NCBI GenBank assembly: GCA_027492585.1
Contig: JAPUEK010000041.1
Coordinates: 1-64,000 of the forward strand
Direction of reading: 5' to 3'
DNA from: Paracoccaceae bacterium
Lineage (GTDB): Bacteria > Pseudomonadota > Alphaproteobacteria > Rhodobacterales > Rhodobacteraceae
DNA: 64,000 bases
Part shown: positions 1 through 64,000 of the stretch, one piece after another
Position numbering within the stretch: position 1 is the first letter of the stretch
How the letters are laid out: the number at the start of each line of letters is the position of its first letter
Notes under the pieces: model-generated
What the model was told of the DNA's origin: nothing
Seen by the model: the letters and a program-made list of their open reading frames with translations, nothing else
The model's database searches: none
Made by a program: the position numbers and the translations under genes

Positions 1-339
1 CCGGACTCTAGCATCAGATGGACAAGTTATCGGGGGGCACAGCAGAATGAGAAGGCCGGAGCAGAGGCGATCCCGATCCGTTTCGTGCAAGTCGGATCGG
101 TGAGTGCGCAAGAGATCCTCCAGGTGCAGATTTGCAGGTGCTTCAGCTCATGGTGCCGCGCCATCTGAGCGACCGTCGCACCTCCGGTCCCGGCCGATAG
201 CACGATCCCGAGGTTCTCCTTGACACGATCTTCATCGCCGTCAGGACGGTGCTGATGGAGGCAATCGCCAACTTTACCCCGTCCTCGCCAGCCGCGTCGC
301 CGGGGTGCAGGAACTGGTCGTGGACGAAGTATCGTGACG
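1..339. other. Left-edge region without an intact gene
   Basis: No reading frame in this stretch has a convincing start, ribosome binding site and family match. The only protein-like signal is a short helix-turn-helix stretch on the minus strand (listed separately at 117-242). The region lies just downstream of dnaE2, and no clear hairpin followed by a T-run is visible, so the end of the dnaE2 transcript cannot be placed. Confidence 0.5.
117..242 (-). pseudogene. Possible remnant of an IS66/IS3-type transposase accessory gene (orfA)
   Basis: Read on the minus strand this stretch encodes about 40 residues that resemble the helix-turn-helix of IS66/IS3 OrfA proteins: an acidic lead-in, then GATVAQMARHHEL and a terminal TWR, comparable to the usual pattern of Gly-Ala-x-Val-x-x-Val-Ala-Arg-Arg-His followed by a Trp-Arg. 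There is no start codon or downstream transposase, and no terminal inverted repeats were seen. The match is short and could be chance; it is listed because it sits at the edge of a region with other mobile-element debris. Confidence 0.25.
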
Positions 340-3300
340 TCAGTGAAAATCCCGGCTGGGAAACAGCTTTTTCGCCTGCTCGCGCGGATGGTGGGCGGTT
401 GAGCGGAGGCTGCCTCCGGCGGGGCGCTTCGTTTCGTCTGCCCGGCCATCGTTTGCGGTGATCATCACCGGGCGGCCAAGGGTAGTCAGCAAGCTAGAAA
501 CATCCTCGACCCGTTCGGCGATGAGGTGGACGACCGGGCCGTCGCGTTCGATCCGGCCTGTCACCCGCAGCAGACGGCCTGTGATCACCGCCTTGCGGAA
601 GGTCTCATAGACCTTCTTCCAGACGACCACGTTCGCTGTGCCGGTCTCGTCCTCAAGCGTCAGGAAGATCACGCCCGAGGCCGTGCCGGGGCGCTGGCGG
701 GTGATGACGAGGCCGGTGACGATGACACGGCCCTTGGCCTGCGCCAGCCGGTCATGGGCCAGACTTTCGGGTAATCCGGGACGCAGCAACTCCATCGGAT
801 GCGCCCGCAACGACAGCCGCAGCGAGAGATAATCCTCGATCACCTCCTGACCGAGGGTCATCTGCGGCAGGGTCACGGCGGGTTCAGCGCCGCCTTCGCC
901 ATCCGTGCCAAAGAGGGGCAACGGAGCCGGAGCCTTCAGCGCCTTGGCGGCCCAGAGCGCATCGCGCCGGGTCAAGCCGAGAGCGGCGAAGGCATCGGCA
1001 TCGGCCAGCCGTTCCAGCGTGTCGGGAGGCACGCCTGCCCGAAGCCAGAGGCTTTCGACATCGGGATAGCCGTTGCTGCGCGCGGCGGTGATCCAGTCCG
1101 CATCCTCCTCGCGCAGGCCCCTGATCTGCCGGAAACCGAGCCGCAGCGCCAGGGCTCCATCGGCGCGCGGCTCCAGCGTGCAGTCCCATACCGAATGGTT
1201 GACCGAAACCGGGCGCACTTCGATCCCATGGTCGCGGGCGTCGCGCACCAGTTGGGCGGGGGCGTAGAATCCCATCGGCTGCGCGTTCAACAAGGCGCAG
1301 GTGAAGACCGCAGGATGATGGCACTTCAGCCAGGCCGAGATATAGACCAGCCGCGCGAAGCTGGCGGCATGGCTTTCGGGGAAGCCGTAGGAACCGAACC
1401 CCTCGATCTGGGCGAAACAGCGGGCGGCGAAATCCGCCTCATAGCCGCGTTCCAGCATACCCGAGATGAAGCGGTCGCGGAACGATCCGATGGTTCCCAT
1501 GCGCTTGAAGGTGGCAAGGCTGCGGCGCAGACGGTCGGCTTCGGCCGGAGTGAACCCGGCAGCGACCACAGCGATCTGCATCGCCTGCTCCTGAAAGAGC
1601 GGCACGCCGTAGGTGCGGCCCAGCACCTCCATCATCGCGGGGCCAAGGTCTTCGACAGGCTCCAGCCCCATGCGGCGGCGGATGAAGGGGTTCACCATGC
1701 CACCCTGAATTGGCCCCGGGCGGACGATGGCAACCTCGCAGACCAGATCATAGGAGCAGCGCGGCCGCATCTTCGGCAGGAAGTTCATCTGCGCCCGGCT
1801 TTCGACCTGAAACACGCCGATGGCATCGGCCCGGCACAGCATGTCGTAGACCTGCTCACGCTGCACATTTTCGGCCGTTCCGGCGGGTCCATTGCCGGCA
1901 AGATCCGGGTGCAATGTGGCCAGCGTCATGCTGATCCCGCGGTGATCCTGCAACAGGCCGAAGGCTTTGCGGATACAGGTCAACATCCCCAGCCCCAGCA
2001 CATCCACCTTCAGAAGCCCGAGCGCGTCGATGTCATCCTTGTCCCATTCGATCACCGTGCGATCCTCCATCGCGGCATTCTCGATGGGGCAGAGTTCGTC
2101 CAGTCGGCCTTGGGTGATCACGAAGCCCCCGACATGCTGGGACAGGTGGCGGGGAAAGCCGATGATCTCGCCGATCAGTTGCGCGGCGAGTTGCACCCTG
2201 CGATCTTCGATGGAAAGCCCTGCATCCCGAAGCCGATCCTCGCCGGGTGCCGCCGAGGACCAGCCCCAGATCTGGCCGGACAAGCGTGCGATCACGTCCT
2301 GGGACAGGCCCATGACCTTGCCTACCTCGCGGATGGCGGCGCGGCTGCGGAAGTGGATCACCGTCGCCGTCAGACCGGCGCGCTCGCGGCCATAACGTTC
2401 GTAGATCCACTGGATCACCTCTTCGCGGCGTTCGTGTTCAAAGTCCACGTCGATGTCCGGAGGCTCGCCGCGTTCCTTCGAGATGAAGCGTTCGAAGATC
2501 AGGGTAATCGTCTCCGGCGGCACCTCGGTGATGCCCAGAAGATAGCAGACGACCGAATTGGCGGCCGAGCCGCGCCCCTGACAAAGGATGCCCTTTGAAC
2601 GCGCGAACTGAACGATGTCATGCACGGTCAGGAAGTAGGGCGCGTAATCCACCTCGCGGATCAGTGCCAGCTCCTTGTCCACGCGGGCGACGATCTTGGG
2701 CGACGGACCTTCGGGATAGCGCCAGTTCAGCCCCTTTCGCGTCAGACGCTCCAGCCGGATCTGCGCCGGTTCGCCGTTGACGGTTTCATCCGGGTATCGG
2801 TAGCACAGCTCGTCCAGACGAAAGGCGCAGCGGTTGGCGATCTCGACCGAGCGGCGGATCGCGGTGGGGTGCCGGGAAAAGATCCGCATCATCTCGGCCC
2901 CGGACTTGAGCCGGTGCTCGCCATTGGTCTGCCGGTGCTGGCCGATGTTGTCGATGGTGCAACCGATCCGCAGGCAGGTCAGCACATCGGCCAGAGGGCG
3001 GCGGGCGGAGCGGTGCATCAGCACATCGCCGATTGCGACCATGGGAATAGCCTCCCGTTGCGACAGAGAGGCCAGACGGTCGAACCGGATCTGGTCACGA
3101 CCGTCATAGGCCGGGGCGGCACCAAGATAGCACTGGCCGGGAAACGCCTCGCCGACGCGGAGAATGTCGTCGCGGGTTGCATCGGCCTCGTCACGCCCGG
3201 CTTCCATCACGTCCGGCGGCAGGGCGATCAGGATCAGACCCTGCCCCCAGTCCAGCAGATCGGCGCGCGTCAGATGACATTCCCCCTTGGGCGCCCGCCG

Positions 3301-3744
3301 TTTGCCCAGCGACAAAAGACGGGTCAGCCGCGACCAGGCGGCAAGATCGGTGGGCAGCGCCAGCCATTCGACCGCAGAGTCGATCAGCACCAGACGCACG
3401 CCGGCGATCAGCCGCGGAAGCGGATGCGCGGGCAAGACCGGGGCGGTGGTTTCCCCCGTGAAATGCGGCACACTCTGGCGGCTGGAATGGTCGGTGACGC
3501 GCTGCGACCGGATCACCGGGCCATCCGGCGCCATGTCTGAGACTGTCATCGCCTCGTTCCGCAGCCGCGCCAGTTCCTTCAACGCCGAAAACGCGCGCAC
3601 CACGCCCGCCACCGAATTGCGGTCGGTGATGGCAATGGCGGTCAGGCCAAGTTCCGCCGCCCGCGTCACCAGCTCCTCCGGGTGGGAGGCGCCGGTCAGG
3701 AAGGTGAAGTTCGAGGTGACGCAGAGTTCCGCATAGGCCGTCAT
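340..3744 (-). CDS. dnaE2: Error-prone DNA polymerase DnaE2 (ImuC)
   Basis: This is the C-family polymerase of the SOS mutasome, which extends past lesions together with ImuA and ImuB. The product is 1134 residues, normal for DnaE2. An N-terminal PHP domain begins with the TSNFTFLTGASHPEEL-type motif; the polymerase acidic motif PDIDVDF lies near residue 429 and a third acidic motif (KVDVLGLG) near residue 577; an OB-fold (EDETGTANVVVW) is near the C-terminus, which ends in SRDFH. The start was placed at the ATG whose bases overlap the imuB stop (ATGA at 3741-3744); a longer open frame upstream has no family similarity and lies inside imuB. It is last in the operon, so it should be translationally coupled to imuB and share its LexA control. 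Confidence 0.95.
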   Translation of the reverse strand: MTAYAELCVTSNFTFLTGASHPEELVTRAAELGLTAIAITDRNSVAGVVRAFSALKELARLRNEAMTVSDMAPDGPVIRSQRVTDHSSRQSVPHFTGETTAPVLPAHPLPRLIAGVRLVLIDSAVEWLALPTDLAAWSRLTRLLSLGKRRAPKGECHLTRADLLDWGQGLILIALPPDVMEAGRDEADATRDDILRVGEAFPGQCYLGAAPAYDGRDQIRFDRLASLSQREAIPMVAIGDVLMHRSARRPLADVLTCLRIGCTIDNIGQHRQTNGEHRLKSGAEMMRIFSRHPTAIRRSVEIANRCAFRLDELCYRYPDETVNGEPAQIRLERLTRKGLNWRYPEGPSPKIVARVDKELALIREVDYAPYFLTVHDIVQFARSKGILCQGRGSAANSVVCYLLGITEVPPETITLIFERFISKERGEPPDIDVDFEHERREEVIQWIYERYGRERAGLTATVIHFRSRAAIREVGKVMGLSQDVIARLSGQIWGWSSAAPGEDRLRDAGLSIEDRRVQLAAQLIGEIIGFPRHLSQHVGGFVITQGRLDELCPIENAAMEDRTVIEWDKDDIDALGLLKVDVLGLGMLTCIRKAFGLLQDHRGISMTLATLHPDLAGNGPAGTAENVQREQVYDMLCRADAIGVFQVESRAQMNFLPKMRPRCSYDLVCEVAIVRPGPIQGGMVNPFIRRRMGLEPVEDLGPAMMEVLGRTYGVPLFQEQAMQIAVVAAGFTPAEADRLRRSLATFKRMGTIGSFRDRFISGMLERGYEADFAARCFAQIEGFGSYGFPESHAASFARLVYISAWLKCHHPAVFTCALLNAQPMGFYAPAQLVRDARDHGIEVRPVSVNHSVWDCTLEPRADGALALRLGFRQIRGLREEDADWITAARSNGYPDVESLWLRAGVPPDTLERLADADAFAALGLTRRDALWAAKALKAPAPLPLFGTDGEGGAEPAVTLPQMTLGQEVIEDYLSLRLSLRAHPMELLRPGLPESLAHDRLAQAKGRVIVTGLVITRQRPGTASGVIFLTLEDETGTANVVVWKKVYETFRKAVITGRLLRVTGRIERDGPVVHLIAERVEDVSSLLTTLGRPVMITANDGRADETKRPAGGSLRSTAHHPREQAKKLFPSRDFH

Positions 3745-5213
3745 GCGAATTCCCCCTGCACGCGCCAGTCTGGATTCTGCGGCGTGTGGAACAACCAGAG
3801 ACGGGCGCCTTCCTGCGTCTCGATCCGCCAATAGTCGCGCAGACCGCTGCGCCAGGCCGGATCGTCGAACCACCATTCCGGGGCGATCCGCTCCGGTCCA
3901 TGGGCGCGCAGGGTGGTGAAGCGCATCCGGCGCCAGCGGAATTTCGTTGGCGGATGTCCGGAGACGTGGGTGGCGGGCTCCGGTGGAAAGATCACGACCG
4001 GCCGCAACGGCCCCCGGCTGGATGGGGTTGAGACGGGTTCCGACCAGGCAACCGGCATGATCCGGAAGCTGCGCTCGGGGATCTTGCTATCGGTCGGCAT
4101 CATCCGCAGCACGCGGTCAAAGCCGATGCGGTTGCCCAGACGTGAGACCAGATCGGCCAGCGCATCATCCTGCTGCACGGTCGGTCTGCCGCCGATCTGT
4201 TCGGGCGGCATCGGTTCGGGGAGAGGGGCCGACAGACGCAATGCGTCGATGCCGAAGCCGGCGTCCACCTCATCCACGCCCTTGGCGAACAGGGCTGCGA
4301 TACGATCCGGGTCGCGCATCGGACGGGCCAGACCGATCTCGACCTGCACCGTGCCGCGATCCACCCGCCGCAGTTCCAGCCGCAGGCGCCGCGCGCCCTG
4401 ATGATGCAGGGCGAGCTTGCTGCACAGACGGTCCAGCAGGCGTGCAAGCCCCGCCATCACGTCGGATTGCAGGCCGATCGGTTCCGGCAGCGTCATCCGC
4501 ACCCCGAAATGCGGGGCGTCCGGTTCCGCCGCGACGGGCTCCGGCTGATGACCAAGAAGCTGATCCAGTCGCAGGACCAGCGCAGGACCGAACCGGCGGG
4601 CCAAAGGCGCGCGCGGCAACCCTGCCAGATCGGCCACCCGCACAAGACCGACACGCGACAGGGCCTCGGCCGTGTCATGGTCGATACGCAGCGCTGATAC
4701 CGGCAGTCGGCCGACGCCCTGCACCAGTTCGCCCTCCGCAAGGATGCCGCCGCCATGACGCGCGAGCGCACGGGCCGCCCCTTGCGTGCCTGCGATTGCA
4801 CTTTCGACGGACAGCCCCACCCGCTCCAGCCGCGCATGAAGGTCGCTGCGAAGGTCTGCTTCTCCTCCGAAGAGATGTGGCACGCCGGTAATATCGGCAA
4901 CCAAGCCATCACTGCCATCCCTGGCGACCATCGGGGCGTATCGGCCAGCCCATCGGCGCAGGGAGGCAAGGGCTGCCACCTCACGGGCGAGGTCCGTCGG
5001 GCGCGTCGAGAGATCGGGACAGATGGCGCGGGCATCGGCCAGCGGCATACCGCGCGCAAGACCACGTTCCGAGGCCGCCCTGTTCAGACAATGCAGGTGA
5101 TCGGCATTGTCCGACCGATGGGTCAGGGCAAAAGGCCCTTCAACGGGGCGGGTCCGCAGGCTCGTGTCGCTGGCGAGCCTCGGAAACCATATGGACAGCA
5201 GCCGACGCGCCAT
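3741..5213 (-). CDS. imuB: ImuB, Y-family polymerase-like mutasome hub protein
   Basis: ImuB is a catalytically inactive relative of Y-family polymerases that, in other bacteria, tethers DnaE2 to the beta clamp. The 490-residue product begins MARRLLSIWFPRL. It keeps the Y-family fold sequence (for example GLVADITGVPHLFGGE) but the acidic pair of an active palm is not evident, as expected for ImuB. The C-terminal tail contains the Trp-rich segment (PEWWFDDPAW, RDYWRIET) typical of this family. The start at 5213 was chosen because homologues begin with this motif; the open frame extends upstream into imuA. Its first 74 nucleotides overlap imuA and its stop overlaps the dnaE2 start. Confidence 0.93.
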   Translation of the reverse strand: MARRLLSIWFPRLASDTSLRTRPVEGPFALTHRSDNADHLHCLNRAASERGLARGMPLADARAICPDLSTRPTDLAREVAALASLRRWAGRYAPMVARDGSDGLVADITGVPHLFGGEADLRSDLHARLERVGLSVESAIAGTQGAARALARHGGGILAEGELVQGVGRLPVSALRIDHDTAEALSRVGLVRVADLAGLPRAPLARRFGPALVLRLDQLLGHQPEPVAAEPDAPHFGVRMTLPEPIGLQSDVMAGLARLLDRLCSKLALHHQGARRLRLELRRVDRGTVQVEIGLARPMRDPDRIAALFAKGVDEVDAGFGIDALRLSAPLPEPMPPEQIGGRPTVQQDDALADLVSRLGNRIGFDRVLRMMPTDSKIPERSFRIMPVAWSEPVSTPSSRGPLRPVVIFPPEPATHVSGHPPTKFRWRRMRFTTLRAHGPERIAPEWWFDDPAWRSGLRDYWRIETQEGARLWLFHTPQNPDWRVQGEFA

Positions 5214-5742
5214 TCCAGTCCACAGTCCACGATCCGGTTGTTCCTGATTTGTTCTTATTAATACTCCAGTAATGCAGAGTCGAGTCCGCCGTTGCAGCCG
5301 GAACGGGTTCGCAATGCCATCGCGTCTCGGTCGCATTGCTGCCCTGACCTTCGCGGATCAGCATCAGCCCGGTTGTCCGCCCTGCCTCGGCCGCCAGTTG
5401 CAAGCGGCGGCCCGCGGTCAGCGTCAGAGGCTGCTGCGGCTCCGCGATGACCAGCCCGACAGGGGCTGCGCGCAGAGCCTCCTCGACGCACCAGAGCAGA
5501 TCGGTCTCTCCCTTTGGCGTCAGCACCATCAGGCGCTCCCCCAACCCCTCAGGCAGGCCCCTCGGCATGAGGCGCCGGGGCTCATGCTCGGGCAAAACCC
5601 AAAGGACCGGGCCGGGGTGCCGCAGGGTCTGGAACAGCGCAAAGGCTCGGCGGCCCGGTCCCTCGGCCTCATGCACGCGGGCCTTGAGAAGGGTGAAGGG
5701 ACCGACCGGAGGCGGGCGGTGAACGCGGTCATGCAGGATCAT
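5140..5742 (-). CDS. imuA: ImuA, RecA-like SOS mutagenesis protein
   Basis: ImuA is a truncated RecA-like protein that takes part in DnaE2-dependent mutagenesis. The 200-residue product fits the alphaproteobacterial ImuA length and has RecA-like blocks (RRAFALFQTL, GPVLWVLPEHE, TDLLWCVEEAL) but no Walker A motif, as usual for the family. The ATG at 5742 was preferred over one 12 codons upstream because the protein then starts MILHDRV and overlaps the preceding gene by only 14 nucleotides. The 3' end overlaps imuB by 74 nucleotides in a different frame, which implies tight translational coupling. Identification rests on position plus moderate similarity. Confidence 0.88.
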   Translation of the reverse strand: MILHDRVHRPPPVGPFTLLKARVHEAEGPGRRAFALFQTLRHPGPVLWVLPEHEPRRLMPRGLPEGLGERLMVLTPKGETDLLWCVEEALRAAPVGLVIAEPQQPLTLTAGRRLQLAAEAGRTTGLMLIREGQGSNATETRWHCEPVPAATADSTLHYWSINKNKSGTTGSWTVDWNGASAAVHMVSEARQRHEPADPPR

Positions 5743-6409
5743 GCAGCGCCTCCTCCGGCACGATATCCAGTTCTCCATCCGGCAGCGGCCGTTGCAGATG
5801 CAGCGCCTGTTCGATGGGTGCGGTCAACCACAGGCGCCATTCCTCGGGTCGCACCAGAATGACCGGCATCGCCTTGGGGTGGATGCGCTCCACCTCACGG
5901 TTGGGCTCGCAGGTCAGGAAGCCGAAGGCATCCACTGTCACCTCGCCCTCCTTCAGCTTGCGCGTCGCGGTCCAGTCGGTGCGGAGACCCGCGAAGAAGG
6001 CCAGCGGCCGGTCGGGGCCAAGGGCGAACCACACTGGCTTGCCCTTTTCCGGGCCGGGGCGGCTGTCCGGTTCGGCAAAGGAGGTGAACGGCACCAGGCA
6101 GCGATGCTGAACGCCAAGCCAGCGCCGCCAGTGGGGCGAGGCAAGATTGCGGATGTTCGTCACGCCGGGATCGGTGCGCCTGCCCGCCAGAAACTGTGGC
6201 GGGGTCGGCATCCCCCAACGGGCCAGCGAAAGCTGCCAGCCGCCCTGCGGACTACGCCGAAAGATCGGCGCGGGATAATCCGGATAGATGGCAGGCATCG
6301 GAGGCAGGTTGCCGGTGAGGTCCTCCAGCACCTCATCATCGGCGACAACATCGCCGGACTCATGGCGCATCGCGTCCTGAGATTTGGTCTGGGAGTAGAG
6401 GTTGCACAT
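5729..6409 (-). CDS. yedK: SRAP family protein (YedK/HMCES-like abasic-site DNA-protein crosslinker)
   Basis: SRAP proteins crosslink their N-terminal Cys to abasic sites in single-stranded DNA and protect them. The 226-residue product begins MCNLYS, putting Cys2 at the catalytic position after Met removal; Asn85/Asn88 (TNIRNLA), Glu113 (SFAEPD) and His177 (RIHPKAMP) match the other active-site elements. The start is fixed by that Cys2 even though the frame is open for another 39 codons. It is the first gene of the operon: its 3' end overlaps imuA by 14 nucleotides, and a LexA box lies 36-50 bp upstream of its ATG. The arrangement suggests that abasic-site protection and error-prone synthesis are induced together. 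Confidence 0.92.
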   Translation of the reverse strand: MCNLYSQTKSQDAMRHESGDVVADDEVLEDLTGNLPPMPAIYPDYPAPIFRRSPQGGWQLSLARWGMPTPPQFLAGRRTDPGVTNIRNLASPHWRRWLGVQHRCLVPFTSFAEPDSRPGPEKGKPVWFALGPDRPLAFFAGLRTDWTATRKLKEGEVTVDAFGFLTCEPNREVERIHPKAMPVILVRPEEWRLWLTAPIEQALHLQRPLPDGELDIVPEEALHDPA

Positions 6410-6444
6410 GTGTGTGGCTCGGAACGGGAAAGACACCAGACTGC

Positions 6445-6459
6445 GAACATTGGGGGAAC
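6445..6459 (-). promoter_or_regulatory. LexA-binding site (SOS box), GTTC-N7-GTTC
   Basis: On the minus strand the sequence reads GTTCCCCCAATGTTC, an exact match to the direct-repeat LexA box GTTC-N7-GTTC known from alphaproteobacteria. It lies 36-50 bp upstream of the SRAP start codon and reads toward the SRAP-imuA-imuB-dnaE2 operon. No other exact copy was noticed near a gene start in the window, but the search was by eye. Confidence 0.85.
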
Positions 6460-6739
6460 TTGTCCAGCCCGTGTTGCGGGGGTGGACGTTGGCGCCCGAG
6501 ACTGGGGCGATACCCCGCAGGGCCACGGAGAGCCCGAATGCCGCGGGGCGGGCAGATTGCGGTGGAGGGGGCGAAGCAAACCGCGCAGGCTGCCAGCGCC
6601 TCGCTCCCGCGCTCTACTGGCTGATGCCCCGGACATGGGAAACGGCAGCATCCCGGGATTGGCGTCTGAACCGGATCAAGCGTTCTGCCGGCGCAGCAGC
6701 GGTCGGCACATGCAGGGTCCGTCATCTGCTGCGAGGCGT
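6460..6739. other. Intergenic stretch between the SOS operon and the AIPR gene, nothing recognised
   Basis: About 280 bp separate the LexA box from the end of the frameshifted AIPR gene. Several frames are open on both strands, but none has a start with ribosome binding site or any family resemblance. No tRNA, terminator with T-run or insertion-sequence end was seen. It may be the left junction of the accessory island. Confidence 0.4.
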
Positions 6740-8538
6740 TCACCCGCCCAGTTCGGGGATATCTCCTCCCGGCGCAGAATATGTGCCGGCCCGCACCTTT
6801 GGCCAGATTTCTGGGCGTTTTGCCACTTCGGATATCTGTCGTCCAGGAGCAACCTGCTCAAAAATCCGGTTCACCTCGGTAGCCCAGTCGTAGAGCAGCC
6901 GCTGGAATTCGTTCGACACGCGCTGGCGCTTCCATATCTGTTCGAAATCGATCCGATCACCCAGCCGTTCCGCAACAACCGATACCGTGTAGGTCGCGAT
7001 ATTGGCATAGCCCTGTCTGAAGACGGCCTTCGCGTCCTTGGTCTTGATCAAGGCTTCAACTGTCTTGGACACGATGACCTTGGCGATCATGGCCCGATAC
7101 CATGCGGCGTCGAGCGGTTCGGGCACGATCGCTGAACCGTCGTCGAGCGCAGCCATGAAGGCCGCGAAGTTCTTCTCTCCGGCAAGCGCGACCTGGGCCG
7201 GCTTGCCACGCCAAGCTTCGTGATACTTCGCCACATCGTTCTTCGACAGCTTGCGTCTTGTCGGAATGGCGTCGGCGATCTTCTTCTTCTGGGCGGGCGT
7301 CGTGCCCTCCCGCAGCAGCATCACCTGATAGGCTCCGGACGCGCGCTCGTAGAACCAGCGCCCGACGCCGTCGGGGCACCAGGTCTCGTTGGCCAGTTTC
7401 TCCAGCTGGACATGGAACGGCCTGTTTGCCGAAAGATCGGAGGTCTTGACCGCGTTCTGGCTGTTCGCGAAACGCGAGATGTTCGCGATCAACCGTTCCC
7501 GGCCCAGCTCCTCGGCCCCTTTGAGAACGATGATCTTTGCGGGCACCATGACGTTGCCCAGATCGAGCGTCCGGTTCTCCCGAGCGGCGAAATAGATCGA
7601 GGATGTGGTCTGACCGCCGTTGACGATCTGCAGACCTTTCAGCAAGGAAATTCCGATGCTGCCGTCTTGGCAGCGCCCGAAGGTGGCTTCGTCACAGACG
7701 AGGACGAGGCCGTTGTTGAAGGCCATGAAGTGCTCGGGCTCACGCGCGAGCGTTTCGGCGATACCCTTGTCACCTTGCCCCGGGCTCCGAGGAATGTGCG
7801 GACGTTTGCTTCAAGCAAGCGGCTGCCGAAGCGTTCGTAAAGGCCGCGGATGACCGGACCCGGAACCGCAGCCAGTGCATATTCGTAGTCAGCATCAGGA
7901 TCGGGGACATGCACGCAAGGCAGAGCGCGACCGATGGTCTGCTCGAAACTGATGGCAACCTCTTCGCGCGGTTTGCCAACCGTGTGGCGATACAGCCGCT
8001 CGATGTCCATCGCCTCGATGGCGACGACCCGGCCGTGAACCTCCTTGGTCGAAAACTGTTTGGCCTTGGTCTTCCCGTCGGTGATGACGAAGACCCGAAG
8101 CTGGTCGAGGTCGGCCCAGAGGTTGGCGACGGTGCTGATCAGGCCATGGACATCATGCGACGGTTCCACCTTGCCCAGGAGTTTGCCGTTCGACGCGTGG
8201 AACAGGAACCGGACGCCTTCGGCCGCAACGCTTCCCACTACAGGGTCGCCGACCGGAGAAATCTCCTCGCTCCCAAGGTAATGCGTGACGAACAGGTCAA
8301 GCCGCGTCTCGTCCGACGACAGCGCGTAGCCGGTGATCCTGATCTTTCCTTGGACCGTGCCGCTCCAGTGGCAGATCGTCGCCGGCTCGCAGATGCCGGC
8401 GTTCGCGACATGCTCCATGACCAGTTCGGCGAAGACGAGCTCTTCGGATGGGAACGGCCCTTCGTTGGCCTGGACACGTTCCGCGATCGTGCCATGCACC
8501 AGCGCGCGAAAACTGTGGTGAAATTCCTCAAGGCTCAT
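6740..8538 (-). pseudogene. AIPR family (abortive infection phage resistance) protein, frameshifted
   Basis: The gene encodes an AIPR family protein, but one base is missing near 7769 and it now reads in two frames. The N-terminal part (8538 down to about 7770) ends in the family block YERFGSRLLEANVRTFLG then GKVT; the C-terminal part (down to 6740) resumes with KGIAETL and continues through MAFNNG and QIVNGGQTTSSIYFA, the family hallmark. Restoring one base gives about 599 residues, a normal AIPR length. Its start overlaps the DUF4420 stop by 11 nucleotides, so it was the last gene of the Z1-DUF4420-AIPR operon. AIPR proteins are linked to abortive infection, but their mechanism is not established. 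Either a true pseudogene or a sequencing error. Confidence 0.88.
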
Positions 8539-9544
8539 CTTGCATCAATCCAAAACTGCGAAAGACATCATCGACAGGCGTTGCCGCCTGTTCTAGGGCA
8601 TCGACATCAAGCGTATAGATCGCTTTGCGGATATGCGCTGGAACGGCAGCGCGCCGCAGGCACGGAAAGTCTTCTCCGACGAGGAAGGCGCGACCATCAG
8701 ACAGAAGGAGCTTTCGCCCATAGTGCTCCGCATGATCATCCTGGTAGCCTGAGACGAGGATGAGGGCTTCGAACACGCGCGACAGGCCTGCCTGCGCCAT
8801 GGTTTCGCGCAGATGGGCGACCATCCCGGCCAGATCAGTGCCATCATCCGTGACCTCGAACCTCAGGGCTGCGAAGAACATCGGAGTCTTCTCGGTGTCC
8901 AACTGTTCCATGCTGTTGATACGGGCAAGGAACGCCCCGCCTGCCAGCGAGCTCTTGACCTCGACCGCGCCCGTCCCGATGTGAAAATCCTGTGCGGCGT
9001 GCAGCGGGCCTTGCCAGCAATCCACTGCCGCACCGCCGAGCCTGGTCTGCATGAGGCGGTCCAGGAACCACAGTTCCCCCATCAGGCCTAGCTGTTTCTC
9101 CGGCGACAACGGGCGGCGTTTCCGCGCCATGAATGCCTGCCAGTCCGCAACGCGGCCGACGAAAATGCGGGCCAGCTCCCGCGGATCGGTCGTCCCTGCC
9201 GCATCAAGGCAGCGCAGGACATCTGTCGTCATGACGGTGAAGATGTCGAGAGACCCTTCGGCGCGCCGGACCAGCGCGACGGCGGTGCGGTCGCCGAACA
9301 GATGATCATCCTGCACCATCACGACGTCGAAACCCTGCCCATCCGGCAGACCGCCCGGCCCGGGTAGCGTCATGCGCGGAAAGCTGACGATCAGGGCTTC
9401 ACTCGCACCTGGGAACCGGCATCCGGCTTCAACGCCGACAGCCCCGATGTCGGTCAGATGCACGAACTGCCAGTCAGCCGACGCCTCCTGCCGGGCAAGC
9501 ACGCGCCAGGAACGGAGAAGCCCGTCTTCAGTCCACCCAGTCAT
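8528..9544 (-). CDS. PD-(D/E)XK motif protein (DUF4420), putative restriction-type nuclease
   Basis: DUF4420 proteins belong to the PD-(D/E)XK nuclease fold and occur in operons with Z1, AIPR and MutL/MORC-like ATPases. The 338-residue product is full length. The nuclease core is visible in the middle: LGLMGELWFLDRL supplies the helix Glu, followed by a His/Asp-containing strand (QDFHIGTG) and the EVKSS motif near residue 205. The start ATG at 9544 lies 17 nucleotides inside the end of the Z1 fragment, and the 3' end overlaps AIPR by 11 nucleotides, the packing of a once-functional operon. It is the only intact member of the island, so its activity without Z1 is doubtful. Confidence 0.88.
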   Translation of the reverse strand: MTGWTEDGLLRSWRVLARQEASADWQFVHLTDIGAVGVEAGCRFPGASEALIVSFPRMTLPGPGGLPDGQGFDVVMVQDDHLFGDRTAVALVRRAEGSLDIFTVMTTDVLRCLDAAGTTDPRELARIFVGRVADWQAFMARKRRPLSPEKQLGLMGELWFLDRLMQTRLGGAAVDCWQGPLHAAQDFHIGTGAVEVKSSLAGGAFLARINSMEQLDTEKTPMFFAALRFEVTDDGTDLAGMVAHLRETMAQAGLSRVFEALILVSGYQDDHAEHYGRKLLLSDGRAFLVGEDFPCLRRAAVPAHIRKAIYTLDVDALEQAATPVDDVFRSFGLMQDEP

Positions 9545-10148
9545 TCATCGCCCCCCAGAGCACGCTGTTGGCCATGTAGTCGGCATTGCTGACACGACGT
9601 GATGAAGGGCTTCCAGGGAAGCTGATCGCCCAAGCAAGAATAGGGCCACCTACCTTCAGTTCGTCAATCTTGCTGTGTGCAGGATCAAGCAGGTAGAGCA
9701 TCAGAAGCCCGCGATCCCGCCGCGGCGCCGCGCCCTGATCGACCGAACCGAAGCCCAGGATGTTGCGGATTGCGACGCCGCGCGGCTCGTCCGGCGGTGT
9801 TGCGTCCTGATCGCGGTCCTTGTCGCCGCGCCAAGTCTTTCGGGTCAGGTCCAGCGCCGCGCGCCATTCTGCTTCACTCAGGTCGACGGCCTGATCTCGG
9901 GGCGAGATCAGCGTCTTGATCGAATAGCGGTCCGCCGGCTCGGATTGGACAGCGCTGCGCTTCATCATGTTGACCTCGAGACCTCCAATCGTATTGGGGG
10001 CCTCGCCTCCGCCGATCAACGCAACGGTCCAACTGGTGAGTTCGCCGTCCTTGTTCATTTCGTCGATGAAGTCGGCGATCAGTGGGCTGACCCGCGGAAG
10101 CTGCCGCCTCGCCTGAAATACGAACGGAACAGCGACAACCCCGCGCAC
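9528..10148 (-). pseudogene. Z1 domain protein, C-terminal fragment only
   Basis: The fragment matches the last part of Z1 proteins, large ATPase-related components of restriction-like operons: the blocks GELTSWTVALIGGG, YSIKTLISPRDQ with VDLSEAEW, and near the end GLLMLYLLD and WAISFPGS. Complete Z1 proteins are about 900 residues, so roughly three quarters is missing from the N-terminus. An in-frame TAG lies at 10149-10151 and the frame beyond it has no Z1 similarity. Opposite this junction a plus-strand frame resembles the start of a phage-type integrase. The usual upstream partners of Z1 (GHKL ATPase, cytosine methyltransferase, Vsr) are absent. Confidence 0.85.
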
Positions 10149-10290
10149 CTATTTTCTGCGACCGCCATCGCGTCCATTGGGCTTCAGGCGTAAGTGGATC
10201 GTCCGCAGGACCGTTCCCGAAGAGCTGCACGAGATCGTCGGCAAGCGCGAGCTGGTCTTGTCCCCGACCCTGCGCGGGATCATCCACCTC
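10141..10290 (+). pseudogene. Possible remnant of a tyrosine recombinase (integrase) N-terminus
   Basis: In the plus-strand frame starting at 10141 the translation contains RTYFLRPP, FRRKWIVRRTVPEEL and HEIVGKREL, which resembles the N-terminal recognition region of many phage-type integrases (pattern Tyr-Leu-Arg, Phe-Arg-Arg-x-Val-Pro-x-x-Leu, Gly-x-Arg-Glu). The similarity fades after about 50 residues, with no catalytic Arg-His-Tyr region. It abuts the truncated end of the Z1 gene on the other strand, suggesting an insertion or recombination removed the rest of Z1. The match is short. Confidence 0.38.
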
Positions 10291-10374
10291 GGTCTGCTCG
10301 GTGCTGGCACGGCTCTGACTGCCGTCTGTAGGCAGATTGTACCGTCGCCAACTATCGCGGATGCCGAAAATTGA

Positions 10375-10818
10375 AAGCATTTTGCCACTTCGTTATCCGG
10401 CGGGAAAGCCTCGCCGCTCGGCCTTATGGGGAACGTCCTTCGACTCAACCGGCTTGAGGGCGGACATTACGCCAAGCCTTTCGCTGGTGGAGGCGGCTCA
10501 GCGCTAGGGCTGCCGTTCCACGGGCATGTGAGCGAGATTCACCTCAACGACTTGGACGCCCACATCGCAGCCCTTTGGCAATCGATACTTGGCCGAACCG
10601 AGGATCTCATCGAGCTTATGATGTCAGTCCCGGTGACAATTGATGAGTGGCATCGGCAACGCCAAGTATATCTCGACCGACCATCGCACACAGACCAGCT
10701 TGAGTTGGGCTTTTCGGCACTCTTCCTCGCCCAACACACCATGCAGCGCCGCAGCCTCAATCGGGTCGTCGATGGCAGACCGCTCCATCAGGCAGCGGGG
10801 CGGCGGCTGTCAGACTGA
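10375..10818 (+). pseudogene. Dam-type DNA adenine methyltransferase fragment
   Basis: The plus-strand frame shows the N-terminal half of a D12-class adenine methylase: SGGKAS (normally PGGK), GGHYAKPFAGGG for the AdoMet-binding FxGG motif, HVSEIHLNDLD, then VTIDEWHRQRQVY and LELGFSALFL. Similarity stops near 10740 and the frame terminates at 10818, before the catalytic DPPY motif. The upstream in-frame TGA at 10372 leaves no proper start. The fragment is an orphan relic on the edge of the defence island, not a working enzyme. The AdoMet motif makes the family call fairly safe. Confidence 0.7.
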
Positions 10819-10825
10819 TTGCCTC

Positions 10826-12529
10826 TCAGGGCATGACCTCGAAGCGGTCCACGTCGACCATGCCGTGATCGGTGATCTTCAGGTGCGGGATCACCGGCAG
10901 GGCGAGGAAGGCCAGTTGCAGGAAGGGTTCCTCCAGCACCACGCCCAGCGATTTCGCGGCCGCGCGCAGGGCGATGAGATCGTGATGGACCCTCTCGAAG
11001 GGCTCAAGGCTCATCAGCCCGGCGACCGGCAGGGCGAGTTCGGCCAGCACCCGGCCCCCTTCGACCACCACGAAGCCGCCCTCGATCTCCCCCAGACGGT
11101 TGGCGGCAAGCGCCATGTCGGCATAGTCGGCGCCCACCACGGCGATGTTGTGATGGTCATGGCAGACGGTGGAGGCGATGGCCCCGCGCTTCAGCCCGAA
11201 GCCCTGCACGAAGCCCGTCGCGCGGTTGCCGTTCACGCCATGGCGCTCGATCACCGCGATCTTGATCAGGTCGCGGGACAGGTCGGGGCGCTTGTCGCCA
11301 TCCTCCGGCGCGATGTCGAAGGTCAGATGCGGGGTCAGGATCTTGCCGGGCAGGATGCCGATCACCGGGGTTTCAACCCGGTTTCCGCCGGTGCGGAAGT
11401 GCTGCGGCTCCAACTTCGGGGCCTTGACCGACTGGCGCGCCACCGGGGGGATGCTGCCACGGGCGGCAAAGGCCTCTGCCGTCACCTCTACCCCGCCGGC
11501 AAAGACCATCGAGACCTCACAGCCCTCAAGCGAGCCGATCACCGCGATATCGGCGCGCTTGCCCGGCGCGATCAGCCCGCGATCCTTCAGCCCGAAGGCC
11601 TCCGCCGCGGACAGGCTCGCGGCGCGGTATGTGGCCAGCGGCGAGGCGCCGAGGGAAATCGCGGTGCGGATCAGATAGTCGAGATGGCCATGCTCGGCAA
11701 TGTCGAGCGGGTTGCGGTCATCGGTGCAAAGGCAAAGGTAAGGCGCGTGACGCTCCGTCAGCAGCGGCACGAGGGCGTGCAGGTCCTTGGAGACGGAGCC
11801 TTCACGGATCAGCACCCGCATCCCCTTCCGCAGCTTTTCCAGCCCTTCTTCCGCCGTCGTCGCCTCATGCTCGGTGCGGATGCCGGCGGCGATATAGCCG
11901 TTCAGATCCTTGCCGCGCAGAAGCGGCGCGTGGCCGTCGATGTGGCGGCCGGCGAAGGCCTGAAGCTTCGCCATGCAGCCGGGGTCGCGGTGAAGGACGC
12001 CGGGATAGTTCATGAACTCCGCCAGCCCGATCACCCGCGGATGATCCATCAGCGGCGCGATATCCGCCGCCTCCAGCCGCGCGCCGGTGGTCTCCATATG
12101 GGTGGACGGCACGCAGGAGGAAAGCTGCACGCGGATGTCCATCAGCGTCAGGGAAGAGGCTTCGAGGAAGTAGTGGATGCCGGTCAGCCCGCAGACATTG
12201 GCGATCTCATGCGGGTCGCAGATGGCGGTGGTGACGCCGTGGGGGGTGACGCAGCGGTCGAATTCAAAAGGGGTGACGAGCGAGGATTCGATATGGAGAT
12301 GCGTGTCGATGAAGCCGGGGACGAGGATCTTTCCGGCCAGATCCACCTCCCGCCGCCCCGAATAGCTGCCGAAGACCCCGACGATGGTGTCGCCGCAGAT
12401 CGCCACATCGGTTTCGACGAGATCGCCGGTGATGAGGTCGAACACCCGCGCGCCCTTCAGTACCAGATCGGCGAGGGTGATGCCCCGGCCCTGGTCGATG
12501 CGGTCGGCGAGGGGGGCTTTGGCGGTCAT
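10826..12529 (-). CDS. ade: Adenine deaminase
   Basis: The enzyme deaminates adenine to hypoxanthine in purine salvage. The 567-residue product has the amidohydrolase metal motif DTHLHIESS after a beta-strand lead-in, the EFMNYPGV block, [12 protein letters not shown] and CTDDRNP, and the C-terminal cap region with CHDHHNI found in Ade-type deaminases. The start at 12529 ([12 protein letters not shown]) is supported by an AAGGAG ribosome binding site; the frame stays open for 61 codons upstream but overlaps the divergent transporter. It is monocistronic. No hairpin with a T-run was found below 10826, where it faces the methylase fragment. Confidence 0.93.
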
Positions 12530-12638
12530 GGGCTGGCTCCTTGGATTTGCGGCAGGAAAGCGCAGGGCTCGGCGTGCGTCCAGAGGAAAAGCGGAATGGC
12601 CCCTTGCGGCTCCCCGCGAAGGGTGGAACATCTTGGCC

Positions 12639-13562
12639 ATGCGACCTCTCCGCGGCATCCTGCTGAAACTCGTTTCAGTGCTCATCTTCATTGTCATGTC
12701 GTCGATGATCAAATCGACGGCGCATCACGTCCCGGCGGGAGAGGCGGTGTTCTTCCGCTCGTTCTTCGCCATGCCGGTGATCGTGGTCTGGCTCACGCTG
12801 CGACGGGAGTTTCCGGGCGGGCTGCGGTCGGCCAATCCCATCGGCCATGTCTGGCGCGGGATGATGGGGACGCTGGCCATGGGGCTGGGCTTTGCGGGGC
12901 TCGCCTATCTGCCGCTGCCGGAGGTGACGGCCATCGGCTATGCGGCCCCCCTGCTCACCGTCATCTTCGCCGCAATGTTCCTGGGGGAGGAGGTGCGCCT
13001 TTTCCGGATCACCGCGGTCGGGCTGGGGCTGACCGGGGTGCTGATCGTGCTCGGCCCGCGGCTTACGGTGATTTCCGGTGAGGTTTCCGGCCATCGGGAG
13101 GCCTTCGGCGCGATGCTGGTGCTGGGCGGCGCGGTGTTTGCCGCCCTCGCGCAGGTCTTCGTCCGCAAACTGATCCTGACGGAGCAGACCCCGGCCATCG
13201 TCTTCTGGTTCTCGCTGACGGCGACGGTGCTGTCGCTGATCACCCTCCCCTTCGGCTGGGTCGTTCCCGGCCCGAAGGAGGCTGCGATCCTTGTGGCGGC
13301 GGGGGTGCTGGGCGGGTTCGGGCAGATTTTCCTGACATCAAGCTATCGGGATGCGGATGCGTCGGTGGTGGCGCCCTTCGACTATGCCTCGATGCTCTTC
13401 GCCCTCGCCATCGGCTACTACGTCTTCGACGAGGTGCCGACCTGGCAGATGCTCGGCGGTGCGGCTCTGGTGGTCTCGGCGGGCTGCCTGATCATCTGGC
13501 GGGAGCGGGAACTGGGGCTGGAGCGCGCCAAGGCCCGCAAGGCGATGACGCCGCAGGGGTGA
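12639..13562 (+). CDS. DMT superfamily (EamA-type) transporter
   Basis: A 307-residue membrane protein with about ten hydrophobic helices arranged as two EamA repeats (the second begins near residue 150 at [13 protein letters not shown]). This family exports metabolites such as amino acids or takes up small solutes; the substrate cannot be read from sequence. The start [11 protein letters not shown] is preferred because it immediately precedes the first helix; a longer frame upstream would overlap the adenine deaminase promoter. It is divergent from adenine deaminase (110 bp between starts) and ends directly against the end of frcK on the other strand. Confidence 0.88.
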
Positions 13563-14174
13563 TCAGCGCGGCCAGGGCGTGATCCGCAGATCGGCGGGGC
13601 GGGAGCCATGCAACACCCGGCGGATGTTCGGCATATCATTGCTGTCGATCCATAGGCGGGCGGCTTCCGGCGATTTGCCGAAACCGGCCCAACGGGCCAT
13701 GAGACGGCGATCCAGCTCCGCCTCCTCCACCTCGATGGCGACGGTCAGATCATAGCTGGCCCCGTTCCACGGCGCCTCGTCAAGCAGGAGGTAATTGCCC
13801 TCCACCACCAGAATCCGGTCCTCGGGGCCGACGATATCGGCGCCCGCCCGCGAAATCTCCAGAGCGCGGTCGAAGAGCGGGATCGCCACCTCCGCCTCCG
13901 TCCGCAGGCGCAAGAGGAGATGCAGGAACCCCGCCACATCGAAGGTTTCCGGCGCCCCCTTGCGGGCGCGCAGGCCGCGGGCGATCAGCACCGCATCGTC
14001 GTAATGGAACCCGTCCATCGGCACGGCCCGCGCGCCGGTGCCGAGGCTTGCGACCAGATCGGCGGCGAGGGTGGATTTCCCCGCCCCCGGCGGGCCGGCA
14101 AGGGCGACCAGAAGCCGCCCCGCCCGTCCTTCGGCCCTCCGCCGGATCTCTGCCGCAAGCGTCTCCGGGGTCAT
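13563..14174 (-). CDS. frcK: Nucleoside/nucleotide kinase family protein, FrcK-like sugar kinase
   Basis: A 203-residue P-loop kinase of the uridine kinase/pantothenate kinase fold. The Walker A motif GPPGAGKST is near residues 26-34, with MDGFHYDD shortly after and the VVEGNYLLLDE strand in the middle. It is the last gene of the operon and its ATG overlaps the frcA stop (ATGA). In Sinorhizobium the equivalent gene frcK is the fourth gene of the fructose transport operon, where it is presumed to phosphorylate the sugar; the same role is inferred here from position. Confidence 0.85.
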   Translation of the reverse strand: MTPETLAAEIRRRAEGRAGRLLVALAGPPGAGKSTLAADLVASLGTGARAVPMDGFHYDDAVLIARGLRARKGAPETFDVAGFLHLLLRLRTEAEVAIPLFDRALEISRAGADIVGPEDRILVVEGNYLLLDEAPWNGASYDLTVAIEVEEAELDRRLMARWAGFGKSPEAARLWIDSNDMPNIRRVLHGSRPADLRITPWPR

Positions 14175-14953
14175 GCCGTCTCCTGCACCCCTTCGGGAAG
14201 CTTCGCGCCGGTCATGAAGGCCACGGCATCCGACATCGAATAGTCGGAAGGCCGGATTTCGCACAGGCGCCGGCCGAGCCGGTGGATATGGATACGGTCG
14301 GCCACCTCGAACACATGCGGCATGTTGTGGCTGATCAGCACGATCGGGATACCGCGCGCGCGCACATCGCGGATCAGTTCCAGCACCCGGCGGCTTTCCT
14401 TGACGCCGAGCGCCGCCGTCGGCTCGTCCAGGATCACCACCTTGGAGCCGAAGGCCGCCGCCCGCGCCACCGCCACCCCCTGACGCTGGCCGCCCGAGAG
14501 CGATTCCACCGCCTGGTTGATGTTCTGGATGGTCATCAGCCCCAGTTCCGACAGCTTCTCGCGTGCGAATTTCTCCATCCGCGGGCGGTCCATCTGGCGA
14601 AAGACCGTTCCCATGATCCCCGGCTTGCGCCATTCGCGCCCGAGAAACATGTTGTCGGCGATGGACAGAGCCGGGGACAGGGCGAGGTTCTGGTAGACCG
14701 TCTCGATCCCCGCATTGCGTGCATCCTGCGGGGCGCGGAAGCTCACCACCTCCCCGTCGAGGCGGATCTCGCCATGGTCGGGAGTGACGGCGCCGGACAG
14801 GGCCTTGATCAGCGTCGATTTGCCCGCGCCGTTGTCGCCGATGACAGCGGTGATCTCGCCCGGATAGAGGTCGAAATCCGCCCCGTTCATCGCCACGACC
14901 GTTCCGTAGCGCTTCATCAGGCCACGGGCGGTCAGGATGGGTTGTGCCGTCAT
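14171..14953 (-). CDS. frcA: Sugar ABC transporter ATP-binding protein FrcA
   Basis: The energising subunit of a carbohydrate importer of the CUT2 family. This 260-residue version has a single nucleotide-binding domain, as FrcA proteins do, unlike the two-domain RbsA/AraG type. Walker A is GDNGAGKST, the signature LSGGQRQGV, Walker B VVILDEPTAAL, and the switch His lies in LISHNM. The ATG at 14953 overlaps the frcC stop (ATGA) and was chosen over one seven codons upstream. It acts with FrcC in the inner membrane and FrcB in the periplasm. Confidence 0.93.
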   Translation of the reverse strand: MTAQPILTARGLMKRYGTVVAMNGADFDLYPGEITAVIGDNGAGKSTLIKALSGAVTPDHGEIRLDGEVVSFRAPQDARNAGIETVYQNLALSPALSIADNMFLGREWRKPGIMGTVFRQMDRPRMEKFAREKLSELGLMTIQNINQAVESLSGGQRQGVAVARAAAFGSKVVILDEPTAALGVKESRRVLELIRDVRARGIPIVLISHNMPHVFEVADRIHIHRLGRRLCEIRPSDYSMSDAVAFMTGAKLPEGVQETA

Positions 14954-16029
14954 TGCGAAGCCCTCCGCAGCCATTGATCCAGTGCCACAGCGACGATCAC
15001 GAGAATACCCGCCGCGAACATCTGCCAGTAATCATCCACCCCGGCAAGCGCGAGGCCGGTGTTGAACACGCCGACGATGATCGCCCCCAGAACCGACCCG
15101 GCGATGGAGCCGCGCCCGCCGAAAAGCGAGGTGCCGCCGATCACCACCGCGGTGATGGAGCCGAGGTTCACCGTGTCGAACCCGATGGGAGAGATGGAGC
15201 CGACCCGGCCAACCGCGACCCAGGCCCCGAAGGCGCAGATCACCCCGGCCAGCGCATAGACGGAGACCAGCGTGCGGTTGGTGCGGATGCCCGACAGCAT
15301 CGCCGCATCCGGGTCATCGCCGATGGCATGGACATGCCGGCCCCAGGCGGTGTGATGCAGCATGTACCAGACCACGACGGCCAGAAGGATCAGGGAGATT
15401 CCGCCGTAGGTCACGGTGGCGGTGCCAAGCTTTATGCCCTGTCCGAACCACAAAAGGAAGGGAGCCTTCTCCTCGATCGCCACCCCGCGAATGGATTCCG
15501 AATGGGAATACCAGAGCTTCAGCGAGGTGAAGATGCTCAGCGTCCCAAGGGTCACGATGAAGGGCGGCAGCTTGACATAGGTGACAAGCACCCCGTTAAC
15601 CCAGCCCATCAGCCCGCCGAAGAAGAACCCGACGAGGATGGCGATCGGGGTCGGCACGCCGAGATTCACGGCAAGGTTGCCCATGATCAGCGAGGACAGC
15701 ACCAGAATGGCGCCGACCGAAAGGTCGATCCCGGCGGTCAGGATCACCAGCGTCTGCGCGATGGCGACGATCCCGGTCACCGTCACCTGTTGCAGCACCA
15801 GCGACAGGGTGCCGGCGGTCAGGAAGCGGTTGGCGATCAGGCCGAAGGCGATGATGCTGACGAGGAGGACAAGCGCCGGGATGCTGGTCGGATAGCTCCG
15901 CAGGAAACTGCGGGCGACATGGGCCAGAGAGCGGTCGTCCTTCTCGAAGCTGGCGACGGTCTTGTCCGCCTGGTCGAGCTTCGCCTCGAAATCGGAGATG
16001 GTCTTCGTTGGTGTGGATTGGTCGCTCAT
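14950..16029 (-). CDS. frcC: Sugar ABC transporter permease FrcC
   Basis: A 359-residue CUT2-family permease with a long hydrophilic N-terminus of about 60 residues followed by eight to ten membrane helices. The family block TAGIDLSVGAILVLSS and the FGGRGSIAGSVLGA segment near the C-terminus are present. The start MSDQSTP at 16029 is preceded by a GGGGGAG ribosome binding site; an ATG 16 codons upstream is less likely. It is separated from frcB by about 120 bp containing a hairpin, and overlaps frcA by four nucleotides. Confidence 0.93.
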   Translation of the reverse strand: MSDQSTPTKTISDFEAKLDQADKTVASFEKDDRSLAHVARSFLRSYPTSIPALVLLVSIIAFGLIANRFLTAGTLSLVLQQVTVTGIVAIAQTLVILTAGIDLSVGAILVLSSLIMGNLAVNLGVPTPIAILVGFFFGGLMGWVNGVLVTYVKLPPFIVTLGTLSIFTSLKLWYSHSESIRGVAIEEKAPFLLWFGQGIKLGTATVTYGGISLILLAVVVWYMLHHTAWGRHVHAIGDDPDAAMLSGIRTNRTLVSVYALAGVICAFGAWVAVGRVGSISPIGFDTVNLGSITAVVIGGTSLFGGRGSIAGSVLGAIIVGVFNTGLALAGVDDYWQMFAAGILVIVAVALDQWLRRASQ

Positions 16030-16081
16030 TGCGTCGGGGCTCCCCCAAATGAGTTCCGGGCTCTTGCGAGCGGTCATGACA

Positions 16082-16109
16082 CGAAGGGCAACGGAACCGC
16101 CGCCCTTCG
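16082..16109 (-). other. Intercistronic hairpin between frcB and frcC
   Basis: Perfect 8-bp arms CGAAGGGC and GCCCTTCG flank a 12-nucleotide loop, in the gap between the frcB stop and the frcC ribosome binding site. There is no T-run after it. Such hairpins after a binding-protein gene often protect the upstream mRNA or partly terminate transcription, so the periplasmic protein is made in excess; that role is inferred. Confidence 0.55.
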
Positions 16110-16148
16110 CTGGTCGTCAGAAGGTTTCAGACCTGGCCGAACCGGGGA

Positions 16149-17159
16149 TCAGCCCCAGCACAGCTCCGTGCCTTTGGTGCTGTCGATGGACTCGACGCCC
16201 GCGACCGGCTTGTCGGTGACAAGATTGACCCCGGTGTTGAAGAAGGTCAGCCCGTCGGTGGCCGCCGGCTTAGTGCCGTCCTTGGCATAGGCGGCAATCG
16301 CCTCCACGCCTTTCGACGCCATCAGCAGCGGATATTGCTGCGAGGTGGCACCGATCAGACCGGCCTTTACGTTGGCCACGCCGGGGCAGCCGCCATCGAC
16401 CGAAACGATCAGCACGCCCTCCTTGCCGGCTTTCTTGAGCGCCTGAGCCGCCCCTTCCGCCGCCGGTTCGTTAATCGTGTAGACGACGTTGATGTCCGGG
16501 TCCTTGGCCAGCAGGTTCTCCATGGCGGTCACGGCGCCTTCGACCGAAGCCTGCGAGGCTTCATGGCCGATGACACGGGCATCGGTCTCGGAGGCCAGCA
16601 CCGCCAGATCCGGCACTTCGATGCCGAAGCCCTTGAGGAAGCCGGTGTCGCGCTGCACGTCCACCGAGATGTTGTCCTTGTTGATGTCGAGCATCCCGAT
16701 CTTGGCGGAAGCCGCCGCATCGCCGAGCGTCGCCGCCGCCCATTGGCCGATCAGGATGCCGGCCTGGAAGTTGTCGGTCGCAAAGGTCATGTCCTGTGCG
16801 TCCTTGTCGGCCAGCGGCGTGTCGAGCGCGATCACGAGGATCCCGGCTTCACGGGCTTTCTTCAGGACCGGGCCGACGGAATCGTTCGAGGGCGTGATCA
16901 GGATGCCCTTGGCGCCGGCGGCGGTGCAGTTCTCGATCGCGGTGATCTGCGGGGCGGCATCGCCATCGGTCACACCGGCGAAGGCCTGAAAGTCCATGCC
17001 GAGCTCGGTCGCCTTGGCCTCGGCGCCTTCCTTCATCTTCACGAAGAACGGGTTGGTGTTGTTCTTGGTGATGAGGCAGGTCAGATCGGCCGCCGAAGCA
17101 GCACCCGAAGCAAGCGCCAGAGCCGCCGCGCCCAGAAGGGCGGTGGTTTTCAGTTTCAT
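16149..17159 (-). CDS. frcB: Sugar ABC transporter periplasmic binding protein FrcB
   Basis: The substrate-binding subunit of the importer, 336 residues. A signal peptide covers about residues 1-23 with an ASA cleavage motif. The mature part is a Peripla_BP_4 type I fold: [11 protein letters not shown] at the start, [15 protein letters not shown], the DTPLADKDA loop and [12 protein letters not shown]. This set matches FrcB/RbsB-like proteins that bind fructose, ribose or mannose. The start at 17159 follows a GGGAGGA ribosome binding site. It is the first gene of frcBCAK and faces the divergent mutarotase and regulator genes across about 220 bp holding a candidate operator. Confidence 0.92.
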
Positions 17160-17270
17160 AGGTAGTCCTCCCAAGGATGGGGCCGCGCCCCGGTTTTACA
17201 GTCCCGCGCAAGGCTCCCGACCCCGGCGACAAGCGGAAGATGGACCGATTCCGGGCGATGCGTCAAGTTA

Positions 17271-17291
17271 AATAAATCACTCTTATTTATT
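17271..17291. promoter_or_regulatory. AT-rich inverted repeat, candidate operator of the frc genes
   Basis: AATAAAT and ATTTATT form perfect 7-bp arms around a 7-bp spacer in the otherwise GC-rich gap between frcB and the divergent rbsD-like gene. NagC/Mlc-type ROK repressors bind AT-rich palindromes of similar look (TTATTT and AAATAA half-sites), and a ROK gene lies two genes away, so this is a reasonable operator candidate. A TTGACA hexamer directly follows at 17293-17298 but no convincing -10 was found for it. Confidence 0.5.
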
Positions 17292-17378
17292 ATTGACAGC
17301 ACGACCGTTCCTCCGCAGTCTTGCCCTCACTTCCGGTCGCACCCAGATGCCGGAGAACACCCATTGACAGGTTTCACC

Positions 17379-17819
17379 ATGCTGATCGGCCTCCCTCCCC
17401 TGCTTGGCCCCGAATTGCTCTTCGCGCTGCGCTCCATGGGGCATGGCGATGAAATCGCGCTCGTGGACGGAAATTATCCGGCACAGGAACATGCGCGCCG
17501 GCTGGTGCGGGCCGATGGCCATGGCGTACTCGCGGTGCTGGAGGCGGTGCTGGCAGTGCTGCCGCTCGACCGGGCGGTGCCGCAGGCGGTGTTCCGCGCC
17601 GCGCTCCACAACGACCCGGCACAATCGGGGCCAATCCATCGGGCGATGGACGCGCTCTGCGCCCGGATGGTGCCGGAGTTCGCTGTCACCCCGCTGTCCG
17701 GGGAGGCGCTCTATCCGCGCATCCGGGGCGCGCATACTGTGGTCGCAACGTCAGAGCCGCAACTTTTTGGCAATATGATCTTGCGTAAGGGCGTGATTCT
17801 GCCGCCCGATGGCGGCTGA
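17379..17819 (+). CDS. rbsD: RbsD/FucU family sugar mutarotase
   Basis: RbsD/FucU proteins interconvert anomeric forms of sugars such as ribose or fucose so that they suit the next enzyme. The 146-residue product begins MLIGLPPLLGPELL, the family start, and has the catalytic GHGDEI motif near residue 26. A TTG five codons upstream is open, but the ATG at 17379 fits homologues better. It lies 15 bp before the ROK regulator and is divergent from frcB, so it probably handles the sugar imported by FrcBCA. Confidence 0.87.
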   Translation: MLIGLPPLLGPELLFALRSMGHGDEIALVDGNYPAQEHARRLVRADGHGVLAVLEAVLAVLPLDRAVPQAVFRAALHNDPAQSGPIHRAMDALCARMVPEFAVTPLSGEALYPRIRGAHTVVATSEPQLFGNMILRKGVILPPDGG

Positions 17820-17834
17820 GCCACAGGAAAAGCC

Positions 17835-19049
17835 ATGCAGGACGCCGTGTTAGACCGCATCACCACAGAGGGAGCGCTGCGCGGGTCCAACCAGTCCGGG
17901 ATGCGGGCGCATAACGAACGGCTGGTCCTTTCGCTGGTGCGCCAACACGGGGCGCTTGCGAAATCCGACATCGCCCGGATGACCGGCCTTTCCGCGCAGA
18001 CGGTTTCGGTGATCATGCGGGCGCTCGAACAGGACGGGCTTTTGCAGCGCGGCGAGCCGGTTCGCGGCCGCATCGGCCAGCCTTCCGTCCCCATGTCGCT
18101 TGCGGCGGACGGCGCCTTCTTTCTCGGGCTGAAGATCGGGCGGCGCTCCGCCGATCTGGTGCTTGTGGATTTCCTCGGAGAGATCCGTACCACCCGGCGG
18201 CGCTTCTACCGCTATCCCACGCCCGACACGGTGATGGATTTCGTCACCGCCTCGCTGCCCGGCATCCTCGCCCAGATGCCGGAGCCGCTGCGCGACCGGA
18301 TCAGCGGCATGGGGGTTGCGATGCCCTTCCAGCTCTGGAACTGGGTCGATGCGCTTGGCGCTCCGCAGGGGGAGATGGACGCCTGGCGTCACCGCGACAT
18401 TCAGGCGGAGCTGGCGGCGGTGTCGGGCCTTGCCGTCTATATCCAGAACGATGCGACTTCGGCCTGCGGGGCGGAGCTGGTCTTCGGGCGGGGGGAGCGT
18501 CCGAAGGATTTCCTCTATTTCTACTTCGGCACCTTCATCGGCGGCGGGCTGGTGCTGAACGGGCAATTGTATCTGGGGCGGACCGGCAATGCCGCAGGCG
18601 TCGGGCCGATGCCCGTGCCGGGGCCGGATGGCCGGATGCGCCGGCTTTTCGATTCCGCCTCCCTTTCGACACTGGCCAAGGCCATGGCGGCGGCCGGGGA
18701 GCCTTCCGATGCGATCTGGGAAAATCCGGTCGTCTGGCAGGTCAGCCCCGCGGTCCTGACGGCCTGGATCGACGAGGCTGCGGAGGGTCTGGCGGCCGCG
18801 ATCCTTTCCGCCTCGACCCTGCTGGAACTGGAGGCGGTGATCATCGACGGCTGGGTGCCGGAGAAGGTCCGGGCCGAGATAACCCGGAAAACGGCGGCGG
18901 CGCTGATGCGGCTCGACCTCGCGGGGATCACTCCGCCCGATGTGCGCGAAGGCACGGTGGGCGCCCTTGCCCGCTCGCTCGGCGCGGCGGCCATCCCCTT
19001 GTCGCAGCGCTACCTTCTGGACCAGAACGCGGCGCAGCGGCAGGGATAG
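17835..19049 (+). CDS. ROK family transcriptional regulator (probable regulator of frc genes)
   Basis: A 404-residue ROK protein. The N-terminal winged helix lies about residues 30-80 (KSDIARMTGLSAQTVSVIMRALE), and the ROK sugar-binding domain follows with YIQNDATSACGAE and a FGTFIGGGLVLNG block. The Cys-rich zinc motif of many ROK proteins is not seen; the region after LGRTGNAAGVG is Cys-free. It is preceded by an AGGAAA ribosome binding site 15 bp after the mutarotase gene. Position beside frcBCAK suggests it represses that operon and responds to the sugar; Sinorhizobium has a comparable regulator, FrcR. Confidence 0.88.
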   Translation: MQDAVLDRITTEGALRGSNQSGMRAHNERLVLSLVRQHGALAKSDIARMTGLSAQTVSVIMRALEQDGLLQRGEPVRGRIGQPSVPMSLAADGAFFLGLKIGRRSADLVLVDFLGEIRTTRRRFYRYPTPDTVMDFVTASLPGILAQMPEPLRDRISGMGVAMPFQLWNWVDALGAPQGEMDAWRHRDIQAELAAVSGLAVYIQNDATSACGAELVFGRGERPKDFLYFYFGTFIGGGLVLNGQLYLGRTGNAAGVGPMPVPGPDGRMRRLFDSASLSTLAKAMAAAGEPSDAIWENPVVWQVSPAVLTAWIDEAAEGLAAAILSASTLLELEAVIIDGWVPEKVRAEITRKTAAALMRLDLAGITPPDVREGTVGALARSLGAAAIPLSQRYLLDQNAAQRQG

Positions 19050-19100
19050 GCCGGATCGCATTCCCTTCGCATCTGGCAAAGCCATGCGGCGCTGCGCCCC

Positions 19101-19170
19101 TCCCCCATTCTCTGTCGGAAAATACCCCGCGGGGAGGCCCGGAGGGGATGCAAACCCCTCCGGCGTCCGC
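19101..19170. repeat. Intergenic repeat copy A (GGATATTTG family) with hairpin
   Basis: Contains the degenerate core AAAATACCCCGCGGGG, preceded by TCTGTCGG as in copy G at 54838, and followed by a perfect hairpin: 9-bp arms CCGGAGGGG and CCCCTCCGG at 19139-19163 with loop ATGCAAA. It lies just after the ROK gene and may end that transcript. Confidence 0.65.
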
Positions 19171-19232
19171 AACGGGGCGCAACGCGCGCCGAATGTCGAT
19201 CCCCCAACCTTGGTGCGAGGGCCGGTTTTTCC

Positions 19233-19261
19233 TTGAATCCCCCGGATGCGTGGCCTATTTC
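19233..19261 (+). promoter_or_regulatory. Candidate sigma-70 type promoter of the mrp operon
   Basis: TTGAAT at 19233-19238 and TATTTC at 19256-19261 are 17 bp apart, about 65 bp upstream of the mrpA start. The match to consensus is modest, four and three of six bases, so this is only a candidate. Confidence 0.3.
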
Positions 19262-19327
19262 TGAACGAAAGCTGCGATCCGGAGCGGATCGGGGGAAACC
19301 TGCGAACCGGAAAAGGAAGCGCTGAAC

Positions 19328-22120
19328 GTGTCGCTCGCGCTGCTTGCCTGCCTGCCGTTCTGCGGGGCCGTCCTGGCCGCCGCGGCGGGGCGTTTCGGCC
19401 GCAGCGCCCCGGCCATTGCCGCAGGTGCGGTGACCGCTCTGGCACTTGGTATCGTGCTGGTCCATGCGCCCTGCCTGCTCGCCGGGCCGCCGGTGGCGGA
19501 GGGGGTCGACTGGCTGCCGCAGCTTGGTCTGAATGTCCGCTTCCGGCTGGACGGGCTGGCATTCCTTTTCGCCCTGCTCATCCTCGGGATCGGGCTGCTG
19601 ATCCTCCTCTATGCCCGCTTCTATCTGGAGCCACAGGAAAATCCGGCGCGGTTCTTCTGTTTCCTCATGCTCTTCCAGGGGGCGATGCTCGGCATCGTTC
19701 TCTCTGACAACCTCCTGTTCCTGCTGATCTTCTGGGAGATGACCTCGCTCACCTCCTTCCTGCTCATCGGCTGGTGGAGCCATCTGCCCGAGGCGCGGCG
19801 CGGGGCGCGGATGGCGCTTGCGATCACCGGTGGCGGCGGGCTGGCGCTGATCGCCGGGATGCTGTTGCTGGGCCGCATCGCTGGCAGCTACGAGCTTTCG
19901 GCGATCCTGACCAAGGGCGAGGCGATCCGCGCCTCCGCCCTCTATCTGCCGGCGCTGCTGCTGATCCTGCTCGGCGCCTTTGCCAAATCGGCGCAGTTCC
20001 CGTTCCACTTCTGGCTGCCGCAGGCCATGGCCGCGCCGACCCCGGTATCGGCCTATCTTCATTCGGCAACCATGGTGAAGGCGGGGATCTATCTTCTGGC
20101 GCGGCTCTGGCCGGTCCTGTCGGGAACCGAGGTCTGGTTCTGCATCGTCGCCACGACCGGGCTCGTGACCCTCCTCCTCGGCGCCAAGACCGCGCTCTTC
20201 CGGGACGATCTGAAGGCGGTTCTGGCCTCCTCGACCGTCAGCCATCTGGGGCTGATCACCTTCCTGCTCGGCCTCGGCACCAAGGCGGCGGCACTGGCCG
20301 CGATGGTGCATATCCTTGCCCATGCAAGCTTCAAGGCCGCGCTGTTCCTACTGGCGGGGATCGTGGACCATGCCGCCGGCACACGGGATCTTCGGCGGCT
20401 TGGCGGGCTGCGGCGGCTGATGCCGGTGAGCTTCGCGCTTACCCTGGTGGCGGGCCTGTCGATGGCGGGGGTGCCGCCCTTGAGCGGGTTCCTCTCGAAA
20501 GAACTGATGCTGGAGGAGGCGGCCCATACGCTCTGGGCGGGAACGGGCGGGCTGGTGCCGGTGCTTGCCATGGTCGCGGCGGCGGCTTCCGTGGCCTACA
20601 GCCTTCGGCTGATCGGCGCGACCTTCCTCGGGACGGAACGGGCGGACTACCCGCATCCGCCGCATGAGGCAGGGCCGGGCCTGCTGGCGGCCCCTGCGGT
20701 TCTGGTGCTGCTGGTCATTGCGACCGGGCTGATGCCGATGGCTTTGCTCGGACCTCTGGCGGCCTCGGCGACGGCGGCGGTCACGGGGGAAGCGGGACCA
20801 GTGCATCTGGCCCTTTGGCACGGGCTGGAGCCGCCCGCCCTCTGGATGTCTCTGGCCGCCTTCGGCGGCGGTCTTATGGTGCTCGGCCTCTACCCGACCT
20901 TGCGCCGCTGGTGGGATGCTTTCCCGAAGCCCGATGGCCCGCGCCTGTTCGAGGCTGCGCTCGGCGCCCTGACCGGCGCGGCGCGCCGGGTAACGCGCCT
21001 GACCGATTCCGGTTCGATCACGCAGGCCATGGCGATTGCGGTGGCGACCATCCTTGCCGCCGGGCTCCGGGCCTTTTCCGGCGGCGGTTTCGGCCCGGCC
21101 ACGCGGGCAATGACCCCGGTCGAAGGGGCGGTGCTGACCGGCTGGGGCCTTCTGATGGCCTTCACACTCGGTACGGTGATCCTGCATCGGAACCGCCTTC
21201 TGGCCGTGTTGCTGGTGGGAGGCGCCGGGCTGATGATCTCGGCCGGTTTCGCCCGTCTTGCCGCCCCCGACCTCGCCCTGACCCAGATCGCGGTGGAGGC
21301 GGTGACGGTCATCCTCCTCCTTCTCGCCCTGACGCTGCTGCCACAGAAGACCCCGCGCGAAAGCCTGCCCCTGCGGCGGTTGCGCGACGGGGTTCTGGCC
21401 GGGACGGCGGGGATCGGCGCGGCGGCCCTCGCCTACGCGCTGCTGCGGCGGGAGGCGGCATGGGAGCCGATCTCGGCTTTCCACCTCGCCCAATCGACGC
21501 CGGGCGCAGGCGGCACCAATGCGGTGAACACGATCATCGTGGATTTTCGCGGCTATGACACCTTTGGCGAGATTCTCGTCCTCGGCATCGCGGCACTGAT
21601 CCTTTATGCACTCGTGGAGGGGATTCTGGCCGCCGGTATCCTGCCGAAACCCTTGCCCGGCCGTCGTCGGGCCGGAGATCCTCATCCCGAAATGCTGGTC
21701 GTCGCCATGCGCGTCCTGCTGCCGCTGGCGATGCTGGTCGGCATCTACATCTTCCTGCGCGGGCATAATCTGCCGGGGGGCGGTTTCGTCGCCGGGCTGG
21801 TCTTCTCGATTGCCCTGACCGCACAGGCTCTGGCCGCCGGCTTTGACTGGATGGCCGGGCGGCGGCGCGTGGGGGATCATGCACTGATCGGGGCCGGCGG
21901 GCTGGTGGCGCTTCTCTGCGGGGCGGGGGCGATGTTCTTCGGGCGACCGTTCCTGACCTCGGCCCATGGCCATGTCACGCTCTGGCCGCTTGAACGGTTC
22001 GGGCTGGCGACGGCGGCGATCTTCGATCTCGGCGTCTTCCTCTGCGTGCTGGGCGCGGTGATGCTGGCGCTGTCATCGCTCACCCGGCTGGCGCGCGTCG
22101 CGACGGGAGGGAGGGTCTGA
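19328..22120 (+). CDS. mrpA: Monovalent cation/H+ antiporter subunit A, MrpA fused to MrpB
   Basis: The largest subunit of the multisubunit Mrp (Mnh/Pha) antiporter in the inner membrane, which exchanges Na+ or K+ for protons. The 930-residue protein has a NuoL-like proton-conducting part (about 1-600) with KSAQFPFHFWLPQAM and AHASFKAALFLLAG, a MrpA C-terminal part with ALTQIAVEAVTVILLLLAL, and from about residue 780 an MrpB-like domain (RVLLPLAMLVGIYIFLRGHNLPGGGF). No separate mrpB exists, so the fusion completes the complex, as in rhizobial PhaAB. The GTG start follows an AAGGAAG ribosome binding site. The stop overlaps the mrpC start by one base. Confidence 0.94.
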   Translation: MSLALLACLPFCGAVLAAAAGRFGRSAPAIAAGAVTALALGIVLVHAPCLLAGPPVAEGVDWLPQLGLNVRFRLDGLAFLFALLILGIGLLILLYARFYLEPQENPARFFCFLMLFQGAMLGIVLSDNLLFLLIFWEMTSLTSFLLIGWWSHLPEARRGARMALAITGGGGLALIAGMLLLGRIAGSYELSAILTKGEAIRASALYLPALLLILLGAFAKSAQFPFHFWLPQAMAAPTPVSAYLHSATMVKAGIYLLARLWPVLSGTEVWFCIVATTGLVTLLLGAKTALFRDDLKAVLASSTVSHLGLITFLLGLGTKAAALAAMVHILAHASFKAALFLLAGIVDHAAGTRDLRRLGGLRRLMPVSFALTLVAGLSMAGVPPLSGFLSKELMLEEAAHTLWAGTGGLVPVLAMVAAAASVAYSLRLIGATFLGTERADYPHPPHEAGPGLLAAPAVLVLLVIATGLMPMALLGPLAASATAAVTGEAGPVHLALWHGLEPPALWMSLAAFGGGLMVLGLYPTLRRWWDAFPKPDGPRLFEAALGALTGAARRVTRLTDSGSITQAMAIAVATILAAGLRAFSGGGFGPATRAMTPVEGAVLTGWGLLMAFTLGTVILHRNRLLAVLLVGGAGLMISAGFARLAAPDLALTQIAVEAVTVILLLLALTLLPQKTPRESLPLRRLRDGVLAGTAGIGAAALAYALLRREAAWEPISAFHLAQSTPGAGGTNAVNTIIVDFRGYDTFGEILVLGIAALILYALVEGILAAGILPKPLPGRRRAGDPHPEMLVVAMRVLLPLAMLVGIYIFLRGHNLPGGGFVAGLVFSIALTAQALAAGFDWMAGRRRVGDHALIGAGGLVALLCGAGAMFFGRPFLTSAHGHVTLWPLERFGLATAAIFDLGVFLCVLGAVMLALSSLTRLARVATGGRV

Positions 22121-22491
22121 TGGAGGCGCTTCTAGCCATTGCCATCGGGACGCTGACGGCGGGCGGTCTCTATCTGATGCTGCGGCAGCGGACCTTTCCG
22201 GTGATCCTCGGCCTGTCGCTCCTCTCCCATGCGGTGAACCTGTTTCTCTTTGCCTCCGGGCGGCTGGCGCCCGGCCTTCCGCCGATCCTGGACGGGACGG
22301 CAAAGGACCATACCGACCCGCTGCCGCAGGCGCTCGTCCTGACGGCGATCGTGATTTCCTTCGGGATGACCGCGGTGATCCTTGCCATGGCGATCGGCGG
22401 CTGGCTCTCGTCGGGCGATGACCGCGTGGATGGGGACCGTGCGGATGAGGACCGCGTGGATGGGGACCGTGCGGCCGGGGACGAAGGATGA
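22120..22491 (+). CDS. mrpC: Mrp antiporter subunit C (NuoK-like)
   Basis: A 123-residue protein with three membrane helices (starting LLAIAIGTLTAGGLY, VILGLSLLSHAVNLF and ALVLTAIVISFGMTAVILAMA), homologous to NuoK. Core length is normal, but after the last helix it carries a hydrophilic tail made of a repeated Asp/Arg-rich decapeptide encoded by a 30-bp tandem duplication. The start overlaps the mrpA stop and the end overlaps mrpD by four nucleotides, so translation is coupled. Confidence 0.92.
   Translation: MEALLAIAIGTLTAGGLYLMLRQRTFPVILGLSLLSHAVNLFLFASGRLAPGLPPILDGTAKDHTDPLPQALVLTAIVISFGMTAVILAMAIGGWLSSGDDRVDGDRADEDRVDGDRAAGDEG
22420..22479 (+). repeat. 30-bp tandem duplication in the mrpC 3' end
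   Basis: Two adjacent 30-bp units (22420-22449 and 22450-22479) are identical over their first 24 bases. They encode DRVDGDRADE and DRVDGDRAAG in the MrpC tail, keeping the reading frame. Confidence 0.85.
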
Positions 22492-23951
22492 TGGGCGATT
22501 GGATCATCGCGCCGGTGCTGATCCCGGCGGCTCTGGCCCTCGTGATCCTGCTCGGCTTCCGGGGACGGCTGGGGGTGCAGCGCGGGCTTGCGCTTGCCGG
22601 GGCGGCGGGGCTCTGCCTCCTGGCCTGCGCGCTTCTGTCGGCCAGTGCTGCGGGGCCGGAGGTTTACCGGCTCGGCGACTGGCCCGCCCCCTTCGGCATC
22701 GTGCTGGTGCTCGACCGGCTTTCGGCGCTGATGCTTGCCCTCGTCGCGGGGCTTGCCCTTGCTGTGCTCCTCTACGCCATCGGCAGCGGCCGGGATGGCG
22801 AAGGCCGGCATTTCCACGCGCTTTTCCTCTTTCAGCTCATGGGGTTGAACGGTGCCTTCCTGACGGGGGATGCCTTCAATCTTTTCGTCTTCTTCGAGGT
22901 GCTGCTGATCGCCTCCTACGGGCTGATGATCCACGGCGGCGGGGCGGAGCGGCTGCGCGCCGGGGTGCGCTATGTGGCCTTCAACCTGCTCGGCTCGACC
23001 CTGTTCCTCTTCGCCCTTGGCACGGTCTATGCGGTGACCGGAACGCTGAACATGGCCGATCTGGCGGTGAAGCTGCCCGCACTGCCGGAGGCGGATCAGG
23101 GGCTGATGCGGGTGGCGGCAGTGCTTCTGCTTCTGGTCTTTGCAGTGAAGGGCGCATTGGTGCCGCTGCAATTCTGGCTGCCCGGCACCTATGCCAATGC
23201 CCCCGGCCCGGTGGCGGCGCTTTTTGCCGTGATGACAAAGGTGGGCGCCTATGCGGTGATCCGGTTCGGCACGCTGGTCTTTCCGCCGGAGCTTGCGGTC
23301 ACGGGCGGGCTTTGGGCGGAGTTGCTGATGCCCGCCTCGCTGGCGACGATGGCTCTCGGCGCGTTCGGAGTGCTCGGGGCGCGGAGCCTGCCCCGGCAGG
23401 CGGCCTTCGCCGGGATCGGCTCGATGGGGATGGTGTTTCTGGCGGTCTCCGCCTTCCGGGAGGAGGCGACGACCGCCGCGCTGTACTACCTGATCCAGGC
23501 GACGCTGGCGGGCGCGGCGCTGTTCCTGATCTGCGATCTGGTCGGGCGCGGGGCGCGCGGGGGGCTGGTCGCCACGCTTTACATGGCAGCCGCCATCGCG
23601 GCCGCGGGCCTGCCGCCGATGCCCGGCTTCATCGGAAAGCTCCTGATCCTGCAAGCCTTTGCCGGGCAGGAGCCGCTCGTCTGGAGCGTGGTTCTGCTGA
23701 CGAGCCTGCTGACCCTGATCGGGTTGGCACGGGCGGGGTCGGATCTGTTCTGGAAGCCGGCGGAACGCGGCGCCCCGGTCGCGCACCCTGCCCCCGCGAT
23801 GGCCTGTGCGGCGGTTGGACTGCTGCTTCTGGCGCAGGCGGGGCTGGTTCTGGGCGCCGCGCCCGTCAGGGGCTGGCTCGCGGCAACCGCCGAGGCGCTT
23901 CATGCCCCGGCCACCTCCATCCTTGCCCATCATCTGCCGGGGGGAATGTGA
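22488..23951 (+). CDS. mrpD: Mrp antiporter subunit D (NuoN/NuoM-like)
   Basis: A 487-residue polytopic protein of the proton-conducting antiporter-like family, about 14 helices. Characteristic blocks are GDAFNLFVFFEVLLIASYGL, VKGALVPLQFWLPGTYANA (with the conserved Lys in the first residues) and LPPMPGFIGKL. It forms the second proton channel of the Mrp complex beside MrpA. Start and stop overlap mrpC and mrpE by four and one nucleotides. Confidence 0.93.
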   Translation: MMGDWIIAPVLIPAALALVILLGFRGRLGVQRGLALAGAAGLCLLACALLSASAAGPEVYRLGDWPAPFGIVLVLDRLSALMLALVAGLALAVLLYAIGSGRDGEGRHFHALFLFQLMGLNGAFLTGDAFNLFVFFEVLLIASYGLMIHGGGAERLRAGVRYVAFNLLGSTLFLFALGTVYAVTGTLNMADLAVKLPALPEADQGLMRVAAVLLLLVFAVKGALVPLQFWLPGTYANAPGPVAALFAVMTKVGAYAVIRFGTLVFPPELAVTGGLWAELLMPASLATMALGAFGVLGARSLPRQAAFAGIGSMGMVFLAVSAFREEATTAALYYLIQATLAGAALFLICDLVGRGARGGLVATLYMAAAIAAAGLPPMPGFIGKLLILQAFAGQEPLVWSVVLLTSLLTLIGLARAGSDLFWKPAERGAPVAHPAPAMACAAVGLLLLAQAGLVLGAAPVRGWLAATAEALHAPATSILAHHLPGGM

Positions 23952-24436
23952 TGCGGCGGCTTTACCCCTCCCCCCTGCTTTCCGCGCTGCAGATCCTCCT
24001 GTGGGTGATGCTGGCAGGTGAGCTGACCCCCGGCGTTCTGGCCATGGCAGTTCTGCTCGGCACGACCCTGCCGCTTCTCACCGCCCGCTGGTGGCCGGAC
24101 AGACCGCGCCCGCATCCGCTGCGCCTGATGGCCTATCTGGCGCTCGTGCTCTGGGACGTGATCCTTGCCAGTATCGCCGTGGCGCGGATCATCCTGTTCC
24201 TGCCGCAGGACCGTATCCGCTCCGCCTGGGTCGTGGTGCCGGTAGACCTGCCATGCGCGGAGGCCCGCGCCCTTCTGGCAGGCACGATCACCCTGACCCC
24301 CGGCACGCTGACTGCGGATTTCTCGGAGGACGGCAAGGTTCTGCTTGTCCATGCGCTGCACGCCCCCGACACCAAGGCGCTGCGGGAGGAGATCCGGACC
24401 CGCTATGAAGCGCGACTGAAAAGGATTTTCACCTGA
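23951..24436 (+). CDS. mrpE: Mrp antiporter subunit E
   Basis: A 161-residue MNHE family subunit: two N-terminal membrane helices (about 8-50 and 60-90) and a cytoplasmic C-terminal domain containing the family block SITLTPGTL-like segment (here TITLTPGTLTADF) and LLVHALH. Needed for assembly of the Mrp complex in other species. The start shares a base with the mrpD stop and the stop shares a base with the mrpF start. Confidence 0.92.
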   Translation: MRRLYPSPLLSALQILLWVMLAGELTPGVLAMAVLLGTTLPLLTARWWPDRPRPHPLRLMAYLALVLWDVILASIAVARIILFLPQDRIRSAWVVVPVDLPCAEARALLAGTITLTPGTLTADFSEDGKVLLVHALHAPDTKALREEIRTRYEARLKRIFT

Positions 24437-24705
24437 TGCTGGATCTTGCCCTGAGCTTCGCCATCTCCTGCTTCGCGCTCGCGTTGCTGCTCGCCTTCTG
24501 GCGCTTCCTGCGCGGGCCGCAGATGGCGGATCGTCTGCTGGCCATGGATACGATGGTCGTCGATGTCATCGCGCTGCTCGTGCTTTACGGGATTCGCGCC
24601 GGCACCGGGCTTGGCTTCGAGGTGGCGATCCTTCTGGCGATGACCGGCTTCGTCTCCACCCTCGCCTTCTGCAAATACCTCCTGCGCGGCAGGATCATAG
24701 AGTGA
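24436..24705 (+). CDS. mrpF: Mrp antiporter subunit F
   Basis: An 89-residue protein with three membrane helices and the family motifs RGPQMADRLLAMD and TGFVSTLAF. Small subunit of the Mrp complex. It begins on the last base of mrpE and is followed six bases later by mrpG. Confidence 0.92.
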   Translation: MLDLALSFAISCFALALLLAFWRFLRGPQMADRLLAMDTMVVDVIALLVLYGIRAGTGLGFEVAILLAMTGFVSTLAFCKYLLRGRIIE

Positions 24706-24711
24706 AGTCCC

Positions 24712-25053
24712 ATGGCGCAGATCATTGAAATCATTTCCTCGCTGCTTCTGGTGACCGGCGGGCTCTTCGGGCTGATCGGAAGCTATGGTCTCGTGCGGCT
24801 GGGCGAGGGGATGCAGCGGCTCCATGCGCCGACCAAGGCCACGACCATCGGGGTGGGGGCGGTGCTGATCGCGGCGGGGCTGGTGGGCGGTGTGGCCTCC
24901 AAAGCGGGGCTGGTGGCGGGGTTTCTGTTTCTCACCGCCCCGCTGACCGCGCTTTTCCTCGCCCGCGTCCATCTCTTCCGCAGCCTGCCGCCCGGCGCTG
25001 TCCCCCCGACCGGAACCGGCGTGGATTGGGCCAGCCGCAGCGAAACGCCCTGA
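24712..25053 (+). CDS. mrpG: Mrp antiporter subunit G
   Basis: A 113-residue MnhG family protein with three helices; LLVTGGLFGLIGSYGLVRL then MQRLHAPTKATTIGVG and a C-terminal TAPLTALFLARV block identify it. Last gene of the operon. No hairpin with T-run was found in the roughly 160 bp before deoC. Confidence 0.92.
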   Translation: MAQIIEIISSLLLVTGGLFGLIGSYGLVRLGEGMQRLHAPTKATTIGVGAVLIAAGLVGGVASKAGLVAGFLFLTAPLTALFLARVHLFRSLPPGAVPPTGTGVDWASRSETP

Positions 25054-25211
25054 GCCGGCCTTGGCGACGCAGGTATCCTTCTGGTCCGGTTGCGGTCCGA
25101 TGCGCCGGGGTAACGGCTTTGACCATCCGGTAAAACCCATCCCGCGCTGCCGCTGGACAGCACGCCGCCGCCTGTGTCAATTTGCGGCTTCCCGAGTGCT
25201 GCGAGGCCCCG

Positions 25212-26216
25212 ATGCACAGCCAGACCGATACGGCCAACCCGACCGCAACCGCCTCCCTGCTCCCGCAGCTTGCCCATGCCCGCAATCCGGGCATGGCGCT
25301 CGACCTCGACTGGGTGGCCTCGGCGCAGGCCAATACCTCGGCCATCGAGCGACGCGCAGCGACGTTGGGCGGGCGGCGCTCCGTCAAGAAGGAGTATCAG
25401 GCGGCCTGGCTGCTGAAGGCGATCTCGCTGATCGACCTGACCACGCTGGCCGGGGACGATACCGAGGGGCGCGTGAAGCGGCTCTGCGCCAAGGCCCGCC
25501 AGCCGGTGGCGGAACCGCTGCTGGAACAGCTCGGGATGCAGGGACTGACCACGGGTGCGGTCTGCGTCTATCACGAGATGGTCGAAACGGCGGTCCGTGC
25601 GCTTGAAGGCACGCGGATTCCGGTGGCCGCTGTCTCTACCGGCTTTCCGGCGGGGCTCTCGCCCTACCGGCTGCGGATCGCCGAGATCGGCGAAAGCGTC
25701 AGGGCCGGCGCGCGGGAAATCGACATCGTGATCTCCCGCCGCCATGTGCTGACCCAGAACTGGCAGGCGATGTATGACGAGATGGCCGAGATGCGGGCGG
25801 CCTGCGGCGAGGCGCATGTCAAGGCCATCCTCGCCACGGGGGAACTCGGCACCCTGCGGAACGTCGCGCGGGCGAGCCTCGTCTGCATGATGGCGGGGGC
25901 GGATTTCATCAAGACATCGACGGGAAAGGAAGGCGTCAATGCGACGCTGCCCGTCACGCTGACCATGATCCGCGCCATCCGCGATTACGAGGCGCGGACA
26001 GGGATCAAGGTCGGCTACAAGCCCGCCGGCGGGATTGCCAAGGCCAAGGATGCGCTGCTCTATCTGGCGCTGATGAAGGACGAGCTGGGCCAGCCCTGGT
26101 TGCAGCCCGATCTCTTCCGCTTCGGCGCATCGAGCCTTCTCGGCGATATAGAACGCCAGCTCGAACATTATCTGACCGGCCGGTATTCGGCCGCCAACCG
26201 TCATGCGATGGGGTGA
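25212..26216 (+). CDS. deoC: Deoxyribose-phosphate aldolase DeoC
   Basis: Cleaves 2-deoxyribose-5-phosphate to glyceraldehyde-3-phosphate and acetaldehyde in deoxynucleoside catabolism. The 334-residue product is of the longer DeoC class with an N-terminal extension of about 60 residues. The Schiff-base lysine is in GADFIKTSTGKEG, and the second conserved Lys in VGYKPAGGI. The ATG at 25212 was chosen; one ten codons upstream is possible and neither has a strong ribosome binding site. The next two genes follow within three bases each, so deoC, the lyase-like gene and ALDH16 look like one operon, in which the dehydrogenase could consume the acetaldehyde. Confidence 0.92.
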   Translation: MHSQTDTANPTATASLLPQLAHARNPGMALDLDWVASAQANTSAIERRAATLGGRRSVKKEYQAAWLLKAISLIDLTTLAGDDTEGRVKRLCAKARQPVAEPLLEQLGMQGLTTGAVCVYHEMVETAVRALEGTRIPVAAVSTGFPAGLSPYRLRIAEIGESVRAGAREIDIVISRRHVLTQNWQAMYDEMAEMRAACGEAHVKAILATGELGTLRNVARASLVCMMAGADFIKTSTGKEGVNATLPVTLTMIRAIRDYEARTGIKVGYKPAGGIAKAKDALLYLALMKDELGQPWLQPDLFRFGASSLLGDIERQLEHYLTGRYSAANRHAMG

Positions 26217-26219
26217 ACC

Positions 26220-27068
26220 ATGGGCCGGATGCGCCTCTTTTTCATCAGTCTGCTTGCACTCGCGCTTTCCGCCCCCCTCGCCGAAGCACAGCGGTTGAGC
26301 GGGCAGAAGACGCTGACAACGACCAGCTATGGCGTCACAAGCGTCACCGATCCGGTGCGCGCCGGCAAAAAGGCGCAGAGGTTCGAGGTGCGCCCCGGCG
26401 ATTGTGCGGGGCAGGATTGTTCCAGCGACCGCGAGCGAGCCTTCTACACGCCCCGCAAAAGCTGGCGCTACGGCGCCCCGCAATGGATCGGGTTCAGCCT
26501 TCTCCTGCCCAGGGATTTCCAGAGCAGCGCAAAGGTGGAAACGACCTTCGCCATCCTGCATCAGCGCGGCGGCCCGACCAATCGTTCCGAAGGACGGCTT
26601 GTGGACCCGCCTCTGGTGCAGATCGTCGCCAGGGGTGACAGGCTTTATGCCGCCGTCCACCTTCTGACCGGCAGTCCGACCGAGGTGCGCGATGCCACCA
26701 AGGTCCTGCCGCTTGCCAGCCTTGGCGCCATTCGGGGCAAGTGGACGGATGTGATGATCAGGCTGGATACCTCCGACGGCCGCGAGTTGCTGGAAATCTA
26801 TCTCAACGGCAGCCGCAAGGTGGCGATCGAGGATCTGCCCGGTCTCGGCGCCGAGATGGCCAAGCTGCCCGTCTACATGCGGGAAGCGGCGATCGAGAAC
26901 TTCATCAGTTTCCACCCCAAGGAATATTATTTCCAGTATGGCATCTACCGCGCTTTCGTCAGCAAGCATGGCGGGCCGATGCCGACCCAGATCGCCTATG
27001 TCGACGAAGTTCGGATGGGCCGCAGCATCGAAACCGTTCTCGTGAACGAGAAAACCCCGGTGGATTGA
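26220..27068 (+). CDS. Secreted polysaccharide lyase (heparin lyase I family)-like protein
   Basis: A 282-residue protein with a signal peptide (about residues 1-24, hydrophobic core LFFISLLALALSAPL). The mature part resembles the heparin lyase I / polysaccharide lyase beta-jelly-roll family: RFEVRPGDC with a nearby Cys pair, SSDRERAFY, PQWIGFSLLLP, ILHQRG, and RGKWTDVMIRLDTS. The substrate is unknown and the catalytic residues cannot be assigned by eye. It starts three bases after deoC and ends three bases before ALDH16, an unexpected place for an exported carbohydrate enzyme. Confidence 0.75.
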   Translation: MGRMRLFFISLLALALSAPLAEAQRLSGQKTLTTTSYGVTSVTDPVRAGKKAQRFEVRPGDCAGQDCSSDRERAFYTPRKSWRYGAPQWIGFSLLLPRDFQSSAKVETTFAILHQRGGPTNRSEGRLVDPPLVQIVARGDRLYAAVHLLTGSPTEVRDATKVLPLASLGAIRGKWTDVMIRLDTSDGRELLEIYLNGSRKVAIEDLPGLGAEMAKLPVYMREAAIENFISFHPKEYYFQYGIYRAFVSKHGGPMPTQIAYVDEVRMGRSIETVLVNEKTPVD

Positions 27069-27071
27069 GCC

Positions 27072-29414
27072 ATGAGCATCAAGGAAATCTTCGACACCAT
27101 GGCCTATGGCCCCGCCCCGGAAAGCAATGCCGAGGTGCTGGCCTGGATCGCCGGGCATCAGGGGCGCTTCGGCCATTGGATCGACGGGGCCTTCACCCCG
27201 CCGGCGCAGACCTTCGAGACGCGCAACCCGGCGACAGGGAAGGTTCTGGCCGAGGTGAGCCAGGGCAGTGGCGACGACCTTGATGCGGCAGTGGCGGCGG
27301 CGCGGAAGGCGCAGCCGAAATGGGCGCGGCTGCCGGGGCCGGAGCGCGCGCGCATCCTTTATGCCCTGGCGCGGCTGATGCAGAAGCACAGCCGTCTTCT
27401 GGCGGTGCTGGAGACGATGGACAACGGCAAGCCGATCCGCGAGGCGCGCGACATCGACCTGCCCCTGGTGGCGCGGCATTTCTATTACCATGCCGGGCTG
27501 GCGCAGCTTCTGGACAGCGAACTGCCCGGACAGGTGGCGCTCGGCGTCTGCGGTGCGGTGATCCCGTGGAACTTCCCGCTGCTGATGCTCGCGTGGAAGG
27601 TGGCGCCCGCTCTGGCGGCGGGCAATACGGTGGTGCTGAAGCCCGCGGAATACACGCCGCTGACCGCCCTTCTCTTCGCCGAGATCAGCCGGGAGGCGGG
27701 ACTGCCGAAGGGCGTTCTGAACATCGTCACCGGCGACGGCGAGACCGGGGCGGCGCTTGTCGCCCACCCCGGAGTGGACAAGATCGCGTTTACCGGCTCC
27801 ACCTCTGTCGGGCGGAAGATCCGGCAGGCGACGGCGGGAACCGGCAAGGCGCTGACCCTGGAGCTGGGCGGCAAGTCGCCCTACATCGTCTTCGATGACG
27901 CCGATCTCGACAGCGCGGTCGAAGGGCTGGTCGATGCGATCTGGTTCAATCAGGGGCAGGTCTGCTGCGCGGGCAGCCGGCTTCTGGTGCAGGAGGGGGT
28001 GGCGGAGCGCTTCCATACCAGGCTGAAGCGGCGGATGGACGGTCTGCGGCTCGGCGATCCTTTGGACAAGTGCATCGACGTGGGGGCCATCGTCGATCCG
28101 GTGCAGCTTGCGACGATCAAGGGGTTGGTCGAGGGCTGCCGGGACGGCGAGGTCTATCATGCCGCGACCGAGGTTCCGGCGGGCTGCTACTATCCCCCGA
28201 CCCTGATCACCGGGCTTTCGGCGGCCTCCGCCCTGATGCAGGAGGAGATCTTCGGCCCGGTGCTGGTCTCGATGACCTTCCGCACCCCGGAAGAGGCGGT
28301 GGCCCTTGCCAACAACACCAGATACGGGCTGGCCGCGACGATCTGGACGGAGAATGTGAACCTCGCGCTCGACATGGCGCCGAAGGTCAAGGCCGGGGTG
28401 GTCTGGGTCAATGCCACCAATCTCTTCGATGCGGCGGCGGGCTTTGGCGGGGTGCGCGAAAGCGGCTTCGGGCGCGAAGGCGGGTGGGAGGGGCTGCTGG
28501 CCTACCTGAAACCCGCCGGCAAGGCGAAGCCGCTGGCCGTTGCCGCCGCAATCCCCGCTCCCGCTCAGGCGGTGGTGGAGGGGCTGGACCGCACCGCAAA
28601 GCTCTACATCGGCGGCAAGCAGGCGCGGCCCGATGGCGGTTACTCGCAGGCGATCTGGTCGGCGAAGGGCAGGCTTCTGGGCCATGCCGGTCTCGGCAAC
28701 CGCAAGGACATCCGCAATGCGGTCGAGGCGGCCCATGCGGCGAAGGGCTGGGGCAAGGCCACCGGCCACAACCGCGCGCAGATCATCTATTACATCGCCG
28801 AGAACCTTTCCGCCCGCGCCGCCGAATTCGCCGCGCGCCTGCGCGATCTCACCGGCAAGCCCGGCGAGGCGGAGGTGGAGGCGAGTATCCGCCGGCTGTT
28901 CACCTATGCCGCCTGGGCCGACAAATACGACGGGGCGGTGAAATCCGTGCCGATCCGCGGCGTGGCGCTTGCCATGAACGAGCCGGTGGGCGTGATCGGC
29001 GCGCTCTGCCCGGACGAGGCGCCGCTTCTTGGCATGATCTCGGTCCTGGCTCCGGCGATCGCCATGGGCAACACCTGCGTCCTGGTGCCGTCCGAGGGGG
29101 CGCCGCTGGCGGCCACCGACTTTTATCAGGTGCTCGACACCTCCGATCTGCCGGGCGGGGTGGTCAACATCGTCACCGGCGCCCATGCGGAGCTGGCCAA
29201 GCCGCTTGCCGGGCATCTCGATGTGGATGCGGTCTGGTCCTTCTCCTCCAAGCCCCTGTCGGCCCTGATCGAGACGGAAGCGGCCGGCAATATCAAGCGT
29301 ACCTGGGTCAACCACGGCCGCGCCCGCGACTGGTTCGGGGCCGAGGGGGAAGGCCGCGCCTTCCTGCGGCAGGCCACCGAGGTCAAGACGATCTGGGTGC
29401 CTTACGGCGAATGA
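27072..29414 (+). CDS. Two-domain aldehyde dehydrogenase (ALDH16 type)
   Basis: A 780-residue aldehyde dehydrogenase, longer than the usual 480-500 residues. Residues about 1-490 form a complete ALDH domain: [31 protein letters not shown] with the general-base Glu, and the nucleophile in [13 protein letters not shown]. Residues about 510-780 form a second, shorter ALDH-like domain ([23 protein letters not shown]) that lacks the catalytic Cys region. This layout matches the ALDH16 family. Its place after deoC suggests oxidation of acetaldehyde to acetate, an inference from context. Confidence 0.88.
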
Positions 29415-29422
29415 CCCCCGCC

Positions 29423-29450
29423 GCGGGAGGGGCTTCGCGGCCCCTCCCGC
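29423..29450 (+). terminator. Strong hairpin after ALDH16, possible terminator
   Basis: Perfect 10-bp arms GCGGGAGGGG and CCCCTCCCGC with an 8-base loop begin 9 bp after the ALDH16 stop. There is no T-run behind it, so it may stabilise the transcript end rather than terminate on its own. Confidence 0.5.
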
Positions 29451-29581
29451 AAAAGAGGTACGCAAGACTCGCATATTTCCCCGTGTCTGCGACCGCCGCT
29501 CTGTGGCATAATAACGGCGCGTCGGCAGAGGCGCGGGTGGGTAACACGCCCAAAAGGGCGGAAATACAAGGGAAAAGCGGA

Positions 29582-30007
29582 ATGTTGAATGAGTTCAAGG
29601 CCTTTATCGCCAAAGGCAATGTGGTTGATCTGGCGGTCGGTATCATCATCGGTGCAGCCTTCACCGCCATCGTCAATTCTCTCGTCGGTGACCTGATCAA
29701 CCCGATCATCGGTCTCATCACCGGCGGGATCGACTTCTCCAACCTGTTCATCGACCTCTCCGGCACCAACCCGGTCTCGCTGGCCGCCGCGCGCGACGCC
29801 GGGGCTCCGGTCTTCGCCTACGGGTCTTTCCTGACCGCCGTGATCAACTTCCTGATCATCGCCTGGGTCGTCTTCCTGCTGGTCAAGGCCGTGAACAAGC
29901 TGAAAGCCGCGACCGCCAAGCAAGAAGCCGCAGCGGCTGCCGCAGCGCCCGCAGGCCCGACCGAGGTGGATCTGCTGAAAGACATCCTGGCCCAGCTGAA
30001 GAAATAA
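29582..30007 (+). CDS. mscL: Large-conductance mechanosensitive channel MscL
   Basis: A 141-residue osmotic safety-valve channel of the inner membrane. It starts [20 protein letters not shown], the family N-terminus, has two helices ([17 protein letters not shown] and [19 protein letters not shown]), and ends in an Ala-rich linker and a charged C-terminal helix ([11 protein letters not shown]). Normal length. A GGGAAAAG ribosome binding site precedes the ATG. A rho-independent terminator follows. Confidence 0.95.
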
Positions 30008-30025
30008 GCCGGACCCCCGGACGAC

Positions 30026-30054
30026 AAAGGCCCCCGCAATGCCGGGGGCCTTTT
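30026..30054. terminator. Bidirectional rho-independent terminator between mscL and ald
   Basis: Stem AAAGGCCCCC/GGGGGCCTTT with a short loop and T-tract on the plus strand (TTTT at 30051) and A-tract on the left, so it can serve the convergent mscL and ald transcripts. Confidence 0.85.
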
Positions 30055-30063
30055 CCTTTGAAG

Positions 30064-31182
<1,119 letters not shown>

Positions 31183-31333
31183 GTTCTCTCTCCCTCTCCG
31201 GCACGGAGTTTTCGCGCCGCTGTGGATCAAGCGTCGCGCAATTCCGGCGCAGATGCTTTGAAATTTCCATGGCGGCGCCCCGCATCCGTGATAGATTCCG
31301 CCGCATATCCCCCCGATCATCGAAGAAATCTCC

Positions 31334-31798
31334 ATGGCCCTCGACCTTGACGCAACCGACCGCCGCATCCTCGGGGTGCTGCAAAAGGACGGGCGGATCA
31401 CCAATGCCGACCTGTCGGAGCGGGTGAACCTGTCACCCTCCGCCTGTCACCGCCGGGTGCAGCGGCTGGAGGAGGAAGGCTTCATCGCCGGTTACGTCGC
31501 CCTGCTCGACAGCCGCAAGATGGGCCGCCCGACCACGGTTTTCGTCGAGATCACCCTGCAAAGCCAGGCGGATGAGCTTCTGGACGCCTTCGAGCGCGAG
31601 GTGGCACGGGTGCCGGACCTGCTCGAATGTCACCTGATGGCGGGAACGGCGGATTACCTCCTCAAGATCATCGCCGAGGATACCGAGGATTTCGCCCGCA
31701 TCCACCGCCAGCACCTGAGCCGCCTGCCCGGCGTCCGCCAGATGCAGTCGAGCTTCTCCCTGCGGACGGTGGTCAAGACCACGGCCCTGGCGGTCTAG
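31334..31798 (+). CDS. Lrp/AsnC family transcriptional regulator (AldR-like)
   Basis: A 154-residue protein with an N-terminal helix-turn-helix (NADLSERVNLSPSACHRRVQRLEEEGFI) and a C-terminal RAM ligand-binding domain (PDLLECHLMAGTADYLLKI). Divergent placement 151 bp from alanine dehydrogenase suggests it is the alanine-responsive activator of ald, as in related bacteria. The regulatory sites are presumably in the shared gap, but none could be assigned. Confidence 0.9.
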   Translation: MALDLDATDRRILGVLQKDGRITNADLSERVNLSPSACHRRVQRLEEEGFIAGYVALLDSRKMGRPTTVFVEITLQSQADELLDAFEREVARVPDLLECHLMAGTADYLLKIIAEDTEDFARIHRQHLSRLPGVRQMQSSFSLRTVVKTTALAV

Positions 31799-31848
31799 TC
31801 TCCCCCGGCAGCCCGCCGGACCTGAACACTCTGGCGCGCCGCCCCCCT

Positions 31849-31912
31849 CCCCTTTCACCTGGTCCCAAATATCCTGCGGGGTGGTCCGGAGGGGTGCAAA
31901 ACCCCTCCGGCG
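31849..31912. repeat. Intergenic repeat copy B (GGATATTTG family) with hairpin
   Basis: Read on the minus strand it carries CCCCGCAGGATATTTGG then ACCAGGTGAAAGGGG, followed on the plus strand by a perfect hairpin with 9-bp arms CCGGAGGGG and CCCCTCCGG (31886-31910) around TGCAAAA. It sits between the Lrp gene and the rpsU terminator. Confidence 0.75.
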
Positions 31913-31940
31913 CCTGACGGGGAAGCAATGGATCACAATG

Positions 31941-31969
31941 AAAAACCCCCGGCCTCGCGGACGGGGGTT
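31941..31969 (-). terminator. Rho-independent terminator of rpsU
   Basis: On the minus strand the arms AACCCCCG and CGGGGGTT enclose a short loop and are followed by a run of five T, about 40 bp after the rpsU stop. Confidence 0.85.
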
Positions 31970-32008
31970 GATCGGCGGGCATCGCTGCCCCAGTGTCGCA
32001 AACGGCTC

Positions 32009-32215
32009 CTAGAGACCGCCTTCGCGCTGTGCCTTCTTGCGCGCGAGTTTGCGCGCACGGCGAACGGCTTCGGCTTGCTCACGGGCTTTCTTGACGGAGG
32101 GTTTCTCGAAATGCTGCTTGAGCTTCATTTCGCGGAACACGCCTTCCCGCTGGAGCTTTTTCTTGAGAGCCCGGAGGGCTTGCTCAACGTTATTGTCGCG
32201 GACGCTGACCTGCAT
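32009..32215 (-). CDS. rpsU: 30S ribosomal protein S21
   Basis: A 68-residue basic protein beginning [20 protein letters not shown] with the block [15 protein letters not shown] and a Lys/Arg-rich tail, typical of bacterial S21. S21 helps the small subunit base-pair with mRNA leaders. It has its own terminator. It is divergent from a COQ9 gene. Confidence 0.96.
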
Positions 32216-32328
32216 GTGGTTGTCACCACCTTCCTAAGTTAGAGTTGCACGAATGTGCAGGCCCGGCGCGCATAGCAAAGACGCGGGGCTTTGTCCACAA
32301 CGGCAGAGTTGACGGCGGGGATGATCCG

Positions 32329-33015
32329 ATGGCGGAACGGGAAAACAGCATGGAAGCGGCGGCGGAGCGTCTTCTGGAGGCGGCTTTGCCGCATGTGGCT
32401 TTCGATGGCTGGTCCGAAGCGACCCTGCGCGCAGCCATGGCCGATTCGGGAACGGCGGAGGGGCTGGCGCACGCGCTCTACCCGCGCGGCGGGGTGGATC
32501 TGGCGGTGGCCTATCACCGCCGGGGCGACGCCGGGATGCGCGCGGCCCTTGCGGCGGAAGACCTCTCCGCCCTGCGCTTCCGCGACCGGATCGCGCGGGC
32601 GGTGACGCTGCGCCTCGCCCGGTCGGAGCGGGAACTGGTGCGCCGCGGCTCCGCCCTTTTCGCCCTGCCGCAACATGCGGTCGAAGGGGCCGGGCTGATC
32701 TGGGGGACGGCGGATGCGATCTGGACCGCGCTCGGCGACACGGCCCGCGATCTCGACTGGTATACGAAGCGCGCGAGCCTGTCGGCGGTCTATGGCGCGA
32801 CCGTGCTCTTCTGGCTCGGCGACGGCGATGACGGCACGGCCACGGCAGAGTTTCTGGACCGCCGCATCGAAAACGTGATGGCCTTCGAGAAGGCCAAGGC
32901 GGGCCTGCGCGACAGCCCCCTCGGCAAGGCGCTCGCCACGCCGCTCGAACGGCTCCGGGGGGCGGTGCGGCCGCCGGCCGGGACAGAGGACATGCCCGGC
33001 CATTCGGGCAACTGA
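32329..33015 (+). CDS. COQ9 family protein (ubiquinone biosynthesis)
   Basis: COQ9 proteins are TetR-fold lipid-binding proteins that present intermediates to the ubiquinone hydroxylase COQ7. The 228-residue product shows an N-terminal helix-turn-helix-like part (AALPHVAFDGWSEATLRAAM), the YPRGGVDLAVAYH block and the C-terminal DWYTKRASLSAVYGATVLFWL that marks the family. ATG at 32329 is favoured; one seven codons later is possible. The pairing of rpsU with COQ9 also speaks for an alphaproteobacterium. Confidence 0.9.
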   Translation: MAERENSMEAAAERLLEAALPHVAFDGWSEATLRAAMADSGTAEGLAHALYPRGGVDLAVAYHRRGDAGMRAALAAEDLSALRFRDRIARAVTLRLARSERELVRRGSALFALPQHAVEGAGLIWGTADAIWTALGDTARDLDWYTKRASLSAVYGATVLFWLGDGDDGTATAEFLDRRIENVMAFEKAKAGLRDSPLGKALATPLERLRGAVRPPAGTEDMPGHSGN

Positions 33016-33025
33016 GGGGAAGAGA

Positions 33026-34024
33026 ATGACGCTTTCACATGCGATGCAGGCCATGGAAATCACCGAACCGGGCGGGCCTGATGTGCTGCACCCCGTGACC
33101 CTGCCGGTTCCGGTGCCGGGTCACGGCCAGATCATCCTGCGCCTCGCTTACGCCGGGGTGAACCGCCCCGATGCCTTGCAACGCGCCGGAAGCTATGCGC
33201 CGCCGCCCTCCGCTTCCCCTCTTCCGGGGCTGGAAGGATCGGGAACCGTGGTCGCCACCGGACCCGGAGTGTCCCGGTGGCAGATCGGCGACAAGGTCTG
33301 CGCGCTTCTGCCCGGCGGCGGCTATGCCGAATATGCCGCCTGCGCCGAAGCCCATGCCCTGCCGGTCCCCGAAGGGCTGAGCCTGCGCGAGGCCGCCTGC
33401 CTGCCCGAGACCTGCTTCACCGTCTGGTCCAATGTGGTGATGCGCGGGGGCCTGCGCGCCGGAGAACGTTTCCTCGTCCACGGTGGCTCCTCCGGCATCG
33501 GCGTGACCGCCGTGCAGATCGCCCGCGCCCTCGGCGCCCGCGTCTTCGCCACCGCGGGCAACGAGGAGAAGTGCCGTGCCGTGGAGGCGCTCGGGGCGGA
33601 GCGCTGCTTCAACTACCACGACAGCGATTTCGTGGCGGAGATGACGGCGCTCGGCGGGGCGGATCTGATCCTCGACATGGTGGGCGGCCCCTATCTGCCG
33701 CGCAATGTGAAGGCGCTCGCCGATGACGGGCGGCTTGTGCAGATCGCCTTCCTGCAAGGTCCGAAGGTGGAACTGAACTTCGCCGAGATGATGGTGCGGC
33801 GCCTGACCCTGACCGGATCGACCCTGCGCCCGCAAAGCGATGCGGCAAAGGCGCGGATCGCGGCGGAGCTGGAACAGCACCTCTGGCCGCTGATCGCCAA
33901 AGGCGCGGTGAAGGTGGTGATCGACAGCGAATTCCCCCTCGATCAGGCGCCCGCCGCCCATTGGCGCCTGGAAAGCTCCGGCCATATCGGGAAGATCGTG
34001 CTGAAGGTGGAGGGAGGGGCCTGA
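33026..34024 (+). CDS. Zinc-free NAD(P)H quinone oxidoreductase (PIG3-like MDR family)
   Basis: A 332-residue medium-chain dehydrogenase/reductase of the quinone oxidoreductase branch. It has the N-terminal GroES-like domain (NRPDALQRAG, PLPGLEGSGTV), GGGYAEYAA, and the NADPH-binding VHGGSSGIGVTAVQIA. Zinc-ligand cysteines are lacking, as in PIG3/QOR proteins. It follows the COQ9 gene after 10 bp, so they are probably co-transcribed; a role in quinone redox balance is inferred. Confidence 0.9.
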   Translation: MTLSHAMQAMEITEPGGPDVLHPVTLPVPVPGHGQIILRLAYAGVNRPDALQRAGSYAPPPSASPLPGLEGSGTVVATGPGVSRWQIGDKVCALLPGGGYAEYAACAEAHALPVPEGLSLREAACLPETCFTVWSNVVMRGGLRAGERFLVHGGSSGIGVTAVQIARALGARVFATAGNEEKCRAVEALGAERCFNYHDSDFVAEMTALGGADLILDMVGGPYLPRNVKALADDGRLVQIAFLQGPKVELNFAEMMVRRLTLTGSTLRPQSDAAKARIAAELEQHLWPLIAKGAVKVVIDSEFPLDQAPAAHWRLESSGHIGKIVLKVEGGA

Positions 34025-34065
34025 AGCGCCCTTCCTGAACCCGCGCCCCGCCGGAGCCCGCGGAC

Positions 34066-34136
34066 GCTCCGCGGGGGATATTTGGAAAGAGAAGAAAGCC
34101 CTTTCTTCTCTTCTTAAATATCCCCGCCGGAGGCTC
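34066..34136. repeat. Intergenic repeat copy C, head-to-head inverted pair forming a long palindrome
   Basis: Left half GCGGGGGATATTTGG then AAAGAGAAGAAAG (34071-34098) and right half CTTTCTTCTCTT then CTTAAATATCCCCGCC (34101-34127) are nearly perfect reverse complements with almost no loop, so the stem is about 27 bp. Left and right halves are each versions of the family unit seen in other gaps. It may terminate the quinone oxidoreductase transcript. Confidence 0.8.
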
Positions 34137-34245
34137 CGCCGCCCGCCCCGGCCACAAGGGTGACGGGCTTGCGACCCCGGCGGGACTTGCCCCCTCGCCC
34201 CCAATCGCTAGAATGGCCGGGCAAACGCCAGCCACAGGACCGACC

Positions 34246-34431
34246 ATGAGCATCGCCGCGCCCGAGACCCAGATCGTCACCACATGGAAAGTGGCCTGCG
34301 ACGGGGGTGAGGGCGCGCTCGGCCATCCCCGCGTCTGGCTGACCATTCCCGAGGATACCGGCTTTGTCGAATGTGGCTATTGCGACAAGCGCTATGTGAT
34401 CGACCGCGACCACGCCCACGACGACCACTGA
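34246..34431 (+). CDS. Zinc-finger domain protein (zf-CHCC, NDUFS6-like)
   Basis: A 61-residue protein with the Cys-His-Cys-Cys zinc pattern: [15 protein letters not shown], then [11 protein letters not shown]. This is the fold of the mitochondrial complex I subunit NDUFS6, and in alphaproteobacteria the small protein is associated with complex I; whether it has that role here is not shown by the context. ATG at 34246 was chosen over one 11 codons upstream. Confidence 0.88.
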
Positions 34432-34434
34432 GCC

Positions 34435-35109
34435 TTGACGCGCCTTTTCCTGCGGGCGCTGACGGTTCTGGTGGCGCTGCCGCTGGTCTATTTCCTGCTG
34501 GCGCTTCTCGGGGCGCTTTGGCCCGGTCCCCATGCCGATCTGGACGGCGCGGCGCGACACCGGGTCGGGCTGGCGCGCGGGCCGATCCATTACGACCTTC
34601 TCCTGCCGCTCACCCCCGACAGCCGCCGGCGCTTTGCCTTTGCCGGGGCGCAGGGTGTCCCGCTTTCCCATCCCGAGGCCGACTGGCTGATCGTCGGCTG
34701 GGGGGCGGAGCAGTTCTATACCGGCACCGGCAGCCTTGCCGACATGGCCGCTGGCCCGGTCTGGCGGGCGATCAGCGGCGACAGGGCGGTGATTCGGCTC
34801 GATGTGGCGGGGTCGGTCGGCGATCAGCCGTGGCTGCACTGGGTTTTCCTGAATGACGCCCAGCTTGAGGCGCTGACCCGTGCCATCGAGACCTCCCTCT
34901 CCCGCGATGCCGGGGGGAAGCCCATCCCCCTGCCGGGCCTGCATCTGGCCACGCATGATGCCTTCTTCCGCGCCGAGGGGCGTTTCGATCTGCGCCGGAC
35001 CTGCAACCAGTGGATCGGCGAGACGCTGCGCGCCGCCGGCCTGCCCTTCGGCCGCTGGACGCCGACGCCGCAGGCGGTCTCGCTCTCGCTCTGGTGGAAC
35101 CGCCTTTAG
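34435..35109 (+). CDS. DUF2459 family (TIGR02117) membrane-anchored protein
   Basis: A 224-residue protein with one N-terminal hydrophobic segment (about 8-30) and an outside domain carrying GPIHYDLLLPL and RRTCNQWIGETLRAAG, the family's His and Cys blocks. Function unknown. It starts with TTG only three bases after the zinc-finger gene, which suggests translational coupling; no separate ribosome binding site is visible. Confidence 0.78.
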   Translation: MTRLFLRALTVLVALPLVYFLLALLGALWPGPHADLDGAARHRVGLARGPIHYDLLLPLTPDSRRRFAFAGAQGVPLSHPEADWLIVGWGAEQFYTGTGSLADMAAGPVWRAISGDRAVIRLDVAGSVGDQPWLHWVFLNDAQLEALTRAIETSLSRDAGGKPIPLPGLHLATHDAFFRAEGRFDLRRTCNQWIGETLRAAGLPFGRWTPTPQAVSLSLWWNRL

Positions 35110-35207
35110 CGGGCCGCCGCAAAAGCGCAAGAGCCAGCCCCGCCCCCGCTCTGGCCCCCCGTCCGCCTTCGTGCCACTATCGCCCGGCAATTCGCAGCGG
35201 GGCAGAC

Positions 35208-38015
35208 ATGACATTCGGCAAAGGGCATCACCTTCACCTCATCGACGGCTCGGCCTTCATCTTCCGCGCCTACCACGCCCTGCCCCCGCTCACCCGCAAG
35301 TCGGACGGGATGCCGGTCGGCGCGGTCGCGGGCTTCTGCAACCTTCTCTGGGGGGAGCTGACCGCCACCCGCCGCGAGGCGAGCCCCACCCATCTCGCGG
35401 TGATCTTCGATGCCGGTTCCAGAACCTTCCGCAACGAGATCTACCCCGCCTACAAGGCCAACCGCCCCGAGCTGCCCGAAGACCTGCGCCCGCAATTCGC
35501 CTTCACCCGCGAGGCGACCCGCGCCTTCAACGTCCCCTGCATCGAGGTCGAGGGCTTTGAAGCCGACGACATCATCGCCACCCTCGCCCGCCGCGCCCGC
35601 GAGGCGGGGGGGACGGCGACCATCATCTCCTCCGACAAGGACCTGATGCAGCTCATGGGCGACGGGATCGACATGCACGACCCGATGAAGAACAAGCGCC
35701 TCGGGCTGGAGGATGTGAGGGAGAAATTCGGCGTCGCGCCAGACCGGGTGGTGGATGTGCAATCGCTTGCCGGGGATTCGGTGGACAACGTGCCGGGCGC
35801 ACCGGGCATCGGGCTGAAGACCGCCGCCCTTCTCATCCAGGAATACGGCGACCTCGACACGCTTCTGGCGCGGGCGGGGGAGATCAAGCAGCCGAAGCGC
35901 CGCGAGACGCTTCTGGAAAACGCCGAGCTGATCCGTATCTCGCGCCGGCTCGTCACGCTCGACGCGCATATGCCGCTGGAACTGCCATTGGAAGATCTGG
36001 AGCTGAAATCGCCCGAAGCGCCGGTGGTGATGGACTTCCTCAACAGGATGGAATTCCGCACCCTTTCGCAGCGCGTCGCCCAGAAGCTGAAGGTCGAGGC
36101 CCCGGTTCTGGCCGAGGACAGGGGGATGCATGTCGAGGGCGCCCATGACGCGGCGGCGGAGACCGCCCACCTGCCCTTCGATCCCGCCAGCTACGAATGT
36201 ATCCGCGACCGTGCCGCGCTCGACCGCTGGATCGCGTTGATCCGCGAGCGCGGCTATGTCGCCGTCGATACGGAAACGACCTCGCTCGACGAGATGCGGG
36301 CGGAGCTGGTCGGCATCTCGCTTTGCGTGCTGCCCGGACAGGCGGCCTATCTGCCGGTCGGCCACAAGCAGGGCAGCGGCGATCTTTTCGGGTCGAGCGC
36401 GCTTGCCGAGGGCCAGATGCCGATGGAGGAGGCGCTCGCCGCGCTGAAGCCGGTGCTGGAGGATGATGCGATCCTCAAGATCGGCCAGAACATGAAATAC
36501 GACTGGAAGATCTTCGCCCGCCACAGCATCCGCATCGCGCCCTTCGACGACACGATGCTGATGAGCTATGCCATGCAGGCCGGACTGAATCTGCATGGGA
36601 TGGATGCGCTGTCGGAGCAATATCTCGGCCACAAGCCCATTCCGATCAAATCGCTGCTCGGTTCCGGCAAGACCCAGATCACCTTCGACAAGGTGCCGGT
36701 GGCCGAGGCGGTGAAATATGCCGCCGAAGATGCCGATGTGACCCTGCGGCTCTGGGAACTCTTCAAGCCGCAACTGCACCGCGCCCGCGTCACCACGGTC
36801 TACGAGACGCTGGAGCGCCCGCTGGTGCCGGTGCTGGCCGATATGGAAATGGCCGGGATCGAGGTCAACCGCGAGACGCTCTCGCGCATGTCCAACGCTT
36901 TCGCGCAGAAGATGGCGGGGCTGGAGGCGGAGATCCAGGAGCTTGCCGGCCAGCCCTTCAACGTCGGCTCGCCGAAGCAACTGGGCGAGATCCTCTTCGA
37001 CAAGATGGGCCTTCCGGGCGGCGAAAAAGGCAAGACCGGCGCCTATGCGACCGGGGCCGATGTGCTCGAAGACCTCGCCACCGAGCATGAACTGCCCGGA
37101 AGGGTGCTGGACTGGCGCCAGCTTTCAAAGCTGAAATCGACCTATACCGATGCGCTTCAGGACCATATCAACCCCGAGACCGGGCGCGTCCACACCTCCT
37201 ATTCGATTGCGGGCGCGAACACCGGGCGGCTCGCCTCCACCGATCCGAACCTTCAGAACATCCCCGTCCGCTCGGAAGAAGGCCGCCGCATCCGCGAGGC
37301 TTTCGTGGCGCCGAAGGGAAAGCTGCTGGTCTCGCTCGACTATTCCCAGATCGAGCTTCGCATCCTTGCCCATGTCGCCAATATCCCCGCGCTGCAACAG
37401 AGCTTCCGCGACGGCCATGACATCCATGCCATGACCGCCTCGGAGATGTTCGGCGTGCCGCTCGACCAGATGACCTCCGACATCCGCCGCAAGGCCAAGG
37501 CCATCAACTTCGGGGTGATCTACGGCATCTCTGGCTTCGGCCTCGCCCGCAACCTCCGCATCCCCCGCGCCGAAGCACAGGGCTTCATCGACCGCTATTT
37601 CGAGCGCTTCCCCGGCATCAGGGAATACATGACGGCGACGGTGAAATTCGCGCAGGAGAACGGCTATGTGCAGACGCTGTTCGGCCGCAAGATCCACACG
37701 CCGGAGATCAACGCCAAAGGCCCCGGCGCCGGCTTTGCCAAACGCGCCGCGATCAACGCCCCCATTCAGGGGACAGCCGCCGATGTGATCCGCCGCGCCA
37801 TGATCCGGATGCCCGCCGCCATCGCGCATCTGCCGGCGAAAATGCTGCTGCAGGTGCATGACGAACTTCTCTTCGAGGTGGAGGAAGAGGCCGCCCCCGC
37901 CCTCATCACCGCGGCAAGGACCGTGATGGAGGGGGCGAACCTCCCCGCCGTCGCCCTCGCCGTCCCCCTGACGGTAGAGGCGGGACAGGGCCGGAGCTGG
38001 GCGGAGGCACATTAG
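35208..38015 (+). CDS. polA: DNA polymerase I
   Basis: Repair and Okazaki-fragment polymerase, 935 residues with all three activities. The 5'-3' exonuclease domain (about 1-300) has LIDGSAFIFRAYHA, FEADDIIATLA and SSDKDLMQL; the 3'-5' exonuclease is intact with VDTETTSLD, GQNMKYD and YAAEDADVTLRL; the polymerase has motif A DYSQIELRIL, motif B KAKAINFGVIYG and motif C LLQVHDELLFEV. The start at 35208 (MTFGKGHHLHLIDGS) fits homologues; the frame is open for 66 codons upstream inside the preceding gene's end. Confidence 0.97.
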   Translation: MTFGKGHHLHLIDGSAFIFRAYHALPPLTRKSDGMPVGAVAGFCNLLWGELTATRREASPTHLAVIFDAGSRTFRNEIYPAYKANRPELPEDLRPQFAFTREATRAFNVPCIEVEGFEADDIIATLARRAREAGGTATIISSDKDLMQLMGDGIDMHDPMKNKRLGLEDVREKFGVAPDRVVDVQSLAGDSVDNVPGAPGIGLKTAALLIQEYGDLDTLLARAGEIKQPKRRETLLENAELIRISRRLVTLDAHMPLELPLEDLELKSPEAPVVMDFLNRMEFRTLSQRVAQKLKVEAPVLAEDRGMHVEGAHDAAAETAHLPFDPASYECIRDRAALDRWIALIRERGYVAVDTETTSLDEMRAELVGISLCVLPGQAAYLPVGHKQGSGDLFGSSALAEGQMPMEEALAALKPVLEDDAILKIGQNMKYDWKIFARHSIRIAPFDDTMLMSYAMQAGLNLHGMDALSEQYLGHKPIPIKSLLGSGKTQITFDKVPVAEAVKYAAEDADVTLRLWELFKPQLHRARVTTVYETLERPLVPVLADMEMAGIEVNRETLSRMSNAFAQKMAGLEAEIQELAGQPFNVGSPKQLGEILFDKMGLPGGEKGKTGAYATGADVLEDLATEHELPGRVLDWRQLSKLKSTYTDALQDHINPETGRVHTSYSIAGANTGRLASTDPNLQNIPVRSEEGRRIREAFVAPKGKLLVSLDYSQIELRILAHVANIPALQQSFRDGHDIHAMTASEMFGVPLDQMTSDIRRKAKAINFGVIYGISGFGLARNLRIPRAEAQGFIDRYFERFPGIREYMTATVKFAQENGYVQTLFGRKIHTPEINAKGPGAGFAKRAAINAPIQGTAADVIRRAMIRMPAAIAHLPAKMLLQVHDELLFEVEEEAAPALITAARTVMEGANLPAVALAVPLTVEAGQGRSWAEAH

Positions 38016-38043
38016 GGCCGCATCAGGCCGCGCCATGGGGTAA

Positions 38044-38158
38044 CGCTGGAGGGGTTTTGCACCCCTCCAGACCTCCCCGCAGGATATTTGGAAAGAGAAG
38101 AAGGGGAAAAGCCCCGCCCTGCCCTTTCATCTTGCCCCAAGTATCCCCGCCGGAGGCC
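38044..38158. repeat. Intergenic repeat copy D, bipartite, with hairpin
   Basis: Begins with a hairpin TGGAGGGG/CCCCTCCA around TTTTGCA (38047-38069), the inverse orientation of the hairpins in copies A, B and G, then CCCCGCAGGATATTTGG with AAAGAGAAGAAGG, and ends with the inverted half CCAAGTATCCCCGCCGGAGG preceded by CCCTTTCATC. It lies between polA and the convergent DUF1203 gene. Confidence 0.75.
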
Positions 38159-38231
38159 AACCGCCCCCGGCAGGGGGCGGGAAAAAGCCGTGCGGCGCAG
38201 CCGCGCCTTTGGATTGCGGGCTGCCCCCGCC

Positions 38232-38693
38232 TCACCCCCTGTCGATCCGGCATTGATAGCAATTGTTCCGGGCGGAGCGCAGATGAAGATAGGCCACCTC
38301 CGCGTCGGCAAACCGCGCCTCCGCCTCCACCGCGATCTGCCCGGTCGCAACGACGGCCCCGGTGCCGTAGACGATCCTGTCCGCCGCCGAATAGCCGCGC
38401 AGGATGTAGTCGGGCGAGGTGAACATTGCCGGCAACTCCGCCCCGCCCCCGGCCTCGCAGGGATCGGCGCACAAAAAGATCGGTCCAAGTTCGGCATAGG
38501 GTTGCATCGACGGAAAGGGCCTGTGCGCCAGCACCAGCATCCCCGCCCCTTCGGGGATCATCTTCAGACAATGCCGGCAGGGACAGCCCGCCCCCGCCAC
38601 CTGCCGCTCCGGCAACAGGCCATTTGCATCGGGCGCGCCGGCTTGCAGGGCGCGGACGAGATCGGTCGGGATCGGGGAAAAGCGGATGGTCAT
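38232..38693 (-). CDS. DUF1203 domain-containing protein
   Basis: A 153-residue protein of unknown function with the DUF1203 pattern: GCPCRHCLKMIPEG near residue 36, MLVLAHRPF, FLCADPCEAGG and a C-terminal ARNNCYQCR. The paired cysteines suggest metal binding. An AAAGGAG ribosome binding site precedes the ATG. It lies 64 bp downstream of the HIT gene on the same strand. Confidence 0.82.
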   Translation of the reverse strand: MTIRFSPIPTDLVRALQAGAPDANGLLPERQVAGAGCPCRHCLKMIPEGAGMLVLAHRPFPSMQPYAELGPIFLCADPCEAGGGAELPAMFTSPDYILRGYSAADRIVYGTGAVVATGQIAVEAEARFADAEVAYLHLRSARNNCYQCRIDRG

Positions 38694-38757
38694 GACGGGT
38701 CTCCTTTCCCGTCACATCCCCCGTTCCCGCCTGCAAGGCGACCCGGTTCCTGCGGGT

Positions 38758-39129
38758 TCAGTCGCGCTCCACCAGGCGGCCCAGAACCCGCCCGCCGAGG
38801 ATGTGCAGGTGATAATGCGGCACCTCCTGCATCCCGTGCAGCCCGGCATTGGTGATGGCGCGGTAACCCTGCCCCGGCGCCACCCCCACCATCTCGCAGA
38901 CCCGCGCGGCGGTGCGGTGGAAATCGACGATCTCCTCCGCCGAGGCCTCGGCGGCGAACTGGTCGAAGGTGGCGTAAGGCCCCTTCGGGATCACCAGCAC
39001 ATGCACCGGCGCCTGCGGGTGGATGTCATGGAAGGCGAGCGTATGCGCCGTCTCCAGCACGGTTTTGTTCGGGATCTCCCCGCGCAGGATGCGGGCGAAG
39101 ATATTCTGCGGGTCGTAGGAAGGAGCCAT
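38758..39129 (-). CDS. HIT (histidine triad) family hydrolase
   Basis: A 123-residue HINT-type protein; such enzymes hydrolyse nucleotide phosphoramidates. NIFARILRGEIP opens the fold, the middle has VHVLVIPKGPYATFDQF, and the catalytic triad is in PHYHLHILGG near residue 108. It starts 5 bp after the glycosyltransferase stop, so the two are likely co-transcribed. Confidence 0.92.
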   Translation of the reverse strand: MAPSYDPQNIFARILRGEIPNKTVLETAHTLAFHDIHPQAPVHVLVIPKGPYATFDQFAAEASAEEIVDFHRTAARVCEMVGVAPGQGYRAITNAGLHGMQEVPHYHLHILGGRVLGRLVERD

Positions 39130-39134
39130 GGTCT

Positions 39135-40712
39135 TCAGTCCACAAATAGATATTCGGTCGAGGCGATCTCGCGCGCCTTCTCCACCGGAATATCAAGGAA
39201 TTCTGCCAGCGACACGGTGTTTTCATCCGCCCGCGCACTTTGCCGGATGCGGTAGAACCCTGCAAAGCCCGCATCCCGGATCCGGTCGCTTTCAAACTTC
39301 ACATCATAGCGGATGGTCGGCAGCAGCCGGTCGATGGTGTCCTGCGGGGTCTGGTCGCCCGCCAGCCCCACCCGCATGGCATGGCCGATCAGGTAGTCGT
39401 CGGTGAAGTCGCATTCGATCTCCAGAAGCCGGACCCGCGCCTTGTCGTTGTAGAAATCCTGCATCAGGTCAACGTTGGCCGGGTCGATGCAGAAGATCAG
39501 CCGGTCCGTCTGCCAGTAATCGAACAACATCCGCACCAGAGCCCGCCGGTGCCGCGTGCGTTTTTCAAGATTGGACTGGATACCGCCAAGGTCCGGCAGC
39601 GGCGTCGAAGCCTCGTTGAACAGGTAGTCGAGCGCGGGAAGGTTCGTCACCTGCCGCACCCGCTCCACCAGCCGCTTGGCGACATGCCATTTCTTGCAGG
39701 TGACCATCATCAGCGTCCGCTCGCGGCCGAGAGAGCTTTCCGTCTCCCAGAAGCGCGGGGCGAAGCGTCTGCCGATCCGGCCCCGCCCGGTCAGGAACTT
39801 GAAGAGGCTCCGCCCTTCGTTGGAAATGCCGAACCGCACCCCCTTGGCGGCGTAAAGCTTGCCCAGCCGCTCTTTCAGTTCCCTGGCATCCGGGCTGATC
39901 TTGCGGGCAAAGAGATAGTCCTGCGACAGAAGAAGGTCGTAATTGTCGTTGTAGAAGGTCACCGGCATCCCGTAATCGGTGAACATCAGGAAGGTCAGCG
40001 TGCGCGTGCGGATCTCATGCTCCGGCACCAGATGGCGCACGAGGGTCTGGAAGAAGGTCTCGTCCGGAATCCAGGTGGTGCGGAAGAAGCGCATCACATC
40101 CCGGCGCTTCTTCACGAAGTCGAGCACCCATTCCACCGTCCGCCGCCGCAGGCACCACCACTGGCTGCCGATCTGCATGGCGATGTCATGCGGCACCTTG
40201 CGCGCGAGGCCCAGCTTTTCCTGCCACCGCATCGAGGCATAGAACAGCGCCTTGCTGTTGCGCTCGTTGAACCAGTGCCGGTAGATCAGCCGCTCTTCCT
40301 TGATCCCGGTCTTGATCCAGTCGGAGTTGAAGTAATCGAAGCTCTCGATGTAATCGACCTCCTCGCGGTCGAGGAAATCATGGGCGAATTCGGCCGATTT
40401 GATCGGCATGCAATCGCCCGAGAGCATGTAGAAATGGGTGGCGCGCGGAAAGGTCTCCACCGCGGCCTCGACGGCCAGCAGCGTCGCCTCCACCAGACTC
40501 CACTCCCCCCAGCCGCATTTCGCCCGCCGCCTGGTGAAGGTGACGGAGGCGTTCGACGACAGCTCGCCGCGGATCTTCTCGAAATCCGACGGCTTGGCAC
40601 GCCCGTCGAAATGGATCGACACGAAGTCACCAGCCGCCGTCAGGCGCTGCGCCTGGGCGATGATCCCCTCCGGGTCCTTGTGACAGAGCAGGATATAGGC
40701 GATTCTTGCCAT
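39135..40712 (-). CDS. Glycosyltransferase, core-2/I-branching beta-1,6-N-acetylglucosaminyltransferase family
   Basis: A 525-residue protein. The N-terminal half (about 1-290) is a Branch-type glycosyltransferase (GT14-like): MARIAYILLCHKDP, TRRRAKCGWGEWSLVEATL, FYMLSGDCMPIKS, GSQWWCLRR and WIPDETFFQTLV. The C-terminal part is a separate domain found with these enzymes in Rhodobacteraceae (DUF5928-like; function unknown), with residues about 330-520 containing ERTLMMVTCKKWHVAKRL. The sugar substrate is unknown; the gene is divergent from a sulfotransferase, which suggests both modify a surface or exported polysaccharide. Confidence 0.85.
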   Translation of the reverse strand: MARIAYILLCHKDPEGIIAQAQRLTAAGDFVSIHFDGRAKPSDFEKIRGELSSNASVTFTRRRAKCGWGEWSLVEATLLAVEAAVETFPRATHFYMLSGDCMPIKSAEFAHDFLDREEVDYIESFDYFNSDWIKTGIKEERLIYRHWFNERNSKALFYASMRWQEKLGLARKVPHDIAMQIGSQWWCLRRRTVEWVLDFVKKRRDVMRFFRTTWIPDETFFQTLVRHLVPEHEIRTRTLTFLMFTDYGMPVTFYNDNYDLLLSQDYLFARKISPDARELKERLGKLYAAKGVRFGISNEGRSLFKFLTGRGRIGRRFAPRFWETESSLGRERTLMMVTCKKWHVAKRLVERVRQVTNLPALDYLFNEASTPLPDLGGIQSNLEKRTRHRRALVRMLFDYWQTDRLIFCIDPANVDLMQDFYNDKARVRLLEIECDFTDDYLIGHAMRVGLAGDQTPQDTIDRLLPTIRYDVKFESDRIRDAGFAGFYRIRQSARADENTVSLAEFLDIPVEKAREIASTEYLFVD

Positions 40713-40854
40713 TTCAGAAACATTACACGCGCTTAGAGGTCACTGTTGCCTTAATTAGCGCGAAGGGACATTGAAAAGACAGAGTTTGTTTGCTTTTTTG
40801 TGGCGCATTGGTTCCGCAGGCGAAACAACGCAGGCGGATGGAAGGAGAGGGTTG

Positions 40855-41673
40855 ATGGGTTTCCCCGGAACGTGGATGACGGAAAGCGAAAGCGTGGTCT
40901 ATCGGGTGGTGCCGAAATGCGCCTGCTCGACGATCGGGCAGATCATGTATTACTCCGATCACGGCACGTTCTTCGACGGCGACATCCATGACGCGACCTC
41001 CGGGATGCACAAATGGGCGATGGAGGCGAGCCAGCCGCTGATCGAAGCCAATGTGAAATCGCATAAATCCTTCGCCTTCACCTGCGTCCGCAACCCTTAT
41101 ACCCGGATTCTGTCGTCCTTCTTCGACAAGATCTGCGGCATTCAACGCAACGGCAAACGCTACCGCGGCAACCTTGTGCCGCTCCTGGTGCAGAAGTACG
41201 GGGTCGAGGTCGGCGGGGACGACGGCAAGCAGGAGTTCGACCAGATCAAGAGCTTCCGCCGCTTCCTTCTCTTTGCACGCGACACCATCCGCTTCCGCAA
41301 ACCGATGGAGCCGGACATCCACTGGTCGGCCATGGCCGGCCATGTCTCCACCTTCATCGTGAACGGCGGGCGCTACGACCAGATCTTCTTCACCGAGAAG
41401 TTCGACGAGGGCATGGCCAAGGTGCTGAAGAAGGTGAAGTCGAAGCACAAGGTCGATCTGAAGAAGATCCCGAAGTTCAACGAAAGCGAAGGCCACGGGC
41501 CGAAGCGGCTGCATCCGGTGGAAGACTACTTCGACGACCTGTCGATGCATCTCGTCTGGGAGATCTACAAGCGCGACTTCCAGCTGTTCAAATATGATTT
41601 CGACAATCCCGGCAACAAGATGCCAAAATCCGAGGTCGATCTGGACGAGGTCCACAAGAAACTCGGCGACTGA
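40855..41673 (+). CDS. Sulfotransferase family protein
   Basis: A 272-residue enzyme resembling carbohydrate sulfotransferases (Sulfotransfer_2-like) that use PAPS. The 5'-phosphosulfate loop is VVPKCACSTIGQIM near residue 17 and the 3'-phosphate motif is CVRNPYTRILSSFF near residue 75. The ATG at 40855 follows a strong GAAGGAGAGG ribosome binding site; 28 codons upstream are open but lack one. Soluble, with no signal peptide or membrane segment. Divergent from the glycosyltransferase across an AT-rich 140-bp gap. Confidence 0.88.
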   Translation: MGFPGTWMTESESVVYRVVPKCACSTIGQIMYYSDHGTFFDGDIHDATSGMHKWAMEASQPLIEANVKSHKSFAFTCVRNPYTRILSSFFDKICGIQRNGKRYRGNLVPLLVQKYGVEVGGDDGKQEFDQIKSFRRFLLFARDTIRFRKPMEPDIHWSAMAGHVSTFIVNGGRYDQIFFTEKFDEGMAKVLKKVKSKHKVDLKKIPKFNESEGHGPKRLHPVEDYFDDLSMHLVWEIYKRDFQLFKYDFDNPGNKMPKSEVDLDEVHKKLGD

Positions 41674-41716
41674 CCGCGCCTCCCTCTGAACCGTCCCCGC
41701 CGCGGCGCTGCGGAAC

Positions 41717-41787
41717 GCTCCGCGGGGGATATTTGAGAAGAGAAGAAAGCCTTTTCATACTGGCTCAAATATCCCCGCCGGAGGCTT
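41717..41787. repeat. Intergenic repeat copy E, head-to-head inverted pair
   Basis: Left half GCGGGGGATATTTGAG then AAGAGAAGAAAGCC and right half CTCAAATATCCCCGCCGGAGG preceded by CTTTTCATACTGG; layout as in copy C but with diverged centres. It sits between the convergent sulfotransferase and isomerase-like genes. Confidence 0.78.
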
Positions 41788-41805
41788 CCCCGGCCGGGCG
41801 GGGGC

Positions 41806-42582
41806 TCAGGCGCCGATCAGCCGGGCGCGGGATTTGAGCACCGTCAGCCAGCCAAGTCCGTGAACCGTCGCGCGGGCGGGGCGGTATTCGGCAGCGATCC
41901 ACCCGTCATAGCCGCGCTCATCGACCTCGGCACAAAGGCCGGGCAGGTCGAAGCCGCCACCGCCCGGCTCGGCCCGCGAAGGGAATCCCGCGATCTGGAT
42001 ATGGTTGATCCGGTCGCGGTGCCGCGCCCAGACAAGGCTGGCATTGCCGTGGATGCGCGCGGCGTGCCAGAGATCGAACTGGATGCCCACCGAGGGCAGG
42101 TCAAGATCGTCGAGGATGCGCGCCGCCTGATCGAAATCGTTCAGGAAATAGCCCGGCATGTCATCGGGGTTCAGGGGTTCCAGCGTCAGCCGCAGCCCCG
42201 GCGCCTGGGCCGCCGCCCAGCCGAGGTTCTCGACATAGGTCTGTTCCGCCAGCGGGCCGCGGGCCACGCCGGCCATCACATGCACATGGCTTGCGCCGAG
42301 CCGGGTCGCCAGCTCCGCCGCGCGCAGGAAGCTGTCGCGGAAGCGGCTCTCCTCGCCCGGCACGGCGGCGAAGCCGCGGTCGCCTGCCGCCCAGTCGCCC
42401 GGCGGGGTGTTGATCAGCGTCAGCGGCAGACCGCCAAGCGCCGCCTCCCAGTCCTTCGCCGGATGGTCGTAGGGAAAGAGGATCTCCGCCCCGTCGAACC
42501 CCGCCTGCGCGGCAAGACCCGGCCTGTCGAGGGCCGGGACTTCGGTGAAGAGCATCGTCAGATTCGCGGCGAAACGGGGCAT
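41806..42582 (-). CDS. hyi: Hydroxypyruvate isomerase family (TIM barrel) protein
   Basis: A 258-residue xylose-isomerase-like TIM barrel. The start MPRFAANLTMLFTEVP, GFDGAEILFPYD, LTLEPLNPDDMPGYFL with the metal-binding Glu, and IQFDLWHAARIHG match Hyi/OtnI proteins, which isomerise hydroxypyruvate or 2-oxo-tetronate. The exact substrate is uncertain because no glyoxylate or tetronate genes adjoin it. Its start overlaps the DUF1285 stop by one base. Confidence 0.82.
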   Translation of the reverse strand: MPRFAANLTMLFTEVPALDRPGLAAQAGFDGAEILFPYDHPAKDWEAALGGLPLTLINTPPGDWAAGDRGFAAVPGEESRFRDSFLRAAELATRLGASHVHVMAGVARGPLAEQTYVENLGWAAAQAPGLRLTLEPLNPDDMPGYFLNDFDQAARILDDLDLPSVGIQFDLWHAARIHGNASLVWARHRDRINHIQIAGFPSRAEPGGGGFDLPGLCAEVDERGYDGWIAAEYRPARATVHGLGWLTVLKSRARLIGA

Positions 42583-43181
42583 CAGGGCAATTCGTTTGAG
42601 GGGATCACCGGAAAGAAGACGCCCGAGGACCAGAGGCCGAACCAGCTTTCCCCGTCCTGCGGTTCATGGCAACCCAATTCGACAAGCCGGTAGAAGGATT
42701 TCCGGTCGATCAGCGCCTCAAGTCCGGCGCGGATGTGGATATAGGGGGAGGGCTCCCCGGTTTCGGCGTCGCGGGCGACGCGCAGGCGGTGATCGGCATC
42801 GGCCGCAACCCGGTCTTCGGTTTTCGTGACGAAATGCAGGATCTGGTCGCGCCCCACCCCCTCCGCCTCGAAATCCACGGCCAGAAGGGGCGCATCATCG
42901 ACACGGATGCCGACCTTTTCCACCGGGGTCACGAGGAAGTAGCTGTCGCCCTCGCGCTTCAGGATCGAGGAGAAGAGCTTGACCAGCGGCGCCCGCCCGA
43001 TGGGCGTGCCGAGGTAGAACCAGGTGCCGTCCCGTGCGATCCGAATGTCGATGTCGCCGCAGAAAGGCGGGTTCCACAGATGCACCGGCGGAGGGCCTTT
43101 CTTCGCCGCAGCGCTCACGGCGGCGGCAATGCCGTCGGCGGAAGGTTTCACGATCATTTGTGGCATCTCGCCTTTTGGCAT
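42582..43181 (-). CDS. DUF1285 domain-containing protein
   Basis: A 199-residue protein of unknown function. The family block is clear: PPVHLWNPPFCGDIDIRI, GTWFYLGTPIGR, and the FSSILKREGDSYFLVTPVEKVGI segment. A second ATG five codons downstream at 43166 has a better AAAGG ribosome binding site and may be the true start. It is divergent from moxR across about 60 bp and runs into the isomerase-like gene. Confidence 0.87.
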   Translation of the reverse strand: MPKGEMPQMIVKPSADGIAAAVSAAAKKGPPPVHLWNPPFCGDIDIRIARDGTWFYLGTPIGRAPLVKLFSSILKREGDSYFLVTPVEKVGIRVDDAPLLAVDFEAEGVGRDQILHFVTKTEDRVAADADHRLRVARDAETGEPSPYIHIRAGLEALIDRKSFYRLVELGCHEPQDGESWFGLWSSGVFFPVIPSNELP

Positions 43182-43241
43182 TTGTAGCCGCCGGAAAGTT
43201 TCGGTCTAATGTCACCATATAACCCGTTGCGGAGAATTGTC

Positions 43242-44246
43242 ATGGCCGAAGCTGCCGAACTTGTCGCCGAGATCGAGGCCCTTGGGGCGCGGCTGGCGGA
43301 GGCGCGCGCCTCGGTGGCGCAGCGTTTCATCGGGCAGGAGAAGGTCGTCGATCAGGTGCTGGCGGCATTGCTCTGCGGCGGCCATGCGTTGCTCGTGGGT
43401 CTTCCGGGGCTGGGCAAGACCATGCTCGTCGATACGCTCTCGACGGTGATGGGGCTGCACTCCTCGCGCATCCAGTTCACGCCGGACCTGATGCCCGCCG
43501 ATATCCTCGGCTCCGAGGTGCTGGAGACGGCGGCCGATGGCAGCCGCGCCTTCCGTTTCATCGAGGGGCCGGTCTTCTGCCAGCTTCTGATGGCCGACGA
43601 GATCAACCGCGCCAGTCCGCGCACCCAATCCGCCCTGCTTCAGGCCATGCAGGAGCGCGAGGTGACGATTGCGGGCCAGCATCGCCCGCTCGGCCGGCCC
43701 TTCCATGTGCTCGCCACCCAGAACCCGATCGAGCAGGAAGGCACCTATCCCCTGCCCGAGGCGCAGCTTGACCGCTTCCTGTTGCAGGTCGATGTGGACT
43801 ATCCGACCCGCGCGGCGGAGCGGGACATCCTTCTGGCCACCACCGGCGCGACCGAGACCCGCGCAACGCCGGTCTTCGATGCCGAAGGGCTGATCGCGGC
43901 GCAGGCGGTGATCCGCCGGATGCCGGTCGGCGACGCGGTCGTGGAGGCGATCCTCGACCTCGTGCGCTCCTGCCGCCCCGGCGAGGCGGAGGGCCGCGAT
44001 CTGGCCGGCTCGCTCGCCTGGGGACCGGGGCCGCGGGCGGCGCAGGCGCTGATGCTGACGGTGCGGGCGCGGGCGTTGCTGGAGGGGCGGCTCGCCCCCT
44101 CCATCGCCGATGTGGCGGCGCTTGCGCGTCCGGTTCTGGTGCATCGCATGGCGCTGTCCTTTGCCGCACGGGCGCGCGGAGAGACGCTTTCGGGCCTCAT
44201 CGACCGGGCCGTCGCCCGCAGCCTGAAGCTTGAGGCGGCGGCTTGA
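43242..44246 (+). CDS. moxR: MoxR family AAA+ ATPase
   Basis: A 334-residue AAA+ protein with Walker A VGLPGLGKTML near residue 63, Walker B LLMADEINRA, the sensor region ATQNPIEQEGTYPLPEAQ, and a C-terminal lid. MoxR proteins act as chaperones that activate partner proteins, often those with von Willebrand A domains encoded next door. The ATG at 43242 (MAEAAEL) follows a GGAG ribosome binding site. Its stop overlaps the TTG start of the DUF58 gene. Confidence 0.93.
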   Translation: MAEAAELVAEIEALGARLAEARASVAQRFIGQEKVVDQVLAALLCGGHALLVGLPGLGKTMLVDTLSTVMGLHSSRIQFTPDLMPADILGSEVLETAADGSRAFRFIEGPVFCQLLMADEINRASPRTQSALLQAMQEREVTIAGQHRPLGRPFHVLATQNPIEQEGTYPLPEAQLDRFLLQVDVDYPTRAAERDILLATTGATETRATPVFDAEGLIAAQAVIRRMPVGDAVVEAILDLVRSCRPGEAEGRDLAGSLAWGPGPRAAQALMLTVRARALLEGRLAPSIADVAALARPVLVHRMALSFAARARGETLSGLIDRAVARSLKLEAAA

Positions 44247-45121
44247 GCCTTTCCGCCCCCTCTTCCGCCGATCTCCGCACCCGTGCGGAGGTTCTGGGAC
44301 AGGCGCTTCCCCCGCTTCTGGCGGAGGCGGAGCATCTGGCGCAAACCGTGATGCTCGGCGAGCATGGCCGGCGGCGGGCGGGTCAGGGTGATGAATTCTG
44401 GCAATACCGCCCCGCCCATGCCGGCGACAGCGCCCGCAGCATCGACTGGCGGCGCTCGGCCCGCTCGGATGCCCATTTCATCCGCGAGCGGGAATGGCAG
44501 GCGGCGCAATCGGTGACGATCTGGGTGGATGCCAGCCGCTCCATGGGGTTTTCCGGCGCGAAGGAACGGGCCTCCAAGGCGGACCGCGCCCGGCTGATCG
44601 GGCTGGCGCTTGGCGTGCTTCTGTTGCGGTCGGGGGAGAGGGTGGGGCTGGCCGGTCAGCCGCCGCGCCCCGGCCGGTCGCAGGTGGTCGCCATGGCCGC
44701 GGCGCTCGCCACAGGGTCAGCCGCCGATTACGGCTCGCCGGAGGTGGCGGGGATGGTTGCCCATGGCCGGGCCGTCTTCCTCTCCGATTTCCTCGGCCCG
44801 CTCGAAGATCTGGAAACCGCCCTTGCCGCCGCCTCCGACCGGGGGGTGCGCGGGGTGATGATGCAGATCCTCGACCCGGCGGAGGAGGAGTTCCCCTTCG
44901 ACGGCCGCACGATCTTCGATTCGATGGGCGGCTCCCTGACCCATGAGACGCAGAGCGCGGGTGAGTTGCGGGCGCGCTACCTCGCCCGGCTGGCGGAGCG
45001 CAAGGACCGGCTTCAGGCCCTTGCCCGTGCGGTCGGCTGGCATTTCTCGGCCCATCACACCGGAGATACGGCGCAGGCGGGGCTGCTCTGGGCCTATCGC
45101 GCTCTGGAGGGCGGCAGATGA
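44243..45121 (+). CDS. DUF58 domain-containing protein (MoxR partner)
   Basis: A 292-residue protein with the DUF58 block EFWQYRPAHAGDSARSIDWR near residue 50 and REWQAAQSVTIWVDASRSM, a degenerate von Willebrand A metal site. Family members are client or partner proteins of MoxR ATPases. It starts with TTG overlapping the moxR stop and overlaps the next gene by four nucleotides, so the cluster is translationally coupled. Confidence 0.9.
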   Translation: MSLSAPSSADLRTRAEVLGQALPPLLAEAEHLAQTVMLGEHGRRRAGQGDEFWQYRPAHAGDSARSIDWRRSARSDAHFIREREWQAAQSVTIWVDASRSMGFSGAKERASKADRARLIGLALGVLLLRSGERVGLAGQPPRPGRSQVVAMAAALATGSAADYGSPEVAGMVAHGRAVFLSDFLGPLEDLETALAAASDRGVRGVMMQILDPAEEEFPFDGRTIFDSMGGSLTHETQSAGELRARYLARLAERKDRLQALARAVGWHFSAHHTGDTAQAGLLWAYRALEGGR

Positions 45122-47901
45122 TGATCGGCCCCCTGGCTTTCACCGCGCCCTGGCTGCTGGTCGGGCTGATCGCGCTGCCGGTGCTGTGGCTTTTGCTGCG
45201 CGCCGTCCCGCCGGCGCCGATCCGGCGGCGGTTTCCGGGGGTGGCGCTGCTTCTGGGGCTGGAAGACAGTGCGCGGCAGGCGGACAAGACCCCGTGGTGG
45301 CTTTTGGTCCTGCGCGCCCTTGCGGTGGCGGCTGCGATCCTCGGTTTTGCCGGGCCGGTGCTGAACCCTGAACAGCGCCAGCCGGGAACCGGGCCGCTTC
45401 TGGTGCTGCTCGACGGCGGCTGGGCGGATGCGCGCGACTGGTCGCGCCGGGTGGCGCGGGCGGGGGAGCTGATCGCCGAAGCCGGGCGTCAGGGCCGCAC
45501 GGTCGCGGTGCTGCGGCTGACAGATGCGCCCGACACCCCGCAGTTCCAGAGCGCCGAGGCCTGGGCGGGCCGCATGGCCGCAATGGTGCCGCAGGCCTGG
45601 CTGCCGGGTGACCTCGCGCCTTGGGTGGCGAAGCTGCCGGAGGGGGACTTCGACAGCTACTGGCTGACCGATGGGCTTGCCCATCCGGGGCAGGCAGCGC
45701 TGACCTCCGCCTTGACGGCCAAGGGTGCGCTCACTGTCTTCCAGTCGCCGCGGCCGCTGTTCCTGTTGCACCCCGCCGGCTTTGCCGATGGCGCCGTGCA
45801 GATCGCCGCCAGCCGCCTGCCCGCCCCCGACGCCGCGCAGGCGGAGGTGGTGGCCCGTGGTCCCGACCCTTCGGGGATCGACCGGGAACTGGCGCGGCAG
45901 ACGCTCTCCTTCGCCCCCGGCGCCGATCGGGCGGAGGGCAAGCTGTCCCTGCCGCCGGAGCTTCGCAACCGCATCACCCGCTTCGAGATCCTCGGGCAGC
46001 GGACGGCAGGGGCGGTGAGCCTGACCGATGACAGTCTCAAACGCCGCAAGATCGCCATCCTCGGCACCGGCGCGGACCGGGAGGGGCTGCAGCTTCTCTC
46101 CGCCACGCATTATCTCCGGCAGGCGCTCCAGCCGGTTGCGGATTTGCTCGACGGCTCGCTGTCGGATGTGCTGCCGGCCAATCCGGATGTGATCATCCTC
46201 GCCGATGTCGCCCGCCTGACGCAGAACGAAACGGATGGGCTGCTGGACTGGCTCGACAAGGGCGGGCTTCTCTTGCGCTTCGCCGGGCCGCGACTGGCCG
46301 CCTCCGATCTGAGCCGCAGCGCCGAGGACCCGCTCATGCCGGTGCGCCTGCGCGAAGGCGGCCGGTCGGTCGGCGGCTCGATGAGCTGGGGGGAGCCGAA
46401 GACGCTCGCCCCCTTCCCGGAAAGCTCGCCCTTCCATGGCCTGCCGGTGCCGGCGGATGTGACGGTGACGGAGCAGGTTCTGGCCCAGCCCGACCCCGAT
46501 CTTTCGCAGCGCACCATTGCCGCGCTTGCCGATGGCACCCCGCTTGTCACCCGCAAGGAGATCGGCGAGGGGCAGGTGGTGCTGTTCCACGTCACCGCCA
46601 ATGCCGAATGGTCGAACCTGCCGCTCTCGGGCCTGTTCATGCAGATGCTGGAACGTCTGGCCGTGTCGGCCCGCACGGTGGAGCCGGGGGCAGAGGCGCT
46701 TGCCGGTCAGATCTGGGTGCCGGAAAAGGTGCTGGACGCCTATGGGCAGGAGGCAAAGGCCGGTGAGGTCGCGGGCGTGGAAGGCGAAGGTCTTGCCCGC
46801 GCCATGGCCGAAGGGCCGGGGCCGGGCTTTCCCCCCGGTCTCTATGCGGGGCCGGAGAACCGCGTGGCGCTGAACGTCGTCGGCGCGCAGACGGTGGTGA
46901 CGGCGGCAAGCTGGCCAGCCGGTGTGAAGGTGGAAGGCATGGATGCGGTGCGCGAACAGGCGCTGAAGGGCGGGCTGCTGGCGGGGGCGCTTCTCCTGCT
47001 GGCGGCGGATATTCTGGCGGCCCTCTGGCTGGCCGGGCGGCTTGGCGGGATGCTGCGGCGCGGCCGGGCGGCGGGGCTGGTGCTGGCCGCGGTGGCGCTG
47101 ACCGCGCTCCATCCCGGCGATGCCCGCGCGCAGGACAGTGCGGACGCCAAGGCCATCGAGGCGACGCGCGGCGTGGTCCTTGCCCATGTGCTGACCGGCA
47201 ATGCCGAGGTGGACCGGGTGGCGCAGGCCGGGCTTCTCGGCCTCAGCTACCGGCTTTATGACCGCACCTCGGTCGAGCCGGAACTGCCCGCCGGGGTCGA
47301 TCTGGAAAAGGACGAGCTGGCCTTCTATCCCTTCCTTTACTGGCCGATCACCGCGGATCAGCCCCTGCCCTCCCCCGCTGCCTATGACAAGCTGAACCGC
47401 TTTCTGCGGACCGGGGGGATGATCCTTTTCGACACGCGCGACGGCGATGTGGCGGGCCTCGGCGGCGGCACTTCGCCCGAGGGGCAGGCCTTGCAGCTTC
47501 TCGCCTCCGGCCTCGACATCCCGCCGCTGGAACAGATCCCCGAAGACCATGTGCTGACCCGCAGCTTCTATCTGCTGCAGGAATTTCCGGGCCGCTACAC
47601 TTCTCCCGCGCTCTGGGTCGAGGCCGCCCCCCCCGATGCCGAGCAGGAGGAGGGGATGCCCTTCCGCAACCTCAACGACGGGGTGACGCCGGTGATCATC
47701 GGCGGCAATGACTGGGCCGCCGCCTGGGCGGTCGATGACAATGACGCGCCGATGTTCCCGGTGGGCCGCGGCTTTGCCGGCGAGCAGCAGCGCGAGATCG
47801 CCTATCGCTTCGGCATCAATGTGGTGATGCATGTGCTGACCGGAAACTACAAATCCGATCAGGTCCATGTGCCGGCGCTTCTCGAAAGGCTCGGGCAATG
47901 A
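45118..47901 (+). CDS. DUF4159 domain membrane protein with BatA-type N-terminus
   Basis: A 927-residue membrane protein. The first 80 residues are the aerotolerance-regulator (BatA) N-terminal region, two helices (PWLLVGLIALPVLWLLL and WWLLVLRALAVAAAILGF). A degenerate von Willebrand A-like and a glutamine-amidotransferase-like middle follow, two further helices lie near residues 620-660, and the C-terminal part (about 690-920) is DUF4159: LAFYPFLYWPIT, GGMILFDTRDGD and AYRFGINVVMHVLTGNYKSDQVH. Function unknown; envelope stress or surface assembly is suggested for such clusters. It overlaps its neighbours by four nucleotides on each side. Confidence 0.88.
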   Translation: MMIGPLAFTAPWLLVGLIALPVLWLLLRAVPPAPIRRRFPGVALLLGLEDSARQADKTPWWLLVLRALAVAAAILGFAGPVLNPEQRQPGTGPLLVLLDGGWADARDWSRRVARAGELIAEAGRQGRTVAVLRLTDAPDTPQFQSAEAWAGRMAAMVPQAWLPGDLAPWVAKLPEGDFDSYWLTDGLAHPGQAALTSALTAKGALTVFQSPRPLFLLHPAGFADGAVQIAASRLPAPDAAQAEVVARGPDPSGIDRELARQTLSFAPGADRAEGKLSLPPELRNRITRFEILGQRTAGAVSLTDDSLKRRKIAILGTGADREGLQLLSATHYLRQALQPVADLLDGSLSDVLPANPDVIILADVARLTQNETDGLLDWLDKGGLLLRFAGPRLAASDLSRSAEDPLMPVRLREGGRSVGGSMSWGEPKTLAPFPESSPFHGLPVPADVTVTEQVLAQPDPDLSQRTIAALADGTPLVTRKEIGEGQVVLFHVTANAEWSNLPLSGLFMQMLERLAVSARTVEPGAEALAGQIWVPEKVLDAYGQEAKAGEVAGVEGEGLARAMAEGPGPGFPPGLYAGPENRVALNVVGAQTVVTAASWPAGVKVEGMDAVREQALKGGLLAGALLLLAADILAALWLAGRLGGMLRRGRAAGLVLAAVALTALHPGDARAQDSADAKAIEATRGVVLAHVLTGNAEVDRVAQAGLLGLSYRLYDRTSVEPELPAGVDLEKDELAFYPFLYWPITADQPLPSPAAYDKLNRFLRTGGMILFDTRDGDVAGLGGGTSPEGQALQLLASGLDIPPLEQIPEDHVLTRSFYLLQEFPGRYTSPALWVEAAPPDAEQEEGMPFRNLNDGVTPVIIGGNDWAAAWAVDDNDAPMFPVGRGFAGEQQREIAYRFGINVVMHVLTGNYKSDQVHVPALLERLGQ

Positions 47902-49967
47902 GCCGGACCGTCGCTTTCGATCCGCTTCTCCCGGTCCCGGTGCTCTGGGGGCTCGGGGCGCTGCTGCTGGTGCTGCTGTGCCTCGCGCTGTGGCGGGGCC
48001 TGCGCGGCTGGCCCCTGCGGCTGATCGCGGCGGGGGTGCTGGGGCTGGCGCTCCTGAACCCCTCCCTTCAGGAGGAGGACCGCAAGCCCCTCTCCGATAT
48101 CGTCCTTCTCGTCGTCGATGAAAGCGCCAGCCAGAAGCTGTCGGACCGCGCCGCCCAGACCGAAGCCGCCGTGGCCCGCATCAGCGCCGAGGTGGCCGCG
48201 CGCGAGAATACCGAGCTTCGCATCCTGCGCTTCGGCGACGGGCCGGAAGATGCCGGCACGCTGGCCATGACCGCCCTCGCCGAAGCGATCGCCGCCGAGC
48301 CGCGCGCCCGCATCGCCGGGGCGATCCTGATCAGCGACGGGCAGGTGCATGACCTGCCGCTCGCGCCCTCTCTGCCCGCCCCGTTCCATGTGCTCCTGAC
48401 CGGGCATGAGGGGGATTGGGACCGCAAGCTGACCATCACCGATGCCCCGGCCTTTGCCATCCTCGGCGAAGAGACCACGCTGAAGCTCCGCATCGACGAT
48501 GAGGGCGCGGTCCCGGCGGAGATGGGTTCCGAGGTGGAACTGACCATCGCCGTCGATGCCGATGAGCCGGTGCGCTTCACCGTGCCGGTGAACAGCGATC
48601 TGGAGCTGCCCGTCACCCTGCCCCATGGCGGGATGAACGTGCTGCAATTCTCGGTGGCCCCGGTGGCGGGGGAGCTGACCGACCGCAACAATGCCGCCGT
48701 GGTGCAGATCAATGGCGTGCGCGACCGGCTGCGCGTGCTGCTGGTGTCCGGCGAGCCCCATGCCGGGGAGCGCGTCTGGCGCAACCTCCTCAAATCAGAC
48801 CCTTCGGTGGATCTGGTGCATTTCACCATCCTGCGGCCCCCGGAAAAGCAGGATGGCGTGCCGGTGGACGAGCTGTCGCTGATCGCCTTCCCGACGCGGG
48901 AGCTGTTCATCGAGAAGATCAAGGAATTCGACCTGATCATCTTCGACCGCTACCGGATGCGGGGCATCCTGCCGATGGAATATATCGACAATGTGGTGCG
49001 CTATGTGAAGGACGGCGGGACGGTGCTGGTCGCCGCCGGGCCGGAATTCGGGGCGGTGGACAGTCTCTGGCGTTCGCCTCTCGCGGAGGTTCTGCCGGTG
49101 GAGCCGACCTCCCGCGTGATCGAGGAGGGCTTCCGCCCGGCGCTGACCGATCTTGGCCGCAAGCATCCGGTGACGGAGGGGCTGGAGGCTTTCGCGCCGA
49201 AGGGCGGCTGGGGCCGCTGGTTCCGGCTGATCGAATTGCGCGCCACCGCCGGGCAGGTGGTGATGTCCGGGCCGGGGGATCGCCCGCTTCTGGTGCTGAA
49301 CCGGGTGGAAAAGGGCCGGGTGGCCGTGCTCGCCTCGGATCAGGCCTGGCTCTGGGGCCGCGGCTATGAGGGCGGCGGGCCGCAACTGGAGCTGCTCCGG
49401 CGGCTCGCGCACTGGATGCTGAAGGAGCCGGAGCTGGAGGAAGAGGCGCTGACCGCCACGGCCAAGGGCGATGTCCTGTCCATTCAGCGCCGCTCCGTCG
49501 CGGAGAAACCGCCGGGGCCGCTGGAGATCACCGGGCCGGATGGGGCGAAGGTCTCGCTTGCGATGCCGGAGAAATCGCCGGGCCGCTACGAAGTGGACTG
49601 GCAGGCACCGATGCTGGGGCTCTACCGGCTGCAACAGGGCGATCTGGTGCGGGTGGTGGCGGTCGGGCCGTCGGCCCCGAAGGAATTCGTGGACACGCTG
49701 GCGACCGGCGATCTTCTGGCGCCGGTGGTGGCGGGGATGCAGGGCGGGGTCCTGCGGCTCGACGCCGGGGTGCCGGACCTGCGCGAGGTGCGCGAGGGCC
49801 GCCCCGCCGCCGGGCGCGGCTGGATCGGCCTCACCCCGCGCGGCGCCTATGTGACCGAGGATCTGCGGGTTTCGCCGCTGTTGCCGGGCTGGCTCCTGCT
49901 GGTGCTGGCCTCCGGGCTGATGCTGGCGGCGTGGCTGGTGGAGGGGCGTCGGCGGCGGGCGGGGTGA
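47898..49967 (+). CDS. Uncharacterised membrane protein with von Willebrand A- and amidotransferase-like regions
   Basis: A 689-residue protein, last gene of the moxR cluster. Two N-terminal helices (about 13-55) precede a von Willebrand A-like domain beginning IVLLVVDESASQKLSD, in which the metal-site Asp-x-Ser-x-Ser is partly kept; a beta-sandwich-like stretch follows, then a glutamine-amidotransferase-like region from about residue 275 (LRVLLVSGEPH, DLIIFDRYRM, GGTVLVAAGPEF), and a final helix near 665. It has no recognised name. It probably works in the periplasmic face of the membrane with the DUF4159 protein. Confidence 0.8.
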   Translation: MSRTVAFDPLLPVPVLWGLGALLLVLLCLALWRGLRGWPLRLIAAGVLGLALLNPSLQEEDRKPLSDIVLLVVDESASQKLSDRAAQTEAAVARISAEVAARENTELRILRFGDGPEDAGTLAMTALAEAIAAEPRARIAGAILISDGQVHDLPLAPSLPAPFHVLLTGHEGDWDRKLTITDAPAFAILGEETTLKLRIDDEGAVPAEMGSEVELTIAVDADEPVRFTVPVNSDLELPVTLPHGGMNVLQFSVAPVAGELTDRNNAAVVQINGVRDRLRVLLVSGEPHAGERVWRNLLKSDPSVDLVHFTILRPPEKQDGVPVDELSLIAFPTRELFIEKIKEFDLIIFDRYRMRGILPMEYIDNVVRYVKDGGTVLVAAGPEFGAVDSLWRSPLAEVLPVEPTSRVIEEGFRPALTDLGRKHPVTEGLEAFAPKGGWGRWFRLIELRATAGQVVMSGPGDRPLLVLNRVEKGRVAVLASDQAWLWGRGYEGGGPQLELLRRLAHWMLKEPELEEEALTATAKGDVLSIQRRSVAEKPPGPLEITGPDGAKVSLAMPEKSPGRYEVDWQAPMLGLYRLQQGDLVRVVAVGPSAPKEFVDTLATGDLLAPVVAGMQGGVLRLDAGVPDLREVREGRPAAGRGWIGLTPRGAYVTEDLRVSPLLPGWLLLVLASGLMLAAWLVEGRRRRAG

Positions 49968-49986
49968 CTGGGCCTGCGGGCCGGCA

Positions 49987-50011
49987 GGAAACGCTCCGGG
50001 GGAGCGTTTCC
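49987..50011 (+). terminator. Hairpin after the moxR cluster
   Basis: Perfect 11-bp arms GGAAACGCTCC and GGAGCGTTTCC with a three-base loop start 20 bp after the last gene of the cluster. No T-run follows, so it is a possible, not certain, terminator. Confidence 0.55.
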
Positions 50012-50108
50012 CGGTCTGTTGCCCTCAAGGCCGGAGGCCGTTGGGCAAGGGGCGATGTGCAGGGCGCGCGCTTTCCAATCGGGGCCGCGCCTGACCGGGC
50101 GGGCGCGG

Positions 50109-50133
50109 CCCGATTCGTCTCTGCCAAATCGGG
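50109..50133 (-). terminator. Hairpin below the DUF599 gene
   Basis: Arms CCCGATT and AATCGGG around an 11-base loop, 15 bp after the DUF599 stop on the minus strand. Lacks a T-run; weak candidate for transcript end. Confidence 0.3.
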
Positions 50134-50147
50134 CAGATCCGGCGGAG

Positions 50148-50831
50148 CTAGCCCCGCCGCGCCAGAATGACCTTCCGCGAGGCCGAGGCGAACTCCCGCC
50201 GCAGAAGCATCGCCGCCGTCAGCACCGCCACCCCGGCCAGAACCTCCGCACCGAAGAACCAGCTCAGCGTGGCAAGCGCAAAATAGATCGAATGGAGCCC
50301 CCGGTTGAAGCTTTTCGCCGCGGTGATGTTGATCTCCGCCGCCTGTGACGCCCTGACATAGGCCTCGGCATGGGAAGCATCGTTCGGCACCGCCGCCATC
50401 AGGATCGAGCAATAACCGAACAGCCGGTTCGACCAGACGAACTTCAAAAGCGCATTGGCCAGGAACACCACCACGACCAGAGCCTTGAGCGCCAGTTGCG
50501 ACCGCTCTGCCTCCAGCGGCAGTTCCGCCGCAAGCCCCTGGATCGTCGCCGCATTGCCGATCAGCGCCACCCCGCCGCCGATGGCGATCATCGAGGCCGA
50601 AGCAAAGAAGGCCGTCCCCTGCCGCAGGCTGTCGATCACGCTGGCATCGAAGATCCGCGGCTGGCGGGTGACGAACTCCTTCATCCAGTCCCGCCGGAAA
50701 TCCTGCATCAGGATCGAGACGGAGAGCCGTCCGGCAGGAGGATGCTCGATCAGCCAGCCGGTGCCGAACCAGAGCACAAGCGTCAGGCCAAGAGCGAGAA
50801 AGTCGGGGATGGAGAGCAGTCCGCTGAACAT
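50148..50831 (-). CDS. DUF599 family membrane protein
   Basis: A 227-residue protein with about four to five membrane helices (first FLALGLTLVLWFGTGWLI). The family block QPRIFDASVIDSLRQGTAFFASASM and the SHAEAYVRASQAAEINITAAKSFNRGLH segment are clear. Function unknown. It is divergent from glcD, so it could share regulatory sequence with it by chance only. Confidence 0.87.
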   Translation of the reverse strand: MFSGLLSIPDFLALGLTLVLWFGTGWLIEHPPAGRLSVSILMQDFRRDWMKEFVTRQPRIFDASVIDSLRQGTAFFASASMIAIGGGVALIGNAATIQGLAAELPLEAERSQLALKALVVVVFLANALLKFVWSNRLFGYCSILMAAVPNDASHAEAYVRASQAAEINITAAKSFNRGLHSIYFALATLSWFFGAEVLAGVAVLTAAMLLRREFASASRKVILARRG

Positions 50832-50862
50832 GATGGCTCACCAGTAGCAAACCTCTCCGCAC

Positions 50863-50895
50863 TTGCCAGCCCGATAAATTGGTTATATTAATTTA
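50863..50895 (+). promoter_or_regulatory. Promoter of the glcDEF operon with overlapping inverted repeat
   Basis: TTGCCA (50863-50868) and TATTAA (50886-50891) are separated by exactly 17 bp, matching the housekeeping promoter pattern in five and four of six positions. An AT-rich inverted repeat TAAATT/AATTTA with a 9-bp spacer (50875-50895) covers the -10 box and could be an operator. The glcD start lies about 20 bp further on, behind an AGGAG ribosome binding site. Confidence 0.55.
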
Positions 50896-50913
50896 CCAAA
50901 TCAGGAGTCCGCC

Positions 50914-52347
50914 ATGGATATGCCCTCGCCAGACCCCGGAATTCTTTCGCGCAAGGCCCGGATCGTGGCCGGTTTGCGGGCGCTTTTGCCCGAAGATGCG
51001 GTGATCGACGCGGTGGAGGAACTGCGCGCCTATGAATGTGACGCGCTGACCGCCTATCGCTGCCCGCCGCTTGCCGCCGTCCTGCCGCGCAGCACCGCGG
51101 AGGTTGCGGCGGTTCTGGCCTTCTGCCACGGCGAAGGTGTGCCGGTGGTGCCGCGCGGGGCCGGGACCAGCCTTGCGGGAGGCTCCCTTCCCACGGCGGA
51201 TTCGGTGCTGATCGGGGTCGCCCGCATGGCCGCGTTGCTGGAGACCGATTACGAGAACCGCTTTGTCCGGGTGCAGGCGGGGCGCACCAACCTGTCGGTG
51301 ACGGGCGCGGTCGAGGCGGAGGGCTTCTTTTACGCCCCCGACCCGTCGAGCCAGCTTGCCTGCGCGATCTCCGGCAATATCGCCATGAACTCCGGCGGGG
51401 CGCATTGCCTGAAATACGGGGTGACGACCAACAACCTGCTGGGCGTGACGCTGGTGCAGATGGACGGCACGGTACTGGAGATCGGCGGGCCTTGGCCGGA
51501 TGCCGGGGGGATCGACCTGCTGGGGGTGATCTGCGGCTCCGAAGGGCAGCTCGGCGTGGTGACGGAGGCGGTGCTGCGGATCCTGCCGAAACCCGAGGGG
51601 GCGCGGCCGGTGCTGGTCGGCTTCGACAGCAACGAGGTGGCGGGAGCCTGCGTCTCCGACATCATCAAGGCCGGCATCCTGCCCGTCGCCATCGAGTTCA
51701 TGGACCGCCCCTGCATCCGCGCCACCGAGGCTTTCGCCAAGGCGGGTTACCCCGATTGCGAGTCGCTGCTGATCATCGAGGTCGAAGGCAGCCCCGCCGA
51801 AATCGACGAGCAGCTTGCCCGCATCCGCACCCTTGCCGAGGCCCATAATCCGGTCGAATTCCGCGAGGCGGCGGATGAGGCGCAGGCCAAACGCATCTGG
51901 CTCGGCCGCAAGAGCGCCTTCGGGGCCATGGGACAGATCAATGATTACATGTGTCTGGACGGAACCATCCCGGTCTCCTCCCTGCCCCATGTCCTGCGCC
52001 GCATCGGCGAGATGAGCCGGGCGTGCGGGCTGGACGTGGGCAATGTCTTTCATGCCGGTGACGGCAACATGCACCCGCTGATCCTGTTCGACGCCAACAA
52101 GCCCGGCGATCTGGAGCGGTGCGAGGCTTTCGGCGCGGAGATCCTGAAGCTCTGCGTCGAGGTCGGCGGCTGCCTGACCGGCGAGCATGGCGTGGGCATC
52201 GAGAAGCGCGATCTCATGTCGGTGCAGTTCGATCCGGTGGATATGGAGGCGCAGATGCGGGTCAAGGACGTGTTCGATCCGGGCTGGCTGCTGAACCCGG
52301 CGAAGGTGTTTCCGCTGGGGGTGAGCGCCGGGCGGCGCGCCGGATGA
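50914..52347 (+). CDS. glcD: Glycolate oxidase subunit GlcD, FAD-linked
   Basis: Catalytic flavoprotein subunit of glycolate (2-hydroxyacid) oxidase, which makes glyoxylate and passes electrons to the membrane. The 477-residue product has the FAD-binding PCMH region (VPVVPRGAGTSLAGGSLP, GNIAMNSGGAHCLKYGVT) and the C-terminal FAD-oxidase domain ending GNVFHAGDGNMHPLI and TGEHGVGIEKRDLM, where the His residues sit. First gene of glcDEF. It carries its own promoter. No GlcC-type regulator is adjacent. Confidence 0.94.
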   Translation: MDMPSPDPGILSRKARIVAGLRALLPEDAVIDAVEELRAYECDALTAYRCPPLAAVLPRSTAEVAAVLAFCHGEGVPVVPRGAGTSLAGGSLPTADSVLIGVARMAALLETDYENRFVRVQAGRTNLSVTGAVEAEGFFYAPDPSSQLACAISGNIAMNSGGAHCLKYGVTTNNLLGVTLVQMDGTVLEIGGPWPDAGGIDLLGVICGSEGQLGVVTEAVLRILPKPEGARPVLVGFDSNEVAGACVSDIIKAGILPVAIEFMDRPCIRATEAFAKAGYPDCESLLIIEVEGSPAEIDEQLARIRTLAEAHNPVEFREAADEAQAKRIWLGRKSAFGAMGQINDYMCLDGTIPVSSLPHVLRRIGEMSRACGLDVGNVFHAGDGNMHPLILFDANKPGDLERCEAFGAEILKLCVEVGGCLTGEHGVGIEKRDLMSVQFDPVDMEAQMRVKDVFDPGWLLNPAKVFPLGVSAGRRAG

Positions 52348-52370
52348 AGCCGCCGGGGCTGTCTGCCCCC

Positions 52371-52399
52371 GCTGCGAAGCTTCTTCGCTGCTTCGCAGC
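52371..52399 (+). other. Hairpin between glcD and glcE
   Basis: Perfect 9-bp arms GCTGCGAAG and CTTCGCAGC with an 11-base loop lie in the roughly 100-bp glcD-glcE gap. No T-run. It may tune expression within the operon. Confidence 0.5.
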
Positions 52400-52410
52400 A
52401 AGCTTCTACG

Positions 52411-52441
52411 CACCCGAGGATACTTGACCCAATGTGAAAGG
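52411..52441. repeat. Intergenic repeat copy F (degenerate unit)
   Basis: CCCGAGGATACTTGACCCAATGTGAAAGG matches the single unit seen in copies B and D (GGATATTTG, spacer, then ATGAAAGG). The AAAGG end of this unit also forms part of the ribosome binding site used by glcE. Confidence 0.6.
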
Positions 52442-52448
52442 AGGGGCG

Positions 52449-53552
52449 ATGCGCCCTTCGACGGAAGCAGAGCTGAGTGAGATGATCCGGGAGGCCGCGC
52501 GGCCGCTGCGGATCAGGGGCGGCGGGACGCGCGGGCTCGGGCCGGCGGAGGGCGTGGTGCTGGAAACCGGCGGGCTCTCCGGCGTCACGCTTTATGAGCC
52601 GGGGGCGCTGACTCTGGTGGCGCGGGCCGGGACGCCCTTGGCGGAGGTGGAGGCGGTTCTGTCCGCCGAACGGCAGCGGCTCGCCTTCGAGGTGCCGGAT
52701 CTGCGCGGGCTGCTGGCGCGGGAGGGGGTCTCGACGCTGGGCGGGGTGGCCTCGGCCAATGCCTCCGGCCCGCGGCGGGTGCAGGTGGGGGCTGCGCGGG
52801 ATCATCTGCTCGGGCTACGTTTCGTCGACGGGCGCGGCGATGTGGTCAAGAACGGCGGGCGGGTGATGAAGAATGTCACCGGCTATGACCTTGTGAAGCT
52901 CTTGGCCGGGGCGCAGGGCAAGCTCGGGGTGCTGAGCGAGGTCTCGCTGAAGGTGCAGGCGATCCCGGAGGCGGAGGCGACGCTCTGGCGCGAGACAGGC
53001 GGGACGGCGGGGCTGGCGGCGTTGCGGGCGGCGCTCGGCTCGCCCTTCGATGTCTCGGGCGCGGGGCTGGCCGGGGGGCGGGCGATGATCCGGCTTGAGG
53101 GGATGGAAGGCTCCGTCGCCTACCGGACCGCGGCCTTGCGCGCCCATCTCGGCGGTGAGTGGCAGGTGGCGGGGGGCGCGGAGAGTGCCGCGCTCTGGAC
53201 CCGGCTGCGCGATGTGGAGCCATTCGCAGGGGCGCCGGGGGCGGTCTGGCGGCTGTCCATGGTGCCGACGGCTGCGGCGGGGGTGGAGGCGGCGCTGACC
53301 GCCGCGGGCCTGCCGCATCGCGCGCTTTACGATTGGGGCGGCGGGCTGGTCTGGCTGCTGGTGGACAGCCCGGAGGCGGCGGCGATCCGCGCCTTGCCCG
53401 GCCTTGGCCATGCCACGCTGGTCCGGCCCCTGCCGGGGATGGAGGGCGTTCCCGCCTTCCACCCCGAACCTGCCGCCCTTGCCGCGCTGACGGCCGGCCT
53501 GCGCGCCAAGTTCGACCCGCGCGGGCTTTTCAATCCGGGGATCATGGACTGA
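52449..53552 (+). CDS. glcE: Glycolate oxidase subunit GlcE
   Basis: The second flavin-fold subunit, 367 residues. It keeps the PCMH-type FAD region (LRIRGGGTRGLG, TLGGVASANASGPRR, GGRVMKNVTGYDLVKLLAGAQG) but is shorter than GlcD. The ATG at 52449 is preceded by AAAGGAGGG; a GTG five codons earlier would place the ribosome binding site inside the gene. Its stop overlaps the glcF start. Confidence 0.93.
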   Translation: MRPSTEAELSEMIREAARPLRIRGGGTRGLGPAEGVVLETGGLSGVTLYEPGALTLVARAGTPLAEVEAVLSAERQRLAFEVPDLRGLLAREGVSTLGGVASANASGPRRVQVGAARDHLLGLRFVDGRGDVVKNGGRVMKNVTGYDLVKLLAGAQGKLGVLSEVSLKVQAIPEAEATLWRETGGTAGLAALRAALGSPFDVSGAGLAGGRAMIRLEGMEGSVAYRTAALRAHLGGEWQVAGGAESAALWTRLRDVEPFAGAPGAVWRLSMVPTAAAGVEAALTAAGLPHRALYDWGGGLVWLLVDSPEAAAIRALPGLGHATLVRPLPGMEGVPAFHPEPAALAALTAGLRAKFDPRGLFNPGIMD

Positions 53553-54823
53553 TGCAGACACATTTCACCGCCGAGCAGTTGCGCGACCCCGGTCTTGCGC
53601 GGGCCAACGAGATCCTGCGTTCCTGCGTGCATTGCGGCTTTTGCACCGCGACCTGCCCGACCTATCAGGTGCTGGGGGATGAGCTCGACAGCCCGCGCGG
53701 GCGCATCTACCTGATCAAGGAGATGCTGGAGACCGGCCGTCCCGCCGATGAACGCGTGGTCAAGCATGTGGACCGCTGCCTCTCGTGCCTGTCCTGCATG
53801 ACGACCTGCCCCTCGGGCGTGCATTACATGCATCTTGTCGATCAGGCGCGGGCCTATATCGAGAAGACCTATCGCCGCCCCCTTGGCGATCGCGCGCTCC
53901 GCTGGGTGCTGGCCAAGGTGCTGCCCTATCCGGGGCGATTCCGGCTGGCGCTTCTCGGGGCGAAGATCGCCCGGCCCTTTGCGCGGCTCCTGCCGGACCG
54001 GCGCCTGCGGGCCATGGTCGCCATGGCGCCCCGCCGGATCCCCCCGGTCAGCCGCAACGACGATCCGCAGGTCTTCCCTGCCATCGGCCCGCAGCGGATG
54101 CGGGTGGCGCTGATGACCGGCTGCGCGCAGAGGGCGCTCAACACCGACATCAACGATGCGACGATCCGGCTCCTGCGGCGGCTCGGCTGCGCGGTGCTGG
54201 TCCCGCGCGGCATGGGCTGCTGCGGGGCGCTGACCCATCACATGGGCCGCGAGGGTGAGGCCCATGCCGCCGCCCGCGCCAATATCGCCGCTTTCATGGC
54301 CGAAAAGACGGCGGGAGGGCTCGATGCCATCGTCATCAATACCTCCGGCTGCGGGACGACGGTGAAGGATTACGGCCATATGCTCGGCACCGAGGAGGCG
54401 GCGACGGTCGCGGGCCTTGCGGCGGATGTAAGCGAGGTTCTGACCCGGCTCGGCCTGCCCGAGGGGGCGCCGAAGGGGCTGCGCGTCGCCTATCACGCCG
54501 CCTGTTCCCTTCAGCACGGCCAGCAGATCAAGACCGCACCGAAGGAGCTGCTGAAGCGCGCCGGTTTCACCGTGGTCGAGCCGGCGGACAGCCATCTCTG
54601 CTGCGGCTCGGCGGGAACCTACAACCTTCTCCAGCCGGAGATTTCGGCGGAACTGAAGGCGCGCAAGGTGCAGACGCTGGAGGCGAAGGCTCCCGACATC
54701 ATCGCAGCGGGCAATATCGGCTGCATGATGCAGATCGGCTCGGGAACCGGGGTTCCGGTGGTGCATACGGTGGAGCTGCTCGACTGGGCCACCGGCGGGC
54801 CGAAGCCGCGCGCCTTGGGCTAG
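53552..54823 (+). CDS. glcF: Glycolate oxidase iron-sulfur subunit GlcF
   Basis: Electron-transfer subunit with two [4Fe-4S] clusters. The first motif has Cys25, Cys28, Cys31 and Cys35 (CVHCGFCTATCP) and the second is CLSCLSCMTTCP. The C-terminal half holds two CCG domains (GMGCCGALTHHMG and SHLCCGSAGTYNLLQ) that bind the partner cofactor or quinone. 423 residues, usual length. Start overlaps glcE (TGATG). Confidence 0.95.
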   Translation: MQTHFTAEQLRDPGLARANEILRSCVHCGFCTATCPTYQVLGDELDSPRGRIYLIKEMLETGRPADERVVKHVDRCLSCLSCMTTCPSGVHYMHLVDQARAYIEKTYRRPLGDRALRWVLAKVLPYPGRFRLALLGAKIARPFARLLPDRRLRAMVAMAPRRIPPVSRNDDPQVFPAIGPQRMRVALMTGCAQRALNTDINDATIRLLRRLGCAVLVPRGMGCCGALTHHMGREGEAHAAARANIAAFMAEKTAGGLDAIVINTSGCGTTVKDYGHMLGTEEAATVAGLAADVSEVLTRLGLPEGAPKGLRVAYHAACSLQHGQQIKTAPKELLKRAGFTVVEPADSHLCCGSAGTYNLLQPEISAELKARKVQTLEAKAPDIIAAGNIGCMMQIGSGTGVPVVHTVELLDWATGGPKPRALG

Positions 54824-54837
54824 GGTCGCCGGCCCCT

Positions 54838-54945
54838 CCCCCGTTCATTTTCTGTCGGCAAACATCCTGCGGGGTTTGCCGTCGGTTCCGCCATCGGTTC
54901 AAGGGACCGGCGGCAGGACGGAGGGGTGCAAGACCCCTCAGGGAC
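54838..54945. repeat. Intergenic repeat copy G with hairpin
   Basis: Contains TTTTCTGTCGGCAAACATCC then TGCGGGG, the same subtype as copy A, and a hairpin GAGGGG/CCCCTC (54921-54939) with loop TGCAAGA. Between the two lies a second imperfect repeat of GACGG/CCGTC type. It separates glcF from the convergent unknown gene. Confidence 0.62.
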
Positions 54946-54977
54946 CGCAGCAGGGCGCAGCGCGTCCGGAGCGGGCC

Positions 54978-55635
54978 TCAGGGCAGGTTCCGCTGGATGT
55001 GATCCGACATGTTGGCCAGCCCGTCCTCCACCTCCTTCGGCGGCAGACCAAGCGCCGCGATCCCCCGTGCCAGCCGCCTGCGCCCGACGAGATCGTCAAG
55101 GGCAGCGGGCGGTTGCAAGCCCGCGACCTTGCCGGCGATCAGATAGCTCATCAGCCGCCGCGTGCGGGTGTTGCCATGGACACGGGCAGCGGAGGCGAGC
55201 TTTTCCAGAAAGCTGCCCCACTGGCGGTTGGCCGAAAGGGGCAGCACCTCGATCCGCAGAAAGGCACTGTCCTGCCCGGAGCGGGTGCGGTTCAAGAGGT
55301 GGTCGATGTCATAGGCGGCGAGATCCACAGGCGGAGTCGTGATCCCGTAAGCGGCCTTCAGGAAGGCGCTGTAGGCGGCGCGGTAGCTGCCATAGCCCGC
55401 CCGGACCCAAAGCGTCGCTCCGTGCGGCTGACCCGTGGCCGCCGCGACCATCACCACATTGCCGGCGGCGCGGCGGCCGGGCCGGGCGGGGGCGGCGGTG
55501 CCGGCGAACTCTTCCAGCACCTGCAACCGGCCAAGACCGGCGGCGCTTTCCACCCTCTGCCAGCGGCGGGAATCCGGTCACGAAATTCTGCAAGAGCGCA
55601 CGGCGGCGGCGGTCCACAATCAGGGAAACGGACAT
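54978..55635 (-). pseudogene. Unknown protein gene split by a one-base frameshift
   Basis: The start MSVSLIVDRRRRALLQNFVT at 55635 is in a different frame from the rest. One extra base in the CCGG at 55574-55577 breaks it; removing it restores a fluent reading (RRWQRVESAAGLGRLQVLEE) and about 218 residues. The body shows DLAAYDIDHLLNRTR and VLPLSANRQWG; the Asp-x-Asp-His and Asn-x-x-Trp pattern is mildly reminiscent of HNH nucleases, but this is speculative. Not recognised as a named family. A sequencing error is possible. Confidence 0.55.
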
Positions 55636-55754
55636 GGGCGCCTCAAATCATGGAAGGGAAAGACAAGGAGGGGACAAGCCGGACAATATGCGGATAGGAT
55701 AGCCAAATTCCTGCCGCAAAAGAGAGTTATCGCGGCGGGATTGCAGGAGCTTTC

Positions 55755-56564
55755 ATGCGTCTTTTCCAATTCGCCATTCTGGCCAGCCTTCTTGCCGCGC
55801 TCTGCGGCACCGCCTTCGCGCAGGACAAACCGCTCCGCAGCCTGCAAACCTCGGACGAGGGGCGCGGCTGGGCGGCGGTCGGGCGGCTGAACCTCGGCAA
55901 GCGCGGTTTCTGCACGGCCACGCTGATCGCACCGCAACTGGTGCTGACGGCGGCGCATTGCCTTTTCGACAAGGAAACCGGCGCGCGGATGGACCCGGCG
56001 GAAATGCAGTTCCTTGCCGGCTGGCGCAATGGCCGGGCGGAGGCCTATCGCGGGGTGCGCCGGGCGATCGCCCATCCGGATTACATCTATTCCGGGGCCG
56101 ACAACGTGGACCGCGTGGCCTATGATCTGGCCCTGTTGCAGTTGGATCAGCCGATCCGCCTGCCCTCCATCCGGCCCTTTGCCACCGACAGCCGCCCGCG
56201 TACCGGCGATGCGGTGGAGGTGGTGTCCTACGCGCAGGACCGGGCCGAAGCGCCTTCCCTTCAGGAAGTCTGCCATGTGCTTGACCGGGCGCCGGCGGTG
56301 CTGGTCCTGTCCTGCAATGTCGATTTCGGCTCTTCCGGCGCCCCGATTTTTGCCGAGCGGGACGGAGAGATGCGGATCGTCTCCGTCGTCTCGGCCAAGG
56401 CGGAGCTGGACGGGGAAAGGGTCGCGCTCGGCACCAATCTGACCGATCCGCTGGCGGTGTTGCAGGCCGAGATGGCAGAGGCGGAGAGCCCGACGAGGTT
56501 CGGCGGAACGGTGCGGATCCTCTCCGGCGGTCAGGCGGGCGGGGCCAAATTCGTGAAGCCGTAG
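55755..56564 (+). CDS. Secreted trypsin-like serine protease
   Basis: A 269-residue protein with a signal peptide (about 1-22, FAQ cleavage). The catalytic triad is visible as His68 in LTAAHCL, Asp124 in YDLALL and Ser194 in DFGSSGAP, a variant of the usual GDSGGP. Short relative to DegP and without a PDZ domain. Target unknown. It is divergent from the frameshifted gene and stands alone. Confidence 0.87.
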   Translation: MRLFQFAILASLLAALCGTAFAQDKPLRSLQTSDEGRGWAAVGRLNLGKRGFCTATLIAPQLVLTAAHCLFDKETGARMDPAEMQFLAGWRNGRAEAYRGVRRAIAHPDYIYSGADNVDRVAYDLALLQLDQPIRLPSIRPFATDSRPRTGDAVEVVSYAQDRAEAPSLQEVCHVLDRAPAVLVLSCNVDFGSSGAPIFAERDGEMRIVSVVSAKAELDGERVALGTNLTDPLAVLQAEMAEAESPTRFGGTVRILSGGQAGGAKFVKP

Positions 56565-56720
56565 CGGCGCGCAAAAGCCCGCAGCGGCCGGGGCTTCCGC
56601 GTCAAGCCCTGCAAGACCGATACCCTCTGCGCCGCCCCTGCCGAGAGAAGCATCCAGCGATGGCTCGCCGGTGCCTTCTGGCTTGCGCCTCAGGACGGCG
56701 GGCGCAGCAGCTTCGGGTGC
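56565..56720. other. Gap between the protease and the aromatic cluster
   Basis: About 156 bp separate two convergent genes. The sequence is GC-rich and no hairpin with T-run, repeat unit or reading frame with family resemblance was seen. Confidence 0.4.
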
Positions 56721-57860
56721 TCAGGGGGCAGCCGGCTCATACCCTTCCGGAAGATCGCCGACGAGGTTGCGGACCCGGCGATTGGCGATGGCATCCAGGA
56801 TCTGATCGACAGCCCGGATCGCACCCTCCACCCGCGAAGGGTGATCGGTATCGGCCGCCACATGCGGCAACAGGCGCAACCGTCCCTGCAACTGCCGCGC
56901 CGGTTCCAGATAGGGGGCGAGCGGGCCGAAGGGCTGGCCTTCCGCGTCAAGGAAAAGATCGGCGTCGATGAAGCCGTGGCGCACCTGCCCGGACTGCATC
57001 GCCGCAAACAGGGCCGGCACATCGACCACTTCACCCCGGTCATAGTTCACCACCACCGCCGAAGGCGCGAGCGCGGCCAGAACCGCCTCTCCCACCAGCC
57101 CGGCATTGGCGGCGCGGCCGGCCGCATCGACGGGGCCGAGGCCGACATGCACGCTCAGCACCCGCGCGCCCTGCGCCGCCGCCTCCGGCGTTTCGGCATA
57201 GCGGAAGCCTGCCGCTTCGATCCGCTCGCGGTGGCGCGGACGGGCATAGACGCCGACCCGCATCCCGAAGGCCTGCGCCAGCCGGGCCACCTCGGCCCCG
57301 ATATTGCCGAAACCGAGCACGGCAAAGCCCATGCCCTCCAGCTTTTCGGTCGGATAGCGGACCAGATCGCGCCGGGTGTCGAAACGCCCGGCCAGCACCA
57401 GATCATGCAGGGTATCGACCGGCAGATCGGGCAGCACGCTCAGAACCGCCTTCATCGCCATCTGCGCCGTCGCGCGGGCGTTGGAGCCGGGGGTGTTCAT
57501 CAGCACCGCCTGCCCCCCAACGCCCGATCCCCCGCCCCAGGAGGCGGAGCGCATGTTGCCGGTTCCCGCCCCGATCCGCACCCCGCCGAGACGAAAGCGC
57601 GTCGCCTCGGGCAGGATGGTCGCAGCGGCGATCACCGCGTCATAGGCCCCCTCCCCCGCCGCGGCGAGAAGCTCCGCCTCGCTGGCGAGATCGGGCTGGT
57701 AGTAGAAATTCACCCGCGCCGGATCATAGGCCCCCGGTGCGGCGCCGGGGTGGAACAACCCACCCCGCGCCTTGATATGGGCGGCAACCTCCGACGGATC
57801 GGGGCGGCCGGCGGCATCAAGCCGCAAACCGACCAGATCGCAGATCAGAACCTTCACCAT
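56721..57860 (-). CDS. D-isomer specific 2-hydroxyacid dehydrogenase family protein
   Basis: A 379-residue NAD-binding dehydrogenase with GFGNIG at residues 183-188, an active-site Arg in NYDRGEVVD (usually ARG) and His in LLPHVAAD. The long N-terminal part binds substrate. It is the third gene of the operon that starts with maleylacetate reductase; the flavin monooxygenase ends 8 bp upstream. Such an enzyme is not a standard part of hydroxyquinol degradation, so its substrate is open. Confidence 0.85.
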   Translation of the reverse strand: MVKVLICDLVGLRLDAAGRPDPSEVAAHIKARGGLFHPGAAPGAYDPARVNFYYQPDLASEAELLAAAGEGAYDAVIAAATILPEATRFRLGGVRIGAGTGNMRSASWGGGSGVGGQAVLMNTPGSNARATAQMAMKAVLSVLPDLPVDTLHDLVLAGRFDTRRDLVRYPTEKLEGMGFAVLGFGNIGAEVARLAQAFGMRVGVYARPRHRERIEAAGFRYAETPEAAAQGARVLSVHVGLGPVDAAGRAANAGLVGEAVLAALAPSAVVVNYDRGEVVDVPALFAAMQSGQVRHGFIDADLFLDAEGQPFGPLAPYLEPARQLQGRLRLLPHVAADTDHPSRVEGAIRAVDQILDAIANRRVRNLVGDLPEGYEPAAP

Positions 57861-57867
57861 GCGGGCC

Positions 57868-59625
57868 TCAGCGGTCGAGGATCTGGCGCAGGGCGCGGGC
57901 GAGATCGGCTTCGGGCGTCTCGCTCATCGTGGTCGCGCGGTAGCAGACATGGTGGTCGGGCCGCACCAGCAGACAGCCGTCATCGCGGATTTCCGAGATG
58001 CGCGCCCATTCGCCGCTGTGATCCACATAGTCCTGGCGCGGGCCGATCACATGGGTCACGAGGTCGAGATCCAGATCCGCCGCCACCTTCTGCGCCGCCT
58101 CGGCCCAGGCCTCGCCGCCCAGCCCGGTCAGAAGGGTAAAGCGTCCATGCCCGCAGATGTCGAGCGTGGACACCGCGGCCCCGTTGCCGTGGCGGTAAAG
58201 CCAGGCATGGGGCAGGCGCGCGCCGGGCCATGTGGTCGGCTGGTAATGCAGATCGGCGTCCAGCTCGAAAGCCGGTTCGATCTGGCCGTTCGTCACCACG
58301 GCATCGGAGCGATACCGCTGGTTCATCTCGACCCCATGGGCGTCGAATTCGTATTTCTTGAAGGCGATGGCCTTGCGGATCGCCTCGCGCTGCGCCTCGG
58401 CTGCCGGGGTGCCATGGGTGCGCGCCTGCAGGTTCTTCTGCATCTCCGCCGGGCTGACGCCTTCGGCCATGCCGAGCGCCGCAAAGATCGGCCCGGTCTC
58501 GCCGATCGACTGGTTGGCGCGGGTGACGATCTGGCGGGCAATGGGCGCGCGCTCGGTCGTGTAGCTGTCCAAGAGCCGCTCCCCCGCCTGCCCTTTCAGC
58601 ACCATCGCCAGTTTCCAGGCGAGGTTGAAGGCATCCTGGATGGAGGTGTTGGACCCCAGCCCGTTCGACGGCGGATGCCGGTGGATCGCATCGCCCATGC
58701 AGAACACCCGGCCTTCGGAGGTGCGGGTGGCGAAGTAGTTGTTCACCGTCCAGATATTCGCCGACAGAAGCTCGATCTCCAGCTCCGGGTCGCCGATGAG
58801 CTGCCGGGCGACGCCGGTGGCGAATTCGGGCGTGACCTCCGGCTCCGGGCCGTTGATGTCATAGCCCCAGACGATCAGCCATTCGTTCCACGGCCGCACC
58901 ATCCGCACGAGACCCATGCCGATGCCGCCCACATCCGCACCGGGCTGCATCACCCAGTAAAGCACCGAAGGCCGGTGCGCGACGTATTTGGACAGATCCG
59001 CCTTGAACAGGATGTTCATGCTGCCGCCGACCGCCATCTTGCCCTCGAAGGGCAGACCCGCATGTTCGGCGACCAGCGATTTGCCGCCATCAGCCCCGAT
59101 CAGGTACTTGGAGCGGATGGTGAATTCCTTGCCCGTCAGCCGGTCGAGGCAGGTCGTCGTCACGCCTTCGGCATCCTGGACGTGGCTCAGATATTCCGTG
59201 CTCATCCGGGCCTGCGTGCCGCGTTGGCAGGCGGTCTTGAAGAGCAGCGGCTCCATGAAGGTCTGGGGCAGGTCGTTCATCTTCGTCGGCGAAGACATGA
59301 GATGCTCCGCCTTCGACAAGGGATGGTTGCCCCAGGCCTTCATCCGGCCGATTTCCTCCCCCGCGAGGCTTTCGCAGAAGATGTTCTCGCCCATCAGGTC
59401 CTGATGGGTGGCGAACATATAGGCCTCATCCTCCACATCCCGGCCGAGATCGCGCAGGACCTCCATCGCGCGTTGGTTGGTGATATGGGCGCGCGGCGTA
59501 TTGGCCAGCCAGCGATAGCGGTTCACCGCCATGTTCTGGATGCCATAGGTCGAAAGCAGCGCCGCCGTCGCGGAACCGGCGGGGCCTGTGCCGATGATCA
59601 ATACATCGGTGGTGATGTCAGCCAT
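57868..59625 (-). CDS. FAD-dependent aromatic hydroxylase (phenol/resorcinol monooxygenase family)
   Basis: A 585-residue class A flavin monooxygenase. The FAD motifs are GTGPAGSATAALL at the N-terminus, IGADGGKS (DG motif) and FCMGDAIHRHPPSNGLG (GD motif); a thioredoxin-like C-terminal domain follows as in TfdB and PheA. It is probably the enzyme that hydroxylates resorcinol or a related phenol to hydroxyquinol, since the ring-cleaving dioxygenase lies in the same cluster. The exact phenol is inferred, not read from sequence. Confidence 0.87.
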   Translation of the reverse strand: MADITTDVLIIGTGPAGSATAALLSTYGIQNMAVNRYRWLANTPRAHITNQRAMEVLRDLGRDVEDEAYMFATHQDLMGENIFCESLAGEEIGRMKAWGNHPLSKAEHLMSSPTKMNDLPQTFMEPLLFKTACQRGTQARMSTEYLSHVQDAEGVTTTCLDRLTGKEFTIRSKYLIGADGGKSLVAEHAGLPFEGKMAVGGSMNILFKADLSKYVAHRPSVLYWVMQPGADVGGIGMGLVRMVRPWNEWLIVWGYDINGPEPEVTPEFATGVARQLIGDPELEIELLSANIWTVNNYFATRTSEGRVFCMGDAIHRHPPSNGLGSNTSIQDAFNLAWKLAMVLKGQAGERLLDSYTTERAPIARQIVTRANQSIGETGPIFAALGMAEGVSPAEMQKNLQARTHGTPAAEAQREAIRKAIAFKKYEFDAHGVEMNQRYRSDAVVTNGQIEPAFELDADLHYQPTTWPGARLPHAWLYRHGNGAAVSTLDICGHGRFTLLTGLGGEAWAEAAQKVAADLDLDLVTHVIGPRQDYVDHSGEWARISEIRDDGCLLVRPDHHVCYRATTMSETPEADLARALRQILDR

Positions 59626-59647
59626 TGTCGTCTCCTCCCAGAGAATG

Positions 59648-60721
59648 TCAGATCGCGGGTTCTTCGCCCGCCCAGGCCGCCTGCAAGAGCGCCCGGATTC
59701 CAGCGCGCGTCACCGGACGCGGGTTCCAATAGGGGTTCGCGCTCGCCAGATCGGCGGCGCGGTCAAGATCGGCCTCCTTCAGCCCCAGATCGCGCAGCGC
59801 CATGGGCGAGCCGGCCTGCGCGGCAAAGCGGTGAAGGCCGAGGCCGGGGTTGCCGCCGCCGAACAGATCGCTGACCGGGGCCAGCAGATCCGGCACGGCT
59901 TCGGCATTGTAGGCGATCGCATGGGGCAGGATCACCGCATGGGTCTCCGCATGGGGCAGATCGAAACTGCCGCCGAGCGTATGGCAAAGCTTGTGATGCA
60001 GCGCCATGCCGACCTGCCCCAGCACCGTCCCGCAGAGCCAGGCGCCGTAAAGTGTCTCCCCCCGCGCCGCCGGATCGGTCGGATTGGCCATCACCTTCGG
60101 CAGGCTGTCACGGAAGGCGCGCAGCCCCTCCACCGCCATCAGCGAGGAGATGGGCGAGCGGTCGCGGGCATAAAGCCCCTCCGCCGCATGGGCCATGGCG
60201 TTGAGCGCCGAAGTCACCGTCATCGCCACCGGCAGCGTCGCCACCAGTTCGGCGTCGTAAAGGATCACCTCCGGCTGCACCTTCGGGCTGGTGAGCGTCG
60301 TCTTCACCCCGTTCTCGGTCTGGCCGAGGATGCCCGTCGCCTCGGACCCGGCATAGGTGGTCGGCACGACGATCTGCGGCAGATCGGTCCGCAGCGCAAT
60401 CGCCTTGCCGAGGCCGGTGGTCGAACCGCCCCCGACCGAGATCACCACATCGGCACCAAGTTTCCGGGCAAGGGCGGTTGCCTCTTCCGACACATCGACC
60501 GGGGTATGCATCGCGGCCTTCGTGTAGCTGCCGACGGCGCGGTCGCCGCAATGGGCGGCGAATTCCTCGGCCATGGCGGCCTGATGCGGGGTGGTCAGGA
60601 TCAGCGCACGGGTGGCGCCGAGCACCTCCAGCTCCTCTCCCACGCTCTTCCGCACGCCCGCCCCGAAGCGCACGCGCACCGCGGCGCTGCGCGCGGTGAA
60701 TTCCTCGCGGAAAAACGACAT
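59648..60721 (-). CDS. Maleylacetate reductase
   Basis: Iron-containing alcohol dehydrogenase-like enzyme that reduces maleylacetate to 3-oxoadipate with NAD(P)H. The 357-residue product has the nucleotide-binding SVGGGSTTGLGKA around residue 97 and the HAETHAVILPHAIAYN block, with the His residues typical of maleylacetate reductases. It is the first gene of the minus-strand operon and is divergent from the LysR gene, across about 90 bp. Confidence 0.92.
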   Translation of the reverse strand: MSFFREEFTARSAAVRVRFGAGVRKSVGEELEVLGATRALILTTPHQAAMAEEFAAHCGDRAVGSYTKAAMHTPVDVSEEATALARKLGADVVISVGGGSTTGLGKAIALRTDLPQIVVPTTYAGSEATGILGQTENGVKTTLTSPKVQPEVILYDAELVATLPVAMTVTSALNAMAHAAEGLYARDRSPISSLMAVEGLRAFRDSLPKVMANPTDPAARGETLYGAWLCGTVLGQVGMALHHKLCHTLGGSFDLPHAETHAVILPHAIAYNAEAVPDLLAPVSDLFGGGNPGLGLHRFAAQAGSPMALRDLGLKEADLDRAADLASANPYWNPRPVTRAGIRALLQAAWAGEEPAI

Positions 60722-60810
60722 GACAGACCTCCCCTGACTCTCGGGATGAAGTTAGCCCCGGCGCAAGGAAATATTGATCGGATGATCGAGATATAATATC
60801 GCATTGTGTT
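60722..60810. promoter_or_regulatory. Divergent regulatory region between maleylacetate reductase and LysR genes
   Basis: The 89-bp gap is AT-rich near its right end. GATAT and ATATC arms at 60790-60800 and a GATC-N4-GATC element just before resemble LysR-type sites (T-N11-A with dyad symmetry). The right end also carries TATAAT within the same stretch at about 60792, which may be the regulator's -10. Assignment is tentative. Confidence 0.4.
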
Positions 60811-61761
60811 ATGAAGCTGGACAGCGAACATCTGGAGATTCTGGCGGTCATCGTCGAGAAGGGCGGTCTGACCGAAGGGGCGGACGCGCTCGGCAAGTCG
60901 CAACCCTCGGTTTCGCGCAGCATGACGCTGCTCGAAGAGCGCATCGGCCTGCCGCTGTTCGAGCCGGGCCGGCGCCCGCTGCGGCCCACCGAACTCGGCG
61001 CCAGCCTCGCCCGGCTCGGCGCCCGCATCCGGGCGGCCAATCAGGAGGCGAGCCTGCTGGTCGGGCGCTTCCGGCAGGGGCTGGCCGGGCGGCTGCGGGT
61101 CGGCGGCTCACCCATTTTCATGGACGGGGTGGTGGCGACCATGATCGCCGATTTCCAGACCCGCCACCCGGATGTGCAGATCGACCAGTCCTACGGCTAT
61201 ATCGACACGCTGGAGACCGGCCTGAGGAACGGCGGGCTGGATGTGGCGATCCTGCCCCTGCACCCCAGCCAGGTGCCGCTCGACATGGAATTCACGCCGC
61301 TTCTGTCGGGCAACAACGTCATCGCCTGCCGGGCGGGTCACCCCTTGACCCGGCGCAAGGCGATCACCCTTGCCGATATCGAGCCATATGCCTGGATCGC
61401 GCCGCCCGCCAACAGCCCGCTGTTCCGCGATCTGCAACGGGCGCTCAAATCCATCGGGCAGGAGGAGTTCCGGGTCAACTTCTCGGGCGGGACGCTGGCC
61501 TCGATCCAGTCGGTGCTGGCGGGATCGGACTCGCTGACGGTGCTGCCCTATTCGGTGGTCTTCCTGTCCCGCCGCACGATTCCGCTGGAAACCCTGCCGG
61601 TGAAGATCGACCACCCCGACCGCCAGCTCGGCTTCCTGCTGATGTCCGACCGGCAGGGGCCGCCCGCCGTGCGGCAATTCTCAGGCTTCCTGCAAACCGA
61701 GATGCAGCGCCTTCAGGCCCGGATGGACCATGAGCAGCAGGTCACCCGCCGCCGGGGATGA
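60811..61761 (+). CDS. LysR family transcriptional regulator of the aromatic cluster
   Basis: A 316-residue LysR protein: N-terminal winged helix (about 1-62; SQPSVSRSMTLLEERIGLPLFEPG) and a substrate-binding domain containing GRLRVGGSPIF and YGYIDTLETGLRNGGLDVAILPL. Divergent from maleylacetate reductase, so it likely activates the flanking operons in response to an aromatic inducer. Its stop is 5 bp from the convergent tautomerase-like gene. Confidence 0.92.
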   Translation: MKLDSEHLEILAVIVEKGGLTEGADALGKSQPSVSRSMTLLEERIGLPLFEPGRRPLRPTELGASLARLGARIRAANQEASLLVGRFRQGLAGRLRVGGSPIFMDGVVATMIADFQTRHPDVQIDQSYGYIDTLETGLRNGGLDVAILPLHPSQVPLDMEFTPLLSGNNVIACRAGHPLTRRKAITLADIEPYAWIAPPANSPLFRDLQRALKSIGQEEFRVNFSGGTLASIQSVLAGSDSLTVLPYSVVFLSRRTIPLETLPVKIDHPDRQLGFLLMSDRQGPPAVRQFSGFLQTEMQRLQARMDHEQQVTRRRG

Positions 61762-61766
61762 AGCCC

Positions 61767-62099
61767 CTACTTCAGCGCCACATAGGTCACGGGGTCGAGC
61801 GTGGCGATCCGCACCGCCACATGCTGCCCCGTCGCCCCGCCGATCCTGTCCCGCACCGCCTGCGCCGCGCCACGCACCGCTTCGGGCGTGCGCTCCGGCC
61901 GCGGCAGGATGTGAAGCTCGGCATTGATGCGTGGCTGGTCCGGCAGAGCCAGCACCGGGATCACGGCAAACTGGCAGGCGGCAAGATCCACCGACAGCGC
62001 CGAACACAGCATGTCGCGCAGACCGGGGAGGAGGGCGGAAATCCCCTCCCGCACCTCCGGCCAGACCCGCTCATCCACGAAGATCTTCACATTCGGCAT
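61767..62099 (-). CDS. Small tautomerase-like protein
   Basis: A 110-residue protein starting Met-Pro (MPNVKIFVDE), so after Met removal it would have the N-terminal catalytic proline of tautomerases. Beyond that the match is weak. It lies 8 bp after hydroxyquinol 1,2-dioxygenase in the same direction and may isomerise a ring-cleavage product, or be a conserved protein of another function. It is not a standard 4-oxalocrotonate tautomerase length (about 62), being nearly twice that. Confidence 0.6.
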   Translation of the reverse strand: MPNVKIFVDERVWPEVREGISALLPGLRDMLCSALSVDLAACQFAVIPVLALPDQPRINAELHILPRPERTPEAVRGAAQAVRDRIGGATGQHVAVRIATLDPVTYVALK

Positions 62100-62107
62100 C
62101 GGCGGCC

Positions 62108-62944
62108 TCAGGCTTCGGCCAGCACGAAGTCGAAAGGCGACCGCCAGAGCGTCTCGCCCCCGCTGACCGCCTCGAACGGCGCCACCAGCGTATCCTTGAC
62201 GCCGAAAACCGCATCGGAGGTCAGATAGGTGTCACCGCCGACGAAGGTATGGGTGACAAGCTTCTGGAACCCCGGCGCCGTCACCAGATAATGCATATGC
62301 GCCGGCCGGTAGGGATGCCGCCCGAGGTGGCCGAGCATCTGCCCAACCGGCCCGTCATCCGGGATCGGATAGGAAACCGGCTTGATTCCCCGGAACGCAT
62401 AGCGCCCGTCCGGCCCGGTGATGAACCGCCCGCGGTTGTTCCATTTCGGCTGGATCCCCGGCTGCTGCACGTCGTAATAGCCATCGGCATTGTCCGACCA
62501 GACATCGACGCAGGCCCCTTCGACGGGCTTGCCCGCCAGATCGAGCACCCGCCCTTCGAAAAGGCAGCTCTCGCCCTTGCCGTCCAGACTGATGTTGTCG
62601 CCCATGGCGCGGATCGGTGCATCCTCCACATGGAAGGGACCGAAGACGGTGTTTTCCGTCGCCCCCGCCGGGCGGCGGTTGTTGATCGCATCGGTCAGCA
62701 TCGACAGGCCGAGAACGTCGGACAGCAGGATGAACTCCTGCCGCTCCCCCGAACAGATCTGGCCGGTGCGGGTCAGAAAGCCGATGCCATATTCCCACTC
62801 TTGCTGAGTGAGTTGGATTTCCTTTGCGAAATCATGCAGGTGCTTGACGAGGCAGGACATGACCTGCTTGAGCCGCGCATCGGTTTCCGGCCCCATTCGG
62901 CCGTTGACCGTGGCGGTGGAATTGGCTTCCGTGAAATAGCTCAT
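62108..62944 (-). CDS. Hydroxyquinol 1,2-dioxygenase
   Basis: Intradiol ring-cleaving enzyme that converts hydroxyquinol to maleylacetate. The 278-residue product has the N-terminal dimerisation helices, then NRRPAGATENTVFGPFHV, and the non-haem Fe(III) ligands: Tyr156 or Tyr157 in NADGYYDVQ, Tyr192 in PVSYPIP, and His216 and His218 in RPAHMHY. These fit the intradiol family; with maleylacetate reductase nearby, hydroxyquinol is more likely than catechol. Second gene after a LivM-type permease, 18 bp apart. Confidence 0.93.
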   Translation of the reverse strand: MSYFTEANSTATVNGRMGPETDARLKQVMSCLVKHLHDFAKEIQLTQQEWEYGIGFLTRTGQICSGERQEFILLSDVLGLSMLTDAINNRRPAGATENTVFGPFHVEDAPIRAMGDNISLDGKGESCLFEGRVLDLAGKPVEGACVDVWSDNADGYYDVQQPGIQPKWNNRGRFITGPDGRYAFRGIKPVSYPIPDDGPVGQMLGHLGRHPYRPAHMHYLVTAPGFQKLVTHTFVGGDTYLTSDAVFGVKDTLVAPFEAVSGGETLWRSPFDFVLAEA

Positions 62945-62962
62945 GGGTGTTCTCCTCAGGAT

Positions 62963-63976
62963 TCAGGCGCCGGGTCTTGGCGCAGCATGGCCAAGCGGCA
63001 GGGGGTCGAAGCCGGTGCGCTCGATGAAAGCGCCCCAGAGGCCGCGACGGGCGAAAAGCATGATGGCGATGCCGAGACAGCCGAGCACGATCAGATAGAC
63101 CGTGCCGTAATCGGCCAGAAGCTGCTCCAGCCCGTAGAAGACAAGGACGCCGATGACCGGGCCGGGCAAGGTGCCGATGCCGCCGATCACCACGATGAAG
63201 ATGACGAAGGCGGTCCAGTCCAAGAGCGAAAAGGCCGCATCCGGCGAAATCCGCCCGATCTGGATGAAGATCAGCCCGCCGCAGATCCCGGTGCCGAAGG
63301 CCGTGAGCAGGAAGACGAGCGCCTTGAGCCGCAGGGGATCGACCCCGACCGAGCGCGCCGCGACCGGATTGTCCCGCACCGCCTGCAACCCCAGCCCCAT
63401 ACGGGACCGCAGGAAGAGCCAGCTTGCCAGCATCATCACCGCGACAAGCGCAAGTGCCAGCCAATAGGTCATCGCATCGGTCGCCGCCGCAGCGGAAATG
63501 CCCAGCATCTCCTTCACCGCATCGGCTCCGATCATGTCGCGCGCCGCCCCTTTGGGCAGCGAGGTTCCGGTGCCGCCGCCCAGTGCCTTCCACTGGCCGA
63601 AGCCGAGCCGCGCGATGTCCGCGACCGCCCATGTGCCGATGGCGAAATAGGCGCCGTTCAGGCGGAAGGCGAAGAAGGCCACCGGCACCGACAGCACCAT
63701 GGCCACCACTCCGCCGATCAGCACGCCGGCCAGCGGGTCCAGCCCGCCAAGGATCACGGCGGCGAACATCGCATAGCCGCCGATGCCGACAAAGGCCTGC
63801 TGCCCGACCGAAACCAGCCCGGCAAAACCCGCCAGCATGTTCCAGTTGAGCGCCAGCACCAGAAGGCACAGCACCATGAACAGATCCTGCACCAGAGCGC
63901 GCGAGCCGAGCACCGGCACCAGAGCCAGCCCCGCGACCAGCACCACGAACAGAAGCAGCGAATGAGAGTTTTTCAT
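62963..63976 (-). CDS. Branched-chain amino acid-type ABC transporter permease (LivM family)
   Basis: A 337-residue permease with about ten helices; LALNWNMLAGFAGLVSVGQQAFVG, LRSRMGLGLQAVRDNPVAARSVG and VVIGGIGTLPGPVIG mark the LivM family. The ATG is at 63974-63976. Family members of this kind import aromatic acids as well as amino acids, which fits the neighbouring hydroxyquinol genes. A stop codon at about 63986-63988 suggests that a partner gene, likely the LivH permease, ends just beyond the start of this one and runs off the window; its binding protein and ATPases are not in view. Confidence 0.9.
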   Translation of the reverse strand: MKNSHSLLLFVVLVAGLALVPVLGSRALVQDLFMVLCLLVLALNWNMLAGFAGLVSVGQQAFVGIGGYAMFAAVILGGLDPLAGVLIGGVVAMVLSVPVAFFAFRLNGAYFAIGTWAVADIARLGFGQWKALGGGTGTSLPKGAARDMIGADAVKEMLGISAAAATDAMTYWLALALVAVMMLASWLFLRSRMGLGLQAVRDNPVAARSVGVDPLRLKALVFLLTAFGTGICGGLIFIQIGRISPDAAFSLLDWTAFVIFIVVIGGIGTLPGPVIGVLVFYGLEQLLADYGTVYLIVLGCLGIAIMLFARRGLWGAFIERTGFDPLPLGHAAPRPGA

Positions 63977-64000
63977 GACCTCACCTCAATCCTGCGCGCG

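Follow-up and report, generated by a model that had tools for sequence, protein, structure and literature searches.

A very probable remnant of an MZA anti-phage operon, apparently inactivated recently, in a Paracoccaceae bacterium

Which defence system do a truncated gene, an intact gene and a gene in two frames belong to when they still lie in operon order, and what became of the rest of it? This question is raised by positions 6740-10148 of the window, the 64,000-nucleotide stretch of Paracoccaceae bacterium DNA that we analysed, where an initial annotation had proposed a decayed defence operon of Z1, DUF4420 and AIPR genes in tight overlapping order. Four minus-strand ORFs are found here (9528-10148, 206 aa; 8528-9544, 338 aa; 7639-8538, 299 aa; 6740-7726, 328 aa), and the trio indeed overlaps tightly, by 17 bases between the first and second genes and by 11 bases between the second and third, both overlaps being identical in locus L060 of Rhodobacter viridis (order Rhodobacterales), the best named complete Vsr-Dcm-mzaABCDE locus. 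The top PADLOC and NCBIfam profile matches of the three genes are MzaC, MzaD and MzaE of the MZA system, and the C-D-E gene order of complete relatives is kept, while no window piece reaches the NCBIfam cut-offs for MzaC, MzaD or MzaE. We conclude that 6740-10148 is very probably the remnant of an MZA anti-phage operon that appears to have been inactivated recently, comprising an mzaC tail, an intact mzaD and a broken mzaE. The proposal of a decayed defence operon was therefore sound but overlooked that the system already has a name: MZA (mzaABCDE) is an anti-phage system from Gao et al. 2020 (as cited in PMC9523054), and the excerpts of PMC9523054 describe mzaABCDE as validated and mzaA as encoding a sigma factor. 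The locus is thus an ordinary decayed copy of an already described system.

The first gene of the trio is the C-terminal remnant of mzaC, which encodes a Z1-family protein (9528-10129, minus strand, delimited by the PADLOC profile and by alignment to L060). The 206-aa ORF corresponds to positions 769-945 of the 952-position PADLOC MzaC profile (E=2e-36) and is matched weakly by the shorter NCBIfam MzaC model (2.6e-5); a Pfam search of this ORF returned no match. The part in frame, 187 codons up to 10091, is equivalent to residues 767-953 of the 953-residue L060 MzaC (83% identity). At the DNA level the alignment to L060 mzaC passes a gap near 10091 that shifts the frame, then extends for about 38 bases to 10129, an extension defined solely by the continuity of the L060 alignment, and the alignment to mzaC of a second relative, L045, continues for only about a dozen bases beyond the break. 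Farther on, mzaC similarity was not supported across 10085-10420, where the scores of 72 for L060 and 64 for L045 stayed below the highest shuffled scores of 75 and 79, respectively (60 simple shuffles for each of the two mzaC genes). The surviving mzaC is accordingly the last ~187-200 codons of 953, and about 79-80% of the gene is gone. A large N-terminal truncation had been recognised and estimated at about three quarters, yet the loss is larger and includes the Pfam Z1 domain itself, which occupies residues 433-667 of L060 MzaC and lies wholly outside the part that survives in the window. A plasmid search with the DNA around the break (9960-10840) gave no match. Repeats in the window were considered as deletion marks and rejected: the 8 direct families of 14-17 bases and the 9 inverted pairs of 14-24 bases are all imperfect and were taken as chance.

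The second gene, mzaD (8528-9544, minus strand), encodes a full-length DUF4420 protein of 338 aa, as initially proposed, with 61% identity to its L060 and 67% to its L045 counterpart. It was identified with Pfam (DUF4420, 208 bits, cut-off 27), PADLOC, NCBIfam and a motif alignment; against the NCBIfam model NF041934 it scores 292 bits, below the cut-off of 420, as does L060 MzaD (282). Residues E157, D186 and E195-V-K197 are kept and are invariant in all nine aligned sequences, and E157, D186, E195 and K197 probably serve as catalytic residues in a PD-(D/E)XK nuclease. Relative to L060 and L045, MzaD (8531-9544) is far more divergent than MzaC and MzaE (61-67% versus 79-85%). Structure prediction from nine sequences gave a mean pLDDT of 57 for MzaD.

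The third gene, mzaE, is present over its full length but split between two reading frames, which join at about 7765-7780, in agreement with the frameshift originally noted in AIPR. Its 5' part (7765-8538, minus strand, about codons 1-258) carries AIPR_N (132 bits, Pfam cut-off 28) and ends at the frameshift, from which the 5' ORF continues in the wrong frame to 7639; its 3' part (6740-7780, minus strand) carries the AIPR domain (242 bits, cut-off 25) in the other frame, the listed ORF starting at an ATG at 7726. Both parts were delimited by comparison with L060 MzaE, to which identity is 79% before and 80% after the frameshift. Prediction of the L060 MzaE structure from 10 rows, including both mzaE pieces of the window, gave a mean pLDDT of 40; neither this model nor that of MzaD was good enough for a fold search, and a sequence search of solved structures at E<=0.1 matched neither L060 MzaE nor the window MzaD. 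With L060 MzaE as query, 102 plasmid and 20 phage records matched, all at under 60% identity, and 80% or more of the query was covered at a single place in 17 of the plasmid and 5 of the phage records; a viral-contig scan with the same query revealed no relative.

In a draft genome of 100 contigs, a single change of frame in mzaE, a gene otherwise conserved at about 80%, could in principle be a sequencing or assembly error, as could the truncation, in which case the strain would possess a working system. We regard this explanation as very improbable. The mzaC break lies inside an 87.8 kb contig and is accompanied by a second frame change, and mzaB, the rest of mzaC, Dcm and Vsr were found nowhere in the genome (4.14 Mb), which is rated 99% complete. 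No other mzaC piece is present anywhere in it. Likewise, mzaB, encoding the MutL-like ATPase, is absent from window and genome but was found in both relatives searched alongside; no C5-methylase was detected in the genome, the search being positive in 10 of 14 control genomes, nor was Vsr, which was recovered from both relatives and from 5 of the 14 controls. The upstream ATPase, methylase and Vsr genes are therefore missing, as had been surmised. For the sigma factor gene mzaA, tblastn gave no match in the window, and the MzaA profile gave three matches in the genome that cover the sigma part only (one protein of 677 aa and two of about 300 aa); these lack the N-terminal match seen in MzaA of both relatives and appear to be ordinary sigma factors. 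The idea that the lineage never had Dcm and Vsr, raised by L045 and L066, which show neither, was dropped because L060 carries both just upstream of mzaA and because the contigs of L045, L049 and L066 end near the operon. The source genome of L045 (G205) has Vsr near the end of another contig.

Complete operons do exist in relatives, as the initial annotation had anticipated. Fifteen MZA-type loci were read with wide flanks (the eight named loci and seven others scoring 177-284 bits), and mzaB, C, D and E occur together in 14 of them, the exception, L048, being cut by a contig end; an MzaA match is present in 12, Dcm in 11 (one partial, at the edge of the locus) and Vsr in 10 of the 15. Within the family, the MzaD model was matched in 32 of 394 genomes, including the window's own, and none of the 394 passed the curated cut-off. 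We read 29 of the 32 other DUF4420 places, leaving out three further weak ones that gave no locus, and found a Z1-protein match beside 27, an AIPR match beside 27 and both beside 25. Twenty-two of these 29 are weaker places at which the reading covered about 1.5 kb of flank, so that a Z1-protein match there (21 of 22; AIPR, 20 of 22) says nothing of the length of the Z1 gene; full Z1 length was read only at loci with wide flanks. These counts do not fit a family in which DUF4420 and AIPR stand alone and are never associated with a full Z1, and because Z1 and AIPR matches adjoin most other DUF4420 places, the Z1-DUF4420-AIPR trio is a conserved unit. At two DUF4420 places, L030 and L031, the AIPR match is short and weak (L030) or lacking within about 1.5 kb, and these may be further remnants. 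On the basis that the complete L060 proteins themselves score below the NCBIfam equivalog cut-offs and that no family genome passes the MzaD cut-off, the profile scores indicate that the window copy and its relatives are a divergent branch of MZA.

Comparison with known systems places the window closest to MZA, with which it has in common the best matches of MzaC, MzaD and MzaE and the C-D-E order, and from which it differs by the absence of mzaB, of most of mzaC and of a recognisable mzaA and by an mzaE in two frames. L060 MzaE shares 46% identity with a plasmid protein of Thalassospira marina that carries the annotation MzaE. The complete relatives also contain the same parts as the operons of MORC/paraMORC GHKL ATPases with methylases, Vsr and AIPR, as far as these are set out in the excerpts of Iyer, Abhiman and Aravind 2008 (PMC2292703), whereas in the window both the operon ATPase and the methylase are gone; the terms 'Z1 domain' and 'sigma' had no match in the text of PMC2292703. 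Similar parts, namely a PD-(D/E)XK protein, a cytosine methylase and AIPR, make up the embedding-derived 'type II' system in the excerpts of PMC9523054, whose authors find it reminiscent of mzaABCDE yet only about 20% identical to mzaBCDE, and which we liken to the window by its description. The Corynebacterium diphtheriae BH8 island, with a Z1 helicase, Dcm, DUF4420 and an EcoRII-like enzyme, has Z1, DUF4420 and a Dcm-like methylase in common; the excerpts of PMC5379612 name no AIPR or MutL-like ATPase there. No paper on the MZA mechanism was among the matches listed in our literature searches.

The surroundings bear on how the remnant came to lie where it does. On the left side are a SRAP gene and an imuB-type polymerase gene, presumably together with imuA and dnaE2, and on the right side an adenine deaminase gene. 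Between mzaC and the deaminase gene, on the plus strand, lie a DUF6538-like stretch and a fragment of a D12-class adenine-N6 DNA methylase gene. The former is a short open stretch (10183-10371) whose positions 10189-10263 match DUF6538 below the Pfam cut-off (E=5e-4, 20.2 bits, cut-off 27). DUF6538 is an N-terminal domain of tyrosine recombinases, and 10189-10263 is possibly an integrase N-terminal scrap of a mobile element that adjoins the mzaC break. The methylase fragment (10361-10818) is matched by PADLOC MTase_II (4e-32) and PD-Lambda-5_B (3.5e-31) and, just short of the cut-off, by Pfam D12 (21 bits versus 22); the profile match stops at about position 103 of the 130-aa ORF 10426-10818, and the first codons, read by eye, lie in another frame from 10361. 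Two defence-type genes, the D12-class adenine methylase and the MZA remnant, have thus decayed at one site. The G+C content is 60-63% for the remnant and 57% for the methylase fragment, compared to a window mean of 66.7% (standard deviation 3.6, 500-base steps), and the low-G+C remnant and fragments look like debris of an imported island. There is no tRNA in the window.

These features bear on whether the operon was ever complete in this lineage. The piece could have come in already truncated by horizontal transfer, together with the methylase and integrase scraps, and we consider this quite possible without expecting it to be the case. A G+C content modestly below that of the flanks would accord with such an arrival, but would be equally expected of a complete imported island that was truncated later. 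The adenine methylase fragment and possibly the integrase scrap do adjoin the break, and in the 12 loci of relatives that were read around the imu/SRAP genes no neighbouring MZA gene was seen, an absence that counts for little since only 4 of the 12 reach the SRAP end, one of them being cut by a contig end after 271 bases. Arrival in truncated form is in any event compatible with the reading of the locus as an MZA remnant and concerns only the place of truncation. Under that reading, the ancestor would have resembled the Rhodobacter viridis operon, with Vsr, Dcm, an mzaA sigma factor, an mzaB MutL-like ATPase, an mzaC Z1 protein, an mzaD nuclease and an mzaE AIPR gene; all but the last fifth of mzaC, together with all the genes upstream of it, would have been lost, either within this lineage or before the piece arrived, and mzaE would have gained its frameshift.

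The decay looks recent from the pattern of codon changes. We counted changes unique to the window, L045 or L060 at sites where the other two agree, by codon position 1/2/3. Those unique to the window number 11/2/39 in MzaD, 3/3/22 in the MzaC tail, 12/7/40 in the first and 11/5/46 in the second part of MzaE, a pattern that resembles that of the intact L045 and L060, which show the same third-position trend and from which we infer that decay is recent; L060 MzaD (16/11/37) in fact exceeds the window's MzaD in changes at the first two positions. Only in the first part of MzaE do the changed amino acids outnumber those of both relatives (16 in the window, 9 in L045 and 8 in L060), a slight hint that constraint may have relaxed there.

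The same counts speak to the idea that MzaD, perhaps with a re-initiated AIPR part, has been kept as a reduced working nuclease module. An intact mzaD with a conserved motif, whose changes fall mostly at silent positions, would be consistent with such a module. On the other hand, the mzaC tail and both mzaE parts display much the same silent-site pattern, so that recency alone explains it and the pattern is uninformative on whether mzaD is in use, and the ATPase and Z1 parts of complete relatives are absent; retention as a module thus strikes us as very unlikely. The remnant most likely provides no phage defence, because MzaD has no partner left once the ATPase and the Z1 domain are lost, although the intact mzaD weakens the case for loss of all function.

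What the complete system does may be approached through its parts. L060 MzaB has a GHKL ATPase domain and weak matches to MutL models, and L060 MzaC matches the PADLOC helicase model over 245-648. On the basis of these features, the MzaD motif and the partners Dcm, Vsr and AIPR (in the excerpts of PMC2292703), we tentatively propose, at somewhat short of even confidence, that complete MZA is a restriction-like ATP-driven nuclease joined to an abortive-infection protein. MzaB and MzaC would form an ATP-driven DNA clamp and translocase that places the MzaD nuclease on unmodified phage DNA, Dcm would mark host DNA, Vsr would repair the deaminated products of the Dcm mark, and MzaE would add abortive-infection activity.

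The sigma-like MzaA has a domain content of its own. Sigma-70 regions 2 and 4 are present in all 12 MzaA proteins of this branch that were scanned, and ankyrin repeats in 11 of the 12 (not in L067). GcrA-like helix-turn-helix copies occur in 5 of the 12, with 3, 3, 4, 1 and 1 copies, three being identical where aligned in L066 (MzaA proteins at L061:2439-5654, L050:5641-8856, L066:2557-5619, L065:3270-5654 and L047:6325-8760). MzaA of L060 and L045, the closest to the window copy, has sigma regions and ankyrin repeats but lacks GcrA copies. No mention of GcrA was found among the matches listed in a literature search. In this mostly alphaproteobacterial branch, MzaA might conceivably mimic the transcription machinery of the host, detect when a phage takes over promoters under sigma or GcrA control and then set off the ATPase-nuclease part, a speculation that we deem unlikely.

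The locus is an ordinary case of defence-system turnover, in which this copy has decayed and complete operons persist in related genera. Its MzaD, MzaE and MzaC tail allow a dead copy to be compared with close intact ones, and the remnant directs attention to intact operons, for example the one in Rhodobacter viridis (L060), with a sigma-like MzaA that is, in our reading, the least understood part of the system.
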